Assembly: GCA_947465495.1 (NCBI GenBank)
Contig: CANIAS010000013.1
Span: forward strand, 1-55,294
Direction of reading: 5' to 3'
Source: Candidatus Pollutiaquabacter sp.
GTDB lineage: Bacteria; Bacteroidota; Bacteroidia; AKYH767-A; 2013-40CM-41-45
DNA: 55,294 nt
Below, one piece after another: positions 1 to 55,294 of the stretch (its first letter is position 1; the number at the start of each line of letters is the position of its first letter). The notes beneath the pieces were generated by a model. The model ran no database searches. It saw nothing but the letters and a program-made list of their open reading frames with translations, and was not told where the DNA came from. The position numbers were made by a program, and so were the translations under genes.

Positions 1-772
1 TGAAAAATGCAAACAAGTAAGAGCCATCTTATCCAACGTAGATTGGGATTGTGACATTAAGTATCTGTTCCGCGAAAAAAACATTGGCGCTGGTCTGGCA
101 GTTAGTCAATCTATTTCTTGGATGTTCGAACATGTTAGTGAAGGAATCATCCTAGAGGACGACTGCTTACCCTCAGATACGTTTTTTGATTTCATGGCTT
201 TTGCCTTGGATAAATTTCGTGAGAACAATTCGATCATGCATATCAATGGAACCAACTTTCTAAGGAATAGAAAATTCAATTTTACTGGAACCTTCTATTA
301 TTCAAAACTTGCACATCCATGGGGATGGGCCACTTGGAAAAGAGCGTGGAAACATTTTGATTTTGACATGTCAAACTTAGCTGAATTCAAACAACTAGAA
401 AAAATCAAAAACTTAACCTCTAAACCAGAGCACCAAAACTATTATTTAAATCTATTTGAACTTACTACTAAAGGACGGTTTGATTCTTGGGATTTTCAAT
501 GGGTCTATACTATACTTAATTTGAATTGCAACGTTATTACTCCTGTAAAAAACATGGTAACCAACATCGGATTTGGAGCACAAGCTACACATACCACCTA
601 TCTCCGAACTCGAATTGGCGGTATGAAGCGCAATGAAATACACGAATTTCGTCCACCTATCTCCGAAAACACGCACCGTAAAGCTGACGACTTTTCGATA
701 TCCATGAATTTACTGGAAGGAAAATACAGCTTACTTGAACGCATCATTTATCGTATCAAAGGAATCATCTAA
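1..772 (+). CDS. GT-A fold glycosyltransferase (HlpA-like), 5'-truncated by window edge
   Basis: The reading frame is open to the left edge: frame-2 codons from base 2 read without a stop into the ATG at 122, so that ATG is internal and the true start lies outside the window. Just after it comes GIILEDDCLPS, an acidic DxD-like motif used by GT-A enzymes to hold the metal-sugar nucleotide, followed by HPWGWATWKRAWKHFD. Both motifs resemble the Bacteroidota nucleotide-diphospho-sugar transferases annotated as HlpA-like. It probably transfers a sugar to a surface glycan on the cytoplasmic side. It is followed by a sulfotransferase, methyltransferases and further glycosyltransferases on the same strand. 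Donor and acceptor cannot be told from sequence. Confidence 0.8.
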   Translation, partial: EKCKQVRAILSNVDWDCDIKYLFREKNIGAGLAVSQSISWMFEHVSEGIILEDDCLPSDTFFDFMAFALDKFRENNSIMHINGTNFLRNRKFNFTGTFYYSKLAHPWGWATWKRAWKHFDFDMSNLAEFKQLEKIKNLTSKPEHQNYYLNLFELTTKGRFDSWDFQWVYTILNLNCNVITPVKNMVTNIGFGAQATHTTYLRTRIGGMKRNEIHEFRPPISENTHRKADDFSISMNLLEGKYSLLERIIYRIKGII

Positions 773-848
773 TTAAAGTAATAACCTTATTTATCAGCAT
801 ATAACCATTACCCTATTTACATTTTTCAAAACTAGCCCCATTATTACC

Positions 849-1490
849 ATGATTATATCCCATCAAAAAAAATTCATCTTCATCCACAACTATAAGGTTG
901 CCGGAACAAGTATTCGCCATGCGCTGGAACAATACGCCAACCTATCATTTAAAAAATCGAGGATTGTAGATAAATGGCATTTATTGACTGGTAACTATCC
1001 ATCAATTTATAGTGAGCAATTCCCAAATCATACCACGGCTGCTTCTATAAAAGAAATTTTACCGGATTCTATTTTCAAATCGTATTTCAAATTTGGATTT
1101 GTACGTAATCCTTGGGATTGGCAAGTTTCTTTGTATAGCTATATGCTGAAAGAAGAGGGTCACTACCAACATAATTTAGCAAAATCCTTTCATAATTTCA
1201 CTGAATATCTTGAATGGCGAGTAGCCAATGAAGCACGACTTCAAAAGAACTTCTTTTATGATGAAAAAGGTAATTGTCTGATGGACTATATTGGAAAATT
1301 CGAAAACATAAACGAGGAAATGGAAGCCATAGGGAATAGATTAGGCTTAAATTTTAACCTGCAACATTTAAATAAAAGCAGAGAAGCGGATGAAATAAAA
1401 GACTATTACGATCAATACACTATTGAATTGGTAAACAAGGCCTACCAAGAAGACATCGTAACTTTTGGCTACAAGCCTCCCGTTATCTGA
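849..1490 (+). CDS. Sulfotransferase family 2-like protein
   Basis: This 213-residue protein has the two PAPS-binding signatures of sulfotransferases. FIHNYKVAGTS at about residues 11-21 corresponds to the 5'-phosphosulfate loop, and FGFVRNPWDW at about 82-91 to the 3'-phosphate-binding Arg. These are arranged as in the Sulfotransfer_2 (carbohydrate sulfotransferase) group. It should move sulfate from PAPS to a hydroxyl or amine of a glycan. The 76-bp gap to the preceding glycosyltransferase and the 23-bp gap to the following methyltransferase suggest co-transcription in a glycan-decoration cassette. No genes for PAPS synthesis are in the window. The family call is good; the acceptor is unknown. 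Confidence 0.8.
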   Translation: MIISHQKKFIFIHNYKVAGTSIRHALEQYANLSFKKSRIVDKWHLLTGNYPSIYSEQFPNHTTAASIKEILPDSIFKSYFKFGFVRNPWDWQVSLYSYMLKEEGHYQHNLAKSFHNFTEYLEWRVANEARLQKNFFYDEKGNCLMDYIGKFENINEEMEAIGNRLGLNFNLQHLNKSREADEIKDYYDQYTIELVNKAYQEDIVTFGYKPPVI

Positions 1491-1513
1491 ATTCTATAAA
1501 TTATCAAATCCCC

Positions 1514-2389
1514 ATGACTCACACCAAACATCTAACCTGTATCGCTTGTCAATCAGACCATATTGAAAGTCTGAGTGCACGATATCCACAAGATTTGGTG
1601 CGATGTGCAGACTGTGGACTTCATTATTTTGAATCAATTCCTTCCGATGTTGAACTTACAGAACATTACTCTCATTATCCGGTCATTCATCAAGTCCCAG
1701 AAATAACCATTACACGTTATCAACAAATTCTATCCAAATTTGAACCTTTTAAGAAAACAGGAAAGATACTGGATATCGGTTGTGGCGAAGGTTTCTTCCT
1801 TCAAGAAGCGTTAAGTAATGGATGGGAAGCACATGGAACCGAGTTTGCGGACATGTACATTCCTTTGTGTGAATCGAAAGGAATACGTATGCAACAGGGG
1901 CAACTAGATGTTAGAAAATACCCTGAAGGCAGCTTTGATGTTATCACCTGGTTTGAAGTCATTGAACACATCAACTATCCAATGGTCGAATTAGCAAATA
2001 TCCATAAACTACTTCGTCCTGGTGGAATGGTGTATGTAACTACCCCAAATTTCAATTCCTTAAGTCGCTATTTACTAAAAGGAAATTGGTCTATGATTGA
2101 ATATCCCGGACATCTAGCTTACTATTCTCCCAAAAGTCTTACAAAGTTATTTAACGATAACGGATTTACCTTAGAAGCACTAACTACAACAGGCATCAGT
2201 CCTGGCAGACTCAGGGACTCCATTCAAGGTAGTCAAGGTTCAAAAGAAGATTTTCATGCCGTTGATAAGCGATGGCAAGCTAAAATGGAAAATAACATTG
2301 GAATGGTTCTGTTAAAATCAACCATAAATACGCTGTTGAACCTCACCAAGAAAGGTGATGCTATGAAGGCCTATTTCATTAAAAAGTAG
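1514..2389 (+). CDS. Class I SAM-dependent methyltransferase with N-terminal zinc ribbon
   Basis: An N-terminal zinc-ribbon-like knuckle is formed by Cys9/Cys12 and Cys31/Cys34 (CIAC and CADC). It is followed by a Rossmann methyltransferase domain whose SAM-binding motif I is ILDIGCGEGFF at about residues 85-95. The later EVIEHI and LLRPGGMVYVTTPN segments are the usual post-motif II/III elements of Methyltransf_23-type enzymes. Zinc ribbon plus methyltransferase is common among enzymes modifying sugars or lipid-linked glycans. It sits between the sulfotransferase and a GT2 enzyme with 10-23 bp gaps. Substrate unknown; O- or C-methylation of a sugar is the likeliest role. Confidence 0.85.
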   Translation: MTHTKHLTCIACQSDHIESLSARYPQDLVRCADCGLHYFESIPSDVELTEHYSHYPVIHQVPEITITRYQQILSKFEPFKKTGKILDIGCGEGFFLQEALSNGWEAHGTEFADMYIPLCESKGIRMQQGQLDVRKYPEGSFDVITWFEVIEHINYPMVELANIHKLLRPGGMVYVTTPNFNSLSRYLLKGNWSMIEYPGHLAYYSPKSLTKLFNDNGFTLEALTTTGISPGRLRDSIQGSQGSKEDFHAVDKRWQAKMENNIGMVLLKSTINTLLNLTKKGDAMKAYFIKK

Positions 2390-2399
2390 TTCGTCTTTT

Positions 2400-3395
2400 A
2401 TGCAATCTGCTCTACCTAAAATTAGTGTTATCGTACCGTCTTTTAATCAGGGGCAATACATTGAAGCAACACTTCAGTCTATTCTTTCTCAAAATTACCC
2501 TGCTTTAGAGCTCCTTGTGATTGATGGTGGCAGTACAGACAATACTAAAACAGTCATTGAAAAATATAGCTCTAAGATTAGCTATTTCATCAGTGAAAAG
2601 GATAATGGACAAAGTGAGGCGATCAATAAAGGCCTCAAGAGAGCTACTGGCGATATTATTACATGGCTATGTAGCGACGATCTGTATCAACCTAACTGCC
2701 TATTCAGTTTTGCAAAACAGTACCTTTTACAACCTGCTGCGGGGTTATTTCACGGAAAGAGTATCTTTTTTGGTCCGGGAAGAAAAGAAACTGAAATCGG
2801 AATTCACCCTACAGATCTTGACCTGCAGTACTTCGCCGCTATTCCATTTCCGCAACCAAGTTCCTTTTTTACCAAAAAAGTAATTGATAAAATTGGATTA
2901 CTGGACGAGTCGCTTCACTATGCAATGGATTACGATTATTTTCTCAGGATCGCTCTCGAATTTCAGGTAGTATCAGTACCGGAAACCTGGTCAAAATACA
3001 GACTTCACGATGAAAGTAAAAGTCGGACCAAACTACCTGATTTTTGCCAGGAATGGATCTACGTATTTTCAAAATTCATCCATAGCTTAAACGTGCATGA
3101 TCCATTACTTAATCGGATGATTAATTCAGGGTTTATCATTCCGACCAAAAGCAACTTTATTCATACGCGTTCATTCAACCATTCAGAGTTACAAACTATT
3201 TGCTCTTATTTTCTGTACAACCAATTCAAAGTATGGTATGAATTATTGGATAAAAAGAAATGCGAATTGATACTGCTATTAATCAAAGAAATCAAGCCAT
3301 CATTTTACATGGATTTTGAATTACATCGTTTGAAAAATAAGCTTAATTTCATCCCAACCCCTATTTTCAAATTATTACGATCCATCGTCCGCTAA
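2400..3395 (+). CDS. Glycosyltransferase family 2
   Basis: A canonical GT2 N-terminus is visible: SVIVPSFNQGQYIEATLQSI, then ELLVIDGGSTDNT, with the acidic metal-binding motif in ITWLCSDDLY. A further AMDYDYFLRIA motif at the middle of the 331-residue protein matches the acceptor-side ED/DY motif of these inverting enzymes. It presumably extends an extracellular polysaccharide or lipid-linked oligosaccharide at the cytoplasmic membrane face. It starts 10 bp after the methyltransferase and ends 6 bp before the next GT2, so it is part of one transcription unit. The sugar specificity cannot be assigned. Confidence 0.9.
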   Translation: MQSALPKISVIVPSFNQGQYIEATLQSILSQNYPALELLVIDGGSTDNTKTVIEKYSSKISYFISEKDNGQSEAINKGLKRATGDIITWLCSDDLYQPNCLFSFAKQYLLQPAAGLFHGKSIFFGPGRKETEIGIHPTDLDLQYFAAIPFPQPSSFFTKKVIDKIGLLDESLHYAMDYDYFLRIALEFQVVSVPETWSKYRLHDESKSRTKLPDFCQEWIYVFSKFIHSLNVHDPLLNRMINSGFIIPTKSNFIHTRSFNHSELQTICSYFLYNQFKVWYELLDKKKCELILLLIKEIKPSFYMDFELHRLKNKLNFIPTPIFKLLRSIVR

Positions 3396-3401
3396 TCAAT
3401 C

Positions 3402-4316
3402 ATGCATCCTTTTTTTAGCTTCATCACTGCCACTTACAACCGCAAAGTGCTCACCGCTGAAACGGTTGATTGCATGTTGAAGCAACACTTTACGAATTTT
3501 GAACTAATACTTGTGGATGATGGAAGCACGGATGGAAGCTTCGAATATCTGACCAATCGTTATCGGAACGATACACGCGTAAAAATTATCTACCAGGAAA
3601 ATGCAGAACGTGGCGCTGCTCGCAACAATGGCATACGACACGCTTCAGGAGAATACTTGGTATTTGTTGATTCGGACGACCTAATCGATACAAATCACTT
3701 AGAAACCTTGCATCGCTATATTCTTCAAGAGTCGTTTCCCAATTTCCTGAGTTGCAAATTTGACCTGGTAAGAAATGAAAAATCCATCCCGACCAAATTG
3801 CAACAGTTCAATCAAGGCTACTATGATTATCGTTTACTTTTAAACGGAAATTTACTTGGGATGTATTCATGTGTCAAACGAACCAATCCTAATTTAATCC
3901 TTTTTGAAGAAAATAGAGAATATGCTATTCTCGAAGATTGGATGTTTCATTTCATCAATTTAAAAAACGACAAGATATTTCTAATTGACAGTATTACCTA
4001 CCACATCAACGACCATGTTGAACGGAGTATGCAAAGCAGCTACCAAGTGCTTTCTTCCAAAATAAAACTTGCTGCGCAATGGATTATTGAAAAGGCTAAC
4101 CTGAACAATGCTGAGAGCACTGAATTAGTAGCCTTTGCACATTACTTCGCAGCCATACACGCCTATGCTGAAAACGCTCTCAAAGATGCACGCCGAGAGC
4201 TATACCAAGCCATTCGCCTCAAAGGCATTACATTACCCTATTTACTACTTTGGACAAAATGTTTTTTGGGCAGAAGGCTTATAGTACAAATCAAACAACT
4301 CATCGGTAAAGCATGA
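3402..4316 (+). CDS. Glycosyltransferase family 2
   Basis: This 304-residue GT2 protein has FITATYNRKVLTAETVDCML, ELILVDDGSTDGS and the metal-binding YLVFVDSDDL. The motif EDWMFHF in the middle corresponds to the catalytic-base region. The order of motifs and the length are normal for bacterial GT2 enzymes of surface polysaccharide synthesis. Its stop codon overlaps the ATG of the next glycosyltransferase by four bases (ATGA), which implies translational coupling. It is a different subgroup from the preceding GT2. Donor and acceptor are unknown. Confidence 0.9.
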   Translation: MHPFFSFITATYNRKVLTAETVDCMLKQHFTNFELILVDDGSTDGSFEYLTNRYRNDTRVKIIYQENAERGAARNNGIRHASGEYLVFVDSDDLIDTNHLETLHRYILQESFPNFLSCKFDLVRNEKSIPTKLQQFNQGYYDYRLLLNGNLLGMYSCVKRTNPNLILFEENREYAILEDWMFHFINLKNDKIFLIDSITYHINDHVERSMQSSYQVLSSKIKLAAQWIIEKANLNNAESTELVAFAHYFAAIHAYAENALKDARRELYQAIRLKGITLPYLLLWTKCFLGRRLIVQIKQLIGKA

Positions 4317-5536
4317 GATCTAAAGGAGTTTTCGTTACTACGTATTTCAGCTTCAAAGACCCGCTCATGCAAGCGTATACGCTTCCCTATGTAAAAATCA
4401 TGCGGAAGTATATTGACCAAAAATATCCCATCTATCTTTTATCCATTGAAAAAAGTCATCAAGAACTATCTAACGAGCAAAAGCAACATGCTATAAGTGC
4501 GTTGCAACAAGAAGGCATACAGCTGATTTCATTGCAATACCATACATTTGGTTGGGGATTGTTACGATGGATCCCGACGCTGTTACGCATACTTTCAATA
4601 CTTATTTTCAAACCAATAAGCACAATACACGCTTGGTGTACACCTGGCGGTGTTATCGGACTTATTATGGCCACCTTGACAGGAAAGGAACTAGTACTTG
4701 ACAGTTTCGAGCCACATGCAGAAGTAATGGCGGAGACTCAAACTTGGAGTTATCATTCATTACAATTTCGAATCCTATTCCATTTCGAGAAACGAATGGC
4801 TAGAAAATCGAAAATTCAAATTTGTTGTACTGAAGGAATGAAGAACTACGCTCTTGAAAAATATCAAGTAGCGCTAACCAATCCCTTGGTTAAACCTGCC
4901 TGTGTCGATTTGGATGCTTTCTCCTGGAAAAACAGAAAAAATCCGGAATTAATGGCAGAACTGAATTTAGTTGGCAAAGTCGTATGTGTATATGCCGGTA
5001 AATTTGGTGGGTTATACCTTGAATCAGAAGTCTTCGATTACTTCAAAGTAGCATATGATGAGATCGGTGATAAATTTCGAATACTACTTCTCACCAACGA
5101 TTCAGACGAAAAAATCAGAAACTGGCGCAATGCTGCAGGATTACCCGAACATGTTATTATTAAAAGATTCGTACCTCACCAGTTGGTCGCTGATTACATT
5201 GGACTAGGGGATTTTGCAATTGCTCCTTATCAACCGGTGCCTTCAAGAAATTACGGAGCTCCCATCAAGGTATCTGAGTATTGGGCACTAGGGCTACCCG
5301 TTGTCATCACTCCCAATATTGCCGATGACAGTAAACTAATTGAAGAAAATAAGATAGGTAGTGTCTTGAAAGGACTTGACACTGAATCCTATATAACAAG
5401 TATCCGGGAAATTAGCAATCTCTTGGAAACCCGCACCAGTAAAGAACTTTACGATTTGATTCGTCCATTTTCAGAGAAACTTCGTACCTTCAAATTGGCT
5501 GACTTGGTTTATCGTAAAATTTATTATAAAAATTAG
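4313..5536 (+). CDS. GT4-like (GT-B fold) glycosyltransferase
   Basis: The 407-residue protein has a C-terminal GT-B nucleotide-sugar site of the GT4 type: VCVYAGKFGG, then KVSEYWALGLPVVITPN, where an E-containing helix is followed by the invariant 'G.PVV' strand. The N-terminal half is divergent, with a possible membrane-associated hydrophobic stretch (LLRWIPTLLRILSILIF) and the motif VLDSFEPHAE. It is coupled by an ATGA overlap to the GT2 upstream, so it probably acts on the same glycan. I am confident of the fold, less of the exact family. Confidence 0.82.
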   Translation: MRSKGVFVTTYFSFKDPLMQAYTLPYVKIMRKYIDQKYPIYLLSIEKSHQELSNEQKQHAISALQQEGIQLISLQYHTFGWGLLRWIPTLLRILSILIFKPISTIHAWCTPGGVIGLIMATLTGKELVLDSFEPHAEVMAETQTWSYHSLQFRILFHFEKRMARKSKIQICCTEGMKNYALEKYQVALTNPLVKPACVDLDAFSWKNRKNPELMAELNLVGKVVCVYAGKFGGLYLESEVFDYFKVAYDEIGDKFRILLLTNDSDEKIRNWRNAAGLPEHVIIKRFVPHQLVADYIGLGDFAIAPYQPVPSRNYGAPIKVSEYWALGLPVVITPNIADDSKLIEENKIGSVLKGLDTESYITSIREISNLLETRTSKELYDLIRPFSEKLRTFKLADLVYRKIYYKN

Positions 5537-5579
5537 CCAAGAATTATTTCAGTACAAGAATTCGAATAGTATTTCTACA

Positions 5580-6323
5580 ATGCTACTTGCTCATTTACGC
5601 GAATTGAATACACGGGAACAATTTCAACCCGGGATTTTATCTGTTTTTATGAATGCCAATCATTTCATCAAGAAAGGCATCTATCAGGGAATCAAACGAC
5701 ACTCCAACAAATTAAACGGTACATTGCTGGATGTAGGATGTGGTAATAAACCTTATAAAAATTTATTCCATGTCACAGAGTACATTGGAATTGATATTAT
5801 AAATGAAGCCCATGACCACACTCTTGAGCCTGTCGATTTAATTTTTGATGGTCGAACTATTCCATTTAAAAACCAATCGTTCGACAGCGTATTTAGCAGT
5901 GAAGTATTTGAACATGTTTTTTATTTGGAGGAACTAATCCAAGAAATCAACAGGGTCTTGAAAGAGGATGGCCAATTACTCATCACACTACCGTTTGTTT
6001 GGATAGAACACGAGAAGCCGAATGACTTTGCGCGATATACTTCCTTTGGAGTTATGAATTTATTGGAGAGAAACGGCTTCCAGATCGTATGTTCGGAAAA
6101 ATCATCTACGTATCATGAAACGATCTTTCAACTGATTGCCGCCTACGTTTACAATACGGTAATTCCTAAAAATGCAATACTTCGCTGGCCATTGACTTTA
6201 CTACTCGTCGCCCCTGTAAATTTAATAGGGATACTTGTTTCTTTTCTTTTTCCAAACAATCGGGATCTTTACCTAAACAATATCATCCTTGCCCAGAAAA
6301 TAAAAGATGTATCTATAAGCTAA
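5580..6323 (+). CDS. Class I SAM-dependent methyltransferase (Methyltransf_11 type)
   Basis: Motif I is LLDVGCGNKPY at about residues 50-60. It is followed by IPFKNQSFDSVFSSEVFEHV and VLKEDGQLLITLPFVW, the standard methyltransferase 11 layout. The C-terminal ~45 residues are hydrophobic (LTLLLVAPVNLIGILVSFLF), so the enzyme may associate with the membrane. It is the last gene of the plus-strand glycan cassette and ends tail-to-tail with the following minus-strand membrane protein, overlapping it by 11 bases. An internal ATG at codon 24 is an alternative start. The substrate is unknown. Confidence 0.82.
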   Translation: MLLAHLRELNTREQFQPGILSVFMNANHFIKKGIYQGIKRHSNKLNGTLLDVGCGNKPYKNLFHVTEYIGIDIINEAHDHTLEPVDLIFDGRTIPFKNQSFDSVFSSEVFEHVFYLEELIQEINRVLKEDGQLLITLPFVWIEHEKPNDFARYTSFGVMNLLERNGFQIVCSEKSSTYHETIFQLIAAYVYNTVIPKNAILRWPLTLLLVAPVNLIGILVSFLFPNNRDLYLNNIILAQKIKDVSIS

Positions 6324-7680
6324 AATGACTTCCCTTTTCTGCTTCCCGCTCCTTTCTAATTTTATTGTATGTATTATTAATAATAAATAAGCTGGCTACA
6401 AAGAAGGGAATTGCAGGAATCTTATAACGGACCAAACTACCGAAATTAGAGGTAGTTAATCCTACGGAGAACGCAAAAAAGAGACTGAAGAAAATACTGA
6501 AGAAAAGTACGTGATGTTTAAACATCAACAGAAAAAGGTTATAGATTCTCAGCCGGAGAATCAACCAAATGGAGACCAACAGTAAGATCAGATTCTCCAC
6601 ACCAGAAATCAGCATACCAGGATTATAGGATTCCCAGAGATACGGTCGAAACAATGCGGCATTGACAGCCAAAGGAGCTTTGGACAACATTCCAGCAATA
6701 CTTGCATCTATGGTTCCAATATCAAAAGAGGAGCCTTGATAGTAATCTTGTTTCAGATCCATTTGAGTAACAATGGCCTTGTCTACCACTTTGTTCAATG
6801 AAAACTCTCCCAATGCATCTCCAATTACACTGAGCATCAGATATCCAGCTCCAATAGCTACCAAGGCTGCGAATGGAATAAGCAATGAACGAATGAACTG
6901 ATTGTCGACTTTCGAAGTAATGTATCCAATAAGCCATAGCGACGTACCTGGAAGCAGTGCAAAAAAGATATAGGGCTTGATGGAAATCAATAAATAGGAA
7001 CTGAAAATTATTGCCGAGATATTGGAAAACTTTCTCGTTCTAATCTTAAGCAAATGATGGAAGGACGCGGTAAACTGCGCTACGCAGGCAAACGTAATGG
7101 AATCTTTCAGTAATCCCGACCCCCAAAAAACAACCGAAGGAATAAAGAGTACCGCAAGCGCTAATTGCCGATCGATACCCGGGATCTCAAAAACGAACAT
7201 TTTATACAATCTCCAAATTGAAAAATAACATATGAAGGACAATAACATCGTCTGAGCGATGTAACTATTTAAACTCAAAAGCGCCAAAGGCCAGGTCAAT
7301 TTATCTACCATAATAGCTCGAGGATCACTATTATAGAGAATATACCCGGTAGAGTCATCCATCGCAAACCACATATCAGCATCCATCGGTAAGAAGGTGA
7401 AGCGTATTGCTTGCCAAGGCGACTTCAAGAAGAGAAGACTAATTGATGTACTATCGTTAAAATAAAATAGTGTGTCCCCAGCTTTAAAATAAAAAATATA
7501 AACTAAGCATAAAACAGATCCACCGATCAATTTAGCCATTAATCCAGGAATGAAAAATCGGTAATAGGGTTCCGTTTCAATATGTCTTTTGACTATACGA
7601 TGCGCAATGAAATAGAAAAATCCAAAAAACAATGGAGCGATAATCAAATCTAGAAAACTAAGCGGCGCGTGCGTGATCAT
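6313..7680 (-). CDS. Polytopic inner-membrane protein of unknown function
   Basis: The 455-residue protein is almost wholly hydrophobic, with many predicted membrane helices. After the second helix it carries the loop FKAGDTLFYFNDS, an acidic 'GDT..Y' motif reminiscent of polymerase- or mannosyltransferase-like membrane glycan proteins; that likeness is inference. It lies 12 bp after rlmH on the same strand and is likely co-transcribed with it. Its 3' end overlaps the convergent methyltransferase gene. I do not recognise a named family. A Wzy-like or lipid-linked sugar transferase role is possible because of the glycan genes on the other strand. Confidence 0.6.
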   Translation of the reverse strand: MITHAPLSFLDLIIAPLFFGFFYFIAHRIVKRHIETEPYYRFFIPGLMAKLIGGSVLCLVYIFYFKAGDTLFYFNDSTSISLLFLKSPWQAIRFTFLPMDADMWFAMDDSTGYILYNSDPRAIMVDKLTWPLALLSLNSYIAQTMLLSFICYFSIWRLYKMFVFEIPGIDRQLALAVLFIPSVVFWGSGLLKDSITFACVAQFTASFHHLLKIRTRKFSNISAIIFSSYLLISIKPYIFFALLPGTSLWLIGYITSKVDNQFIRSLLIPFAALVAIGAGYLMLSVIGDALGEFSLNKVVDKAIVTQMDLKQDYYQGSSFDIGTIDASIAGMLSKAPLAVNAALFRPYLWESYNPGMLISGVENLILLLVSIWLILRLRIYNLFLLMFKHHVLFFSIFFSLFFAFSVGLTTSNFGSLVRYKIPAIPFFVASLFIINNTYNKIRKEREAEKGSHFSL

Positions 7681-7692
7681 TTCGTGAACGAA

Positions 7693-8157
7693 TTAGGGAT
7701 GATGATACGATTCATTCTTGATAATAGTCATCGCACGATAGAGTTGTTCGGCAATAATCACACGAATCATCTGGTGGGTAAACGTGAATCGTGATGCTGA
7801 AAGCACCTGATTGGCTCTTTCACGGACTTCGGGACTGACACCAAAGGCGCCTCCGGTAACAAAGACCAGGTTTCCAACACCTTGATTCATGCGCTTGGAA
7901 AGAAAATCAGCCAATTGTACAGAGGTCCATTCATCCCCACGCTCATCCAGCAAGACCACCCAATCCCTGGCCCCGATCTTCTCAAGAATAGCTTTCCCTT
8001 CTTTTTCCATGGCTTTTTGAGGGACCATGGCACCTGCAGCCGGCACCTCACGCACCGTACATGGAAGGTAATGAGCTAACCTACCGACATAATCGTCGAA
8101 GCCCGTCATTATCCACTTTTGTGTGGTCTTGCCGACCACCACCAGTTCCAACTTCAT
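7693..8157 (-). CDS. rlmH: 23S rRNA (pseudouridine1915-N3)-methyltransferase RlmH
   Basis: This 154-residue SPOUT methyltransferase matches RlmH in length and in signatures: the N-terminus MKLELVVVGKT, VVLLDERGDEWTS, the trefoil-knot SAM site VFVTGGAFGVS, and the C-terminal EQLYRAMTIIKNESYHH. It methylates N3 of pseudouridine 1915 in helix 69 of 23S rRNA in the assembled 70S ribosome. I take the ATG at 8157 because the frame's upstream TTG (8166) falls inside a TATATTTG promoter-like box and the family N-terminus matches the ATG start. The membrane protein downstream is probably co-transcribed. Confidence 0.95.
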   Translation of the reverse strand: MKLELVVVGKTTQKWIMTGFDDYVGRLAHYLPCTVREVPAAGAMVPQKAMEKEGKAILEKIGARDWVVLLDERGDEWTSVQLADFLSKRMNQGVGNLVFVTGGAFGVSPEVRERANQVLSASRFTFTHQMIRVIIAEQLYRAMTIIKNESYHHP

Positions 8158-8163
8158 TGCATC

Positions 8164-8171
8164 CAAATATA
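8164..8171 (-). promoter_or_regulatory. Candidate -7 promoter element (TATATTTG) for rlmH
   Basis: On the minus strand TATATTTG matches the Bacteroidota consensus TAnnTTTG exactly. It ends 7 bases before the rlmH ATG, so transcription would begin at or within a base or two of the start codon. No TTG -33 box is seen at the usual 19-20 base spacing. Confidence 0.45.
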
Positions 8172-8300
8172 CTTCAACTTTTCACATGATTTAGTTGAAA
8201 ATGAAAGGCAATTTTGAAACATCTAACCCAGTAATTAACGTACTTTTACCTCCCTAGAATATAACTTGGCTGAAGGGTTTGAAACTTAGTATAAATAACC

Positions 8301-8684
8301 ATGAAACAACGACTTCTATTTGCAGGATTGCTACTAACCTTGTTGAGTTTTACACAGGACGTATTTGACGGCATCGTCAATTCCTTGAAAAACTCTGATG
8401 CAAAGCATTTATCCTCCTATTTCAGCACTTCCCTCGACTTAACGTTACTCGAAAAAGAAGAAGTATATGGCAAATCTCAAGCTGAACTAATGCTACGTGA
8501 TTTTTTTACGAAGCATACCACTAAATCCTTTGAAGTAGTACACCGCGGTCGGTCACAAGAAGGCACAGAATATGCTATCGGTCACCTCATTGATACCAAT
8601 AATAAAGAATATCGGATTTCTTTTTACATCAGATCCAATGATGGAAAAGCATTTATCAATGAACTTCGCATAGAAGCTGACTGA
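8301..8684 (+). CDS. DUF4783 domain-containing exported protein
   Basis: This 127-residue protein has a hydrophobic N-terminal export signal (KQRLLFAGLLLTLLSF) and then a compact NTF2/SnoaL-like domain. The domain contains LDLTLLEKEEVYGKSQAELMLRDFF, split here between LLEKEEVYGKS and AELMLRDFF, and ends YRISFYIR...INELRIE. This layout is typical of DUF4783, a Bacteroidota family almost always found next to nadC. It is 25 bp upstream of nadC and probably in the same operon. Its biochemical role is unknown; it likely sits in the periplasm. Confidence 0.85.
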   Translation: MKQRLLFAGLLLTLLSFTQDVFDGIVNSLKNSDAKHLSSYFSTSLDLTLLEKEEVYGKSQAELMLRDFFTKHTTKSFEVVHRGRSQEGTEYAIGHLIDTNNKEYRISFYIRSNDGKAFINELRIEAD

Positions 8685-8709
8685 TTAACCATTTTATACT
8701 ACACAACCT

Positions 8710-9576
8710 ATGGCCTTTCCTCCCACACCATTCGGCATGTCCATTCATGAAATCTTGTCGAAGGCGTTAGCAGAAGACACGGGCGATGGTGATCACACCT
8801 CACTTTCCACTATTCCTGCAGCACACACATCAAGAGGTCTTGTTCGTGCCAAACAAGAAGGAATCGTCGCCGGAATAGCGATAGCAAATAAAGTATGCGA
8901 AATAGTCGACCCTACCCTTCGTGTGGAATCAAATGTTGATGATGGGGCCACAATACGTCCTGGTGATTTACTGATGAGCATTTCCGGGAACACCAGATCC
9001 TTACTATGTGCTGAACGATTATTATTGAACTGCCTTCAACGCATGAGTGGCATCGCTACATTTACGCATTCCTTTGTAACTGCCATTACGGGCACTAATT
9101 GCCGAATCCTAGACACACGAAAAACAACACCCAATATACGGGTGCTAGAGAAATGGGCCGTACAACTCGGAGGAGGCGCCAATCATCGCTTCGGCTTGTT
9201 TGATATGATTCTGATTAAAGACAATCACGTGGATGCAGCAGGTGGTATTGGTCCAGCTATACAGCGCGCCAACGACTACCTTTTTACTACCGGTAAAAAA
9301 CTGGCCATAGAAATTGAAACCCGAAATATAAATGAAGTAAAAGAAGCTATTGCAGCAGGTACGATCCAACGTATTATGCTGGACAACTTCAGCCCGGAGC
9401 AACTTTCGGAAGCCGTTAAACTTATTGATGGTAGGTTCGAAACTGAAGCTTCGGGAGGAATTACCTTATCTACGGTCCGCAGGTTTGCCGAGACAGGCGT
9501 CGATTTTATTTCGGTGGGAGCCCTCACTCACTCTTTTTCAAGTCTTGACATCAGCATGAAGATTCAACCAGCATGA
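8710..9576 (+). CDS. nadC: Nicotinate-nucleotide pyrophosphorylase (carboxylating), quinolinate phosphoribosyltransferase
   Basis: The 288-residue protein has the full NadC signature set: ALAEDTGDGDHTS near the N-terminus, NCLQRMSGIAT, the PRPP/quinolinate site RILDTRKTTPN, GGGANHRFGLFDMILIKDNH and LDNFSPEQL. It makes nicotinate mononucleotide from quinolinate and PRPP in de novo NAD synthesis, in the cytoplasm. Two in-frame starts are possible (8710 and an ATG nine codons later, MSIHEIL), and the later one matches the family N-terminus as well. Its stop overlaps the next gene's ATG by four bases. Neither nadA nor nadB is in the window. Confidence 0.96.
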   Translation: MAFPPTPFGMSIHEILSKALAEDTGDGDHTSLSTIPAAHTSRGLVRAKQEGIVAGIAIANKVCEIVDPTLRVESNVDDGATIRPGDLLMSISGNTRSLLCAERLLLNCLQRMSGIATFTHSFVTAITGTNCRILDTRKTTPNIRVLEKWAVQLGGGANHRFGLFDMILIKDNHVDAAGGIGPAIQRANDYLFTTGKKLAIEIETRNINEVKEAIAAGTIQRIMLDNFSPEQLSEAVKLIDGRFETEASGGITLSTVRRFAETGVDFISVGALTHSFSSLDISMKIQPA

Positions 9577-10535
9577 AGTATAAACTATCGTACGACAAGC
9601 TACTTAAGCGACTGGTAAGAAAGATCGTCTATCTTCCTCCTGTAAAATCGGTAATCAATTACACCAAAAAAGTCGCCTTGCCAGGTTTTGACTCCATCCC
9701 TATTTACGATGTAGCTGATTTTTTCTTTACTGGAATACAGCGTGGATCTATCGTTATGCGAGCACAATCGTTGGCTTTCAGTTTCTTTCTCGCGGTTTTC
9801 CCGGCAATTATTTTTCTATTCTCCCTCATTGCCTATGTACCAATTGTCGGTTTACAAAAAGACGTCATGATCCTTATGCAACAAATGTTGCCGATGGACG
9901 CATTCAAATGGACGCAAAAGACAATCATTGATATCATTTCGATCCAACGTGGCGGACTATTATCGTTTGGTTTCTTCCTTGCCCTTTATTTTACCACCAA
10001 TGGATTCATGACAATGATGCGAGGCTTTAATAGCTCGTATCACATTGCTGAAACAAGAACTCCATGGGAACAACGCAAAACGGCCACTGTCTTAACTCTA
10101 ATTCTGACTACACTTACTGTCTTTTCCACAACCATTATTATCTTCTCAGAAAAGGCCATTTATTTTCTTGCTGAAAACCATATTTTAAAGTCAAAGACTC
10201 AAGTTGGAATGCTTTTGTTGGGCAAATGGCTGGTTGTATTGAGTCTGTTCTTTTTTGCAATTTCCTTTCTATACTTTTATGCCCCTGCTGTCAAAAAGCG
10301 TTGGCGATTCATATCACCTGGATCAACCTTTGCCACACTACTCTGTATACTCTTCTCTACCGGCTTCGCGTTTTTTGTCAATAACTTCGGTCGATACAAC
10401 AAGGTCTATGGATCAATCGGAACCATCATTGTAATCATGCTTTGGATGTACTTCAATTCAATGAGTCTTATCCTTGGATTTGAATTGAATGCCAGCATTG
10501 ACAATGCCAAACGAAAAATCAACAAGATCTTCTGA
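9573..10535 (+). CDS. YihY/BrkB-family inner membrane protein
   Basis: This 320-residue protein has about six hydrophobic helices and the family hallmarks: RAQSLAFSFFLAVFPAIIFLF near the N-terminus (split as RAQSLAFSFF and LAVFPAIIFL), then FGRYNKVYGSIGTII and a final helix with MSLILGFELNA. The family was once called ribonuclease BN, but that assignment was withdrawn; its role in the membrane is still unsettled. It is coupled to nadC by an ATGA overlap, an arrangement common in Bacteroidota. It ends one base before the convergent flippase gene. Confidence 0.9.
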   Translation: MKYKLSYDKLLKRLVRKIVYLPPVKSVINYTKKVALPGFDSIPIYDVADFFFTGIQRGSIVMRAQSLAFSFFLAVFPAIIFLFSLIAYVPIVGLQKDVMILMQQMLPMDAFKWTQKTIIDIISIQRGGLLSFGFFLALYFTTNGFMTMMRGFNSSYHIAETRTPWEQRKTATVLTLILTTLTVFSTTIIIFSEKAIYFLAENHILKSKTQVGMLLLGKWLVVLSLFFFAISFLYFYAPAVKKRWRFISPGSTFATLLCILFSTGFAFFVNNFGRYNKVYGSIGTIIVIMLWMYFNSMSLILGFELNASIDNAKRKINKIF

Positions 10536-12020
10536 TCAAGTTCTTTTACGGAAAACAGTAATGAAATTGAAAACTTGCTGTTCTAACTCAGGTACTATTT
10601 TTAACCAATGAATCCCGGCAGCATAAACAACGGAAAGTAGCAAGGAATTGCATGCAATACTGAGGTATGGATTAGCAATATGAGGAAGTTGAAAGCTACA
10701 GGTATATGTAAAAACAAATACAGCGAGCACTTTTAAATTCCTAGCATCAAAAGGTTGCAAGCCAAAAAGTCGCCATACGGTAATAAGCAGCATGGTATTA
10801 TACGCTATGGAAGCAGCAGCAGTAGCCATTGCGGCTCCCTCCAATCCATATAGCGGTATCAGCCACATCTGTAAAGCCAACACAATTATCGCTAAGGTAA
10901 TGAGGAAAAATGCACCGTAGCGATAACGTTCCGAATTGAAGAGTATAGGAGCATTCAAACCAGTCGCCATATTAAATAGCGTACCAACGCTAATGATTAA
11001 TACGACCCATTTTCCCTCGTCGTAACCAGTCGGAAGAAAAGTATACAATGCATTTGTATTCCCATTGATCATCAAAAACAACCAAGCGCCCAACAAAAAA
11101 AGGTACAACGAAGATTGGTGATAGATTTCATTGATTTGCTTACGATCATCCACCGACCATGCATAGGCAATTTTTGCTGAAGCAATTTTTTCAAAAGCGA
11201 CCAAGGGAGCTTCGATGACCGTGGGTATAAAGGCCGCAATGGTGTAGATGCCTAAAAAGGCCAAGGGCATGTACTTGCCAATCATGACCGAATCGAAGTA
11301 CTTCAATCCGAGCGATGCAATGCCAGCGAACCACAATAACATCCCGTAGCGAATTAAATTCATCACCTGCTTCTCACGGAAGACTGGCCAATCAATTCGA
11401 AACGACGGACGATCGAAATAAAATATATAGCTAATTAAAACCAACAATTGGATTCCATAAATCATTACGAATGCAGCAATGAATTGATCCAATGTAATCC
11501 ACTTTAGAAAATAGACCGATACAACCACGATAGTCATCAAGCGTACTCCTAAATCATTCAGGTAAGAAGGAACGGTGGATTTCAAGTTGGCATTGCAATA
11601 AACCGTAAGTGTATTTATAAAGGAATTGAAAAAAATCAAGGGGAATACATACGTGAAATACTCTAAAAAAAGTGGTGATTCATGGCGATACTGGTCGAAG
11701 ATAAATCCTTTTAGCATCCAAATAATCAGACAGGATACCAGAAATCCGATTAACGGAAATAAATTCATGAAGGAAAAGAAGCCATGGTGACCCTTCTTCT
11801 CGTCGCGGAACATGGGAAAGAAGCGCAAGGTGGCATTCCCTATGCCTAACGGAACGAACATCGCCACTAATAAGGAAAAAGAAAAAAGAATGCGAGTAAG
11901 CCCCAATTCTTCCTTCGTAAGGAAATGAGGCTGAATGATGATTAGGTTCACAAAACCGATCAAGATACCGAGGTATCCACTGATTGTGTTTTTGATGCCT
12001 TGTCGTTTAATGACTCCCAT
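10536..12020 (-). CDS. Wzx-type oligosaccharide flippase (MOP superfamily)
   Basis: The 494-residue polytopic protein begins with the polysaccharide-export pattern KNTISGYLGILIGFVNLIII. It keeps GLEGAAMATAAASI in the C-terminal half, typical of the polysaccharide synthase/MATE-like flippases. It would move undecaprenyl-linked glycan units across the inner membrane. It lies 28 bp after the asparagine-synthase-like gene on the same strand, so the two likely share a transcript driven by the promoter upstream of that gene. It is one of three flippase genes in this window and is well separated from the other two, suggesting a distinct glycan. Confidence 0.88.
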   Translation of the reverse strand: MGVIKRQGIKNTISGYLGILIGFVNLIIIQPHFLTKEELGLTRILFSFSLLVAMFVPLGIGNATLRFFPMFRDEKKGHHGFFSFMNLFPLIGFLVSCLIIWMLKGFIFDQYRHESPLFLEYFTYVFPLIFFNSFINTLTVYCNANLKSTVPSYLNDLGVRLMTIVVVSVYFLKWITLDQFIAAFVMIYGIQLLVLISYIFYFDRPSFRIDWPVFREKQVMNLIRYGMLLWFAGIASLGLKYFDSVMIGKYMPLAFLGIYTIAAFIPTVIEAPLVAFEKIASAKIAYAWSVDDRKQINEIYHQSSLYLFLLGAWLFLMINGNTNALYTFLPTGYDEGKWVVLIISVGTLFNMATGLNAPILFNSERYRYGAFFLITLAIIVLALQMWLIPLYGLEGAAMATAAASIAYNTMLLITVWRLFGLQPFDARNLKVLAVFVFTYTCSFQLPHIANPYLSIACNSLLLSVVYAAGIHWLKIVPELEQQVFNFITVFRKRT

Positions 12021-12048
12021 TCCTAACGGTTAACGTGTTACTTTCGAA

Positions 12049-13941
12049 TTAATTGGCAACCATCCACCTACGATACCACAAGACGAAGGAAAATACAAAC
12101 CACAAACGCTCGAAGTTTTCCAGTCGACCTTGCAGATAAGCATCCCGCATTGCAGCCACCTGACTATAATCCAGCACTTCGATGGAGCGAATACTTCGAT
12201 CACTGAGTACGTCATCAAACATCGGACGAAGGTCGTTTCTCATCCATGATACCACTGGAATACCGAAACCCATCTTGGGTCGCTTCATGATGGATTCTGG
12301 AATATGGCGATGAACAATGGCCTTCAACAGCACTTTTTGTTCGTTAGCGTTCATCTTAAAGCTGGATGGTAATTTTGCGACCCACTCCAGAATTCGATGA
12401 TCCAAAAACGGCTCACGACCTTCCAGACTGGCAGACATGGTTGCGCGATCGACCTTTTGCAAAATATCATCTACCAGGTAGGACTTATACTCCGTCAACA
12501 GGATGCACGATAGATCGTCATTGATACTACTAAGTTTATCTCCTTCCTCAAAAACGGTCTTCAATGATTTTATAACCCCTTTCAGTAACGAACAAGTTTC
12601 ACGATAGGTGTATACCTGATTGATAATTTTGAAACGGCTAACAGGATCCGAAACCTTTAATACTTCACGCAACTTATCCAATCTGTTTGCATGAACCAAG
12701 GATTTTGACCTGTTTGGCAGCATCGAGCTGGCTAATTTTGAAGCGATGCTCGGTATTAACGAAAGTTTACGCAGATAATCAGTGTTCTTACGATGCCTAG
12801 GATATCCAGCGAATAATTCGTCGCCGGCATCAGCACTGAGTGCCACGGTAACGTGTTTGCGTGCAAATTGACTGACCAAGGTAGTCGGAATGGCCGATGA
12901 ATCACCAAATGGCTCATCGTAACTTTCAGGCAGCAATGGCACTATATCCATCGCTTCTCGGTAGGTGCAAATGTATTCGTAGTGATCTGTTCCAAGGTAA
13001 TTGGCTACTTTACGAGCATGATCCGCTTCGTTGAAAGCCGCTTCTTCAAATCCAATGGTAAACGTCTTGACCTTACTTGCACTGTTTTTTTGTAGTAGTG
13101 CAGCAACGCATGAGCTGTCGTAACCACCACTAAGAAAAACACCAACAGGAACATCAGCAATCATTCTATAGTTGAATGCCGAAGTAAAAAGACTCTCTGT
13201 TTCTGTTATCGCATCTTCAATACCAATGTCTATTTTTCCAGCGTTGTAGGCGTCAACAGCATCCCAATAGGTATCTACGCGAATGATAGAATCGATGATA
13301 TTGAACTCGAGTGTATGACCGGGTAATAATTTAAAACAATTTTGAAATATCGAATAGGGCGCTGGAATGTAACCAAACTGAAAATACAGCGAGAGTGCAT
13401 CAACATCCAACGACTTGGTGAATTGTGGATGTTGATGGAATGCTTTCAACTCCGAAGCAAAAAGGAATAAACCATCCTTCCAATAGTAAAACAATGGTTT
13501 AACACCCGCTCGATCCCTGGCAAGAAATAGTGTTTGATGCTCTTTGTCATAGATACAAAAAGCGAACATCCCAAGAAAACGGTCTACACATTTTTTGCCC
13601 CACTGTTGATAGGCGTGCAAGATGACTTCGGTATCGCTATGGCTAGTAAAATGGTGACCAAGTGATTTCAGTTCTTGCCGAAGCTCTTTGAAATTATATA
13701 TCTCACCGTTAAAAACGATCCATGTTTTATTAGTTTCCAAAGACATCGGCTGATGTCCTGCCGGACTTAAGTCTAAAATAGCCAATCGACGAAATCCAAG
13801 TCCGATGGTAGCATTGGAAATGGTAAAAAACTCGCAACCTTTATCATCAGGACCCCGATGAATTAAGGAATCGGACATGGCCGAGAGGTGCTCGCGTGTA
13901 GAGCTTCCTGAGAAATCGACAAATCCTGAAATACCACACAT
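12049..13941 (-). CDS. asnB: Asparagine synthase (glutamine-hydrolysing) type amidotransferase
   Basis: The protein starts MCGISGF, so after Met removal Cys is the N-terminal nucleophile of a class II glutaminase domain. HRGPDDKG, VFNGEIYNF and HSDTEVILHAYQQWG follow as expected. The C-terminal half has the PP-loop FLSGGYDSS and the later SADAGDELFAGYPRH and EGREPFLDH motifs. At 630 residues it has the usual length. It could make free asparagine. Its place between a flippase and glycan methyltransferases also fits the AsnB paralogues that amidate uronic acids in surface polysaccharides. Catalytic family certain; physiological substrate open. Confidence 0.92.
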   Translation of the reverse strand: MCGISGFVDFSGSSTREHLSAMSDSLIHRGPDDKGCEFFTISNATIGLGFRRLAILDLSPAGHQPMSLETNKTWIVFNGEIYNFKELRQELKSLGHHFTSHSDTEVILHAYQQWGKKCVDRFLGMFAFCIYDKEHQTLFLARDRAGVKPLFYYWKDGLFLFASELKAFHQHPQFTKSLDVDALSLYFQFGYIPAPYSIFQNCFKLLPGHTLEFNIIDSIIRVDTYWDAVDAYNAGKIDIGIEDAITETESLFTSAFNYRMIADVPVGVFLSGGYDSSCVAALLQKNSASKVKTFTIGFEEAAFNEADHARKVANYLGTDHYEYICTYREAMDIVPLLPESYDEPFGDSSAIPTTLVSQFARKHVTVALSADAGDELFAGYPRHRKNTDYLRKLSLIPSIASKLASSMLPNRSKSLVHANRLDKLREVLKVSDPVSRFKIINQVYTYRETCSLLKGVIKSLKTVFEEGDKLSSINDDLSCILLTEYKSYLVDDILQKVDRATMSASLEGREPFLDHRILEWVAKLPSSFKMNANEQKVLLKAIVHRHIPESIMKRPKMGFGIPVVSWMRNDLRPMFDDVLSDRSIRSIEVLDYSQVAAMRDAYLQGRLENFERLWFVFSFVLWYRRWMVAN

Positions 13942-13963
13942 AGGTTGTTCCCGTAAAAGTAGT

Positions 13964-13992
13964 CAAAATAGCCCTTGAAGGTGAAAAAACAA
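13964..13992 (-). promoter_or_regulatory. Candidate promoter for the asnB-flippase unit
   Basis: Reading the minus strand there is TTG (13992-13990), exactly 19 bases, then TATTTTG (13970-13964). This resembles the Bacteroidota pattern TTG-N19-TAnnTTTG with one base missing in the spacer of the -7 box. The predicted start falls about 15 bases before the asnB ATG. Confidence 0.5.
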
Positions 13993-14025
13993 CTTATTTT
14001 AGCTACTTTCACGTTCCCTATTCAA

Positions 14026-14964
14026 ATGATACCTTACTGCTCACCCAAGACCGGTGCTACTCTTCGCACTGAAAACGAACGATTGATCGGCCCAACCGGC
14101 GAGAATTTTGCCGTGGTTCACGGAATTCCTCGTTTTGTTCCGGAAGACAATTATGCAGCCGCATTTGGGCTCCAATGGAAGACGTTTACCAAAACACAAT
14201 TGGATAGTTATAGTGAACTCCCTATCACCAAAGACCGGCTAATTCGTTGCCTTGGCGTACCGCTCGAAGCCTTGAAGGGAAAAACGGTGCTTGAAGTAGG
14301 ATGCGGAGCAGGACGATTTACAGAATTGCTGGTGGCTGCTGGTGCCTTAGTACATGCAGTCGATTTGAGCATTGCGGTGGAAGCTAATAAAGAAAACATT
14401 GGAGCTCCTTCCAATTACACGGTAGCTCAAGCCAGTGTGTATGAACTACCCTATCCTGATAATTCATTCGACTTCGTCGTTTGTTTGGGGGTCATTCAAC
14501 ACACTCCTAATAGTAATCAAACCATCGAAGCGCTATGGAAAAAAGTTCGTCCGGGTGGAGTACTTGTTATTGACCACTACCGTTGGCGGCTTGCCTACTA
14601 CTCTACCCTTAAACCGCTCTATCGGCATTGGCTACGCACTATGCCTCCTGCCAAATCAAAAAAGAAGGTAGACGCACTGGTTGATTTCTTCTTTCCATGG
14701 CATTGGAGATTTCGGAATGTCCGACCGGCCTGGTGGTTGTTGCACCGTATTTCACCGCTGATTGAATACATCCACCTATTCTCTGAAAAGGGATATGATT
14801 TTCACCTAGAATGGAGTCGTCTGGACAGTTATGATTCACTGACCGACTATTACAAGCATCTTAAAACCCCTGGTCAAATTCGTTCCTTGCTGAATAAAAT
14901 TGGTGGAAAGAACTGCTGGGTTGAAATTGGTGGCAACGGTGTAGAAGCTCGTTGTACTAAATAA
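14026..14964 (+). CDS. Class I methyltransferase with Trm112-like N-terminus
   Basis: I take the ATG at 14026. The frame can be extended to a TTG at 13975, but that would overlap the asnB promoter, and MIPYCSPKTGATL is a natural Trm112-like beginning. Motif I is VLEVGCGAGRF, followed by YPDNSFDFVVCLGVIQHTP and RPGGVLVIDHYRW, a standard methyltransferase layout. The Trm112-like segment has only one Cys, so it probably does not bind zinc. It is likely a glycan or lipid methyltransferase, since it precedes another methyltransferase and a GT4 gene on the same strand with gaps under 30 bp. Confidence 0.82.
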   Translation: MIPYCSPKTGATLRTENERLIGPTGENFAVVHGIPRFVPEDNYAAAFGLQWKTFTKTQLDSYSELPITKDRLIRCLGVPLEALKGKTVLEVGCGAGRFTELLVAAGALVHAVDLSIAVEANKENIGAPSNYTVAQASVYELPYPDNSFDFVVCLGVIQHTPNSNQTIEALWKKVRPGGVLVIDHYRWRLAYYSTLKPLYRHWLRTMPPAKSKKKVDALVDFFFPWHWRFRNVRPAWWLLHRISPLIEYIHLFSEKGYDFHLEWSRLDSYDSLTDYYKHLKTPGQIRSLLNKIGGKNCWVEIGGNGVEARCTK

Positions 14965-14991
14965 ATCTACCGGATTTCACTATTCAATATT

Positions 14992-15822
14992 ATGAAGGAA
15001 GCCAATCGTGATAAAGCCGGAGAGAACTACTGGACTAATTTCTGGAAAAGTGCAGAAGCACTTCCTCCTGCAGCCATGAGCCATGGAAAGATTAGTGGAA
15101 GTTATGTAGTACGTCAGCTGGATGAACTTTTTGTTCGACATCTCCCTACTGAACAACAATCACGTGGCAAGCAACTCTTAGAAATCGGTTGCGGAAATTC
15201 CATCTGGCTAAGTTATTTCCAGCAGCGTTTTGGTTTTGACGTACATGGCTTGGACTATTCCGAATACGGCTGTGAGCAAACACGAAAGATTCTCGCCCGC
15301 GATGGAGTTGCAGGAACTGTGCACCATGTTGATCTTTTTAAACCACCTGTCGAGTTATTAAACAAATTCGACGTGGTTTGTTCTTTCGGTGTCGTCGAAC
15401 ATTTTTCCGATACCGAATCAGCCATTCGAGCAGCTGTTCAATTTCTCAAACCAGGAGGCATATTGATTACTACGATTCCAAATTTGATGGGGCCAACTGG
15501 ACTACTACAAAAAATATTTTACCGTCCGGTATATGATATCCATGTCGTCATGGACAAGCAACGCATCACCTCCGCACTTCGCCATTGCGGATTGGAAGTG
15601 ACTGCCGCTGAATATTTCTGCACACTTTCCTTCGGTGTTTCCCTCGAGCCAATTAACCAAACGCCCGTGAAGGCAGCAGGTCTAAAGAAATTCGCACTTA
15701 AGCTATTCCAAGCTTTGGGTAAAATTCTTAATTTGGTGGATACACGAATAGTCCGCTTGCCCAAAACAAAATACACGTCGGAAGGCATTTTTACGATTGC
15801 CCTCCACAACCGTCGTGATTAA
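14992..15822 (+). CDS. Class I SAM-dependent methyltransferase
   Basis: The SAM-binding motif LLEIGCGNSIWL lies at about residues 62-73 and is followed by DVHGLDYSEYGCEQT. Later comes VVCSFGVVEHFSD and FLKPGGILITTIPN. The 276-residue length is normal. It begins 27 bp after the previous methyltransferase and ends 2 bp before the GT4 gene, so the three are probably one operon acting on the same polysaccharide or lipid. The exact methyl acceptor cannot be inferred. Confidence 0.85.
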   Translation: MKEANRDKAGENYWTNFWKSAEALPPAAMSHGKISGSYVVRQLDELFVRHLPTEQQSRGKQLLEIGCGNSIWLSYFQQRFGFDVHGLDYSEYGCEQTRKILARDGVAGTVHHVDLFKPPVELLNKFDVVCSFGVVEHFSDTESAIRAAVQFLKPGGILITTIPNLMGPTGLLQKIFYRPVYDIHVVMDKQRITSALRHCGLEVTAAEYFCTLSFGVSLEPINQTPVKAAGLKKFALKLFQALGKILNLVDTRIVRLPKTKYTSEGIFTIALHNRRD

Positions 15823-15824
15823 TC

Positions 15825-16883
15825 ATGAGAGGGCACATTCTCTATTTTCATACTGGAAAATCAACGTTCGTCGATAAAGACGTCCGCATCCTAGAAGAGG
15901 TAGCAACTACCAAAACATTCGCATTTACTGTTACCAACAAGAAGCAAACACCCTGGTTGTTGCTGCAGCAACTTTTTTTTCTATTGCGTCATTTTTTTAC
16001 TGCAAGATTATATGTTTGTCAATTCGCAGGCTACCACTCCTTTTTGCCTGGGATTTTTGGAAAACTATTGAAGCGAAAAACACTAATCATTAGCGGCGGA
16101 ACAGATTGCCATTCATTTCCAAACATTGGATATGGCAATTTCAACAAACCGCTACTCCGAAAATTCACAGAATGGTCCTATCAACTTTGCAGTCATATAG
16201 CTCCAAAGCATTCGTCCTTATGGAATTGTAAATACACGTACGATTCGAAGGCTCCAGATAAACAAGGAATAAGTGCCTTCATGCCTACCTTAAAAAAACC
16301 ACTTACTTTCATCCCAAATGGCTACGATGCTTTTTTTTGGAAGCCGATCCTTAACCACGAGCGTCCAACGGGTAGTTTTATCACAGTGACCGGTGGTTTA
16401 AATTTCCCTTTCCAACAAGCGCTGAAAGGAATCGACCTGATATTGGAAACGGCAACACATTTTCCAGAATGCCAATTTACCATCGTAGGAGTTCCCAGGT
16501 ACGTAAACATAAATGTTCGCTCCAAAAATGTAGAGCTATTACCTCCTGCCACTTCCGAGAATTTGAAGATGCTATTTAGCAATCATTGTTATTATTTGCA
16601 GTTGTCCATGGCAGAAGGATTTCCGAATGCACTTTGTGAAGCCATGCTCTGTGGTTGCACGCCCATCGGGTCATCGGTTTTTTCCATTCCTGAAATCATT
16701 GGCGAAAACGGGTACTTGCTTCACCATCGCGACAACAACGAATTGAAATTACTTTTACAAAAAGCACTCGATGGGTACAGCATTAGCAGAGGTGAAAATG
16801 CTGCTAAGAGTATCCAGGAACGTTATTCCATTCAACGTCGAAAGGATGAATTGACAGCATTGTGTCGACAGCTGATGGCTTAA
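15825..16883 (+). CDS. Glycosyltransferase family 4
   Basis: The 352-residue protein shows a GT-B architecture. The acceptor domain carries ISGGTDCHSFPNIGYGNF, and the C-terminal nucleotide-sugar domain contains GIDLILETATHFPECQFTIVG and the GT4 catalytic-site segment SMAEGFPNALCEAMLCGCTP, with the paired Glu residues of the EX7E motif (E and E in 'EGFPNALCE'). It probably adds a sugar during surface-polysaccharide assembly. Its stop overlaps the convergent secreted-protein gene by four bases. Confidence 0.88.
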   Translation: MRGHILYFHTGKSTFVDKDVRILEEVATTKTFAFTVTNKKQTPWLLLQQLFFLLRHFFTARLYVCQFAGYHSFLPGIFGKLLKRKTLIISGGTDCHSFPNIGYGNFNKPLLRKFTEWSYQLCSHIAPKHSSLWNCKYTYDSKAPDKQGISAFMPTLKKPLTFIPNGYDAFFWKPILNHERPTGSFITVTGGLNFPFQQALKGIDLILETATHFPECQFTIVGVPRYVNINVRSKNVELLPPATSENLKMLFSNHCYYLQLSMAEGFPNALCEAMLCGCTPIGSSVFSIPEIIGENGYLLHHRDNNELKLLLQKALDGYSISRGENAAKSIQERYSIQRRKDELTALCRQLMA

Positions 16884-19252
16884 CGAATTACTGCGACAGT
16901 TCCTTGCCGGCTAGTCCGCTCGCCTTGCAAGAGGTAACTATAAATCCCTTCCGGCACCAATTCGCCTTGATAATTGCCATCCCATGCAGCGTCTGAAATA
17001 TCCTCCGCGTAGTAGACTGCTTTTCCCCAACGATTAAAAACACGAAGAGAATAACGATCGCAGGGTTTGAAATTAAAGATGATGAATACATCGTTCAATC
17101 CATCCCCATTAGGCGTAAACGAGTTGGGAATGTAAACCCGCTCTCCCTTCGGCAATTCAAAATCAACAGACTTACCCACCGAATCGACGCAGGCATATTC
17201 ACCGTTAACGGTCAACACCACGTTGTAAGTCCCATCCCGCTTCCAAGTATATTCAGGTTGCTTTTCCGTCGAAAAATTTCCGTCTCCGAAATCCCAATGA
17301 TACGCAACGGCGTTATTGGTAACACCCGAGAAAGACACAAAACTCGAACAGCTATCTTGAATAAAATCGAATCCGGCTTCTTTATAACTGACAAAAAAAA
17401 TATTTTCAGTAGCCGTATCGATACATCCATAATCACTGGTAGCAAATAATGTAACGGGAATAACACCTGCTAACTGATAGGTATGTAAAACTGACACATC
17501 AGAAGCTGACGTAGAATCACCGAAATCCCAGCGATAACTTGAAGCAAAACTGGAGTAATTACGAAACCGAACGACTGAATCGCATGGATCTACTTGCCAT
17601 GCGAACGAAGCATCCGGTAATGAGGGTACAAACACCGTGTTTGATTTGGAAGCTACACATCCAGAATCAGAGATGGCAAATAATGTGATTGCAAAATTTC
17701 CGGAAGCATTCAGAGGAAGGAGTGGTGAAAAATCGGAACTGACATCCACGGCATTTAGTTGCCATCGATAGTTAGACGCATCCTGAGAATAATTCAACAA
17801 ATTCAATGCTCGGCCACAGGTGTCCAAGGAAAACTGAAATGCCGGGGAAGGTATTTTCAAGACATGCAACGTGGTTGACGCGGTATCGGTACACCCAGAA
17901 TCGGTAGACGCAATCAGTGTGACTGGGTAATCACCGGGAATTGCAAACGAATGCGAGGGGTTCGGCTGTGAAGAAAAGGTGCCATCCCCAAAATTCCAAG
18001 ACCAATAATCTGCGTTTCCGTTTGCACCGAATGACTGGTCAAAAAATTGAAACTGCGGGGAGCAATGAATATTTGTGGTTGAAAGTGCAGCTAAAAAAGG
18101 CGGATAAATCCTAGCCTCTCCGTATACAGTATCGTTGCACAGCACGTTGTAAGAAGAGTATGCGATTAGGCGAATTGGATAAGTACCTGTATCGGGATAC
18201 GTAAATGCTGGTTGAAAAGACGTTGACGTATCAGAAGTAACGTTAGCGATACCAAAATCCCAATCGTACGTGCCTGCTCCGAATGAACTATTCAGAAAAG
18301 TCGCTGTCAAAGAACCACAAACTACCGTGGGCGAAAATATGGAAGCCAGGGTGATGGTTGGGCAAGGCACTACATTCAACTGAAAATCACGCCTACTCTC
18401 TCCAATCAACTGACCATTGCGGTATTCCTTAACACATAATCCATAAACAAATTGTCCCGTCATGGTGGGTGTAGCGGTGACTTTACCTGTAAAACGATTT
18501 ACTGAAAACGGAATCCCTCCCATCATATCATTGAGGGAATATGGAGCAGCAAAGGAAACCGATGTGTATGGAGGCGGATTCGGTGGCGAAGGTGCTGGAT
18601 CTTGACGACTTCCACCAGTAAGCGGTGTGCAAAGCTCATAGATCAATGAATCTCCGTCAGGGTCAGTTGCGGAATGATCGAATTCGAAAGGCTCTGACGT
18701 ACAAATGAAGGTCGGCGGCAATGCGTTGAAATAAGGATTGGAATTTATGGCGGCCAAGGTGGGATCTGGAATTGTAGCCAAATACGTTCCACCAGAATTA
18801 GACACGTTGTTCAAATTGATGATCGTCTGATTCCGACAGCAACGTTGGTAAACTATCGTGTATCCTCCTGGCAGTGCAGGTAGTGTGACATTGAAAATAT
18901 AATGGGCTACTTCGTAGCACAAATTGGTAGGCGCAATCAGGCACGGACTATTAACCACAGCTGGCATTTGTGTTTCATCAGTGATGTAGGCCGAGACGTT
19001 ACTTACTAAGGCTCCTGCAGCGGTGTAAATACCCACGGATGCAGGATTATCAAAAGCCGCTTGGCCATTCAGACAATCACGGTACACAGTTAGGGTCACC
19101 TCATATTGGTCAATACCCGTGTATCGGTAATTCATCTCTCCCCCAACAATGTGAGTGGCCAAGGCTGGAGAGGTTGCAAAAAGCAGGCAAAAAAGCATGC
19201 ATAACCGATGTCGGCGAACAACTCCTATCGACCACTTTGTAGAAAAATCCAC
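16880..19252 (-). CDS. Secreted PKD-repeat protein with type B type IX secretion sorting domain (CHU_C)
   Basis: The protein is about 790 residues with an N-terminal signal (hydrophobic MLFCLLFATSPALA). It starts at a GTG whose 18 extra residues supply the basic region (VVRRHRLC); an ATG at 19198 is the alternative but would leave a very short, uncharged signal. The N-terminal ~300 residues (THIVGGEMNYRY, YTIVYQRCCRNQTI) match Bacteroidota gliding-associated proteins. Several PKD-like modules follow (WNFGDGTF, WDFGDST, WDFGDGNF). The tail YIPNSFTPNGDGLNDVF to the end is the CHU_C domain that directs type IX export. It is likely a cell-surface protein; the ligand is unknown. Confidence 0.9.
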   Translation of the reverse strand: MDFSTKWSIGVVRRHRLCMLFCLLFATSPALATHIVGGEMNYRYTGIDQYEVTLTVYRDCLNGQAAFDNPASVGIYTAAGALVSNVSAYITDETQMPAVVNSPCLIAPTNLCYEVAHYIFNVTLPALPGGYTIVYQRCCRNQTIINLNNVSNSGGTYLATIPDPTLAAINSNPYFNALPPTFICTSEPFEFDHSATDPDGDSLIYELCTPLTGGSRQDPAPSPPNPPPYTSVSFAAPYSLNDMMGGIPFSVNRFTGKVTATPTMTGQFVYGLCVKEYRNGQLIGESRRDFQLNVVPCPTITLASIFSPTVVCGSLTATFLNSSFGAGTYDWDFGIANVTSDTSTSFQPAFTYPDTGTYPIRLIAYSSYNVLCNDTVYGEARIYPPFLAALSTTNIHCSPQFQFFDQSFGANGNADYWSWNFGDGTFSSQPNPSHSFAIPGDYPVTLIASTDSGCTDTASTTLHVLKIPSPAFQFSLDTCGRALNLLNYSQDASNYRWQLNAVDVSSDFSPLLPLNASGNFAITLFAISDSGCVASKSNTVFVPSLPDASFAWQVDPCDSVVRFRNYSSFASSYRWDFGDSTSASDVSVLHTYQLAGVIPVTLFATSDYGCIDTATENIFFVSYKEAGFDFIQDSCSSFVSFSGVTNNAVAYHWDFGDGNFSTEKQPEYTWKRDGTYNVVLTVNGEYACVDSVGKSVDFELPKGERVYIPNSFTPNGDGLNDVFIIFNFKPCDRYSLRVFNRWGKAVYYAEDISDAAWDGNYQGELVPEGIYSYLLQGERTSRQGTVAVIR

Positions 19253-19589
19253 CTGCTAAAGGTACGATTTAGACGCATGGTACTTAATTTCATTCGAGGA
19301 AATATAGTGGATGTCACTATTTAATCCCAAAATAACACGCTAAAATCTAATTTCCGTAATCCAATTACAGCATCAATCGCATGAAATCGATTCAAAAATT
19401 CATAGTTCCCACCAAAAGGTGCGCAATAAAACATGTAGAGGGCGAACTATTAAAATATCAATCAATGAACCCGCTTGAAGATCACCATATCTTACAAAAG
19501 GCACTTTGTGATTCAAAAACGCAATTTCCACCTGGCCTTTGAGTGTTTCTTTGATACTGTATCAAGCTCAGATAAAGTATCACTCACTC
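19253..19589. other. Intergenic region between divergent secreted-protein genes
   Basis: This 337-base gap separates a minus-strand and a plus-strand secreted-protein gene and should hold both promoters. A TACCTTTA box (minus strand, 19264-19257) resembles a -7 element for the type B protein gene. A perfect 6-bp inverted repeat (ATAGTG/CACTAT, 19304-19320) is present. No convincing gene or RNA was seen. Confidence 0.4.
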
Positions 19590-22007
19590 ATGAAAAAAAT
19601 TTTCCAGCAATTTCTAGTTTCCGTATCCCTGCTTTTAGGTTGGAGTGCATCCGCACAAACCCCTGCCTTGCGCGGAATATACATCAATGACTTTGACGTT
19701 ATTTTCAGAAACAGTGTAAAGGAGGACAGTCTACTGACCTATTTACGCGACAGTTCGTACAATTACATGGCATTATACGACTTACAATCAATCGATTTCA
19801 ACAATTCCACACAAGTTAGCGCACTGGCATCCTTTATTCGAAGGGCCCACGACCAGTACGGCGTTCAATACGTTGGAGCCGTAGGAGAAAGTTTGAGTCT
19901 CTTTGCCAATAAGATCGTTCCGTATAACAACAACCATCCTAGTGCCAGTGAGAAATTCAACGTCTTTAATGTAGAATTTGAGTTTTGGACAACCTCTTCC
20001 GTTTCTCCAGGCGGTAATTACTGCGTGCAGTACCTACAGCAAGCCAACTGCAGTTGCGACACTGCAGGTGCTTTTTTGTATTACAAAAGTCTGATTCGTG
20101 GCGTCGATTCCTTAGCCAACCTTCAAGGAGCTATCAGTGAAACGTATGTAGGATGGTTCAACCAGGGTCAAGGGCAATACATTGCTAATACCATGGATAG
20201 AATCCTGTTGCATGCTTACCGCATCGATGAAACATCGGTATATGGATATAGCAAGACCCGACTTGGATACCTTGGCTCGACCAGCCGCGTGGTTCAAGTT
20301 GCTCCCATTTTCTCTTCCGAACCGATTTTCATGGGCCCATGGCTGAGCAATCATGCGCAGATCCAGGCCTATAATCGTTATCTGGCCGATTTCAATGCGG
20401 ATAATTCCGCCTGGAAAAGCAAAATTAGTCTACAGGGTTATCAGTGGTTTACCTACACCATGATGCCAAGAAACACTACACCATCAACGGGTGGAAGCGT
20501 GTATGTCCCTGCTGTGACGGCTGGGAGTGCAACCTCATTTTGTGCAGGTGGAAGTGTAACACTTACAGCGGAAAGTGGTGACAGTTATAGTTGGTCAAAT
20601 GGCGCCAATTCCAATTCCATTACCGTTACTGCATCAGGAACTTATTCGTGCCAGGTAACATCATCAGGAAATACCGGAACCAGCGTACCAATTACCGTCA
20701 CAGTATACTCTCTCCCCACTGCAAGTATCAGTGCCGGAACAGTTACCAACGCAGGTGTAACTTTGAGTACTACAGCAACCGCGGGTAGCGGCACAGTAAG
20801 TTCTTACCAGTGGACGAAAAACAACGCGAACATCAGCGGAGCTACTTCGGCTTCCCTCTTAGCAACGAGTGATGGAAATTACCAAGTGAGTGTTACTAAT
20901 TCACGTGGTTGTTCCATGGTTTCAACTGCCTATAGCGTAGTCATCCCTACCGCCTTTGTTCCAACCATCACAGCATCCGGCTCAGCCTCCTTTTGTGAAG
21001 GAGGAAGTGTGACACTAACCGCACAGTCAGGCAGCACCTATCTTTGGTCGAATGGTGCGACCACACGTAGTATTACGGTGACTGCTTCAGGAACCTACTC
21101 TTGCACACTGACTCAATCCGGTCAAACTGGAACGTCTGAACCAATCATTGTAACCAGCTGGTCAAATCCAACTGCCACCGTAGTTATTGGAAGTTCGAAT
21201 CCAGGCAGTGTAGCCTTAACAGCGAACGCCACTGCGGGCAGCGGATCCATCAGCAATTTTCAATGGATGATGAATTCAACGGACTTGACAAGTGAAACGA
21301 ACGCTTCCATGTTAGCCACTTTGGATGGTAATTATCAGGTAAAGGTTACCAATAGCAACGGATGTATGGTTACATCATCTGCCGCTTCAGTAACCATTCC
21401 TACCACTACTACTTCTTGCACATTATCGGTACCAACCAACACCACAACCACGATGATTAACTCCAGCAGTGCCAATTTAAATTGGAGTACTATACAAAGT
21501 TGCGACTCCTTGTTGTTCCGGATACGTGTAGAAGGCTCCAATCAGACCAGCTACATCAGTATTCCTTATAATGGTCAAACAAGTTTCACCGTTACTGATC
21601 TGCTTCCTGCCACAGCCTACTCCTGGAAAATGCAGACGAAATGTGGAACAACCACCAGTAATTTATCCACTCGCATTTACTTTAATACAACCATGCAAGA
21701 CACCACCGGCATCACACAAGTTGATGATCAACTGAACAACGAGCAAATCCTTTTAGATAATATCATCACCTACCCTAACCCGGTAAACGATCACTTAAGT
21801 ATAAAAATCATTGGGGAAAGTTCGGCTACAGCCATTTTGCAATTAGCAGATGTCACTGGCAGAATTCTGCAACAAAGTACCGTTGAGTTAACCAAAGGCG
21901 AAAACAATTTCAACATGGAATTACAGGGACTTGCAACCGGTCTATACTTTGTTTCAGCCATCCATTCGAATGAAATCAAAACCACCCGCATCATGCACAT
22001 TGAATGA
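19590..22007 (+). CDS. Secreted protein: TIM-barrel-like domain, Ig-like repeats, FN3-like module, type A sorting domain
   Basis: I start at the ATG 19590 (MKKIFQQFLVSVSLLLG), which gives a good signal peptide ending near SAQ23. Residues ~28-290 alternate beta strands and helices like a TIM barrel (RGIYIND, YMALYDLQ, VQYVGAVGE, FNVEFEFW, SETYVGWF, DRILLHAYR, PIFSSEP, LQGYQWF). Candidate acidic residues are E100, E129, E131, E184 and E244. Then come two copies of a two-module repeat (FCAGGSVTLTA/YSWSNG..., then a second, longer module), an FN3-like domain, and a tail with ITYPNPVNDHLSI and GLYFVSAI, a type A sorting domain. It may be a surface glycan-acting enzyme; this is inference. A paralogue follows. 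Confidence 0.8.
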   Translation: MKKIFQQFLVSVSLLLGWSASAQTPALRGIYINDFDVIFRNSVKEDSLLTYLRDSSYNYMALYDLQSIDFNNSTQVSALASFIRRAHDQYGVQYVGAVGESLSLFANKIVPYNNNHPSASEKFNVFNVEFEFWTTSSVSPGGNYCVQYLQQANCSCDTAGAFLYYKSLIRGVDSLANLQGAISETYVGWFNQGQGQYIANTMDRILLHAYRIDETSVYGYSKTRLGYLGSTSRVVQVAPIFSSEPIFMGPWLSNHAQIQAYNRYLADFNADNSAWKSKISLQGYQWFTYTMMPRNTTPSTGGSVYVPAVTAGSATSFCAGGSVTLTAESGDSYSWSNGANSNSITVTASGTYSCQVTSSGNTGTSVPITVTVYSLPTASISAGTVTNAGVTLSTTATAGSGTVSSYQWTKNNANISGATSASLLATSDGNYQVSVTNSRGCSMVSTAYSVVIPTAFVPTITASGSASFCEGGSVTLTAQSGSTYLWSNGATTRSITVTASGTYSCTLTQSGQTGTSEPIIVTSWSNPTATVVIGSSNPGSVALTANATAGSGSISNFQWMMNSTDLTSETNASMLATLDGNYQVKVTNSNGCMVTSSAASVTIPTTTTSCTLSVPTNTTTTMINSSSANLNWSTIQSCDSLLFRIRVEGSNQTSYISIPYNGQTSFTVTDLLPATAYSWKMQTKCGTTTSNLSTRIYFNTTMQDTTGITQVDDQLNNEQILLDNIITYPNPVNDHLSIKIIGESSATAILQLADVTGRILQQSTVELTKGENNFNMELQGLATGLYFVSAIHSNEIKTTRIMHIE
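20540..21420 (+). repeat. Duplicated pair of Ig-like modules in the first barrel protein
   Basis: Two similar units of about 140-145 codons lie in tandem. Each contains a Cys-bearing module (SFCxGGSVTLTA then WSNGA, ITVTASGTYSC) followed by a second module (TATAGSG.. then LLATSDGNYQV or MLATLDGNYQV). They arose by internal duplication and have diverged. Confidence 0.75.
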
Positions 22008-22032
22008 TCCAATTTTCAAACCGAATTTCATT

Positions 22033-22062
22033 GAGGCTGCCACCAAAAGGCAGCCTCTCCAT
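22033..22062 (+). terminator. Rho-independent terminator after the first barrel protein
   Basis: A perfect 9-bp stem (GAGGCTGCC / GGCAGCCTC) with a 7-base loop is followed by TCCATTTTTATGG. It begins 26 bases after the stop codon at 22007. Confidence 0.8.
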
Positions 22063-22130
22063 TTTTATGGACCGTGTGATTCAATTTGAAAAATTGCCTC
22101 ATGATTCTTTCCATAACTGAGAGAATATAC

Positions 22131-22189
22131 TGCCCAACGAGTGGGGCCTACGTTGACAATTTTCGGTCCCTAAAAAAGTCGATTGGGCA
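22131..22189. other. Nested inverted-repeat element, possible structured RNA
   Basis: TGCCCAA (22131-22137) pairs with TTGGGCA (22183-22189). Inside it GGGGCC (22143-22148) pairs with GGTCCC (22165-22170) with one G-U. The two stems nest, so one strand could fold as a two-tier hairpin of 59 nt. No U-run follows on either side. Strand and function are unknown. Confidence 0.3.
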
Positions 22190-22460
22190 ACTAGACCTCT
22201 CGAATTCTAAGGGAATAGCGTTTTTTTGGCTAAAAGTTATTAACACGTGGTATATGGGATAATTCATATTTCTTCCTAAATATATCCTCTCATGACGTTT
22301 TAAGGGGTATGTTTTTTCCCAAAAAAGGAAGATTCATGTTCGCTCCAACAAGATTTTAATCCGATGTTAAGAACACATTACCCAAAAGTTTCCATAATCT
22401 ACAAGATGGCTTAAATTCGCAAGCAATTGAAATTTTTACTTATCACAAATTGTAGAAATC

Positions 22461-24725
22461 ATGAAACACACATTTCGGATTTTTATTTTAGGTTGCTTGA
22501 TGCTATGGACAGGATTTAGTTCTGCCCAGACGAATTCGGTACGTGGCTTCTATCTGCCTAATACTCCTACCTGGATCGGCAATGCAACCACCGAGACAGC
22601 TATTTTAAATTATGCATCCGGCAATGCCTATAATTACATCACCCTTTATGGACTTGGTTCATTTGACTGGTCGAGTACGACCAAGAAGAACCAGTTAGCA
22701 GACTTTATCCGACGCGCGAAAACAAATTACGGCATTACCCAAATTGGCGCAGCCGGTGAAGTTTACTCCTTTTTCTCCAATTACATCATTCCATTCAATA
22801 ACGCTCGAAGCAGTGCCAATGAAAAAATAGATGTGTTGAATTACGAGTTCGAATGGTGGGTCAGCTCAAGTGTTACTGGACTTTATTGCAGCAAATACCT
22901 CATTCCTAGCGGGTGTGCCTGTGACACAATTGGGGCTTGGAATTACTCATGGCCACAATTCAAAATGATTGACTCTCTGGCTGCTGCAAACGGACTGACC
23001 TCAGAGTATTATTTTGGATGGCCTTCATCCGGTCGCATGCAAACCATCTCCTCCAGGGCGGACCGCATTCTCCTTCATGCTTACCGTACCAGTGATGCCG
23101 ATATTTATCAATACAGTCGTAGCCGATTAATAGATGCCGCTTCCAACAATCAAAGCATCAAGATACTTCCTATCTTTTCGGCAGAACCTAGCTTTATGGG
23201 GACGTGGTTGAACTCTAACCCTATTACTAAGCCTTATCAAACATACGCTACAGCTTTTACCAACGAAACAGGGACGTTTAAACAGCACATCAACCTTCAG
23301 GGGTATCAATGGTTTAATTATGATTACTTACCTCGTACAACAACTGCTGTGGCTGCAATTACTGCAAGCGGGCCAACCACCTTTTGCTCTGGGGGAAGTG
23401 TGACGTTGACGGCTAACACTGGAACATCCTACTTGTGGAGTCCCGGAAATCAAACCACCCAATCAATTACAGTTTCTGCTTCAGGTTCCTACACAGTAAG
23501 GGTCACAAATTCAGCGGGAGCGAGTGCTATTTCTTCGCCCGTTATCGTGAGTACCACTTCAACCATCACTGCTCCAACGATCAGTGCAAGTGGCCCTGTG
23601 TCTTTCTGTCCAGGAGGATCAGTACTGCTTACCTCGAGCACGGCTTCCTCCTATCGTTGGTCAAACGGTGCTACAACTCAATCTATCACTGTAACAGCTT
23701 CGGGCAACTATAACGTGACCATTACATCGGGAAGCTGTTCAGCAACATCCACCAATACCACCGTGACAGTAACATCGACTCCTCCTATTCCGACCGTCAC
23801 AGCAAGTGGATCATTGTCCATCTGTCCTGGAAGTAGTGTGAAATTATCCTCTAGTCAAGCGGTGAGTTACTTATGGTCCAATGGAGCAACTACCCGGGAA
23901 ATAATGGCCGGAACAGCAGGAACCTATTGGGTAAAGGCATACGGCGGTCCAAATTGCTTTAGTCAGTCGCAAAACCAGGTTATAACAACTCTCACCGCAC
24001 CGACCAAACCAACCATCAGTGCTTCAAGTTCAACTTCGTTAACCTCCTCAAATTCCACTGTTAGTCTGACGTCAACTTCAGCCAGTAGTTATCTTTGGAG
24101 CACAGGTGCAACTACACGAACCATTTCTGTAAATACCCAGGGAAGTTACCGAGTCACAGTTTCTAACTCCAGCGGATGTACTGCTACGTCCGAAGCTACT
24201 TTGGTTAGTGCTAACGGCTGCACACCGCCTGCTGCACCAACTATTTCACTAAGTACAACTAGTAATGTTATCACTAGCGGAACTAGCGTGACGCTTACAG
24301 CTTCGACTGCCAATGGCTACCTATGGTCCAATGGAGCAACAACACGAACTATCACAGTTAATGCCGCAGGCACTTATACTGTCCGGGGCTACAGTGGTGG
24401 TTCTTGTTATTCTACCTCTTTACCTATGACCATTTATGTAGTTAGTGCCCGTTTGCAATCTTCAGAAGCTGTCGGCTTCTCCATGTCCCTGTATCCGAAT
24501 CCTGCTACTAGCGACTTACAGGTCAACTACCAATCTAGCTTATCTGAAAAAGCTAATTTCCGCATAGCGGATATTTCAGGTCGTATTGTTCTTGAGCATG
24601 ACTGGGAATCCATTGTTGGATTCAACAGTGTTGATGTAGACGTTGCTGCACTTCCTCGCGGAATTTATGTGGCCACTATCGTAACTGGAGAGGGTCAACA
24701 GACTTCCCGGATTATCTTACAATAG
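22461..24725 (+). CDS. Secreted paralogue: TIM-barrel-like domain, five Ig-like repeats, type A sorting domain
   Basis: This 754-residue protein shares its N-terminal ~290 residues with the preceding gene: signal peptide to about SAQ23, then RGFYLPN, YITLYGLG, GAAGEVYSFF, NYEFEWW, SEYYFGW, DRILLHAYR, FSAEPSFMG, LQGYQWFNY. Conserved acidic positions include E100, E129, E131, E182 and E242. From about residue 297, five Ig-like repeats of ~70-75 residues follow, each with a YLWS(N/T)GATT-type core. The tail (LYPNPATSDLQV, GRIVLEHDW, GIYVATIV) is a type A sorting domain for export by the type IX system. It is probably displayed on the cell surface. No family name is assigned. Confidence 0.82.
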   Translation: MKHTFRIFILGCLMLWTGFSSAQTNSVRGFYLPNTPTWIGNATTETAILNYASGNAYNYITLYGLGSFDWSSTTKKNQLADFIRRAKTNYGITQIGAAGEVYSFFSNYIIPFNNARSSANEKIDVLNYEFEWWVSSSVTGLYCSKYLIPSGCACDTIGAWNYSWPQFKMIDSLAAANGLTSEYYFGWPSSGRMQTISSRADRILLHAYRTSDADIYQYSRSRLIDAASNNQSIKILPIFSAEPSFMGTWLNSNPITKPYQTYATAFTNETGTFKQHINLQGYQWFNYDYLPRTTTAVAAITASGPTTFCSGGSVTLTANTGTSYLWSPGNQTTQSITVSASGSYTVRVTNSAGASAISSPVIVSTTSTITAPTISASGPVSFCPGGSVLLTSSTASSYRWSNGATTQSITVTASGNYNVTITSGSCSATSTNTTVTVTSTPPIPTVTASGSLSICPGSSVKLSSSQAVSYLWSNGATTREIMAGTAGTYWVKAYGGPNCFSQSQNQVITTLTAPTKPTISASSSTSLTSSNSTVSLTSTSASSYLWSTGATTRTISVNTQGSYRVTVSNSSGCTATSEATLVSANGCTPPAAPTISLSTTSNVITSGTSVTLTASTANGYLWSNGATTRTITVNAAGTYTVRGYSGGSCYSTSLPMTIYVVSARLQSSEAVGFSMSLYPNPATSDLQVNYQSSLSEKANFRIADISGRIVLEHDWESIVGFNSVDVDVAALPRGIYVATIVTGEGQQTSRIILQ
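23350..24440 (+). repeat. Five tandem Ig-like repeats
   Basis: At protein level five modules of about 70-75 residues share a start such as ITASGP or ISASG, a GGSVTLTA-like strand, a central YLWSNGATTR core and an ITVxAxGxY strand. Copies 1-3 and 5 carry Cys, which may form disulfides. This is internal duplication, not a DNA-level satellite. Confidence 0.8.
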
Positions 24726-24743
24726 TCAATTCTCCTAACCTGC

Positions 24744-24775
24744 AAAGGCCTCCCTACTAAAGGGGGGCTTTTTAC
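24744..24775 (+). terminator. Terminator between convergent genes
   Basis: GCCTCCC (24748-24754) pairs with GGGGGGC (24762-24768) with one G-U, and TTTTTAC follows. It lies between the stop of the second barrel protein (24725) and the stop of the minus-strand nuclease gene (24779). On the minus strand A-rich bases also flank the stem, so it may act in both directions. Confidence 0.75.
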
Positions 24776-24778
24776 TTT

Positions 24779-27616
24779 TTAGGAGCGTGCACAAAGATCT
24801 TTAAACGCGCAATACGTGCATTGCGAATGATCATCAGTCTGAACAAATGGCTGCGAAGGGTCAAAGATCCGGTTGATCATCCCACGCAATCCCACTTCGA
24901 ATTCCGCAAGTTGATGTGCGTCGAGTGGCTCACCTTTATTGATCATTTTCACTCCGCCACTCATTTCGCGAAGTGTAATTAGTCCAACCTTTACCGGCCG
25001 ACCATGAAACTTCTTTGAAATGTGGTAGGCATAGAGCATCGTTTGAAACTGCTCCTTGTGGGCGGAATCAATAAATAAATCTTCGGGCTCATTGACTTTG
25101 CGGAATTTAACCTTTCCGGTTTTATAGTCAATTACGCGAATAGCATCCTCACGTTGATCGACACGATCAATCACCCCTTTGAGAATTACAGTCTTAGTTT
25201 CACTTATTGCGAATGGCAATGTGAAAGTCTCTTCCAACTGCAACACATGAATTGGTGCGTCCTTCTCATCCAAGGAAAGAATTTGATGAACTAATTCAAC
25301 GATGACATTACGAAGCAGAATATTCTTCCCTTCCAATTCCGAAGGATCTACGAATTTATCCTTGATTGCTGCATGGACAGCTTCCAATACTCGTGGACGA
25401 ATTCCAGAAAATTCTTGTGCCGTAATGATCTCTTTGCCTGCATACAATAACTCCATGGCTCTATGCAATACATTACCAATGGTGCCAGCTTCCATGGTTT
25501 CCTCCTGCTCTTCCTGTTCCCATAGTCCAGCCACATGCGATAAATAAAAACGCAACGGACATGAAATAAACATGTTCAAGGCCGACGGAGATAGTTTGGG
25601 CGAATATTCCATGGGAGAATTACCATCCCAATACCATTTCTCAAGTTTCGCCAGGACTTCCGGGGACTTCTCAATGACAATCGGATGAGCGACGTGTTCG
25701 GACACTGGTGTCAGTATGATTCGCCGGTTGAATTGTACCGTTTCTGTATACTTAGCGGCTATTTCATGTTCCAACTGAACAATAAAACGCGACGGTTCAC
25801 CGGAGGAGATGGACTTGGCAGCAGTATTATGCAACAGATAAATCTTCTTGGCGCGCTGTAGTAATCGATAGAAGTGATAAGCCGTAACTGCATGCTGATC
25901 TTCGTGTGTCGGCATACTAAAGGCCTTTCTGATTCCGTACGGAATGAAGGAAGGATGTTGGCCGGAAGCAGGAAGGATATTTTCATTTACCGACAATAGA
26001 ATGACGTTTTCAAAATCCAATACTCGGCTTTCCAAGAATCCCATTACTTGCAATCCCTGCAGTGGCTCGCCAGCGAATGGAATTTTGGTGGAGCAAATTA
26101 TTTCTTTGAATAAGTTCCACCACGTCTTTAATGAGGATTCAGCAGTGACGGACTGATAGATTCCATCCAATCGGTTAAGTTGGGCCAGCAATCGGGCGAT
26201 GAATTCGGATTCGAGGCGCTGACCTTTGAATTCACGCTGGTCCATTGCTCCCAAGACAATGCGCAGTACATCCCTGCACCATTCGAAAAGCAAGGAAGAC
26301 TCCTTGACTGGTTTAAAAATGACGTGGAATAATTCTGCAGCACCATGACTAGTAAGTCGGTCCTGTTTGACGCGGATGGAACCTTCCTTGCTAATAGACT
26401 CTTTCCACGTCTGTATTGCTTTGACATCGATGTTTCGGATATACGGATGATCTAACACCGACATTACGTCACGTAGAAAATAACTGGTCGATGACGCATC
26501 GCTACCCATTCGGGAATTCGTTTGAAGCTGAATGAGTGATTCAAACAAGTAAAAAATGGGGGTCTGATGCAGCGGATATCCCATCGTCACGTTGATTTTT
26601 TCAATCGACTCTGGGAGCGCATACAGAACTGGAAACAACAAGTGTTCAGCAGGTAATACTACAGCTGTTCGTTCGGGCGAAAATCCTTCTTGCAAACTAA
26701 GTTGTTGGACAAGGTGACCTGCCATCTTCGCCTGCCCTACTTCCATGGGAATACCAATAACCTCCACCGATTTTGGAGATGAACGTAAGTGATCAGTCAT
26801 CCACTTAGACTGCGATCGGTTAAAAAGCGGACTGGCCCGCAAGAAGTGTCCAGCCTCCTGAAATTCATCCTCGATATAATGTCGATCAGCATCCCAATAA
26901 ATACTACCGACGCCTTGATCCAGTAGGAATTCGACCACCTGCTCCTCACTGCGTGAAAGTGCATAGAGACCAGCAAAAACGATTGACTTACCGCATTTCT
27001 CCTTCCACGTGTCAGACGTAGTAAGCTTCTCCGCTACCAGTCGATAGGCCTGACCTTCCGTACACCATCCTTTTTTTTGAAGTCGCTCATGAAAGCCATC
27101 GTAAATTGATTTCAAATGGCGCCAGGTTTTGGCAAACTCCTCCTTCAGTACGGTTTGATCATGATCGAAATAATGTCCCCAGAAGGAACGTAACCGTTCC
27201 AAATCATCTTCTGACAAACCAAAGGATGCATCAATCTCTTTGATATCCGCAATGATGGTAAAGACATTTGCCGGAATAGCCAGACTCTTGTCCAATTCGT
27301 CGAAGTCTTTCAACATAACTTCTCCCCACGGATAATACTCATCAAAGGCATCGTTCGGGAAATAGCCTCGGTAGACGTCGAATAGTTCAAACAGTAACGT
27401 AACAGCATCGGGGACAGAACGACCAGCTAATTCAGCCATTAAATCCTGAATCGCCAAGACACGAGGAGCCCAAACCGGTTTCGAGAGTTTTTTTGCCAAT
27501 TCAGCCCGGAAGAAAACACCAGCACGTCGGGTTGGAAAAACGACCGTCACTCCAGTGAAGTCGCTTCCATATTTTTCAATGAGTTCGTCGGAAAGTTCAC
27601 CTAAAAAAGATTGCAT
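24779..27616 (-). CDS. AddB-like PD-(D/E)XK nuclease with Fe-S cysteines
   Basis: The 945-residue protein begins with VTVVFPTRRAGVFFRAEL, a degenerate helicase-like start without a Walker A motif. It ends with a RecB-type nuclease domain: SPSALNMFISCPLRFYL, AGTIGNVLHRAMELLY, the catalytic IRVIDYKTGKV (D, then E/K-type active site), and QCTYCAFKDLC. One Cys upstream and three at the end fit the AddB/Cas4-like 4Fe-4S cluster. It should act in double-strand break repair as the second subunit of an AddAB-type helicase-nuclease. In most Bacteroidota an AddA (UvrD-like) gene is adjacent; here none is in the window. Confidence 0.85.
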   Translation of the reverse strand: MQSFLGELSDELIEKYGSDFTGVTVVFPTRRAGVFFRAELAKKLSKPVWAPRVLAIQDLMAELAGRSVPDAVTLLFELFDVYRGYFPNDAFDEYYPWGEVMLKDFDELDKSLAIPANVFTIIADIKEIDASFGLSEDDLERLRSFWGHYFDHDQTVLKEEFAKTWRHLKSIYDGFHERLQKKGWCTEGQAYRLVAEKLTTSDTWKEKCGKSIVFAGLYALSRSEEQVVEFLLDQGVGSIYWDADRHYIEDEFQEAGHFLRASPLFNRSQSKWMTDHLRSSPKSVEVIGIPMEVGQAKMAGHLVQQLSLQEGFSPERTAVVLPAEHLLFPVLYALPESIEKINVTMGYPLHQTPIFYLFESLIQLQTNSRMGSDASSTSYFLRDVMSVLDHPYIRNIDVKAIQTWKESISKEGSIRVKQDRLTSHGAAELFHVIFKPVKESSLLFEWCRDVLRIVLGAMDQREFKGQRLESEFIARLLAQLNRLDGIYQSVTAESSLKTWWNLFKEIICSTKIPFAGEPLQGLQVMGFLESRVLDFENVILLSVNENILPASGQHPSFIPYGIRKAFSMPTHEDQHAVTAYHFYRLLQRAKKIYLLHNTAAKSISSGEPSRFIVQLEHEIAAKYTETVQFNRRIILTPVSEHVAHPIVIEKSPEVLAKLEKWYWDGNSPMEYSPKLSPSALNMFISCPLRFYLSHVAGLWEQEEQEETMEAGTIGNVLHRAMELLYAGKEIITAQEFSGIRPRVLEAVHAAIKDKFVDPSELEGKNILLRNVIVELVHQILSLDEKDAPIHVLQLEETFTLPFAISETKTVILKGVIDRVDQREDAIRVIDYKTGKVKFRKVNEPEDLFIDSAHKEQFQTMLYAYHISKKFHGRPVKVGLITLREMSGGVKMINKGEPLDAHQLAEFEVGLRGMINRIFDPSQPFVQTDDHSQCTYCAFKDLCARS

Positions 27617-27727
27617 CGTAAAATCAATATCGGGTTGAATGGCCTAAAGATCGTTTTTCTTGCCCTCAAAATACGTATTAATGCCTGCCAATCTCCAAAA
27701 AAACGGAGGAATAAACAGACTTTGCCC

Positions 27728-27735
27728 TAACTTTG
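27728..27735 (+). promoter_or_regulatory. Candidate -7 promoter element (TAACTTTG) for the porin gene
   Basis: TAACTTTG matches the Bacteroidota TAnnTTTG consensus. It overlaps a TTG codon that could otherwise be taken as the porin start (27733), which argues that the ATG at 27748 or 27760 is used. Confidence 0.5.
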
Positions 27736-27747
27736 AATCCCGCAGAC

Positions 27748-29628
27748 ATGCAAAGATCCATGGGTTACCAACGACGCTGTTTCAGGTCACACGTTTTAAC
27801 ATTACTAGGGATGTTTTTATCCTGCGTGAGCATGATGGCACAGACTGCACGGGACACTGCATTGCCTGTTTTGCCAACAAGAATCAGGATTTACCCGGAA
27901 GATCAATACAGGTGGAATGAAACGTCGAATCCTGGAGTTGATACCCTGTTAGACCAATTGCATCAAACGGACCCCGTGCAACTCACCAATGGCCAAAACC
28001 TTGGCACATTGGGGAGCGCCAGTAGATCCTTGCAATTCAACCAGCCGGCCTCCCCATTCGCGTCCATGGGATTCACGTTATTTGACGCCTACCTCCTTAA
28101 ACAGGAAGACATCCACTATTGGCGAACCAATAAACGATTCACGGAAGTTAGCTACCACATGGGTGCCTTCAAGGAAGGGCAGATTGAAGCGCTTCATTCA
28201 CAAAACATCTTAACTCGATGGAATGCAGGCTTTCAATTTAGACGTTCTAATGTGCAAGATTTCCTGCCTCAAAGTAATTCCTACGCAAGCCGATTCTTAT
28301 TTTTCACCGATTATAATTCAAAAAACAATCGTTATCACTTATTTGCCAATGCCTATTGGAACACTTTTAAGCAGCAGACCAACGGCGGTGTGACGAATGA
28401 TTCTTTTTACACGGAACTGGCAACAGGAAAGCTAGACCTCAGAGGGTTACCTGTCAACTTGCAATATGCCGGCATTCGTTATCGCGACAAATCGTTTCAT
28501 ATAAGCCAGTATTTCGTATTAACCAGGCCATCTGATTCCGTTAAAAATCAACTGGAAGCAGGCTTAAGCTCAACGCTTACAAATGGCTCTTTTGCCTATT
28601 ATGACGCCGGTCCCGACAGTTCGTTTTATGCCAGCTCCTTGAATGGCGAATTGACGGACGACTCGTTACGCTATTCAGATGTTAGAAATCGTTTTACAAT
28701 GACTCGTCGGCCCATGCAACGTGATTCAACACGACTGCAAACAGCCGTTACCTTGGAAGCATCACATCAGCAATTTCGATTTTGGCAAGTGAGTGATGAA
28801 TACCATTACAATTTATCGATTGGAGGAATCGCCATGTTGAATTATCAATCATGGAAAGGCGAATTATCGTATTTAAACATAATTTCTGGAGACGACCAGA
28901 CCAATTACAAACTTACAGCCTCCATACGTCGTGCCACTAAATTTACCGTAATTAGTTTTTCCGCAACTCAATCGAAAAATTCAACGCCATTCCTCTACCA
29001 GCGCATGTATGGCAATCACTTCCAGTGGAACAACTCCTTCCCTGCGTTTACCATGGAACGATTAGACGCCAGCCTGGAATTAAAGCAACTGCGTCTCTCC
29101 ATCAGTGGATTTCAAACCAAAGTAAACGGCTACCGCTATATGAGTTACGATGCCTTGCCGGTAACAGCCATCGGCGCCGTAACTGTTCAAGGCGCCGTAT
29201 TGAAGAAGGAATTCCGTTGGAAAAAATGGGGCTCCGACCACAAGGTCATGTATCAAACAGTAGGCGATACATCCGTACTGCACCTACCAACCTGGTCAAC
29301 ACACCATAATTTATTCTGGGAAAGGAGTCTGCTTAACAACTCGTTTGTCTTGCGCACCGGAATTGAAGCCAGGTATATTTCCGAGTTCTATGGCGACGCC
29401 TTTATGCCTGCCACAGGAACTTTTTATTTGCAAGACAGCCTGTCAACTGGGAACGTTTGGTTCGTCGATGTATTCGCTGACGTAAAAATAAAAACGGCCG
29501 CTTTCTTTATAAAGATGGAAAATGCCGCTGATGGATGGATCACCGGAAAATATTTTCTCACCCCGCATTATCCAGGTCCCGGAAGGGCTTTGAAGTTTGG
29601 CGTTCGATGGCAGTTTTACGACCAATGA
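27748..29628 (+). CDS. Putative porin (Bacteroidota outer-membrane beta-barrel)
   Basis: From the ATG at 27748 the protein is 626 residues with an N-terminal signal (HVLTLLGMFLSCVSMMAQ). The body is rich in alternating beta strands with aromatic girdle residues (for example YHLFANAYWNTF, RLSISGFQTKVNGY) and closes with LKFGVRWQFYDQ, an outer-membrane-like end. Early motifs (DTLLDQLHQTDP, LGSASRSLQF, YWRTNKRFTEVSYHMG) match the Bacteroidota 'putative porin' family. It probably forms a channel in the outer membrane. The substrate is unknown. It ends one base before the convergent secreted protein gene. Confidence 0.85.
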   Translation: MQRSMGYQRRCFRSHVLTLLGMFLSCVSMMAQTARDTALPVLPTRIRIYPEDQYRWNETSNPGVDTLLDQLHQTDPVQLTNGQNLGTLGSASRSLQFNQPASPFASMGFTLFDAYLLKQEDIHYWRTNKRFTEVSYHMGAFKEGQIEALHSQNILTRWNAGFQFRRSNVQDFLPQSNSYASRFLFFTDYNSKNNRYHLFANAYWNTFKQQTNGGVTNDSFYTELATGKLDLRGLPVNLQYAGIRYRDKSFHISQYFVLTRPSDSVKNQLEAGLSSTLTNGSFAYYDAGPDSSFYASSLNGELTDDSLRYSDVRNRFTMTRRPMQRDSTRLQTAVTLEASHQQFRFWQVSDEYHYNLSIGGIAMLNYQSWKGELSYLNIISGDDQTNYKLTASIRRATKFTVISFSATQSKNSTPFLYQRMYGNHFQWNNSFPAFTMERLDASLELKQLRLSISGFQTKVNGYRYMSYDALPVTAIGAVTVQGAVLKKEFRWKKWGSDHKVMYQTVGDTSVLHLPTWSTHHNLFWERSLLNNSFVLRTGIEARYISEFYGDAFMPATGTFYLQDSLSTGNVWFVDVFADVKIKTAAFFIKMENAADGWITGKYFLTPHYPGPGRALKFGVRWQFYDQ

Positions 29629-30888
29629 TCAGGTCTTCTGTTTTCGCTTTTTAGCCGCAGGAAAAAGTACATTATTGAGAATCAATCGGTATCCGGGAGA
29701 ATTGGGATGTAACGATAAATCCGTTGGAGGGTCACCTACCTGATGCTGATAATCTTCAGGATCATGCCCACTGTAAAAAGTCCAGGTGCCTTTGCCATAA
29801 TCACCGTGAATATAACGCGCTTCGTCCTCGGCTTTACAATCACCCAAGACTAACACCTCTGGTTTCAAGGTTCGTTTTTTGAACGCGGTGGTTTGTCCTA
29901 AAAAACCTTTTATTACCTGCTCATGATTTTGACAGAGCATAGTTGGCACAGGATCCCATTTAGCCGAAAAATCGAAGAGGGTAAATAAGTCTGAACCACG
30001 ATCGATTTTACGGATAGGAGGTTGATTGTCGATATCACTGAATTCGTATTCGTAGGGATTCGTGCTTAACTTATAATTCCTAAAAGCAAAAGTCTTGGAG
30101 TAATCAACTTTGTTGTTCATGGCAGGGTCAGCCGCATCACCATCAAACATATTTTCACAGATGTCTATTCCTTCCGCCGAAAGCGCGATATCATAACTAT
30201 CAGTAGCCGAACACATCGCAAAGAGGTAGCCGCCGCCTGCCACAAAATCTCGAATTCTGGTAGCTACCGCTAATTTCATTTGACTCACTTTTGAAAAACC
30301 GAGCTTGCTAGCCATTTCCTCCTGAATCCTCACATCTTCCTGGTACCAGGCTGCGCCACGATAGGCGGCCCAAAATCGGCCGTATTGTCCGGTAAAATCC
30401 TCGTGGTGAAGGTGCAGCCAATCGTAGAGTGGCAACTTGCCTCCTATTACATCTTCGTCGTAAATAACATCGTACGGAATTTCCGAATAGGTCAAGGCCA
30501 TGGTGACGGCATCGTCCCAAGGCATTTTATTCTTGGGTGAATAAACAGCAATCTTAGGTGCCTTTTCCAATTTAACCACGTCCATGTTGGCTTCCGGATT
30601 GGAAATCTCCGTTAAAATTGATGCAGCCTGAACGTCTGCAATCACGGTATACGAGACACCTCGAATCGCACATTCTTGTTCAATCCGTGTATTATCAGCA
30701 ATCATAAAACTACCGCCGCGATAATTGAGCAGCCATTGTACATCCAGTCCATCTTTCAGAACTTTATAGGCTATACCGTATGACTTTAAATGATTAGTCT
30801 GCGAGTCGTCCATCGGAATAAGGATGAAAGCCCCTTGCGAACGCAAAGTAGCAAGAACTAACAGCCAGGTAAATAGGGACTTTTTCAT
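29629..30888 (-). CDS. Secreted GATase1/ThuA-like protein, commonly mislabelled 'asparagine synthetase B'
   Basis: This 419-residue protein has a signal peptide (KKSLFTWLLVLATLRSQGA) and starts FILIPMDDSQTNHLKSYGIA, the signature of a Bacteroidota family that databases often call asparagine synthetase B. It has neither a Cys2 glutaminase nor a PP-loop, so the name is not supported. What can be seen is a ThuA/GATase1-like layout: KIAVYSPKNKMPWDDAV, LHLHHEDFTGQYG, FVAGGGYLFAMCSATDSYD with a Cys at the nucleophile-elbow position, and a final YSGHDPEDY...ILNNVLFPA. It would act in the periplasm or outside. Function unknown. The window's genuine AsnB lies at 12049-13941. Confidence 0.75.
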   Translation of the reverse strand: MKKSLFTWLLVLATLRSQGAFILIPMDDSQTNHLKSYGIAYKVLKDGLDVQWLLNYRGGSFMIADNTRIEQECAIRGVSYTVIADVQAASILTEISNPEANMDVVKLEKAPKIAVYSPKNKMPWDDAVTMALTYSEIPYDVIYDEDVIGGKLPLYDWLHLHHEDFTGQYGRFWAAYRGAAWYQEDVRIQEEMASKLGFSKVSQMKLAVATRIRDFVAGGGYLFAMCSATDSYDIALSAEGIDICENMFDGDAADPAMNNKVDYSKTFAFRNYKLSTNPYEYEFSDIDNQPPIRKIDRGSDLFTLFDFSAKWDPVPTMLCQNHEQVIKGFLGQTTAFKKRTLKPEVLVLGDCKAEDEARYIHGDYGKGTWTFYSGHDPEDYQHQVGDPPTDLSLHPNSPGYRLILNNVLFPAAKKRKQKT

Positions 30889-30895
30889 GACGAAC

Positions 30896-30903
30896 TAAAG
30901 ATA
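30896..30903 (-). promoter_or_regulatory. Candidate -7 promoter element (TATCTTTA)
   Basis: The minus-strand TATCTTTA (one mismatch to TAnnTTTG) ends 8 bases before the ATG of the secreted GATase1-like gene, so the mRNA leader would be very short or absent. Confidence 0.35.
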
Positions 30904-30950
30904 CGATGCGTAGGGTGAAAAGTGAACGATAAAGGTCAACTATTATTGCA

Positions 30951-30980
30951 GAAGGGCCGCAGTTTAGTCTGCAGCCCTTC
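30951..30980 (-). terminator. Terminator-like hairpin after parC
   Basis: GAAGGGC plus GCAG pair with CTGC plus GCCCTTC around a 6-base loop, with one mismatch in each arm. It starts 9 bases after the parC stop codon. No long U-run follows on the minus strand, so termination may be weak or Rho-assisted. Confidence 0.6.
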
Positions 30981-30989
30981 GTGTATTAA

Positions 30990-33320
30990 TTAGAAATCCA
31001 TTTTCATTTGGGACTTCTTCCTCGCTCCTGCCTTTTCTTCCAGTTCGTCGAGTAATCGATCCCTTTGTGATTTCGTTTTATCTGGTCCTGTACTGAAGTC
31101 CCACTCAACGGTGACCGCTTTTTCTTCTTTGAGGGGACTTACTTTTTTTGGTGCCGACTTTCCTTTTTCTGCTTTGGCGGGAGCCTTTACCATCGGTTTT
31201 TTCCCCGCCGCTACTTGTTTGACAGGCTCCTTAGGTGCAGGAGTTGTTTTTTTTACGGCTCCGGTATCCATGGAAAGTTGTTCCGATTTCTTAACGGGTG
31301 CTGCATCTGCCAACTTCACGACTTTAGAAGCGGAGTTCTTGGTAAGGATAACACCGATTGTACCCCGACCTTTCACTTCGTAGTCGTTAAAGCTCACATC
31401 CATTTGCGTAATGCGAAGTTTAGGTTTCGGACGAAGCATCACGCGCACCTTTTCTCCTTCCATTGGATGAGCGCAATGCGACAAGTAAAGGATTTTAGAC
31501 CCTTCGCTGCCTTTGGTGAGAACATATTCCTTATCGCGGGTGGTTCCACCCACTGTAAAGCGTTTCACCATGACGCTACCGCCTCGACCATCTTGATAAA
31601 TCAGGTTGAAGATCAATTCAGGGTCCGATTTTCGGTAGATGGCAATGTAGCGCACATCCTTTCCGACGTATTTCTTATCGCCGACCTTTGTCACAATCAG
31701 CGAACCATCGCCGCGGATGACTAACATCTCGTCGAGTTCCGAACACTCCGTAACGAATTCATCCTTCTTCATGCCATACCCGGCAAATCCATCCTCTCGG
31801 TTGACGTATAATTTCTGATTATTAATAATGACCTCTGAAGCCACTACTTGTTCAAAAGCATCAATGACTGTGCGGCGCTCACGACCTTTACCATACTTAC
31901 GAAGCAGCTCTTTGAAATAAGCGATAGCGTATTGTTTCAAATTGGATAAGTGACCTTCTACCTCCTCCAATTCGGCTTCCAATCCACGAATCTTTTCATC
32001 TTGTTCCTTGACATCGTATTTCGAAATACGTTTAATCTTGATTTCTGTAAGGCCGATGATGTCATCGCGGGTGATTTCGCGTTTAAAGCGCTTCTTGTAA
32101 GGCTTCAAACCTTCGTCGATGGTATCGATTACCTGTTCCCAGGTTGTACATTCTTCAATGTTTCGGTAAATTCTTTTTTCAATAAAGATTTTCACCAACG
32201 AACTAAAATGCCACTCTTCTTCCAGCTCTGCCTTTCGTATTTCCAACTCTTGCTTGAGCAAGGCAACCGTCTGTTCCGTATTGTATTTAAGAATGTCATT
32301 GACATTCATAAACCGAGGCTTATCGTCGATGATTACACAAGCATTCGGAGAGATAGAAACTTCACAGTCGGTAAATGCATACAGCGCATCGATGGTTTTA
32401 TCCAGGTCTTCGGAAGAATCACTGTGCAGGTGCAATACAATTTCCACCTTGGCAGCGGTATTGTCTTCCACCTTCTTGATTTTAATTTTTCCTTTATCAT
32501 TCGCTGAAAGGATACTGTCGATGAGCGAAGTAGTCGTCGTAGAGAATGGAATCTCTGTAATGATTAATGTCTTACGATCCTTCTTGTCAATTTTCGCTCG
32601 AATGCGAATTCGACCACCTCGTAGCCCTTCATTGTATTTGCTAAAATCAGCAATACCTCCGGTAGGAAAATCAGGCACCAGGCTGACTTTTTTTCCTCGA
32701 AGAATATCGATAGAACCCTCGATGAGTTCAATAAAATTATGTGGTAGAATTCGGCAAGCCAGACCTACAGCAATACCCTCTACACCCTGAGCAAGTAGTA
32801 ACGGAAATTTAACGGGCAGCGTGATGGGCTCTTTATTACGACCATCATAACTTAATTGCCAATTTGTGGTCTTTGGATTATAGACCACCTCCAAGGCAAA
32901 CTTCGATAAACGAGCTTCGATATACCGGGCAGCAGCTGCACTATCGCCGGTGTATATATTCCCCCAGTTTCCCTGCATATCGATCAGCAGGTCTTTTTGA
33001 CCTAGCTGCACCATAGCATCGCCAATAGATGCATCACCGTGCGGGTGATACTTCATCGAATGACCGATTACATTGGCCACTTTGTTATACCGACCATCTT
33101 CCATTTCCCACATAGAATGCAGGATGCGGCGTTGAACCGGTTTTAATCCGTCGTTAATGTGAGGGACAGCCCGCTCCAGGATGACATAAGAAGCGTAATC
33201 GAGAAACCAGTTCTCGTACATTCCATTCACGTGAATGATGGAATTTTTCTCCAAATGTTTCTGACCAGCGACGGCGGCTTGCTCTGAAGTTTCTTGCTGA
33301 ATGTTCTTTTTCTTGGCCAT
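30990..33320 (-). CDS. parC: DNA topoisomerase IV subunit A
   Basis: I start at the ATG 33320 (MAKKKNIQQE); a TTG at 33347 in the same frame overlaps the parE stop and is less likely. The breakage-reunion domain is clear: SYVILERAVPHINDGLKPVQ, HPHGDASIGDAMV, and the catalytic Tyr in AAAARYIEARLS. The beta-pinwheel domain follows, and a Lys/Ala/Pro-rich tail (KKTTPAPKEPVKQ, KAPAKAEKGKSAPKK) ends in MKMDF. With ParE it decatenates daughter chromosomes using ATP. About 776 residues. The gene lies directly after parE, as is usual. Confidence 0.93.
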   Translation of the reverse strand: MAKKKNIQQETSEQAAVAGQKHLEKNSIIHVNGMYENWFLDYASYVILERAVPHINDGLKPVQRRILHSMWEMEDGRYNKVANVIGHSMKYHPHGDASIGDAMVQLGQKDLLIDMQGNWGNIYTGDSAAAARYIEARLSKFALEVVYNPKTTNWQLSYDGRNKEPITLPVKFPLLLAQGVEGIAVGLACRILPHNFIELIEGSIDILRGKKVSLVPDFPTGGIADFSKYNEGLRGGRIRIRAKIDKKDRKTLIITEIPFSTTTTSLIDSILSANDKGKIKIKKVEDNTAAKVEIVLHLHSDSSEDLDKTIDALYAFTDCEVSISPNACVIIDDKPRFMNVNDILKYNTEQTVALLKQELEIRKAELEEEWHFSSLVKIFIEKRIYRNIEECTTWEQVIDTIDEGLKPYKKRFKREITRDDIIGLTEIKIKRISKYDVKEQDEKIRGLEAELEEVEGHLSNLKQYAIAYFKELLRKYGKGRERRTVIDAFEQVVASEVIINNQKLYVNREDGFAGYGMKKDEFVTECSELDEMLVIRGDGSLIVTKVGDKKYVGKDVRYIAIYRKSDPELIFNLIYQDGRGGSVMVKRFTVGGTTRDKEYVLTKGSEGSKILYLSHCAHPMEGEKVRVMLRPKPKLRITQMDVSFNDYEVKGRGTIGVILTKNSASKVVKLADAAPVKKSEQLSMDTGAVKKTTPAPKEPVKQVAAGKKPMVKAPAKAEKGKSAPKKVSPLKEEKAVTVEWDFSTGPDKTKSQRDRLLDELEEKAGARKKSQMKMDF

Positions 33321-33339
33321 CAGTTTCTCTGATTTTGGG

Positions 33340-35208
33340 TTAAGCAACCGGTTCTTCTGCTACAACATCCTTTTCCAAGCGAAGGTTGGAAATAATGAAC
33401 TCCTGACGTTCCGGCGTATTCTTGCCCATGTAGTAATCGAGTAATTTTTGTATGGTCTCTTCCTGACCGATCATCACTGGTTCAAGGCGAATGTTCTTGC
33501 CAATGAAATGGACAAATTCATCCGGAGAGATTTCTCCCAACCCTTTGAAACGGGTGATTTCAGGCTTAGCTCCAACCTTGGCGATGGCGTTCACTCGTTC
33601 TTGTTCCGAATAACAATAGTAAGTATCCTTTTTATTACGTACGCGGAAGAGCGGTGTTTGCAGTATGAAAACATGCCCGTTACGAACCAGCTCCGGATAA
33701 AATTGCAAGAAGAAGGTTAAGAGCAACAAACGAATGTGCATTCCATCGACATCGGCATCAGTAGCGATGACAATACGGTTGTAACGTAATTCCTCCATGC
33801 CATCTTCGACGTTTAAGGCGTTTACCAACAGATTGAATTCCTCGTTCTCATAAACGACCTTTTTCGTTAGTCCATAGCAATTGAGTGGCTTACCCTTCAA
33901 ACTAAAAACTGCCTGGGTATTGACATCGCGCGATTTGGTAATGGAACCAGATGCGGAATCGCCCTCTGTAATGAAGATGGTAGAATCCTGTCGGGAGATG
34001 TGTCGAGAATTGAAATGCACACGGCAGTCGCGCAACTTACGATTATGCAGATTTGCCTTACGGGCACGTTCGTTTGCCAATTTCTTGATTCCGGCAATCT
34101 CTTTTCGCTCACGTTCACTTTGCAGAATCTTAGCCTCTAACGCTTTAGCAGTCTCCGGATATTTGTGCAAGTAATTATCCAGTTCGGTCTTTACGAAATC
34201 ATTGATCCAGGAGCGGATTTGAACACCATTCGGTTCGCGTGTCAACGATCCGAGTTTGGTTTTAGTCTGTGATTCAAATACAGGCTCCTGAACACGAACA
34301 CTGATGGCTGCTACAATGGAGGTACGCACATCACTGGCATCGAATTCCTTTTTGTAAAATTCACGAACGGTCTTGACAATAGCTTCACGGAAAGCAGCTT
34401 GATGAGTACCACCTTGTGTGGTATGTTGTCCATTCACGAAGGAAAAATAATCTTCACCATATCCCATGGTGTGCGTGAAGGCAATTTCAATGTCGTCGCC
34501 ACGAAGGTGAATGATGGGGTAACGCACTTCATCCGACAAGTTGCGCTCCAGTAAGTCGCGCAGACCATTTTCAGAAAAAAATGATTCACCGTTGAAATTA
34601 AGCGTAAGTCCTTTGTTGAGGTACGCATAATTCCAGAGCATAAGCTCTACGTACTCTTTGTTGAATCGATAATTGTTAAAGATGGAGGAGTCAGGATGAA
34701 AGGTCATCCGCGTACCATTCTTTTCTTCACAAGCTTTTTCGCGCTCTTCTTTTTTCAAATCACCGCATACAAATTCGGCGATCTTGGTACGACCTTCACG
34801 AATTGCTTGAACACGAAAAGAGCTGGACAGCGCATTCACTGCTTTGGTACCAACGCCATTCAAACCAACGCTCTTTTGGAACGCTTTACTATCGTATTTA
34901 CCTCCTGTATTGATTTTAGAGACGCATTCGACCACCTTTCCTAGTGGAATACCACGACCATAATCTCGAACGTCCACGACTCCATCCTGAATATCTACAT
35001 CAATATTTTTTCCATATCCCATGACGTGTTCATCGATGGAATTATCAATTACTTCTTTCAGCAACACGTAGATACCATCGTCCTTGGAGGATCCATCACC
35101 GAGTTTACCGATATACATTCCCGGGCGTGTCCGGATATGTTCTTTCCAATCCAGCGATCGTATGCTGTCTTCCGTATAGCCGTGATCTGGCTTTTTCTTC
35201 TCTGACAT
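33340..35208 (-). CDS. parE: DNA topoisomerase IV subunit B
   Basis: The GHKL ATPase domain shows [34 protein letters not shown] and [15 protein letters not shown]. The Toprim domain shows [23 protein letters not shown] and the acidic [15 protein letters not shown]. The C-terminal end contains [13 protein letters not shown]. The chosen ATG (35208, [11 protein letters not shown]) fits family N-termini; the frame extends 15 codons upstream without support. Its product pairs with ParC to make topoisomerase IV. A minus-strand TACTTTTA box (35249-35242) is a possible -7 element. Confidence 0.95.
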
Positions 35209-35329
35209 GGCTTCGTTATTAAATCCTACAATACAGGAGGATAAAAGTAGCATTCCGCAGGCCTTGAATGCCTGATATCATTCAGAAATATCCACAAAAG
35301 CATGTGTAAACTTCCCCTAAAACAAGCTA

Positions 35330-35587
35330 TTAAAGCGCTTTTTCAAGGCATTGTACCACTTGATCGGCAGGAGCTTCGATTTCAAGGCACTTGAATCGTG
35401 CGGTATTTCCTTTAGTTAACCTGATCTTTGACTTGGGCAAATTCAAAAGTTGAGATAAGTAGGCCACCAAGGCATCATTGGCTTTACCATCAACCGCCGG
35501 CGCATGCAGTCGAAGCACCCATTTATCGTCCTTGCGTTCGATGCGGTTGACTTTCTGATTAGGTTTGACTTGGACGTAGAGCTGCAT
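35330..35587 (-). CDS. DUF167/YggU family protein
   Basis: I take the ATG at codon 8 of the longer frame (MQLYVQVKPNQK), giving 85 residues. The family pattern is clear: YVQVKPNQKVNRIE, LRLHAPAVDGKANDALVAYL and LLNLPKSKIRLTKGNTARFK. The DUF167 fold is a small alpha/beta protein of unknown function. The start overlaps the 3' end of the preceding phosphodiesterase-like gene by 29 bases, so the two are translationally linked. About 120 bases separate it from the parE start. Confidence 0.85.
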   Translation of the reverse strand: MQLYVQVKPNQKVNRIERKDDKWVLRLHAPAVDGKANDALVAYLSQLLNLPKSKIRLTKGNTARFKCLEIEAPADQVVQCLEKAL

Positions 35588-36164
35588 TTCGCAGGTATTC
35601 GTCTGCAAAGGTAATCAACTGCGGAAAGAACAGCTTAAAATCCGCTTTCAATGCTGGATAATGAAGTTCCAGGTCGTGTACCGCTTCATGCATACGATTC
35701 GGGAACCGAACCCGTTGAGACAATCCAATCAACGTGCGTCCAATACCTTCGATACTTGCATAATTAAACAGCCAATTCCGCTCAATCATGTGCGGCAAGA
35801 ATGACCGCACGGACTCTGGAAGCCATTGCTTTTCGGATTCTAAAATGCGGTAATGGTTTTCGACAAATTCCGCCAGTGGAATCTCGGAATAATCACTGAA
35901 TGAAGCGGCCAGAAAATGGTCGTAATACAAGTCTACGACTACACCGGCATACTTTGCATGTCGTTCATACAAAAGGTTTTTACTTCTAGAGGTAATGGAG
36001 TGCGTATCCGTAAAATGATCGATGGCACGGTGAAGTTCGATGCCTCGACGAATTCCGTCTGGGAATTCATTTTTTCGAGCACCCTTCACATGGTCAGCAA
36101 TGAAATTACCAATGATCAATTCGTAATCATCGAAGGAAAGAAAAAGGTGAGCTAAAAAATTCAC
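35559..36164 (-). CDS. Acyl-carrier-protein phosphodiesterase-like protein (AcpH family)
   Basis: The protein begins at a GTG (36164): MNFLAHLFLSFDDYELIIGN. HLFLS, the GNFIADHVKGA motif and the HRAIDHFTDTH metal-binding-like run are typical of AcpH, which hydrolyses the 4'-phosphopantetheine arm from holo-ACP. YYDHFLAASFS and MIERNWLFNYASIEGI complete the pattern. It has 201 residues, near normal for the family. GTG is the only start consistent with the family N-terminus. It lies 5 bp after the Kazal-domain gene. Confidence 0.85.
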   Translation of the reverse strand: MNFLAHLFLSFDDYELIIGNFIADHVKGARKNEFPDGIRRGIELHRAIDHFTDTHSITSRSKNLLYERHAKYAGVVVDLYYDHFLAASFSDYSEIPLAEFVENHYRILESEKQWLPESVRSFLPHMIERNWLFNYASIEGIGRTLIGLSQRVRFPNRMHEAVHDLELHYPALKADFKLFFPQLITFADEYLRNAALRPSQT

Positions 36165-36169
36165 TATCC

Positions 36170-36673
36170 TTAATTCTCAATATCGGTCACCTTTGCAAAC
36201 TTTACCGTCTGCTTATCACCCGCTGCAACAACCACCAACATGTAAATTCCAAGATCCAGATTATCTACTGGAATTTCTTCAGAAATAATTTGGCCGGCAT
36301 AGGTCGCATAAAAATTGCGCTGGTACTTAAACCGACCGAAGTCATCGTAAATATAGAGCGAAGCTGGCCCGGGTTGCTTCATGTACAAATTGAAGGTTGC
36401 CGGAAAATAGCTGACGGCAGTAGGATACATCTCCATGAAGAATCCTTCGCAGATGGTAGAATAGGTCCAACTCCCAGAAAACAATCCTCCCCAAAAATAA
36501 GCCGCACACTCATTGCGATAGGTTTTATTATCGCAACCGCATACCGGACTAAAATCTGTCCCGCAAGGCTGATAATCATTCGGGACACGTGTTGTATCTA
36601 CACAATAAAAAAACGACTGACTTTTAGCAGACAGCGCAGATAACACGATAGCAAACACTATGACAAGACGCAT
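36170..36673 (-). CDS. Exported Kazal-domain protein with C-terminal type A-like sorting region
   Basis: This small protein (167 residues) has a signal peptide (LVIVFAIVLSALSAKSQS). A Kazal-type fold follows: CVDTTRVPNDYQPCGTDF (split here), then SPVCGCDNKTYRNECAA, six Cys in total to about residue 75. The C-terminal half has MYPTAVSYFPATFNLY and a final LGIYMLVVVAAGDKQTVKF, which resembles a type IX type A tail. It is probably a secreted protease inhibitor. A TATCTTTA box lies 8 bases before its ATG. It is transcribed with the AcpH-like gene downstream. Confidence 0.7.
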   Translation of the reverse strand: MRLVIVFAIVLSALSAKSQSFFYCVDTTRVPNDYQPCGTDFSPVCGCDNKTYRNECAAYFWGGLFSGSWTYSTICEGFFMEMYPTAVSYFPATFNLYMKQPGPASLYIYDDFGRFKYQRNFYATYAGQIISEEIPVDNLDLGIYMLVVVAAGDKQTVKFAKVTDIEN

Positions 36674-36680
36674 AATGCCC

Positions 36681-36688
36681 TAAAGATA
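36681..36688 (-). promoter_or_regulatory. Candidate -7 promoter element (TATCTTTA) for the Kazal-domain gene
   Basis: The minus-strand TATCTTTA (one mismatch to TAnnTTTG) ends 8 bases from the ATG at 36673. It is the same box at the same distance as upstream of the secreted GATase1-like gene. Confidence 0.4.
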
Positions 36689-36736
36689 GTAAAATGAAGG
36701 TGATAGAACAAGCTGCGAGAACTGATCAAGCAGGGA

Positions 36737-37516
36737 TTAATCCAATGTTTCGTCCTTTGACTCTGGCATAGAAACGTTACCCACCACATCAATCATCCCG
36801 TACCCTTGGTTGGTATAAAGACCAATACCGCAGTCCCATACGAATTTCTGTACCTGCGGATGTGCGTGCAAAGTGAATGGTAACAGGTAGCCAAAAATCG
36901 GTAGGCTATCGTTGTTCTTATAAATTCGCGCGAACTTCTTGTGCGTATTCAGGATCTTATCGATGTAACCTGGATCAGGTACGATTTCAAACTCAGCAAA
37001 TTTCTGCATCTCCTCTTGCGTGTATCCGGCCTGTTCCATGCGGTCCATGATGGCATTGTAAAATGCATCGGAGAACTCCTGTGAACGAGGATCCAACGCG
37101 TCTGGAATATTGCCACCTTCATCGGATTCAAAAGGCGGCTGACAAACCATAGGGGAAATACAAACGTATTTCATTTCCGTCTTGAATTCAGGGTCTGGAA
37201 TAATCTCATAGGCCTTTGGGACCAATGTCAATTTAGCAAAACTGACAAGTCGCTTTTCAAAAAGTGTTTCGACCCATTGCTTTGCGAATTCATCGTGCGC
37301 GCCTGATATTACCAGCGTAACCTTGGAAGACAAGAAACGGATTTGTCCGTTCATGACCTTCGAGGTTCCTTTGAGCGATGAGAAATTGTAAAAAGAAGAA
37401 GACGTCGGCAGATCACGGATGATCTCATCCATCAGTGCCGAAATAATCTTTTGGTGGTGCAACGGAACAGTACCAGTACTACCGTGAACTTTTAAAAAGG
37501 AAATTTTAATACGCAT
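36737..37516 (-). CDS. cas6: Cas6-type CRISPR RNA endoribonuclease, solitary
   Basis: This 259-residue protein begins MRIKISFLK and has PLHHQKIISALM, where His20 or His21 is a candidate catalytic residue. YVCISPMVCQPP is at about residues 117-128. GYLLPFTLHAHPQVQKF is followed by the diagnostic glycine-rich loop DCGIGLYTNQGYGMIDV near 228-244. This order is that of Cas6, which cuts pre-crRNA within repeats and keeps the 3' handle bound. No other cas gene and no CRISPR array is seen in the window. It follows the terminator of the polysaccharide operon with its own leader. Regulator or relic roles are possible. Confidence 0.85.
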   Translation of the reverse strand: MRIKISFLKVHGSTGTVPLHHQKIISALMDEIIRDLPTSSSFYNFSSLKGTSKVMNGQIRFLSSKVTLVISGAHDEFAKQWVETLFEKRLVSFAKLTLVPKAYEIIPDPEFKTEMKYVCISPMVCQPPFESDEGGNIPDALDPRSQEFSDAFYNAIMDRMEQAGYTQEEMQKFAEFEIVPDPGYIDKILNTHKKFARIYKNNDSLPIFGYLLPFTLHAHPQVQKFVWDCGIGLYTNQGYGMIDVVGNVSMPESKDETLD

Positions 37517-37535
37517 TGTAGGTGAAGAAATTAAA

Positions 37536-37597
37536 GGTGTCTTTCATCTAAAAACGAGTCTGATTAAAATAAAAACAGACTGATTTCGAACTAAAAC
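37536..37597 (-). repeat. Three contiguous ~21-base imperfect direct units in the cas6 leader
   Basis: On the minus strand units begin at 37597, 37576 and 37555. All three start GTTTT(T)A and run 20-21 bases; the first two also share an AATCAG[TA]CT core. They are contiguous and sit 20-81 bases upstream of the cas6 ATG. Conservation is weak, so this may be chance. Confidence 0.3.
37549..37581 (-). terminator. Hairpin terminator of the polysaccharide operon
   Basis: AGTCTG and CAGACT (37557-37562 and 37576-37581) form a perfect 6-bp stem with a 13-base AT-rich loop, followed on the minus strand by CGTTTTTA. It lies 80 bases after the stop of the sugar transferase and in front of cas6. The stem is short and the loop large, so termination may be leaky. 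Confidence 0.5.
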
Positions 37598-37623
37598 TGG
37601 CTTTTTTATCGCAAAATAGCTCT

Positions 37624-37631
37624 CAAAGTTA
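37624..37631 (-). promoter_or_regulatory. Candidate -7 promoter element (TAACTTTG) for cas6
   Basis: A perfect TAnnTTTG on the minus strand, 108 bases upstream of the cas6 ATG. It would yield a leader of about 100 nt containing the hairpin and the three-unit repeat. A TTG at the ideal -33 spacing is lacking. Confidence 0.4.
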
Positions 37632-37660
37632 CGAAAATTAAAACAACACTTACATCTGTG

Positions 37661-38260
37661 TTAGTTAATAATTCCAGAAAGCGTTCTGAATATTATTGAA
37701 AAATAGGACTTTAGAGACTGATTTTCAATGTATCGCATGTTTAACCGGATCTTATCCGGTAAAATCTGTTCGATATAATATCGTTCCGGATCGTCCACTT
37801 CACTCAGTATTTTATTCTCATCCCGATAAGCTATCGAAGCTTCGTCCGTGATACCTGGTCGAACTGATAACACCCGACTTTGGGCATGAGTATATCGATC
37901 GACGTATCGGCGCACTTCAGGACGTGGGCCGACTAGGCTCATTGACCCTAAGAGGACATTGAGCAATTGCGGCAATTCATCCAGCTTATACTTCCGGAGC
38001 CAATAGCCAGCTTTGGTGATACGGGGATCTCGCACACCGACTGTCAGCTGACCGCTGCGCTCAGCGTTCACCCGCATGGTACGAAACTTCATCAACTTAA
38101 AATCAGCCCCGTCCTTTCCTACTCTGCTTTGCATAAATATTACCGGACCAAAATCATCGAAAAGAATCCAACTTGCAACCACTATGAAAAAAGGAGACAA
38201 TACCATCAACCCTGTAATACTCAAGAGTACGTCGCATGATCTTATCAAGAACCGGTTCAT
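37661..38260 (-). CDS. Bacterial sugar transferase (polyprenyl-phosphate glycosyl-1-phosphate transferase, short form)
   Basis: I start at the ATG 38260 (MNRFLIRSCDVLLSI), because the frame's upstream codons overlap the hydrolase gene. After a single membrane-anchoring helix the catalytic domain has KFRTMRVNAERSG, then ITKAGYWLRKYKLDELPQLL, and SMSLVGPRPEVRRYV. This is the PglC/WcaJ-type monotopic domain, which loads the first sugar-phosphate onto undecaprenyl phosphate. It is the last gene of the operon, 11 bases after the hydrolase stop. The sugar is unknown; the wecB and DegT genes upstream suggest an amino sugar. Confidence 0.9.
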   Translation of the reverse strand: MNRFLIRSCDVLLSITGLMVLSPFFIVVASWILFDDFGPVIFMQSRVGKDGADFKLMKFRTMRVNAERSGQLTVGVRDPRITKAGYWLRKYKLDELPQLLNVLLGSMSLVGPRPEVRRYVDRYTHAQSRVLSVRPGITDEASIAYRDENKILSEVDDPERYYIEQILPDKIRLNMRYIENQSLKSYFSIIFRTLSGIIN

Positions 38261-38271
38261 TCGAGTTGATC

Positions 38272-39606
38272 TTACTTTTCCAGTGCACCAGTCTTGATCC
38301 AACCGGATATATCCACTATCACTTGCTCAGACACATTCCCTGCATGATTGTATTCTTCTGGAGAACTCTTACCAGTACCTTTGATGAAAAAATGATTCAA
38401 GCCAGGATATGACTTGAACGTGGTGGCAGGGCGCCCTTTCAGATTCGTCTTCCAGGAAGAATAATCGCTCATCTTTACTTGGTAATCCCTGTCTCCCTGA
38501 AGGATTAACATGGGTGTTTTCTCCGACTTGGATGCGGCAAAAGGATCATAATGCTTCAGGTAAATCCAATAGGCTGAATGGTAGCTCATGATTTTAACTG
38601 AATCAACTTTATTTGCATCAACCAATGCCTTTACTTGTTGCACTGCTTTTTGCAATGAATCCAGTGCCGATTTGACTTCTGCCGCATTCTTTCCTTCAAG
38701 AGTCAATACATATTCCGTTTGTTCCAGCATGACATCTTCCAACGGACGAGCTTGCGGACATAGCAAGATCATCCCTTTGACATTTGGCACTTTACTCGCA
38801 ATTTGGGGCAACAGGTATCCACCCATACTATGTCCAATGTAATAGATTCGTGACGTGTCTATTCGCGGATCCTTTTTGAGTAGTTCGGCAGCAGCGATGG
38901 CATCGGAAACGGTCTCTTCTTCCGGCGTAATTATTTGTTTGGTAAATTTCAGCTTGGCCGCAAGCGCGCGGGTACGTTTGTCATAACGAAGCACCGCAAT
39001 ACCCTTGGCAGAAAGACCTACAGAAAAGTCACGAAAAATTTTGGTGGCTCCTACAGTTTCATCCTTGTCATTCGGTCCTGAACCATGCACCAGAATAACG
39101 GCAGGTACTTTCCCCGAATTCTTAGGAACAGAAAGTATGCCCTTCAGTTTCACATCTCCGTTAACTACTTCTACCGCTGCCTCTTCAAACAGATCAGAAT
39201 TAAAATAGCTTGGGTTTTTATACTTCTCACGCGTATCAGTCGGCAAGAAGAAAATACCTTTAATACTGCCTCCCCTACCATAAACCGTTTTAACATCGAT
39301 TTTCCGATCACCAAAAAGCGATTGCAGGATTACCACATCGTAAGTCGTTTGGTGATCATAAAGCGTATCTACAATTCCCTTGAAACTACCTGCTCTAGTT
39401 AACAGATTGCGCCACGCACTTCCTAAGCGGGCAGAATCCATTTTGGCAGCAACAGCAGAATCTAATTGCGATACGACTTTGTCGTATTGCAACGCATTCA
39501 ATTGTTGCAGAATGGTCAACGATTGCTGCACATACCGTGCAGAATCTTGCGCGTTCGCGACAAAAACGAACGAAGAAAGAAATACGATGGAGAGGATTTT
39601 TTTCAT
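38272..39606 (-). CDS. Exported alpha/beta hydrolase with N-terminal DUF3887
   Basis: The 444-residue protein has a signal peptide (KKILSIVFLSSFVFVANAQ), then a DUF3887-like segment (LQQLNALQYDKVVSQLDSAV). A serine-hydrolase domain follows, with the oxyanion-hole segment VILVHGSGPNDKDE, nucleophile elbow YIGHSMGGYL and a late LNHFFIKG carrying the catalytic His. It probably removes acyl or ester groups in the periplasm. Its presence inside a polysaccharide operon, 7 bases after the aminotransferase, suggests it might act on the glycan or on acyl carriers; that is inference. Confidence 0.85.
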   Translation of the reverse strand: MKKILSIVFLSSFVFVANAQDSARYVQQSLTILQQLNALQYDKVVSQLDSAVAAKMDSARLGSAWRNLLTRAGSFKGIVDTLYDHQTTYDVVILQSLFGDRKIDVKTVYGRGGSIKGIFFLPTDTREKYKNPSYFNSDLFEEAAVEVVNGDVKLKGILSVPKNSGKVPAVILVHGSGPNDKDETVGATKIFRDFSVGLSAKGIAVLRYDKRTRALAAKLKFTKQIITPEEETVSDAIAAAELLKKDPRIDTSRIYYIGHSMGGYLLPQIASKVPNVKGMILLCPQARPLEDVMLEQTEYVLTLEGKNAAEVKSALDSLQKAVQQVKALVDANKVDSVKIMSYHSAYWIYLKHYDPFAASKSEKTPMLILQGDRDYQVKMSDYSSWKTNLKGRPATTFKSYPGLNHFFIKGTGKSSPEEYNHAGNVSEQVIVDISGWIKTGALEK

Positions 39607-39613
39607 GATAGAT

Positions 39614-40828
39614 TTATTTCAATACATTCTTGACGGAATCTACTACAGCTTCTACTACCGTTGATATTTGAGCATCGGTCAGATCAAAGTAAACCGGGAG
39701 CGAAATTTCGGCAGCATACAACTTGTACGTAGTCGGATAATCCGTGATGGAATATCCTTGGTTTTTATAAAATGACATCATTGGCACGGGAATGAAATGA
39801 ACATTTACCGATACATCTTTCTCACTGATGAGTCGAATAATCTCATCCCGGCCATTTTCATCCACTCCGTGAATGCGTAATGGATAAAGGTGAAAGGAAC
39901 TTACCGTATGGTTGGTCAACATTTGCTGTGGTAGAATTGCCCAATCATACTGCTTGAGTAATTCTGTATACCTCTGGCAAACATGATGGCGCTTTGGCAA
40001 AGTTTCCGATTCATACCTGGAAAGCTCAACCAATCCTATGGATGCCATAATATCGGTCATATTCATTTTGTAGCCAGGCTCAACGATATCGTACCGCCAA
40101 TTGCCTTTTTGCATTTTTGCCAAGGCATCTTTATTTTGTCCGTGCAACGATTTAATGCAAAGTTGCTGATAGATGGATTGATTGTCAAATGGAGCAGGAA
40201 AGTTCAAGGCAATAGCACCACCTTCAGCGGTGGTAAGGTTCTTTACCGCATGAAAGCTAAAAACAGAAACATCTGCGAGACTACCTGTTAGCCGTCCTTT
40301 ATAGCGCGCTCCTAAACTATGTGCGGCATCAGAAAGGAGGAGGATTCGTCCCAATTTCTGTTGTTCTTCGGAGGAGGGAATAAACTGAGCTTTGACGGAT
40401 GAATCGTTCACAATCGCATTCAACGCATCGTAATCACATGGCCAACCCCCAAAGTCAACGGGCATCAAGACTTTTGTGCGAGGTGTAATAGCACGACGAA
40501 TGGCTTCAGGGTCGATGTTGAAGTCACTTCGTACATCCACAAAGACGGGCTTAGCCCCGCAATGCATAACAACGTTGGCAGTAGCGGAATAGGTATAGGC
40601 CGGCAGTATCACTTCATCACCAGGACCAACTCCAAACCAGCGAAGCATGAGCTCCAGTCCAGCTGTGGCAGAATTGAGACATAAAGATGCAGATGCTCCA
40701 TAGTAGCTCGACAATTCTTTTTCAAAACGTTTTGTTTTGGGTCCCGTGGTAATCCAGCCAGAGCGTAGCGTATCAGTGACTTCGTCGATAATCCTCTGGT
40801 CGATGCGTGGTGGTGAAAATGGAATCAT
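39614..40828 (-). CDS. DegT/DnrJ/EryC1/StrS family PLP-dependent sugar aminotransferase
   Basis: The ATG at 40828 (MIPFSPPRIDQRIIDEV) gives 404 residues; the frame's earlier TTG at 40843 overlaps the wecB stop. The fold is clear from the early AGLELMLRWFGVGPGDEVILP and SYTYSATANVV-like segments, and the PLP-binding Lys lies in SVFSFHAVKNLTTAEGGA. GYKMNMTDIMASIGL is the conserved later motif. It makes a nucleotide-linked amino sugar by transamination of a keto sugar. It follows wecB by 4 bases. Substrate specificity within the family cannot be read from sequence. Confidence 0.93.
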   Translation of the reverse strand: MIPFSPPRIDQRIIDEVTDTLRSGWITTGPKTKRFEKELSSYYGASASLCLNSATAGLELMLRWFGVGPGDEVILPAYTYSATANVVMHCGAKPVFVDVRSDFNIDPEAIRRAITPRTKVLMPVDFGGWPCDYDALNAIVNDSSVKAQFIPSSEEQQKLGRILLLSDAAHSLGARYKGRLTGSLADVSVFSFHAVKNLTTAEGGAIALNFPAPFDNQSIYQQLCIKSLHGQNKDALAKMQKGNWRYDIVEPGYKMNMTDIMASIGLVELSRYESETLPKRHHVCQRYTELLKQYDWAILPQQMLTNHTVSSFHLYPLRIHGVDENGRDEIIRLISEKDVSVNVHFIPVPMMSFYKNQGYSITDYPTTYKLYAAEISLPVYFDLTDAQISTVVEAVVDSVKNVLK

Positions 40829-40832
40829 ACTT

Positions 40833-41915
40833 TTAAGAGACAAGCGTTTTACGGGTCATATGATCTACAATTTTACGGGCGGCATGACCATCGCCGTACA
40901 ATTGAGATTGAAAATCAACCGGATTATCCATCATCCAGCGAAAATTATTCCATATCCAATCAGGATCTGTGCCGACTAACTTATTATACCCATGGTCAAC
41001 CAGTTCCGTCCATTCGGTTTCATAGCGAACAGTGAGGCACGGCTTCTCGGAAAAATAGGCTTCCTTTTGTAATCCGCCACTATCGGTAATCACCATGGAA
41101 CAGTGCTTGAGCAGTAACAGCATATCAAAATAGGATGCTGGAGGAATCAATTTAATGGAGGTGGAAATACCGAATGATTCTAACTTCTTGGCTGTACGAG
41201 GATGAACCGGAAGAACCACCGGAATTTCAGTGTGGATTTTATCCAATGCGGAAAGAATGGCAATCAATTGTTCCGGATGATCGACGTTTGATTCGCGGTG
41301 AAGCGTGCAGAGAACGAAATCCTTTAGAGCGATATCATCGAGAATTTTCGAATGCTGCTCTGCCGATGGAAGAAAATGAAGGAAAGCATCATACATCACA
41401 TCTCCAGCATTGACAATCGAGCAAGGGAAATGACCGAACCCTTCGTCGCGAAGGTGCTTCACACTGGTTTCAGACGAGCAAAAGAGCAAGTCGCTGATCC
41501 GATCTGTCAAAATCCGGTTTATTTCTTCCGGCATTTTAAGATTAAAAGAACGCATACCCGCTTCTACATGAGCGACCCGGATATGGAGTTTTCGAGCAGC
41601 CAGTGCACCCGCAATGGTAGAATTTGTATCACCATATACCAGCATCATATCCGGCTGTTCTTTCAAGAGAATTTTTTCAATTTCTTCTAGCATTCGACCA
41701 GTCATGGCGCCGTGCGACAACTGATTGATACCAAGATTGTAATCAACTGCAGGGAAACCAAGCTCGTCGAGGATATCGCCGGATAATGCACGGTCAAAGT
41801 GTTGACCGGTATGGATAATCACTTCATGAACCCCTTTTACAGCACGCAATTCGCGGCTAACAACAGCCGCTTTAACAAATTGAGGGCGGGCGCCGATGAG
41901 GTTGATTATTTTCAT
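40833..41915 (-). CDS. wecB: UDP-N-acetylglucosamine 2-epimerase (non-hydrolysing)
   Basis: This 360-residue protein has the WecB signature set: INLIGARPQFVKAAVV, the VYGDTNSTIAGALAARK and HVEAGMRSFNLKMPEEINR motifs, and ITDSGGLQKEAYFSEKPCL. It interconverts UDP-GlcNAc and UDP-ManNAc, a precursor for amino-sugar-containing surface polysaccharides. The start overlaps the O-antigen ligase stop by four bases (ATGA). Some relatives act on other UDP-sugars, so the exact substrate is not certain. Confidence 0.92.
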   Translation of the reverse strand: MKIINLIGARPQFVKAAVVSRELRAVKGVHEVIIHTGQHFDRALSGDILDELGFPAVDYNLGINQLSHGAMTGRMLEEIEKILLKEQPDMMLVYGDTNSTIAGALAARKLHIRVAHVEAGMRSFNLKMPEEINRILTDRISDLLFCSSETSVKHLRDEGFGHFPCSIVNAGDVMYDAFLHFLPSAEQHSKILDDIALKDFVLCTLHRESNVDHPEQLIAILSALDKIHTEIPVVLPVHPRTAKKLESFGISTSIKLIPPASYFDMLLLLKHCSMVITDSGGLQKEAYFSEKPCLTVRYETEWTELVDHGYNKLVGTDPDWIWNNFRWMMDNPVDFQSQLYGDGHAARKIVDHMTRKTLVS

Positions 41916-43147
41916 GCTACTTGACGGATATCAGATGTTTCTCCGGTGTCGTTCGGATTCTTAAACGTGATCAAAAATACTGAATAAAAAAGAGCGAAAA
42001 ATACCACACCATCCTGCTTTTCAAGCATAGATTCCACCAACATGTTAAACATGGCAAGAGCAGTGAATACAATCAGAAATGGATCACGTGCATAGAAGGC
42101 ACTCCAAACAGGGAGAATTAAGAGTGCCAGTAATATTAGTAAACCAATGATACCCAAGGCCAACCAAGACTGCAAAAACTGGTTGTGGGAATTGAAGCGA
42201 TGCGCTGCAGCAAAGCTAAAGCCTTCTCGTTCGTAGGCCGCCACCAGTTCATCCTTCACATCGCCGGTACCGGTTCCTAACCAAGGTTGTTGGACGATCA
42301 GCTGCCAAGAAGAATGCCATACTTGCACCCGTGTCGAGGTTGATTCCATTTCACGGTAGTCGGATGATGAATCAGAAAGTGCGTGTTTGAACTGACCCAT
42401 CCTGTTTTCACCAGCGGGCATCATTATTTTAAAAATAGTTGCGAAGATTATGCACCAAAGTAGCGCACTGAAAATGTAGTAACGTCGTTTGCTTTCAATC
42501 CATTTCAATCCGAAAGAAAGTAAGACCACCAATCCCCAACCAAAAATCCCTGCCTTACTATTCAAAAGCAGAACCCCTAGTGTAAAAAAAATAATCAGCG
42601 CCCAGCGAAGCCAAGAATCTCCAGATCGGAAACCCATACTAAAAATAAGCAATAAGATGGCTGTATTAATATACCACGCGAAATAAGATGGGTGCATAAA
42701 CATGGAAAGTCTCGTGTAGAAAAATTCTTCTACTCCACCAGTTTTAAGAATGCGAAACCAGGCAAAAGCAAGCAGCGTTGTCAAGCATGCTGCAATACCT
42801 AAATAAAATGCGAGTACGTATTTTTCCAAGTGAAGACGTATCGAATCGACTTGCAGGTAAACCATACACGGGACCAGCGACAAGAGTAATTTGACTTTGC
42901 AATCAAACCATCCAAAATCAGTATTTGAAGTCCAGATCATGCCAATCAGGTGCCACATGAAATATAGAATTGGCAATAACAGTAATCGTGGAAAATGTGC
43001 CTTGGACCATTGTTTACGATCGAAAACAAACAGTCCGGAGATTAAACAGGCTACCAAGAGTATTGATACCAGCGCTTTTGACCAAGGAAGTACGGCAAAA
43101 AACAATAAGAGTAGGAAATGATTAACCCTAGACCACTGAAAGGACAT
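41912..43147 (-). CDS. O-antigen ligase/polymerase family membrane protein (Wzy/WaaL type)
   Basis: The 411-residue polytopic protein has about ten hydrophobic segments. Near the C-terminus is the Wzy_C/WaaL-like periplasmic loop HRFNSHNQFLQSWLALGI, preceded by GTGTGDVKDELVAAYE. The His-rich loop followed by hydrophobic helices is the feature by which ligases and polymerases are recognised. It would polymerise or ligate undecaprenyl-linked glycan on the periplasmic side. It overlaps wecB and lies downstream of a 93-base gap that contains a hairpin and a promoter-like box, so it may head a second transcript. Confidence 0.86.
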   Translation of the reverse strand: MSFQWSRVNHFLLLLFFAVLPWSKALVSILLVACLISGLFVFDRKQWSKAHFPRLLLLPILYFMWHLIGMIWTSNTDFGWFDCKVKLLLSLVPCMVYLQVDSIRLHLEKYVLAFYLGIAACLTTLLAFAWFRILKTGGVEEFFYTRLSMFMHPSYFAWYINTAILLLIFSMGFRSGDSWLRWALIIFFTLGVLLLNSKAGIFGWGLVVLLSFGLKWIESKRRYYIFSALLWCIIFATIFKIMMPAGENRMGQFKHALSDSSSDYREMESTSTRVQVWHSSWQLIVQQPWLGTGTGDVKDELVAAYEREGFSFAAAHRFNSHNQFLQSWLALGIIGLLILLALLILPVWSAFYARDPFLIVFTALAMFNMLVESMLEKQDGVVFFALFYSVFLITFKNPNDTGETSDIRQVA

Positions 43148-43240
43148 GGTATCGAAAGTACACTAAAGAAAGATTCATCAGTGAATCATTCCTTTCATTC
43201 ATCCACGGTGTATTGTTGATGAAGATCCACTTCATAACTG
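43148..43240 (-). promoter_or_regulatory. Hairpin and internal promoter-like box splitting the operon
   Basis: This is the only long gap in the operon. GATTCA/TGAATC (43172-43187) is a perfect 6-bp hairpin with a 4-base loop, followed on the minus strand by TTTCTTT. TACTTTCG (43160-43153) resembles a -7 box, 5-6 bases from the ligase ATG at 43147. Confidence 0.4.
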
Positions 43241-44464
43241 TTACTTTAAGGTTAAAAGCAATTCATGAAATTCCGTAGCGATTTGATTTCTATCAAATCG
43301 TTGAGCGGCATAGCGACGAGCGTTTTCACCCAAAGTAGTCCGAAGCTGAGTATCCTGATAAAGTTTAGAGATGGCAGCTGCTAATTCGTTAGACGATTCC
43401 GGGGTAAAAGCTAATCCGCAATGCCCTTCATCAATAAAAAGCTCTTTAGCCTCTCCTTCTACACCCAGCAGAATGGGCTTTTTCATGGCCAAGGATTCGA
43501 AGATTTTGGAGGGAATGGCACCTTTGAAAAGTTCAAGTCTTTTCAACGGAACAATGGCCGCATCAGCGCCAGACACTACAAATGGCATTTGTGATTTAGG
43601 AACAGGATTGAGGAAATAAACTTGTTTTAGACCCATAGCATCTGCCTTTCCTTTCAACACCGAAAGCACGGGACCATCTCCCATGACTATAAATTTGCAG
43701 GAAGTCAAGTCTCGCAATTTATCAGCTGCCTCTAGAATCACATCCAGTCCTTGGGCATGTCCAATAATCCCAGCATAGAGCAGCACAAAGTCGGAGTCCG
43801 TGAATCCTTGCTGAATGCGCCAATGTCGATCGTACCTCGAAGGGTCGTAATACTCAAGATCAACGCCGTTGGGCAACCAATACACTTTTTTTGTGGGAAA
43901 GCGGGTAGCTATATTACGAACGATGCCTTGCGTTTGCCCAGTTATAAGACGAGACGAACGGTATAGCGATTCTTCCAGCCACGTAGCGAATCGAAGCAAT
44001 AAAGGATTAGAAACCAACCCTAATTTTTCAGCGCTTTCGGGCCATAGGTCAGAAACGTTAAAAATAAGTTTAGCATTAAAATAACTACAAAGAAGTTTTG
44101 CTGAAATCCCTAAGAATAATGGAGGACTTTCACAAAATACATAGTCAAATTTTCCGGTAATTTTCTTGCGGATTCGCCACGAAGAAAAGACAAATGAAAA
44201 ATAGTTGCGAAGTCGTTGAATGAAGGATCGATCGGTAGAAACATAAATGGAAGAACGATGAATCGGCAGGCCGTCTATTTCTTCGTATACGTACTTCTTA
44301 TCCTCGTATCCAGGATGAATTATCATACTGGGATAATTAGGCATGGCTGTTAGCACAGACACCTCTACCCCTTTTTTCTTCAAGCGTACGGCTAATTCAA
44401 AGAGCCGATTTTGCGGTGCTCCAACTTCAGGTGGAAAGTATTGGGTGAGGATGAGTATTCGCAT
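43241..44464 (-). CDS. Glycosyltransferase family 4 (WbuB-like)
   Basis: The N-terminal domain opens ILTQYFPPEVGAPQNRLFEL and has SVLTAMPNYPSMIIHPGYE, as in the WbuB-like GT4 group that handles N-acetylated amino sugars in O antigens. The C-terminal domain has VLLYAGIIGHAQGLDVILEA and the acceptor/donor site PSKIFESLAMKKPILL with a conserved Glu. It has 407 residues, the usual size. Given the adjacent epimerase and aminotransferase genes it may transfer a ManNAc- or FucNAc-type residue; this is inference from context. Confidence 0.9.
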   Translation of the reverse strand: MRILILTQYFPPEVGAPQNRLFELAVRLKKKGVEVSVLTAMPNYPSMIIHPGYEDKKYVYEEIDGLPIHRSSIYVSTDRSFIQRLRNYFSFVFSSWRIRKKITGKFDYVFCESPPLFLGISAKLLCSYFNAKLIFNVSDLWPESAEKLGLVSNPLLLRFATWLEESLYRSSRLITGQTQGIVRNIATRFPTKKVYWLPNGVDLEYYDPSRYDRHWRIQQGFTDSDFVLLYAGIIGHAQGLDVILEAADKLRDLTSCKFIVMGDGPVLSVLKGKADAMGLKQVYFLNPVPKSQMPFVVSGADAAIVPLKRLELFKGAIPSKIFESLAMKKPILLGVEGEAKELFIDEGHCGLAFTPESSNELAAAISKLYQDTQLRTTLGENARRYAAQRFDRNQIATEFHELLLTLK

Positions 44465-44475
44465 AGTCGTTGGAT

Positions 44476-45585
44476 CTAGTTTTTTAAAGCTAATATTTGA
44501 CTATAAAAACCAACCAATTTCTTAGCTTGAGAGTCCCAAGAAAATTCATTTTCCACGGCTTGCCTACCGCGTCTTCCCATTTCTTCTGCCTCGTGTGGAT
44601 GTTGCAACAGGAAATTAATTGCCGCAGCAATGGCATGTACATCTAAGGGGTCGATCAATATTCCGCATCGATGACGTTTCACGATTTCCGAAAGAATCGG
44701 AAAATCAGAAGCTACGACAGGAATTCCAGCAGCCATATATTCGAACAATTTGACTGGCAACGCCTCCATGTAGCTTTGCGTTGGATGCAGCAGTACCAGT
44801 CCAACTTTAGATTGGGATAAAATCTTTCGGATTCCATCACGATTGAGGAAGCCCAGTTCTTTAACCTTGGACCATCCTGGTAATTGTATCACTTCATCCC
44901 GCATGGAAGCTGGCGAAAATGTTCCTGCTAAATTAAATTCAGCATCAGAGATAAATTCCATGGCCCGTATCATTTCAAAGGCTCCTCTTGTACGAAAGAT
45001 GCCGCCAACGTAGCAAATCTCTTCTTTACGAAAAACCCACTCAACAGGCATTGGCATGTCAGTTAACTCCGGGTAATTACCAACAAATACAGTGGATGGA
45101 TTATATTTTTTGAAGCGGTCCGCGATAATAGGTGTTGCTGTTATTATTCCTGATATTTTTTTTGCAATTGTTTTCTCGTAATGTCCGAAAAAAGAGCTCA
45201 AGATTTTTCGAATAAAAATAGGCAAGTACGTTTTTGCTAATAATTGCTTAGGAAGATCCTCATGTGCGTCATAAACCACTTTAGCACCTGATTGTTTCAA
45301 ACGCTTTGCAATACGCAACAACTCAGGGTCATGTAAATGATAAGCATCGGCATGCAGTGACAACGCTTTTTCTGCCACTGCATTAACTGTAAAATAAAAC
45401 CGACGCCATCGACTTGTTGTCAATGGTACGCCATGAATTTCTACACCATTCACAGTTGCATCAGTTGCGCCGGGCACAACTAACGAAACCTTGTATCCAA
45501 CTGCGACAAGTGCGGCACATTCTTTTATAAAAATACGTACATCATCCAGTTTATGGACGGAAGTACAATGACAAATATGCTTCAT
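44476..45585 (-). CDS. Glycosyltransferase family 4
   Basis: This 369-residue protein begins KHICHCTSVHKLDDVRIFI, with HADAYHLHDPELLRIA in the N-terminal half. The C-terminal nucleotide-sugar domain has EICYVGGIFRTRGAFEMIRA and ALPVKLFEYMAAGIPVVASD, where the Glu-containing helix and 'G.PVV' strand are characteristic of GT4. Its ATG overlaps the stop of the preceding GT4 gene by four bases, so the two are coupled. It ends 11 bases before the next GT4. Confidence 0.88.
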   Translation of the reverse strand: MKHICHCTSVHKLDDVRIFIKECAALVAVGYKVSLVVPGATDATVNGVEIHGVPLTTSRWRRFYFTVNAVAEKALSLHADAYHLHDPELLRIAKRLKQSGAKVVYDAHEDLPKQLLAKTYLPIFIRKILSSFFGHYEKTIAKKISGIITATPIIADRFKKYNPSTVFVGNYPELTDMPMPVEWVFRKEEICYVGGIFRTRGAFEMIRAMEFISDAEFNLAGTFSPASMRDEVIQLPGWSKVKELGFLNRDGIRKILSQSKVGLVLLHPTQSYMEALPVKLFEYMAAGIPVVASDFPILSEIVKRHRCGILIDPLDVHAIAAAINFLLQHPHEAEEMGRRGRQAVENEFSWDSQAKKLVGFYSQILALKN

Positions 45586-46619
45586 ACATTCAATAACTTA
45601 TGATATAGCCCTATGAACGCTGCTGAATTTATTGTACGACTACCAAATTGAGCTCCGACATCCATATTAAATTTTCGAGCGGATTTCCAGGAAACATCCA
45701 ACACACGTTCAAAAATACCTGTTTCATTCTCACCAACCAGAAGTCCATTTTGTTGATCCGTCACCAATTCACGCATCGCAGGTAGGTCAGTAACCACGGG
45801 AACACAACCACATGCCATTGACTCCACAACACTGATTGCGGCTGAATCCGAAACTGGTAAGGAACAATATATTGATGAACGATTATAATATGCTGAGTTC
45901 TGTTGAAAGGATAACCATCCTACAAAATCGACAACACCACTTAACCCTAATGAATCCGTTAAAACTTTTAATGCCGCTGTTTGACTTCCACTACCAGCAA
46001 TCACCAATCGCCAAGATTTCCCTACATCAGATTTATAAAAGGTCTCAAATTCCCTTATAATACGATCAATCCGATAGATAGGCTCGTGCAATCGATTAGA
46101 ATAGATGATATTCTCCTTTTCACACTGGTTAGGATCAACGCGAATTCCAAAATTTGCAACCAAAACAGGTAAATCAGCACTGAATCCATAGGACATCAGT
46201 TTTTTTTTCATGTAAAGTGAACCGCACGTAAATGCGTTGGCATGCTTTAAGACAAAAGCAAGTACCCAGCGATGAAAAAAATGTTTACTGGGCGTGACCA
46301 ATATATCACTTCCCCATCCTGTAACTACTAAGGGCTTCAGCGTTTTTTTGTTTGCAATGACAGTTAACAGAGCATAGACATTGGCTTGATGAACATGAAT
46401 GATATCCGGATTAAATGAATGTATCGTTTTCCGAAGAATGCGAATGGTCCGAATAATACTTCTGATTGAGCGGTACGTAAATGGAGCTACAACAGTAACA
46501 TCTTCTTCACCTTTTACAGGTCGATTAGAGACTATTTTGTAATCGGTTAAGGCAGGCCTTACCAGTTCCAAATAATTTGGAAGATGAACGGACTCCGAAC
46601 CAATCAGCAATAGTTTCAT
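45582..46619 (-). CDS. Glycosyltransferase family 4-like
   Basis: This protein of 345 residues starts KLLLIGSESVHLPNYLELV. It has PDIIHVHQANVYALLTVI and VVTGWGSDILVTPSKHFF in the acceptor domain. SIYCSLPVSDSAAISVVESM followed by ACGCVPVVTDLPAMREL marks the GT4 sugar-nucleotide site. It lies 13 bases after the deacetylase-like gene and overlaps the next glycosyltransferase. It is the first of three GT4 genes in the operon, which would add successive sugars to the repeat unit. Confidence 0.87.
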   Translation of the reverse strand: MKLLLIGSESVHLPNYLELVRPALTDYKIVSNRPVKGEEDVTVVAPFTYRSIRSIIRTIRILRKTIHSFNPDIIHVHQANVYALLTVIANKKTLKPLVVTGWGSDILVTPSKHFFHRWVLAFVLKHANAFTCGSLYMKKKLMSYGFSADLPVLVANFGIRVDPNQCEKENIIYSNRLHEPIYRIDRIIREFETFYKSDVGKSWRLVIAGSGSQTAALKVLTDSLGLSGVVDFVGWLSFQQNSAYYNRSSIYCSLPVSDSAAISVVESMACGCVPVVTDLPAMRELVTDQQNGLLVGENETGIFERVLDVSWKSARKFNMDVGAQFGSRTINSAAFIGLYHKLLNV

Positions 46620-46632
46620 AGTCGATTACTGA

Positions 46633-47412
46633 TTAATTAAAGGAAACTCCTTCACGAATCCTATGAACTGTATCAAGGAAATTCAACCAAGGAGCAGTTC
46701 TCCAATGACGAGGATGAGTTAATAGGTAAATGACTTTAGGATTTCGTTTTAATGCTTCAACTGGCGAATACGGTTTGTAATACATCGGATAAGTTGTATC
46801 AGAAATCGTTTCATTGTAGTGAGATATTAAAAACGGATCATAGCATTCAAAATCAATGTTAAGCCGATCCATAAACTCACGATCGATGAACGCATAATTG
46901 GGAACACCCAATTTTCGGTTCGCAAAATCACCATGCGAGGCAATGGTTCGGATTGGAAACCCTACCAAATCGGTTACTGCTCTTACGTTGAGCTCGAATT
47001 GATCACGTATTTCCTGATGGTGCAGTGTCAAATTTTTAGGACTCAAAATTCTATGACGTTTACAATACGTCGCCAGTTCCTCATAATGATATCCTACTTC
47101 GCTACCATATTGATGAATCTCCTTCATCAGAGGAACATCCAAGGTAGATAAGCGGAAATAATAACTACTACGAATGCCCAGGTTACGTTCAAGATTGAAC
47201 ATCTTGCGAGCTGTTTTTGGGTCGGTGTCGATGTCATGACGATGAATAAAATACTTGCCGGATAAAGCCTTATTCTTGCACAAAGCATAAAAAGCTGGCA
47301 ACGTGACATGCTGATAACCTGCTTCGATGGAGGCCTGAAGTAAACGTTCGTATTCATCCAAACGCGAAGGCATCAGGTAATCTGCATATATCCGGTTCCA
47401 AATTTTTTTCAA
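46633..47412 (-). CDS. Polysaccharide-deacetylase-like protein (NodB-fold)
   Basis: I start at a TTG (47412). It overlaps the previous gene's TGA as TTGA, and AAAGGAGGAAGG lies just upstream, while the longer frame runs through the neighbour in another frame. The resulting 259-residue protein begins LKKIWNRIYADYLMP (first codon read as Met). It has YFIHRHDIDTDPKTARKMFN, SYYFRLSTLD and GSEVGYHYEEL. These resemble NodB-type deacetylases: HDID as the metal-binding Asp/His pair, and GYHYE. IASHGDFANRK follows. It likely acts on a nucleotide-sugar or glycan in the cytoplasm, since no signal is present. Confidence 0.7.
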   Translation of the reverse strand: MKKIWNRIYADYLMPSRLDEYERLLQASIEAGYQHVTLPAFYALCKNKALSGKYFIHRHDIDTDPKTARKMFNLERNLGIRSSYYFRLSTLDVPLMKEIHQYGSEVGYHYEELATYCKRHRILSPKNLTLHHQEIRDQFELNVRAVTDLVGFPIRTIASHGDFANRKLGVPNYAFIDREFMDRLNIDFECYDPFLISHYNETISDTTYPMYYKPYSPVEALKRNPKVIYLLTHPRHWRTAPWLNFLDTVHRIREGVSFN

Positions 47413-48092
47413 ACCTTCCTCCTTTCCCAATTCACGCGTGTTGGGACAAACCCGCATCGTTCCTTGAACATTCTCAAACCCGGAGTGGCTCCGAACATTG
47501 TATCGTACATGATGAACTGGTCCGTACGTCCTGCATTCAGCTCTTGTTCCACAAAAGCGGTCACTAATAAATACATCACGCCATCTTTCAAATGATCGGC
47601 ATGTCCCATAATTCGGTTCATGATAACAACTTCGCCTGAACGAACAATCCAAAGATAAGCCACCAAGATGTTTTCTTTGAAAATTCCAAAATACTGATTC
47701 CGATGATCTCGAGGGTAATCCTTGAATTCGTGCTTATACGCGACTGTCATTGGAATTCCTTGACGAGTAGTAGCACTTTGGTGAATCGCATGAATGGCTG
47801 AAGAATAATTCATCGCATCGATTTCATCAAAACGATAACCTGCCCGTACTGCTTTTCGGGAGAAGTAGGCAGCTGAATTCTTCCCATTAACTGAAGCGGT
47901 ATAGTCTTCAGCCGATTTGAATCGACGACAATCAATCAATCCAACTCCGATGGTCTTATTTCGAATAATAAAAAACCGAGGATGCCGACGCGAGAAAGAA
48001 CGGAACAGACTTTCGTCCGCAGCCTCGTTACCAAGTTCAATCCTGACCTTGGGCAAGTGCCTTATTTCTCGAAGAATGTTAAACAGTTGCAT
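47409..48092 (-). CDS. GNAT/FemAB-like acyltransferase
   Basis: I start at the ATG 48092 (MQLFNILREIRHLPKV), which overlaps the flippase stop by 14 bases; an ATG 12 codons earlier is the alternative. The ~227-residue protein has FFIIRNKTIGVGLIDCRRF, then AYFSRKAVRAGYRFDEID, FGIFKENILVAYLWIVRSG and a late FGATPGLRMFKERCGF. These match the Acetyltransf_6/FemAB-like fold of GNAT proteins in surface glycan loci. It probably acylates an amino sugar. Its stop overlaps the deacetylase-like start. Confidence 0.7.
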   Translation of the reverse strand: MQLFNILREIRHLPKVRIELGNEAADESLFRSFSRRHPRFFIIRNKTIGVGLIDCRRFKSAEDYTASVNGKNSAAYFSRKAVRAGYRFDEIDAMNYSSAIHAIHQSATTRQGIPMTVAYKHEFKDYPRDHRNQYFGIFKENILVAYLWIVRSGEVVIMNRIMGHADHLKDGVMYLLVTAFVEQELNAGRTDQFIMYDTMFGATPGLRMFKERCGFVPTRVNWERRKV

Positions 48093-49341
48093 GATCTCGT
48101 GAAATACGGTGATACCACCACGTTGCAAATATCATGATTCCTGCGGAAAAGCAGGACATTACCAGTACGGTTATCTTGAAATCAAAATATAATCCGGCTA
48201 TAAACAACCAACTTAACCGAACAGATAGATCCACAATAGTAATGAGGAACGCTGATTTTTGTTGATTAAAAAGAAAAGTGACACTTGAAACAGAGCTAGC
48301 AATAAAATTAAAATATAACCAAGGAGCCATCAAGACGGCCAACTCACCCGACTGCCTCCATTCTTCGCCGAATGCGAATGCGAAGAGATCCGGGGAGATT
48401 GCCATTAATATGGCAAATCCAGGCAATCCAATCAATGCCATACGTCGGATCACAGCACGAACCATAGGTTGAACGGATTCCCCGGACACTTTCGCTGCCG
48501 AAATACGCTGATAAAACACCTGAAACACAGATGCACCAATGAGTGCAACCGGCAATTTAAGAATGCGATAGGCAAAAAAGTATGACCCGATATCTGTTGG
48601 CGAGAAAGATCGGTTCATTAACAAAAGTATTCCCGAAACTTCTAGTGTATCCACAAAGGCGTGCGGCGTATTTACCGTCATGTAATGCCGGTATTTGTCA
48701 AAGAAAAAACGAGCGGGAAAATGTGTCCTTGCATTACGGGCAGGCCAGACCGAACCTCGCAACGGAACCAGCAGGATCAGTACCCCAGCTAAAAGTCCGG
48801 CCAGAAATCCATAGACCAATCCGTTGGAACCTGCATGCATAAAACCAAATACAATGGAAACTATGCCCGTAAAACAGCTCAAAACCATCCGTGAAGTGGC
48901 ATTGAGCCGGAAAGACTTTTGACGGGAAGAAAAGAAATTCAGGACTTGCATCATGGCAGTGAGGAGGATTCCTATCGGGGCCAAAAGCAATATCCAGGAT
49001 TCGCTAATACCTGTCTTCAATATTAAATAAAGGCCAACACCTAGTAAGGTGAACAGACTAACCCAAGAGGAAATACGCACACCGAATCGTGCCAATGAAC
49101 TGGCTTCATGATCATTCACAACTGTTGGCAAAGCCATCTCGAGTCGTAGTGAAGCCCCTACTGCGATTTGCGCAACAAGTGATGTAAAAATAGCGAAAAC
49201 AGCATAGTCGGCTGGAGTGTACAGCCTGGACAGCACAGGAGTCATCAGCACCGTAATAAGCTGGGCAAGGAACGTACCTGCTGTGAGCGTAACGACGTGT
49301 CGGAAAAACTCACTCTGCTTTAAGTTATCCATCCACCTCAT
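48079..49341 (-). CDS. Wzx-type oligosaccharide flippase (second of a tandem pair)
   Basis: The start is the ATG at 49341, which overlaps the preceding flippase stop (ATGA) and has AGGAGGTGG just upstream; the frame's earlier codons are inside the neighbour. The 420-residue product begins MRWMDNLKQSEFFRHVV, then FLAQLITVLMTPVLSRLY, and has the MOP-type arrangement of about twelve helices. It would translocate undecaprenyl-linked repeat units. Having two coupled flippases in one operon is unusual; they share only general family features by eye. Confidence 0.86.
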   Translation of the reverse strand: MRWMDNLKQSEFFRHVVTLTAGTFLAQLITVLMTPVLSRLYTPADYAVFAIFTSLVAQIAVGASLRLEMALPTVVNDHEASSLARFGVRISSWVSLFTLLGVGLYLILKTGISESWILLLAPIGILLTAMMQVLNFFSSRQKSFRLNATSRMVLSCFTGIVSIVFGFMHAGSNGLVYGFLAGLLAGVLILLVPLRGSVWPARNARTHFPARFFFDKYRHYMTVNTPHAFVDTLEVSGILLLMNRSFSPTDIGSYFFAYRILKLPVALIGASVFQVFYQRISAAKVSGESVQPMVRAVIRRMALIGLPGFAILMAISPDLFAFAFGEEWRQSGELAVLMAPWLYFNFIASSVSSVTFLFNQQKSAFLITIVDLSVRLSWLFIAGLYFDFKITVLVMSCFSAGIMIFATWWYHRISRDHATV

Positions 49342-50624
49342 TGTTCCACCTCCTGCTTTACCCAATCTTCCATTGCTTGCTTCTGCTCCCGACGATTGAA
49401 ATAAAATACGAGCAGCATCCACACCAAATTACCTGCTGCCGTACCATATGCTGCGCCGATACCACCGAAGCGAAGGACCAATAAATAATTGGCTAATACT
49501 GAGACTGAAAAACCGGTCAGCATAGACGATAAACTTAAATGTATTTTTCGACGGAAGATGATCAGTAACACGGCTACTTGTGCCACAACACCGAATCCAA
49601 CACCAATCACTAAAATGGGGATATAATGGATCGCATCCTGATATGCCGGTGCTACCAGCGTTGAAGCTAATGCCGCTACGACGAACCCTGCCACTGCAAA
49701 GAAACCGATGACCAATGGCACCAGCCATCCTGATCGTTGGTTGAAATTCCCTTCCGAAAATCCTTTTAACATGCGGGGATTGTAGGAGCCAAGAAATGGC
49801 TGAATCAACAACGGATCAAAAATAGAACTGAATTTTACCGCCACCGAATAAATTCCAACTTCATGTAGTCCGGCATACTTCAACAACATCCATCGACTAA
49901 CCGTATTCATTAACCAGAATGCCAGTGATCCAGGAATAAAGACCAAACTATACCGCAACAGTTCTTTATAATCCCTTAATTTATGATAGAATTTAAATGA
50001 CCCATAAATACTCCGATACGATGATACTGCCAAAAGATTAGTAATAAGTACCGCTAGCAAGTTCGACAATAAAATACCTTGAATGCCGATTCGAAGCGAC
50101 ACTACGAAAAAAACATTCATTAGTATCGCCCCACTGCCTACGCCAACTTGAATCATTGTCAGCAGACGTGCACGTTCATACAGGCGCAATAAAATCGTAA
50201 AACAATTCTGAAAGAAATTCAAATACGAAACTGATAGTGCCGCATAAATCAATATCAGTCGAACATTTAGCAGCATCGACTCATGAAAGAAAAAAAGTAC
50301 CACCGCAGTAAGCGCATATAAGGTCGTTGTAAGCAGCAGGTAAACAGATAGTATCCGATCCACCAGTTCTTTCTTTCCAGCTTCATCTTTCTTAAAAAAC
50401 TCCATGTAGAATACCTGAAACAGTCCTAGCGAGAATACTATTTCCAGGGTCGATGAAAAGGTATTCAACAGGTCCAGCTTGCCATATTCTGCAGGCACCA
50501 AGTAGCGCGTATAAACTGGTATCAAAAAAAACGACACTCCCCGTAGAATGAATGCACCGAAGCTATACATCAGGAAATTCCTGAAGACAGTAGATCGAAT
50601 GGCCGCTATGAGCTTTGGGTACAT
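49338..50624 (-). CDS. Wzx-type oligosaccharide flippase (first gene of the polysaccharide operon)
   Basis: The 428-residue protein opens FLMYSFGAFILRGVSFFLIP and VYTRYLVPAEYGKLDLL, the polysaccharide-export signature. SLAFWLMNTVSRWMLLKYAG and FGGIGAAYGTAAGNLVWML are later markers. It is a multi-helix inner-membrane protein of the MOP family and probably flips a lipid-linked glycan. It is the first gene of the minus-strand operon, with a TATCTTCG box (50649-50642) about 18 bases upstream of its ATG as a candidate -7 element. Confidence 0.88.
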   Translation of the reverse strand: MYPKLIAAIRSTVFRNFLMYSFGAFILRGVSFFLIPVYTRYLVPAEYGKLDLLNTFSSTLEIVFSLGLFQVFYMEFFKKDEAGKKELVDRILSVYLLLTTTLYALTAVVLFFFHESMLLNVRLILIYAALSVSYLNFFQNCFTILLRLYERARLLTMIQVGVGSGAILMNVFFVVSLRIGIQGILLSNLLAVLITNLLAVSSYRSIYGSFKFYHKLRDYKELLRYSLVFIPGSLAFWLMNTVSRWMLLKYAGLHEVGIYSVAVKFSSIFDPLLIQPFLGSYNPRMLKGFSEGNFNQRSGWLVPLVIGFFAVAGFVVAALASTLVAPAYQDAIHYIPILVIGVGFGVVAQVAVLLIIFRRKIHLSLSSMLTGFSVSVLANYLLVLRFGGIGAAYGTAAGNLVWMLLVFYFNRREQKQAMEDWVKQEVEQ

Positions 50625-50641
50625 GGAATGCAGTATCTCAA

Positions 50642-50649
50642 CGAAGATA
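50642..50649 (-). promoter_or_regulatory. Candidate -7 element (TATCTTCG) of the polysaccharide operon
   Basis: Minus-strand TATCTTCG differs by one base from TAnnTTTG. It ends 18 bases before the first flippase ATG (50624), just after the rny terminator, and is the most probable promoter for the operon. Confidence 0.4.
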
Positions 50650-50655
50650 AGACAT

Positions 50656-50691
50656 AAAAAAAAGTCCTTCCTGCAGGTACAGGAAGGACTT
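50656..50691 (-). terminator. Strong Rho-independent terminator after rny
   Basis: AAGTCCTTCCTG (50662-50673) and CAGGAAGGACTT (50680-50691) form a perfect 12-bp stem with a 6-base loop. On the minus strand a run of T follows directly (50661-50656). It lies about 20 bases after the rny stop codon. Confidence 0.92.
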
Positions 50692-50710
50692 ATAAGCGAT
50701 GACTGTTGGA

Positions 50711-52267
50711 TTATTTGGCGTAATTAACAGCGCGAGTTTCGCGGATAACCGTCACCTTCACCTGACCTGGATAAGTCATTTCCGTTTGGATCTTGTTAGC
50801 GATATCGAACGAAAGAACTTCCGCCTGCTTGTCGTTGATTTTTTCACTTTGTACAATTACACGCAACTCACGACCAGCCTGGATAGCAAATGTCTTTTCA
50901 ACGCCGGGATAGGATAACGCGAGTGCTTCCATGTCCTTGAGACGCTTGATGTAGGATTCCACGACTTCACGGCGAGCGCCCGGACGAGCTCCTGAAATGG
51001 CGTCACAGACTTGAACAATCGGAGAGATCATGCTGTTCATTTCAATCTCGTCGTGGTGAGCGCCGATGGCGTTACAAACTTCTGGATTCTCCTTGAACTT
51101 CTCAGCGAGTTTCATTCCGAGGATAGCATGCGGCAATTCCGGTTCGTCGTCAGGTACTTTTCCGATATCGTGTAGCAGACCGGCACGTTTAGCCAGCTTT
51201 ACATTAAGACCAAGTTCGCCGGCCATGATGGCGCATAAGTTGGCCACCTCGCGGGAGTGTTGTAATAGGTTCTGACCGTAAGATGAGCGGTATTTCATGC
51301 GGCCTACCATTCGAATCAGCTCGGGAGCTAATCCATGTATACCCAAATCAATGGCCGTACGTTTACCTACTTCGGCAATTTCCTCTTCAAGTTGGCGCTT
51401 TACCTTAGCAACGATCTCCTCGATACGTGCGGGGTGAATACGACCATCGGAAACCAGCTGGTGTAATGCCAGTCGGGCAACTTCCCGTCGTACCGGATCA
51501 AAGCAGGAAAGGATAATCGTTTCAGGGGTATCGTCGACGATGATTTCAACACCGGTAGCCGCTTCCAGAGCACGGATGTTCCGTCCTTCGCGACCGATGA
51601 CACGCCCTTTGACTTCATCATTTTCAATGGGGAAAACCGTGACAGCATTTTCTACTGCATGTTCAGTAGCAACGCGCTGGATGGTCTGAATGATGATTTT
51701 TTTTGCTTCTTTATTAGCGGTCAGTTTCGCTTCTTCCATGATGTCCTTAATGGTGGACATCGCTTCGGTTTTGGCTTCGGCTTTAAGGGCCTCAACGAGC
51801 TGCGTCTTGGCTTGCTCTACGCTAAGTCCGCTGATCTTCTCCAGGTTCTCAACCTGACGCTGATGCAATTTTGCGAGCTCTTCCTTCTTTCCGTCTAAAA
51901 TTTGCAGCTGATTCTTCAAATTAGTCTGAAGCGTTTCAAATTCCTGCTGCTTTTTGGTAGTCTGCTCCAGTTTTTGAGCAAGGTTTGATTCCTTCTGTTT
52001 GATGCGATTTTCGGCGATGGAGATGTTTTTATCCTTCTCGCCGATCTGCTTCTCGTGTTCCGATTTCAGTTGTAAAAATTTCTCTTTGGCTTCGAGAATT
52101 TTATTCTTCTTCAGCACTTCAGCTTCGCTTTCCGCCTCCTTAAGGATGGCCTTAGCTTTTGAATTGGCTGAGTTCTCGCGGGCCTTCAGGGCTTTATTAA
52201 GCAGAAAGCGCGAGATCAGAAATCCGGCAGCGGCTCCGACGAGTCCAATCGCTACCAGTACGATCAT
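50711..52267 (-). CDS. rny: Ribonuclease Y
   Basis: I use the ATG at 52267 ([18 protein letters not shown]), which puts the single membrane anchor right at the N-terminus as the family requires; a GTG six codons earlier (52285) is a second option. The frame extends further to a GTG at 52354, but that part overlaps the 6S RNA terminator. After the long coiled coil ([17 protein letters not shown]) come a KH domain ([14 protein letters not shown]) and the HD catalytic motif [13 protein letters not shown]. RNase Y initiates mRNA decay at the membrane. Product about 518 residues. Confidence 0.94.
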
Positions 52268-52355
52268 AGGTGTAGTAGTATTCACTGAGTTGTTTTTTTG
52301 TTGTTTACCGTAAACCTGGATACGACCAAGAAAACGGGCATTCGGTAATGGCACT

Positions 52356-52550
52356 AAAAAAAACCCGCACTAATTCCGGGGACTTAATAAACCCCTTAAG
52401 TCATGGGTTGGAGCCTCCTAGTAACGTCTGGGTTCTGCTGTTCCCGAAGGAAATTCCGTAGAACGGAACTGCAGCCTCCCATATTCACCAATGAGCGGGC
52501 TCCGGTGGTTGTCTTGTTGAGTTTAAAAGCGAATCGGAACTAATGCGGGA
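52356..52550 (-). ncRNA. ssrS: 6S RNA (6S-Flavo type candidate)
   Basis: Lying between zapA and rny on the minus strand, this ~194-nt element has a 15-bp terminal closing stem: CCCGCATTAGTTCCG (52549-52535) pairs with CGGAATTAGTGCGGG (52378-52364), allowing two G-U pairs. A run of eight T (52363-52356) follows the 3' arm. Inside, GGAGCC/GGCTCC (52503-52498 with 52415-52410) and an apical TTCCG/CGGAA hairpin (52454-52468) form a rod. A small 7-bp hairpin GACTTAA/TTAAGTC (52381-52402) sits on the 3' side, as in the central bubble of known 6S RNAs. 6S RNA binds sigma-factor-bearing RNA polymerase. Not confirmed by a covariance model. Confidence 0.75.
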
Positions 52551-52564
52551 TATCATATCCCATT

Positions 52565-52606
52565 CACAAACGGCCATGGTCCACCAAAAGTGGACTGCTG
52601 TTCGTG
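52565..52606 (-). other. Long imperfect hairpin between zapA and the 6S RNA
   Basis: GTCCAC and GTGGAC form a perfect 6-bp stem around TTTTG. Outside it, CACGAAC and GTTTGTG pair with one G-U. No T-run follows, so a classical terminator is unlikely. It could be a processing site or a 5' regulatory element of the RNA downstream. Confidence 0.4.
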
Positions 52607-52633
52607 AAGCGGCTGACTTCAAAGAACGATTTC

Positions 52634-52948
52634 TTACAGGGGAGAATCCTCTTTGGCAAGATACTCATCGACGATAAGCGTCAGGAAATCCAATTGATCT
52701 GACACTTCTTTGACGAGTTTTTCGGATGAATCCGATTTATCTTGACCCATTGCTTCGTTGGCATAATGCAATGCCGCCATAGCGAGAAGATCTTGTTTAT
52801 CCTTCACCGCGTAGGCTTCTTCGAAGTCGCGGATCCGTTTATTGATCGTCTCAGCTGCACGCAGAACCTTTTCCTGCTCTTCTGCAGTGATGCGGAGCGG
52901 ATAGGTGCGGTTAGCAATGGAAACTTTTACCGAAAGTAGTTCTCCCAT
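52634..52948 (-). CDS. zapA: Cell division protein ZapA
   Basis: The 104-residue protein has an N-terminal beta-strand region (LLSVKVSIANRTYPLRI) and the conserved EEQEKVLRAAETINKRI, and then KDKQDLLAMAALHYANE in the coiled coil. The length is typical. ZapA binds FtsZ filaments and stabilises the Z-ring at mid-cell. It lies 23 bases after the coiled-coil gene upstream and about 85 bases before the 6S-type RNA. Confidence 0.92.
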   Translation of the reverse strand: MGELLSVKVSIANRTYPLRITAEEQEKVLRAAETINKRIRDFEEAYAVKDKQDLLAMAALHYANEAMGQDKSDSSEKLVKEVSDQLDFLTLIVDEYLAKEDSPL

Positions 52949-52971
52949 GATTGGGCCGATTCACACTGTGG

Positions 52972-53271
52972 TTATACTTCAATGAGCTTGATATTCTTAT
53001 CAATCTCGCTGACTAATTCATTTATTCGAAGGCTAATACGATCCACCTGCTGACGAGTTACAGTCATTTCCTGATCTTTCAGGTTCCGATAGCCCTCGTC
53101 CAGGCGTTTCGTTTTATTACGCTCCTCTTCCAATTCAAGGATAAGTCGACGGTTTTCAGCCACCAAACTCTGACAAGAAGACTTTAGCGAATTGTGTAAT
53201 TCGACGAAACGCTGTATGCGCTGCTCAAGAGCAGCGAAACGTTCTTTAATATCTTGAGGGTGCTGCTGCAT
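52972..53271 (-). CDS. Small coiled-coil protein, ZapB-like in position
   Basis: This 99-residue protein is almost wholly helical and charged, with heptads such as VAENRRLILELEEERNKTK and RQQVDRISLRINELVSEID. No other domain or signal is visible. It precedes zapA by 23 bases on the same strand, a position where small ZapB-like proteins are often annotated in Bacteroidota. ZapB links ZapA to chromosome-end anchoring in E. coli; similarity here is of architecture only. Function is inferred from place. Confidence 0.7.
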   Translation of the reverse strand: MQQHPQDIKERFAALEQRIQRFVELHNSLKSSCQSLVAENRRLILELEEERNKTKRLDEGYRNLKDQEMTVTRQQVDRISLRINELVSEIDKNIKLIEV

Positions 53272-53302
53272 TCCCGATTTTGTTTTTTGTTAAATTTAGG
53301 TT

Positions 53303-53311
53303 GCAAATATC
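53303..53311 (-). promoter_or_regulatory. Candidate -7 element for the zapB/zapA unit
   Basis: The minus-strand GATATTTGC is one base from the classic TATATTTGC. It lies 32 bases upstream of the coiled-coil gene's ATG. The -33 box is not obvious. Confidence 0.35.
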
Positions 53312-53452
53312 AGGAAAATACCTGAATAATCCCATTAATTATCAACACGCATTGTGAACAAAGTCAAAAAGATGTGCTATTCCGAATAACCTTAACTTCA
53401 ATTAATTGAGCGTTCTTTCGTTTTCGAACGTCCAGACCACTCCTTAACCTCT

Positions 53453-55171
53453 ATGAAACGTCTATTAACCGCTGTATCCCTTGTTTTATGCGCATTTTCA
53501 GGGTATTCGAAAAATTATCCGCAACAGTATTTTCAGGCCCCAATGGATACGCCGTTGGTGCTTTCGGGGACATTCGGAGAACTTCGGAAGAGTCATTTTC
53601 ATTCCGGCATCGACTTCAGCACCAATTATCAAGAAGGACTTTCCGTAAAAGCAGCTGCTGAGGGCTATGTTTCTCGAATTAAAATAAGTGCCACCGGCTT
53701 TGGAAATACACTCTACATCACCCACCCCAACGGCTATGTGACCGTGTACGCCCATTTAAAGAAGTTCAGGGACGACCTACAAGCATATGCTCATCTAGAG
53801 CAAAACCAAAAGAAGTCGTTTGAAATAGATATCAATCCTAAAAAGAACGAACTCAAAGTTGTACAAGGAGAAGAAATCGCCTTGTCGGGTAACTCCGGAA
53901 GCAGTGAAGCTCCTCACCTACATTTCGAAATACGCGATGAACGTTCGGAAGAGCCTATCAATCCTCTTCTATTCGGGTTACCCATTTCCGATCACCAAAA
54001 ACCCATACTCCGAGCTTTGCGCCTCTATCCTAAAATGCAATCTGGCATCGTCGAGCAAACCGACACTGCTCGTACTTTTGAAATCGTACCTATCGACACC
54101 CTCTACAACGTAACCACATTCGATTACATCAAAGTGTATGGAATTGTAGGGCTAGGATTCGACGTGATTGACCAACAGGATGGCTCAGACGCAACGCTTG
54201 GTATTTATCATGCAACTCTATCGGTAGACGGTATTCAGGCATACGAATGGATCAACGACCGTCTCAATTTTGACGACACCCGTTATGCCAATGCCCACAT
54301 GGATTATCAAGTTTATAAGCGCGATGGAAATCATGTAGAACGATGTTACCGAATGGACGGTAACCACCTAACCAACATTTATCCAGACACAAGTCTTACC
54401 GGACTCCTCAATTTCACCGACGACGAATCACATCAAGTAATATTTATTGCGAGCGACTATGCAGGCAATTCATGCAGCATCACCTTTCAGTTGCAATCCT
54501 ATACGGGTCTTGCGAACAAACTCTACCAACAATACCCTGAAACCGCGCTGCTATTGAGTCCTGAAACTGGTATTGCCATTCATAAAAATTCCTTAGACGT
54601 GGTGGTACCTCCCGGCGCCGTTTACGAAGAGTTCTATTATACGGATGATGAAATAGGAAGTGATAAACAACTTTCAAGTACGTTTATTGTGGGCGATCGA
54701 TACGAGGCGCTGCACAAACCCTTTAACCTTTCCATCCGTCCAAACAAGCCGATAGTAGATTCTCTAAAATCAAAAGCTTTAATTGCACGCGTAGAATTGG
54801 ATGGAAAAATTTATGCACAGGGCGGAACATGGAGCAAAGAATTTCTGACTGCCAAACCGCAAGAATTTGGCAACTTTATCATCATGTTAGATACGATGGC
54901 ACCTACGGTTCGGCACGAATACTATCCAGCAGATCTTAATACCTCACGTGGCGCTATCGTTCAAGTCATCGTTGAAGATGATTTGTCGGGCTTGAGCAAC
55001 TATTCCATTTCCATTGATGGTGCATGGCGCCTTGCCGAATACGACCTGAAAGGAAAAATGCTTACAGCTGATCTTGCAGGAATCCCTCTCAACAACTTGC
55101 ACAAATTGGAAGTCACTGTTACCGACGAGCGCGGCAATAAACGTATCTGGACCGATGAATTCTGGTGGTAG
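53453..55171 (+). CDS. M23 family metallopeptidase (LytM domain), exported
   Basis: The 572-residue protein has a signal peptide (RLLTAVSLVLCAFSGYS). The LytM domain follows early: SHFHSGIDFSTN carries the H-x3-D zinc motif, GFGNTLYITHPNGYVTVYAH the middle strands, and EAPHLHFEIRD the H-x-H motif. All zinc ligands are intact. The C-terminal ~400 residues are beta-rich and of unknown fold (RPNKPIVDSLKSKALIA and LIVDDLSGLSNYSISIDG-like segments). It should cut peptidoglycan cross-bridges in the periplasm. It is divergent from the zapB-like gene, with a 181-base shared promoter region. Confidence 0.9.
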   Translation: MKRLLTAVSLVLCAFSGYSKNYPQQYFQAPMDTPLVLSGTFGELRKSHFHSGIDFSTNYQEGLSVKAAAEGYVSRIKISATGFGNTLYITHPNGYVTVYAHLKKFRDDLQAYAHLEQNQKKSFEIDINPKKNELKVVQGEEIALSGNSGSSEAPHLHFEIRDERSEEPINPLLFGLPISDHQKPILRALRLYPKMQSGIVEQTDTARTFEIVPIDTLYNVTTFDYIKVYGIVGLGFDVIDQQDGSDATLGIYHATLSVDGIQAYEWINDRLNFDDTRYANAHMDYQVYKRDGNHVERCYRMDGNHLTNIYPDTSLTGLLNFTDDESHQVIFIASDYAGNSCSITFQLQSYTGLANKLYQQYPETALLLSPETGIAIHKNSLDVVVPPGAVYEEFYYTDDEIGSDKQLSSTFIVGDRYEALHKPFNLSIRPNKPIVDSLKSKALIARVELDGKIYAQGGTWSKEFLTAKPQEFGNFIIMLDTMAPTVRHEYYPADLNTSRGAIVQVIVEDDLSGLSNYSISIDGAWRLAEYDLKGKMLTADLAGIPLNNLHKLEVTVTDERGNKRIWTDEFWW

Positions 55172-55294
55172 AATACCCATGGGTTACGCCTGATTTCACT
55201 CACCCCGTGCAGGATACTTGAAGCACCTATCATCAAGCATTCTCTTATCCTTTTTTCTTACTGCACTTTTAAAATGCTGCTAACCCTTTTTGCA

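Follow-up and report, generated by a model that had tools for sequence, protein, structure and literature searches.

The solitary cas6-like gene of a Candidatus Pollutiaquabacter genome encodes what we read, with a probability of about 0.6, as a vertically inherited, CRISPR-independent protein that uses the Cas6 fold to bind or chaperone a cellular RNA partner and that is probably not a canonical nuclease. The gene (36737-37516, minus strand, 259 aa) lies in a 55,294-nt contig, hereafter the window, by which we mean the whole stretch of DNA analyzed; its description as a CRISPR-independent Cas6-family gene draws on the open reading frame, profile HMMs, orthologs, a structure model and a tree. 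The distribution of its orthologs is best read as that of a vertically inherited core gene in at least two Bacteroidota orders, and the Cas6-like protein probably now serves some other function that involves RNA.

A Cas6-family protein in a genome without CRISPR partners

The 36737-37516 open reading frame is a genuine member of the Cas6 superfamily (RAMP) by sequence and fold. Its product matches NCBIfam TIGR01877 (cas_cas6; E = 1.5e-18, 68.0 bits against a cut-off of 58.65) and Pfam PF01881 (Cas_Cas6_C; E = 2.6e-18, 67.5 bits against a cut-off of 23), and PADLOC places residues 1-245 nearest to Cas6b (E = 6e-31). The other Pfam Cas6 model, PF10040, had no match in the window's genome. The profiles bear out the family assignment made in the preliminary description, and none assigned the protein to a non-Cas6 family. 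Matches in the PDB to designed PPR proteins were set aside as repeat artefacts of a short helix.

The gene also stands alone, as had been proposed. No other cas genes lie around it in the window, and a repeat scan that recovers the arrays of all five control loci (L033, L034, L087, L088 and L091) found no CRISPR array within the 55 kb; Rfam showed no CRISPR repeat family and no known RNA family anywhere in the window. Gene-family searches of the whole assembly (2.72 Mb in 117 contigs, 97.8% complete) returned no Cas1, no class-1 RAMP (PF03787) and no DevR/Cas7 (PF01905), and the cas6-like protein was the single Cas6 match, with no second copy. A triple TGAAAC-tail array pattern was likewise absent from the genome, the genome-wide search consisting of this one repeat-tail pattern and the gene-family searches rather than a general array finder. 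Nor did these searches find elsewhere in the genome a cas operon from which the gene might have been displaced by rearrangement, a possibility raised at the outset.

The Cas6 fold is retained and the catalytic triad is lost

An AlphaFold (AF2) model of the protein (pLDDT 93.4, pTM 0.88) shows two ferredoxin-like domains in the Cas6 arrangement and aligns with five Cas6-family structures at Z scores of 23.7-25.9 over 214-231 residues; Foldseek matches it to Cas6 structures with an E-value of 4e-16. The best whole-length structural matches are 3qjj (PH0350), 5yi6 and 3ufc (PF0393), all with Z = 25.9, and PfuCas6 (3i4h) follows with Z = 24.7. Comparing the family profile with structures gave E-values of 4e-18 for 3ufc, 8e-15 for 3qjj and 6e-6 for PfuCas6.

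Residues invariant in all 67 orthologs compared are H21, S46, K49, P122, D150, F176, D181, Y184, K193, R197, P213, F214, G230, G232, G238, G240 and D243. Several of these fall in short motifs, all encoded on the minus strand. The PLHHQ motif (residues 18-22; 37451-37465) opens helix 1 and corresponds to 'YNHQ' of PfuCas6; its H21 is invariant and H20 is present in 60 of the 67 sequences. S46 and K49 belong to an FSSLKG motif (residues 45-50; 37367-37384), and D150 to an FSD motif (residues 148-150; 37067-37075) that to our knowledge has not been described for Cas6 nucleases. A KKFARIY motif (residues 193-199; 36920-36940) carries K193 and R197 and is a candidate RNA contact. The C-terminal glycine-rich loop, GIGLYTNQGYG (residues 230-240; 36797-36829), had been recognized from the first and contributes the four invariant glycines.

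The residues that cut RNA in CRISPR-type Cas6 are missing from this framework. PfuCas6 uses Tyr31, His46 and Lys52 (numbered and assigned their roles as in PMC3652601). Profile alignment sets PfuCas6 'VPYNHQYYLQGLIYNAI...YLHEVKGPKLFTYS' opposite 'VPLHHQKIISALMDEII...TSSSFYNFS' of the family, leaving all three residues without a counterpart. Most of the 67 orthologs have K, E, D or G at the position of Tyr31, and the stretch before FSSLKG is shortened and lacks the catalytic His and Lys that CRISPR-type Cas6 carries there. The His/Lys segment, from helix 1 to the F-x-F-S strand, contains scattered histidines in 19/67 orthologs at no conserved position; of the CRISPR-type Cas6 sequences taken from elsewhere in the phylum, 26/28 keep 'LH' at this segment. 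The preliminary description had singled out adjacent histidines near the N-terminus, and H20-H21 are indeed present, but they are not the His of the canonical active site; in the profile alignment the PfuCas6 counterpart of H21 is the His of 'NHQ', which precedes the catalytic residues. The idea that this HH motif houses a relocated catalytic His, as in Cas6e or Cas6f, is weakened by the same alignment, since its second His is the ordinary one of a Cas6 that is catalytic.

PfuCas6 (3I4H, 3PKM), a CRISPR endoribonuclease, thus shares with the present protein the two-domain fold, the P-x-[NH]-H-Q motif and the glycine-rich loop; the present protein lacks its catalytic residues and has neither a repeat array nor a cas operon. 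Similarly, the curated cut-offs of the endoribonuclease Cas6 models TIGR01877 and PF01881 are exceeded, yet the context and the catalytic residues for crRNA processing are absent. Closer parallels are PH0350 (3QJJ) and PF0393 (3UFC), which also lack the LH..GF segment in alignments and have a Cas6 fold without catalytic residues. Both are archaeal proteins from Pyrococcus, whose species have CRISPR systems. The present protein, unlike them, is a core gene product of bacteria that mostly lack class-1 CRISPR, and has its own invariant set of K49, D150, K193 and R197.

That invariant set allows for an alternative in which the protein is still an endoribonuclease, its active site having been rebuilt from H21, K49, D150, K193 and R197 to cut a dedicated cellular RNA. 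We consider this unlikely, though it deserves serious weight. The five residues, together with S46, are unchanged in every ortholog, and Cas6 active sites do move: TtCas6e and PaCas6f carry their catalytic His on helix 1, and SsoCas6 (Sso1437) has no catalytic His and still cuts, slowly, by lysines and arginines only (PMC3652601). SsoCas6 resembles the present protein in lacking the canonical His, but it is dimeric, belongs to an active CRISPR system and uses different basic residues. Against this alternative, H21 is found equally in PfuCas6, where other residues cut, and the top structural relatives include PH0350, described as a Cas6 homolog that has no catalytic activity and binds repeat RNA in single-stranded form.

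Orthologs form a single-copy core gene under strong purifying selection

All 11 genomes of the window's family contain an ortholog, as do 41 of the 42 genomes of its order (33/33 high-quality genomes and 23/23 genera), with one copy each. In a survey of 296 high-quality genomes across the class, strong matches were confined to the window's order and to families f19 and f41, the remainder being weak. Within f19, 128 of 148 genomes have an ortholog with an E-value of 9e-39 or better, and in 17 of the 148 there is a further, weak match (E = 6e-8 to 3e-4), a CRISPR-type Cas6. The order to which f19 belongs, probably Cytophagales, has a match in 178 of 391 genomes (173 of them strong; 13 families), and some of its families lack the gene. 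Bernardetia (Cytophagales) has a full-length ortholog with 38% identity, WP_338790973.1, named 'CRISPR-associated endoribonuclease Cas6' in RefSeq. A sample of the phylum added no strong carriers.

An unrooted phylogeny built from 46 orthologs plus 28 further Cas6 proteins gathers the orthologs into a single clade (support 100/99) apart from the Cas6 proteins of CRISPR operons. Families f19 and f41 are each a single group, and the home order is another (support 99/97). Ka/Ks values of 0.006-0.04 between close ortholog pairs indicate strong purifying selection, and the alignment of the 46 orthologs has 22 invariant positions. Because the distribution is narrow, we favour an origin by domestication of a CRISPR Cas6 over descent from a pre-CRISPR RAMP.

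A mobile origin was considered and rejected: phage and viral collections held no copy, with zero phage matches and zero viral contigs, and just one plasmid, of 602 kb in Bernardetia, carries the gene. This plasmid, in Bernardetia sp. Wsw4-3y2 (ortholog at L121:12001-12813), also bears purQ and rimM, a gene content suggestive of a chromid.

Class-1 CRISPR systems are rare in the order and tend to bring their own Cas6

The protein could in principle serve CRISPR arrays in trans, by processing or protecting the crRNA of remote or orphan arrays or by helping incoming systems. Its membership in the Cas6 HMM families fits such a role, and some carriers do have CRISPR, among them the f19 genomes with a second, CRISPR-type Cas6 and genome G028, which has a type III RAMP system whose RT-Cas1 protein looks Cas6-like by eye in its N-terminal part. 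Across the window's order, however, class-1 effectors are almost absent: of 42 genomes, one has class-1 RAMPs and none has DevR/Cas7, and Cas1 is present in nine; carriers with class-1 systems tend to have an additional Cas6 of their own. Among the Cas1 loci, the one closest to the window's genome, in a congener (G007), is of type II-C (Cas9 with RuvC/HNH, Cas1 and Cas2), a system that should have no need of Cas6. With the tail pattern finding no array in the protein's own genome and the canonical active site missing, service in trans, including the processing of crRNAs from a remote array, which had been one of the initial suggestions, is improbable.

A long-standing position beside ychF

No CRISPR array lies beside any ortholog in a repeat scan of the ortholog loci, and no cas operon is found there; the neighbours are ychF, DUF3276, a T9SS plug protein, a sugar transferase, an ACP phosphodiesterase and similar genes. 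Among the 52 loci examined, 22 have ychF immediately upstream on the same strand, at a distance of roughly 35-280 nt, and this pairing in gene order recurs in nine families (f1, f4, f19, f41, f123, f127, f131, f132 and f135). Pairwise distances for Cas6 and YchF in these loci correlate at 0.88, a value reached in 0 of 2000 permutations. DUF3276 (PF11680) precedes ychF in most loci of the f19 order that retain ychF, and genes for an ABC-F type ATPase and a T9SS plug protein often follow in loci that keep it.

Many lineages have lost the link to ychF, the window's own among them. In the window's genus a polysaccharide operon now stands in the upstream place of ychF, and two genomes of the same family (G004 and G006) keep the ychF-cas6 arrangement; the present neighbourhood of the window is therefore derived and uninformative on function. 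The preliminary description gave the neighbours as a polysaccharide operon and topoisomerase IV/Kazal genes; downstream, an ACP phosphodiesterase gene lies between the Kazal gene and the topoisomerase genes. The Kazal-domain gene itself (36170-36673, minus strand) runs convergently, on the other strand, in nine relatives, the nearest (L055) among them, and so represents a single-gene inversion. Farther off in the window, a 29-nt coding repeat (YLWSNGATTR-like) occurs four times within 21039-24346, as is typical for repetitive surface proteins.

The gap upstream of the cas6-like gene (37517-37660, minus strand) is 144 nt long in the window, where AGTCTG...CAGACT could pair as a short perfect stem; among relatives the gap can be as long as about 280 nt. 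These features could accommodate control of the gene's own messenger by binding or cutting of a leader hairpin. When 54 leaders were folded, however, minimum free energies were near those of shuffled sequences (most z above -1), with no shared hairpin position and so no conserved hairpin among relatives, and we regard leader control, including the cutting of its own leader proposed in the preliminary description, as very improbable. Finally, the missing cas partners might suggest a functionless remnant of a CRISPR system since lost, but this reading is refuted by the gene's conservation as an intact single copy over tens of genera and in nearly all genomes of the order, by the low Ka/Ks values and invariant residues, and by its long-lasting neighbourhood.

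A proposed role in binding cellular RNA

We propose that a member of the Cas6 (RAMP) family parted from CRISPR long ago and would since have been inherited vertically as a core gene, keeping the two-domain fold and the glycine-rich loop while losing the Tyr/His/Lys cutting triad. Most likely, a segment of a particular cellular RNA would lie bound across the Cas6 groove, and the protein would protect, remodel or deliver that RNA, most likely without canonical cleavage. RNA binding is supported by the fold, the glycine-rich loop and the basic invariant residues, and canonical cleavage is made less likely by the missing triad. Triad loss is no proof that cleavage is lost, because a Cas6 without the His can cut slowly, as SsoCas6 does; the authors of that work suggested that Cas6 proteins act as RNA chaperones as much as enzymes (PMC3652601). 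Recruitment to a different RNA, which had been one of the first suggestions, is accordingly the best reading, but the accompanying idea that the protein was recruited to cut hairpins finds no support, the canonical cutting site being gone and the leader showing no conserved hairpin.

As to the target, the old position beside ychF, which encodes a ribosome-binding ATPase, often near the nucleic-acid-binding DUF3276 and ABC-F, tentatively suggests an RNA of translation or ribosome-linked metabolism. It is possible, and we put this forward only tentatively, that Cytophagales-like and related Bacteroidota have domesticated a CRISPR protein family, turning it into a core RNA-binding housekeeping factor that is unconnected with immunity and works in RNA metabolism linked to ribosomes or translation.

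The annotation of this family as Cas6 is already known, and the name is misleading in that it implies crRNA processing. Searches of the open-licence literature found no report of a CRISPR-independent core Cas6 of a whole bacterial lineage, nor of a solitary, orphan, lone or non-catalytic Cas6 or of Cas6 with YchF. For another Cas protein, Cas4, occurrence outside CRISPR loci is described in PMC5704561. If our reading is right, the genomes of these bacteria bear a misleading CRISPR annotation, and surveys overcount wherever they take a lone cas6 for what is left of a CRISPR system. The protein could then prove to be a new bacterial RNA-binding factor, through which a route from immune to housekeeping protein could come to light.

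Other Cas6-like loci

Weak Cas6 matches elsewhere proved to be CRISPR Cas6 where examined, as at L087, where the match precedes a Cas3 operon with a 32-copy array. This locus (L087:9257-10726) contains two back-to-back cas6-like genes before the Cas3 operon, the second of which lacks the LH..GF segment. A divergent Cas6-like protein without that segment and with no array is found in family f50 (L089:6486-10584 and L090:973-5051), where its gene is followed by one for a protein of 1121-1129 aa with two-component-propeller and SpoIIE phosphatase domains. The f50 protein perhaps represents a second, separate CRISPR-free Cas6 lineage.
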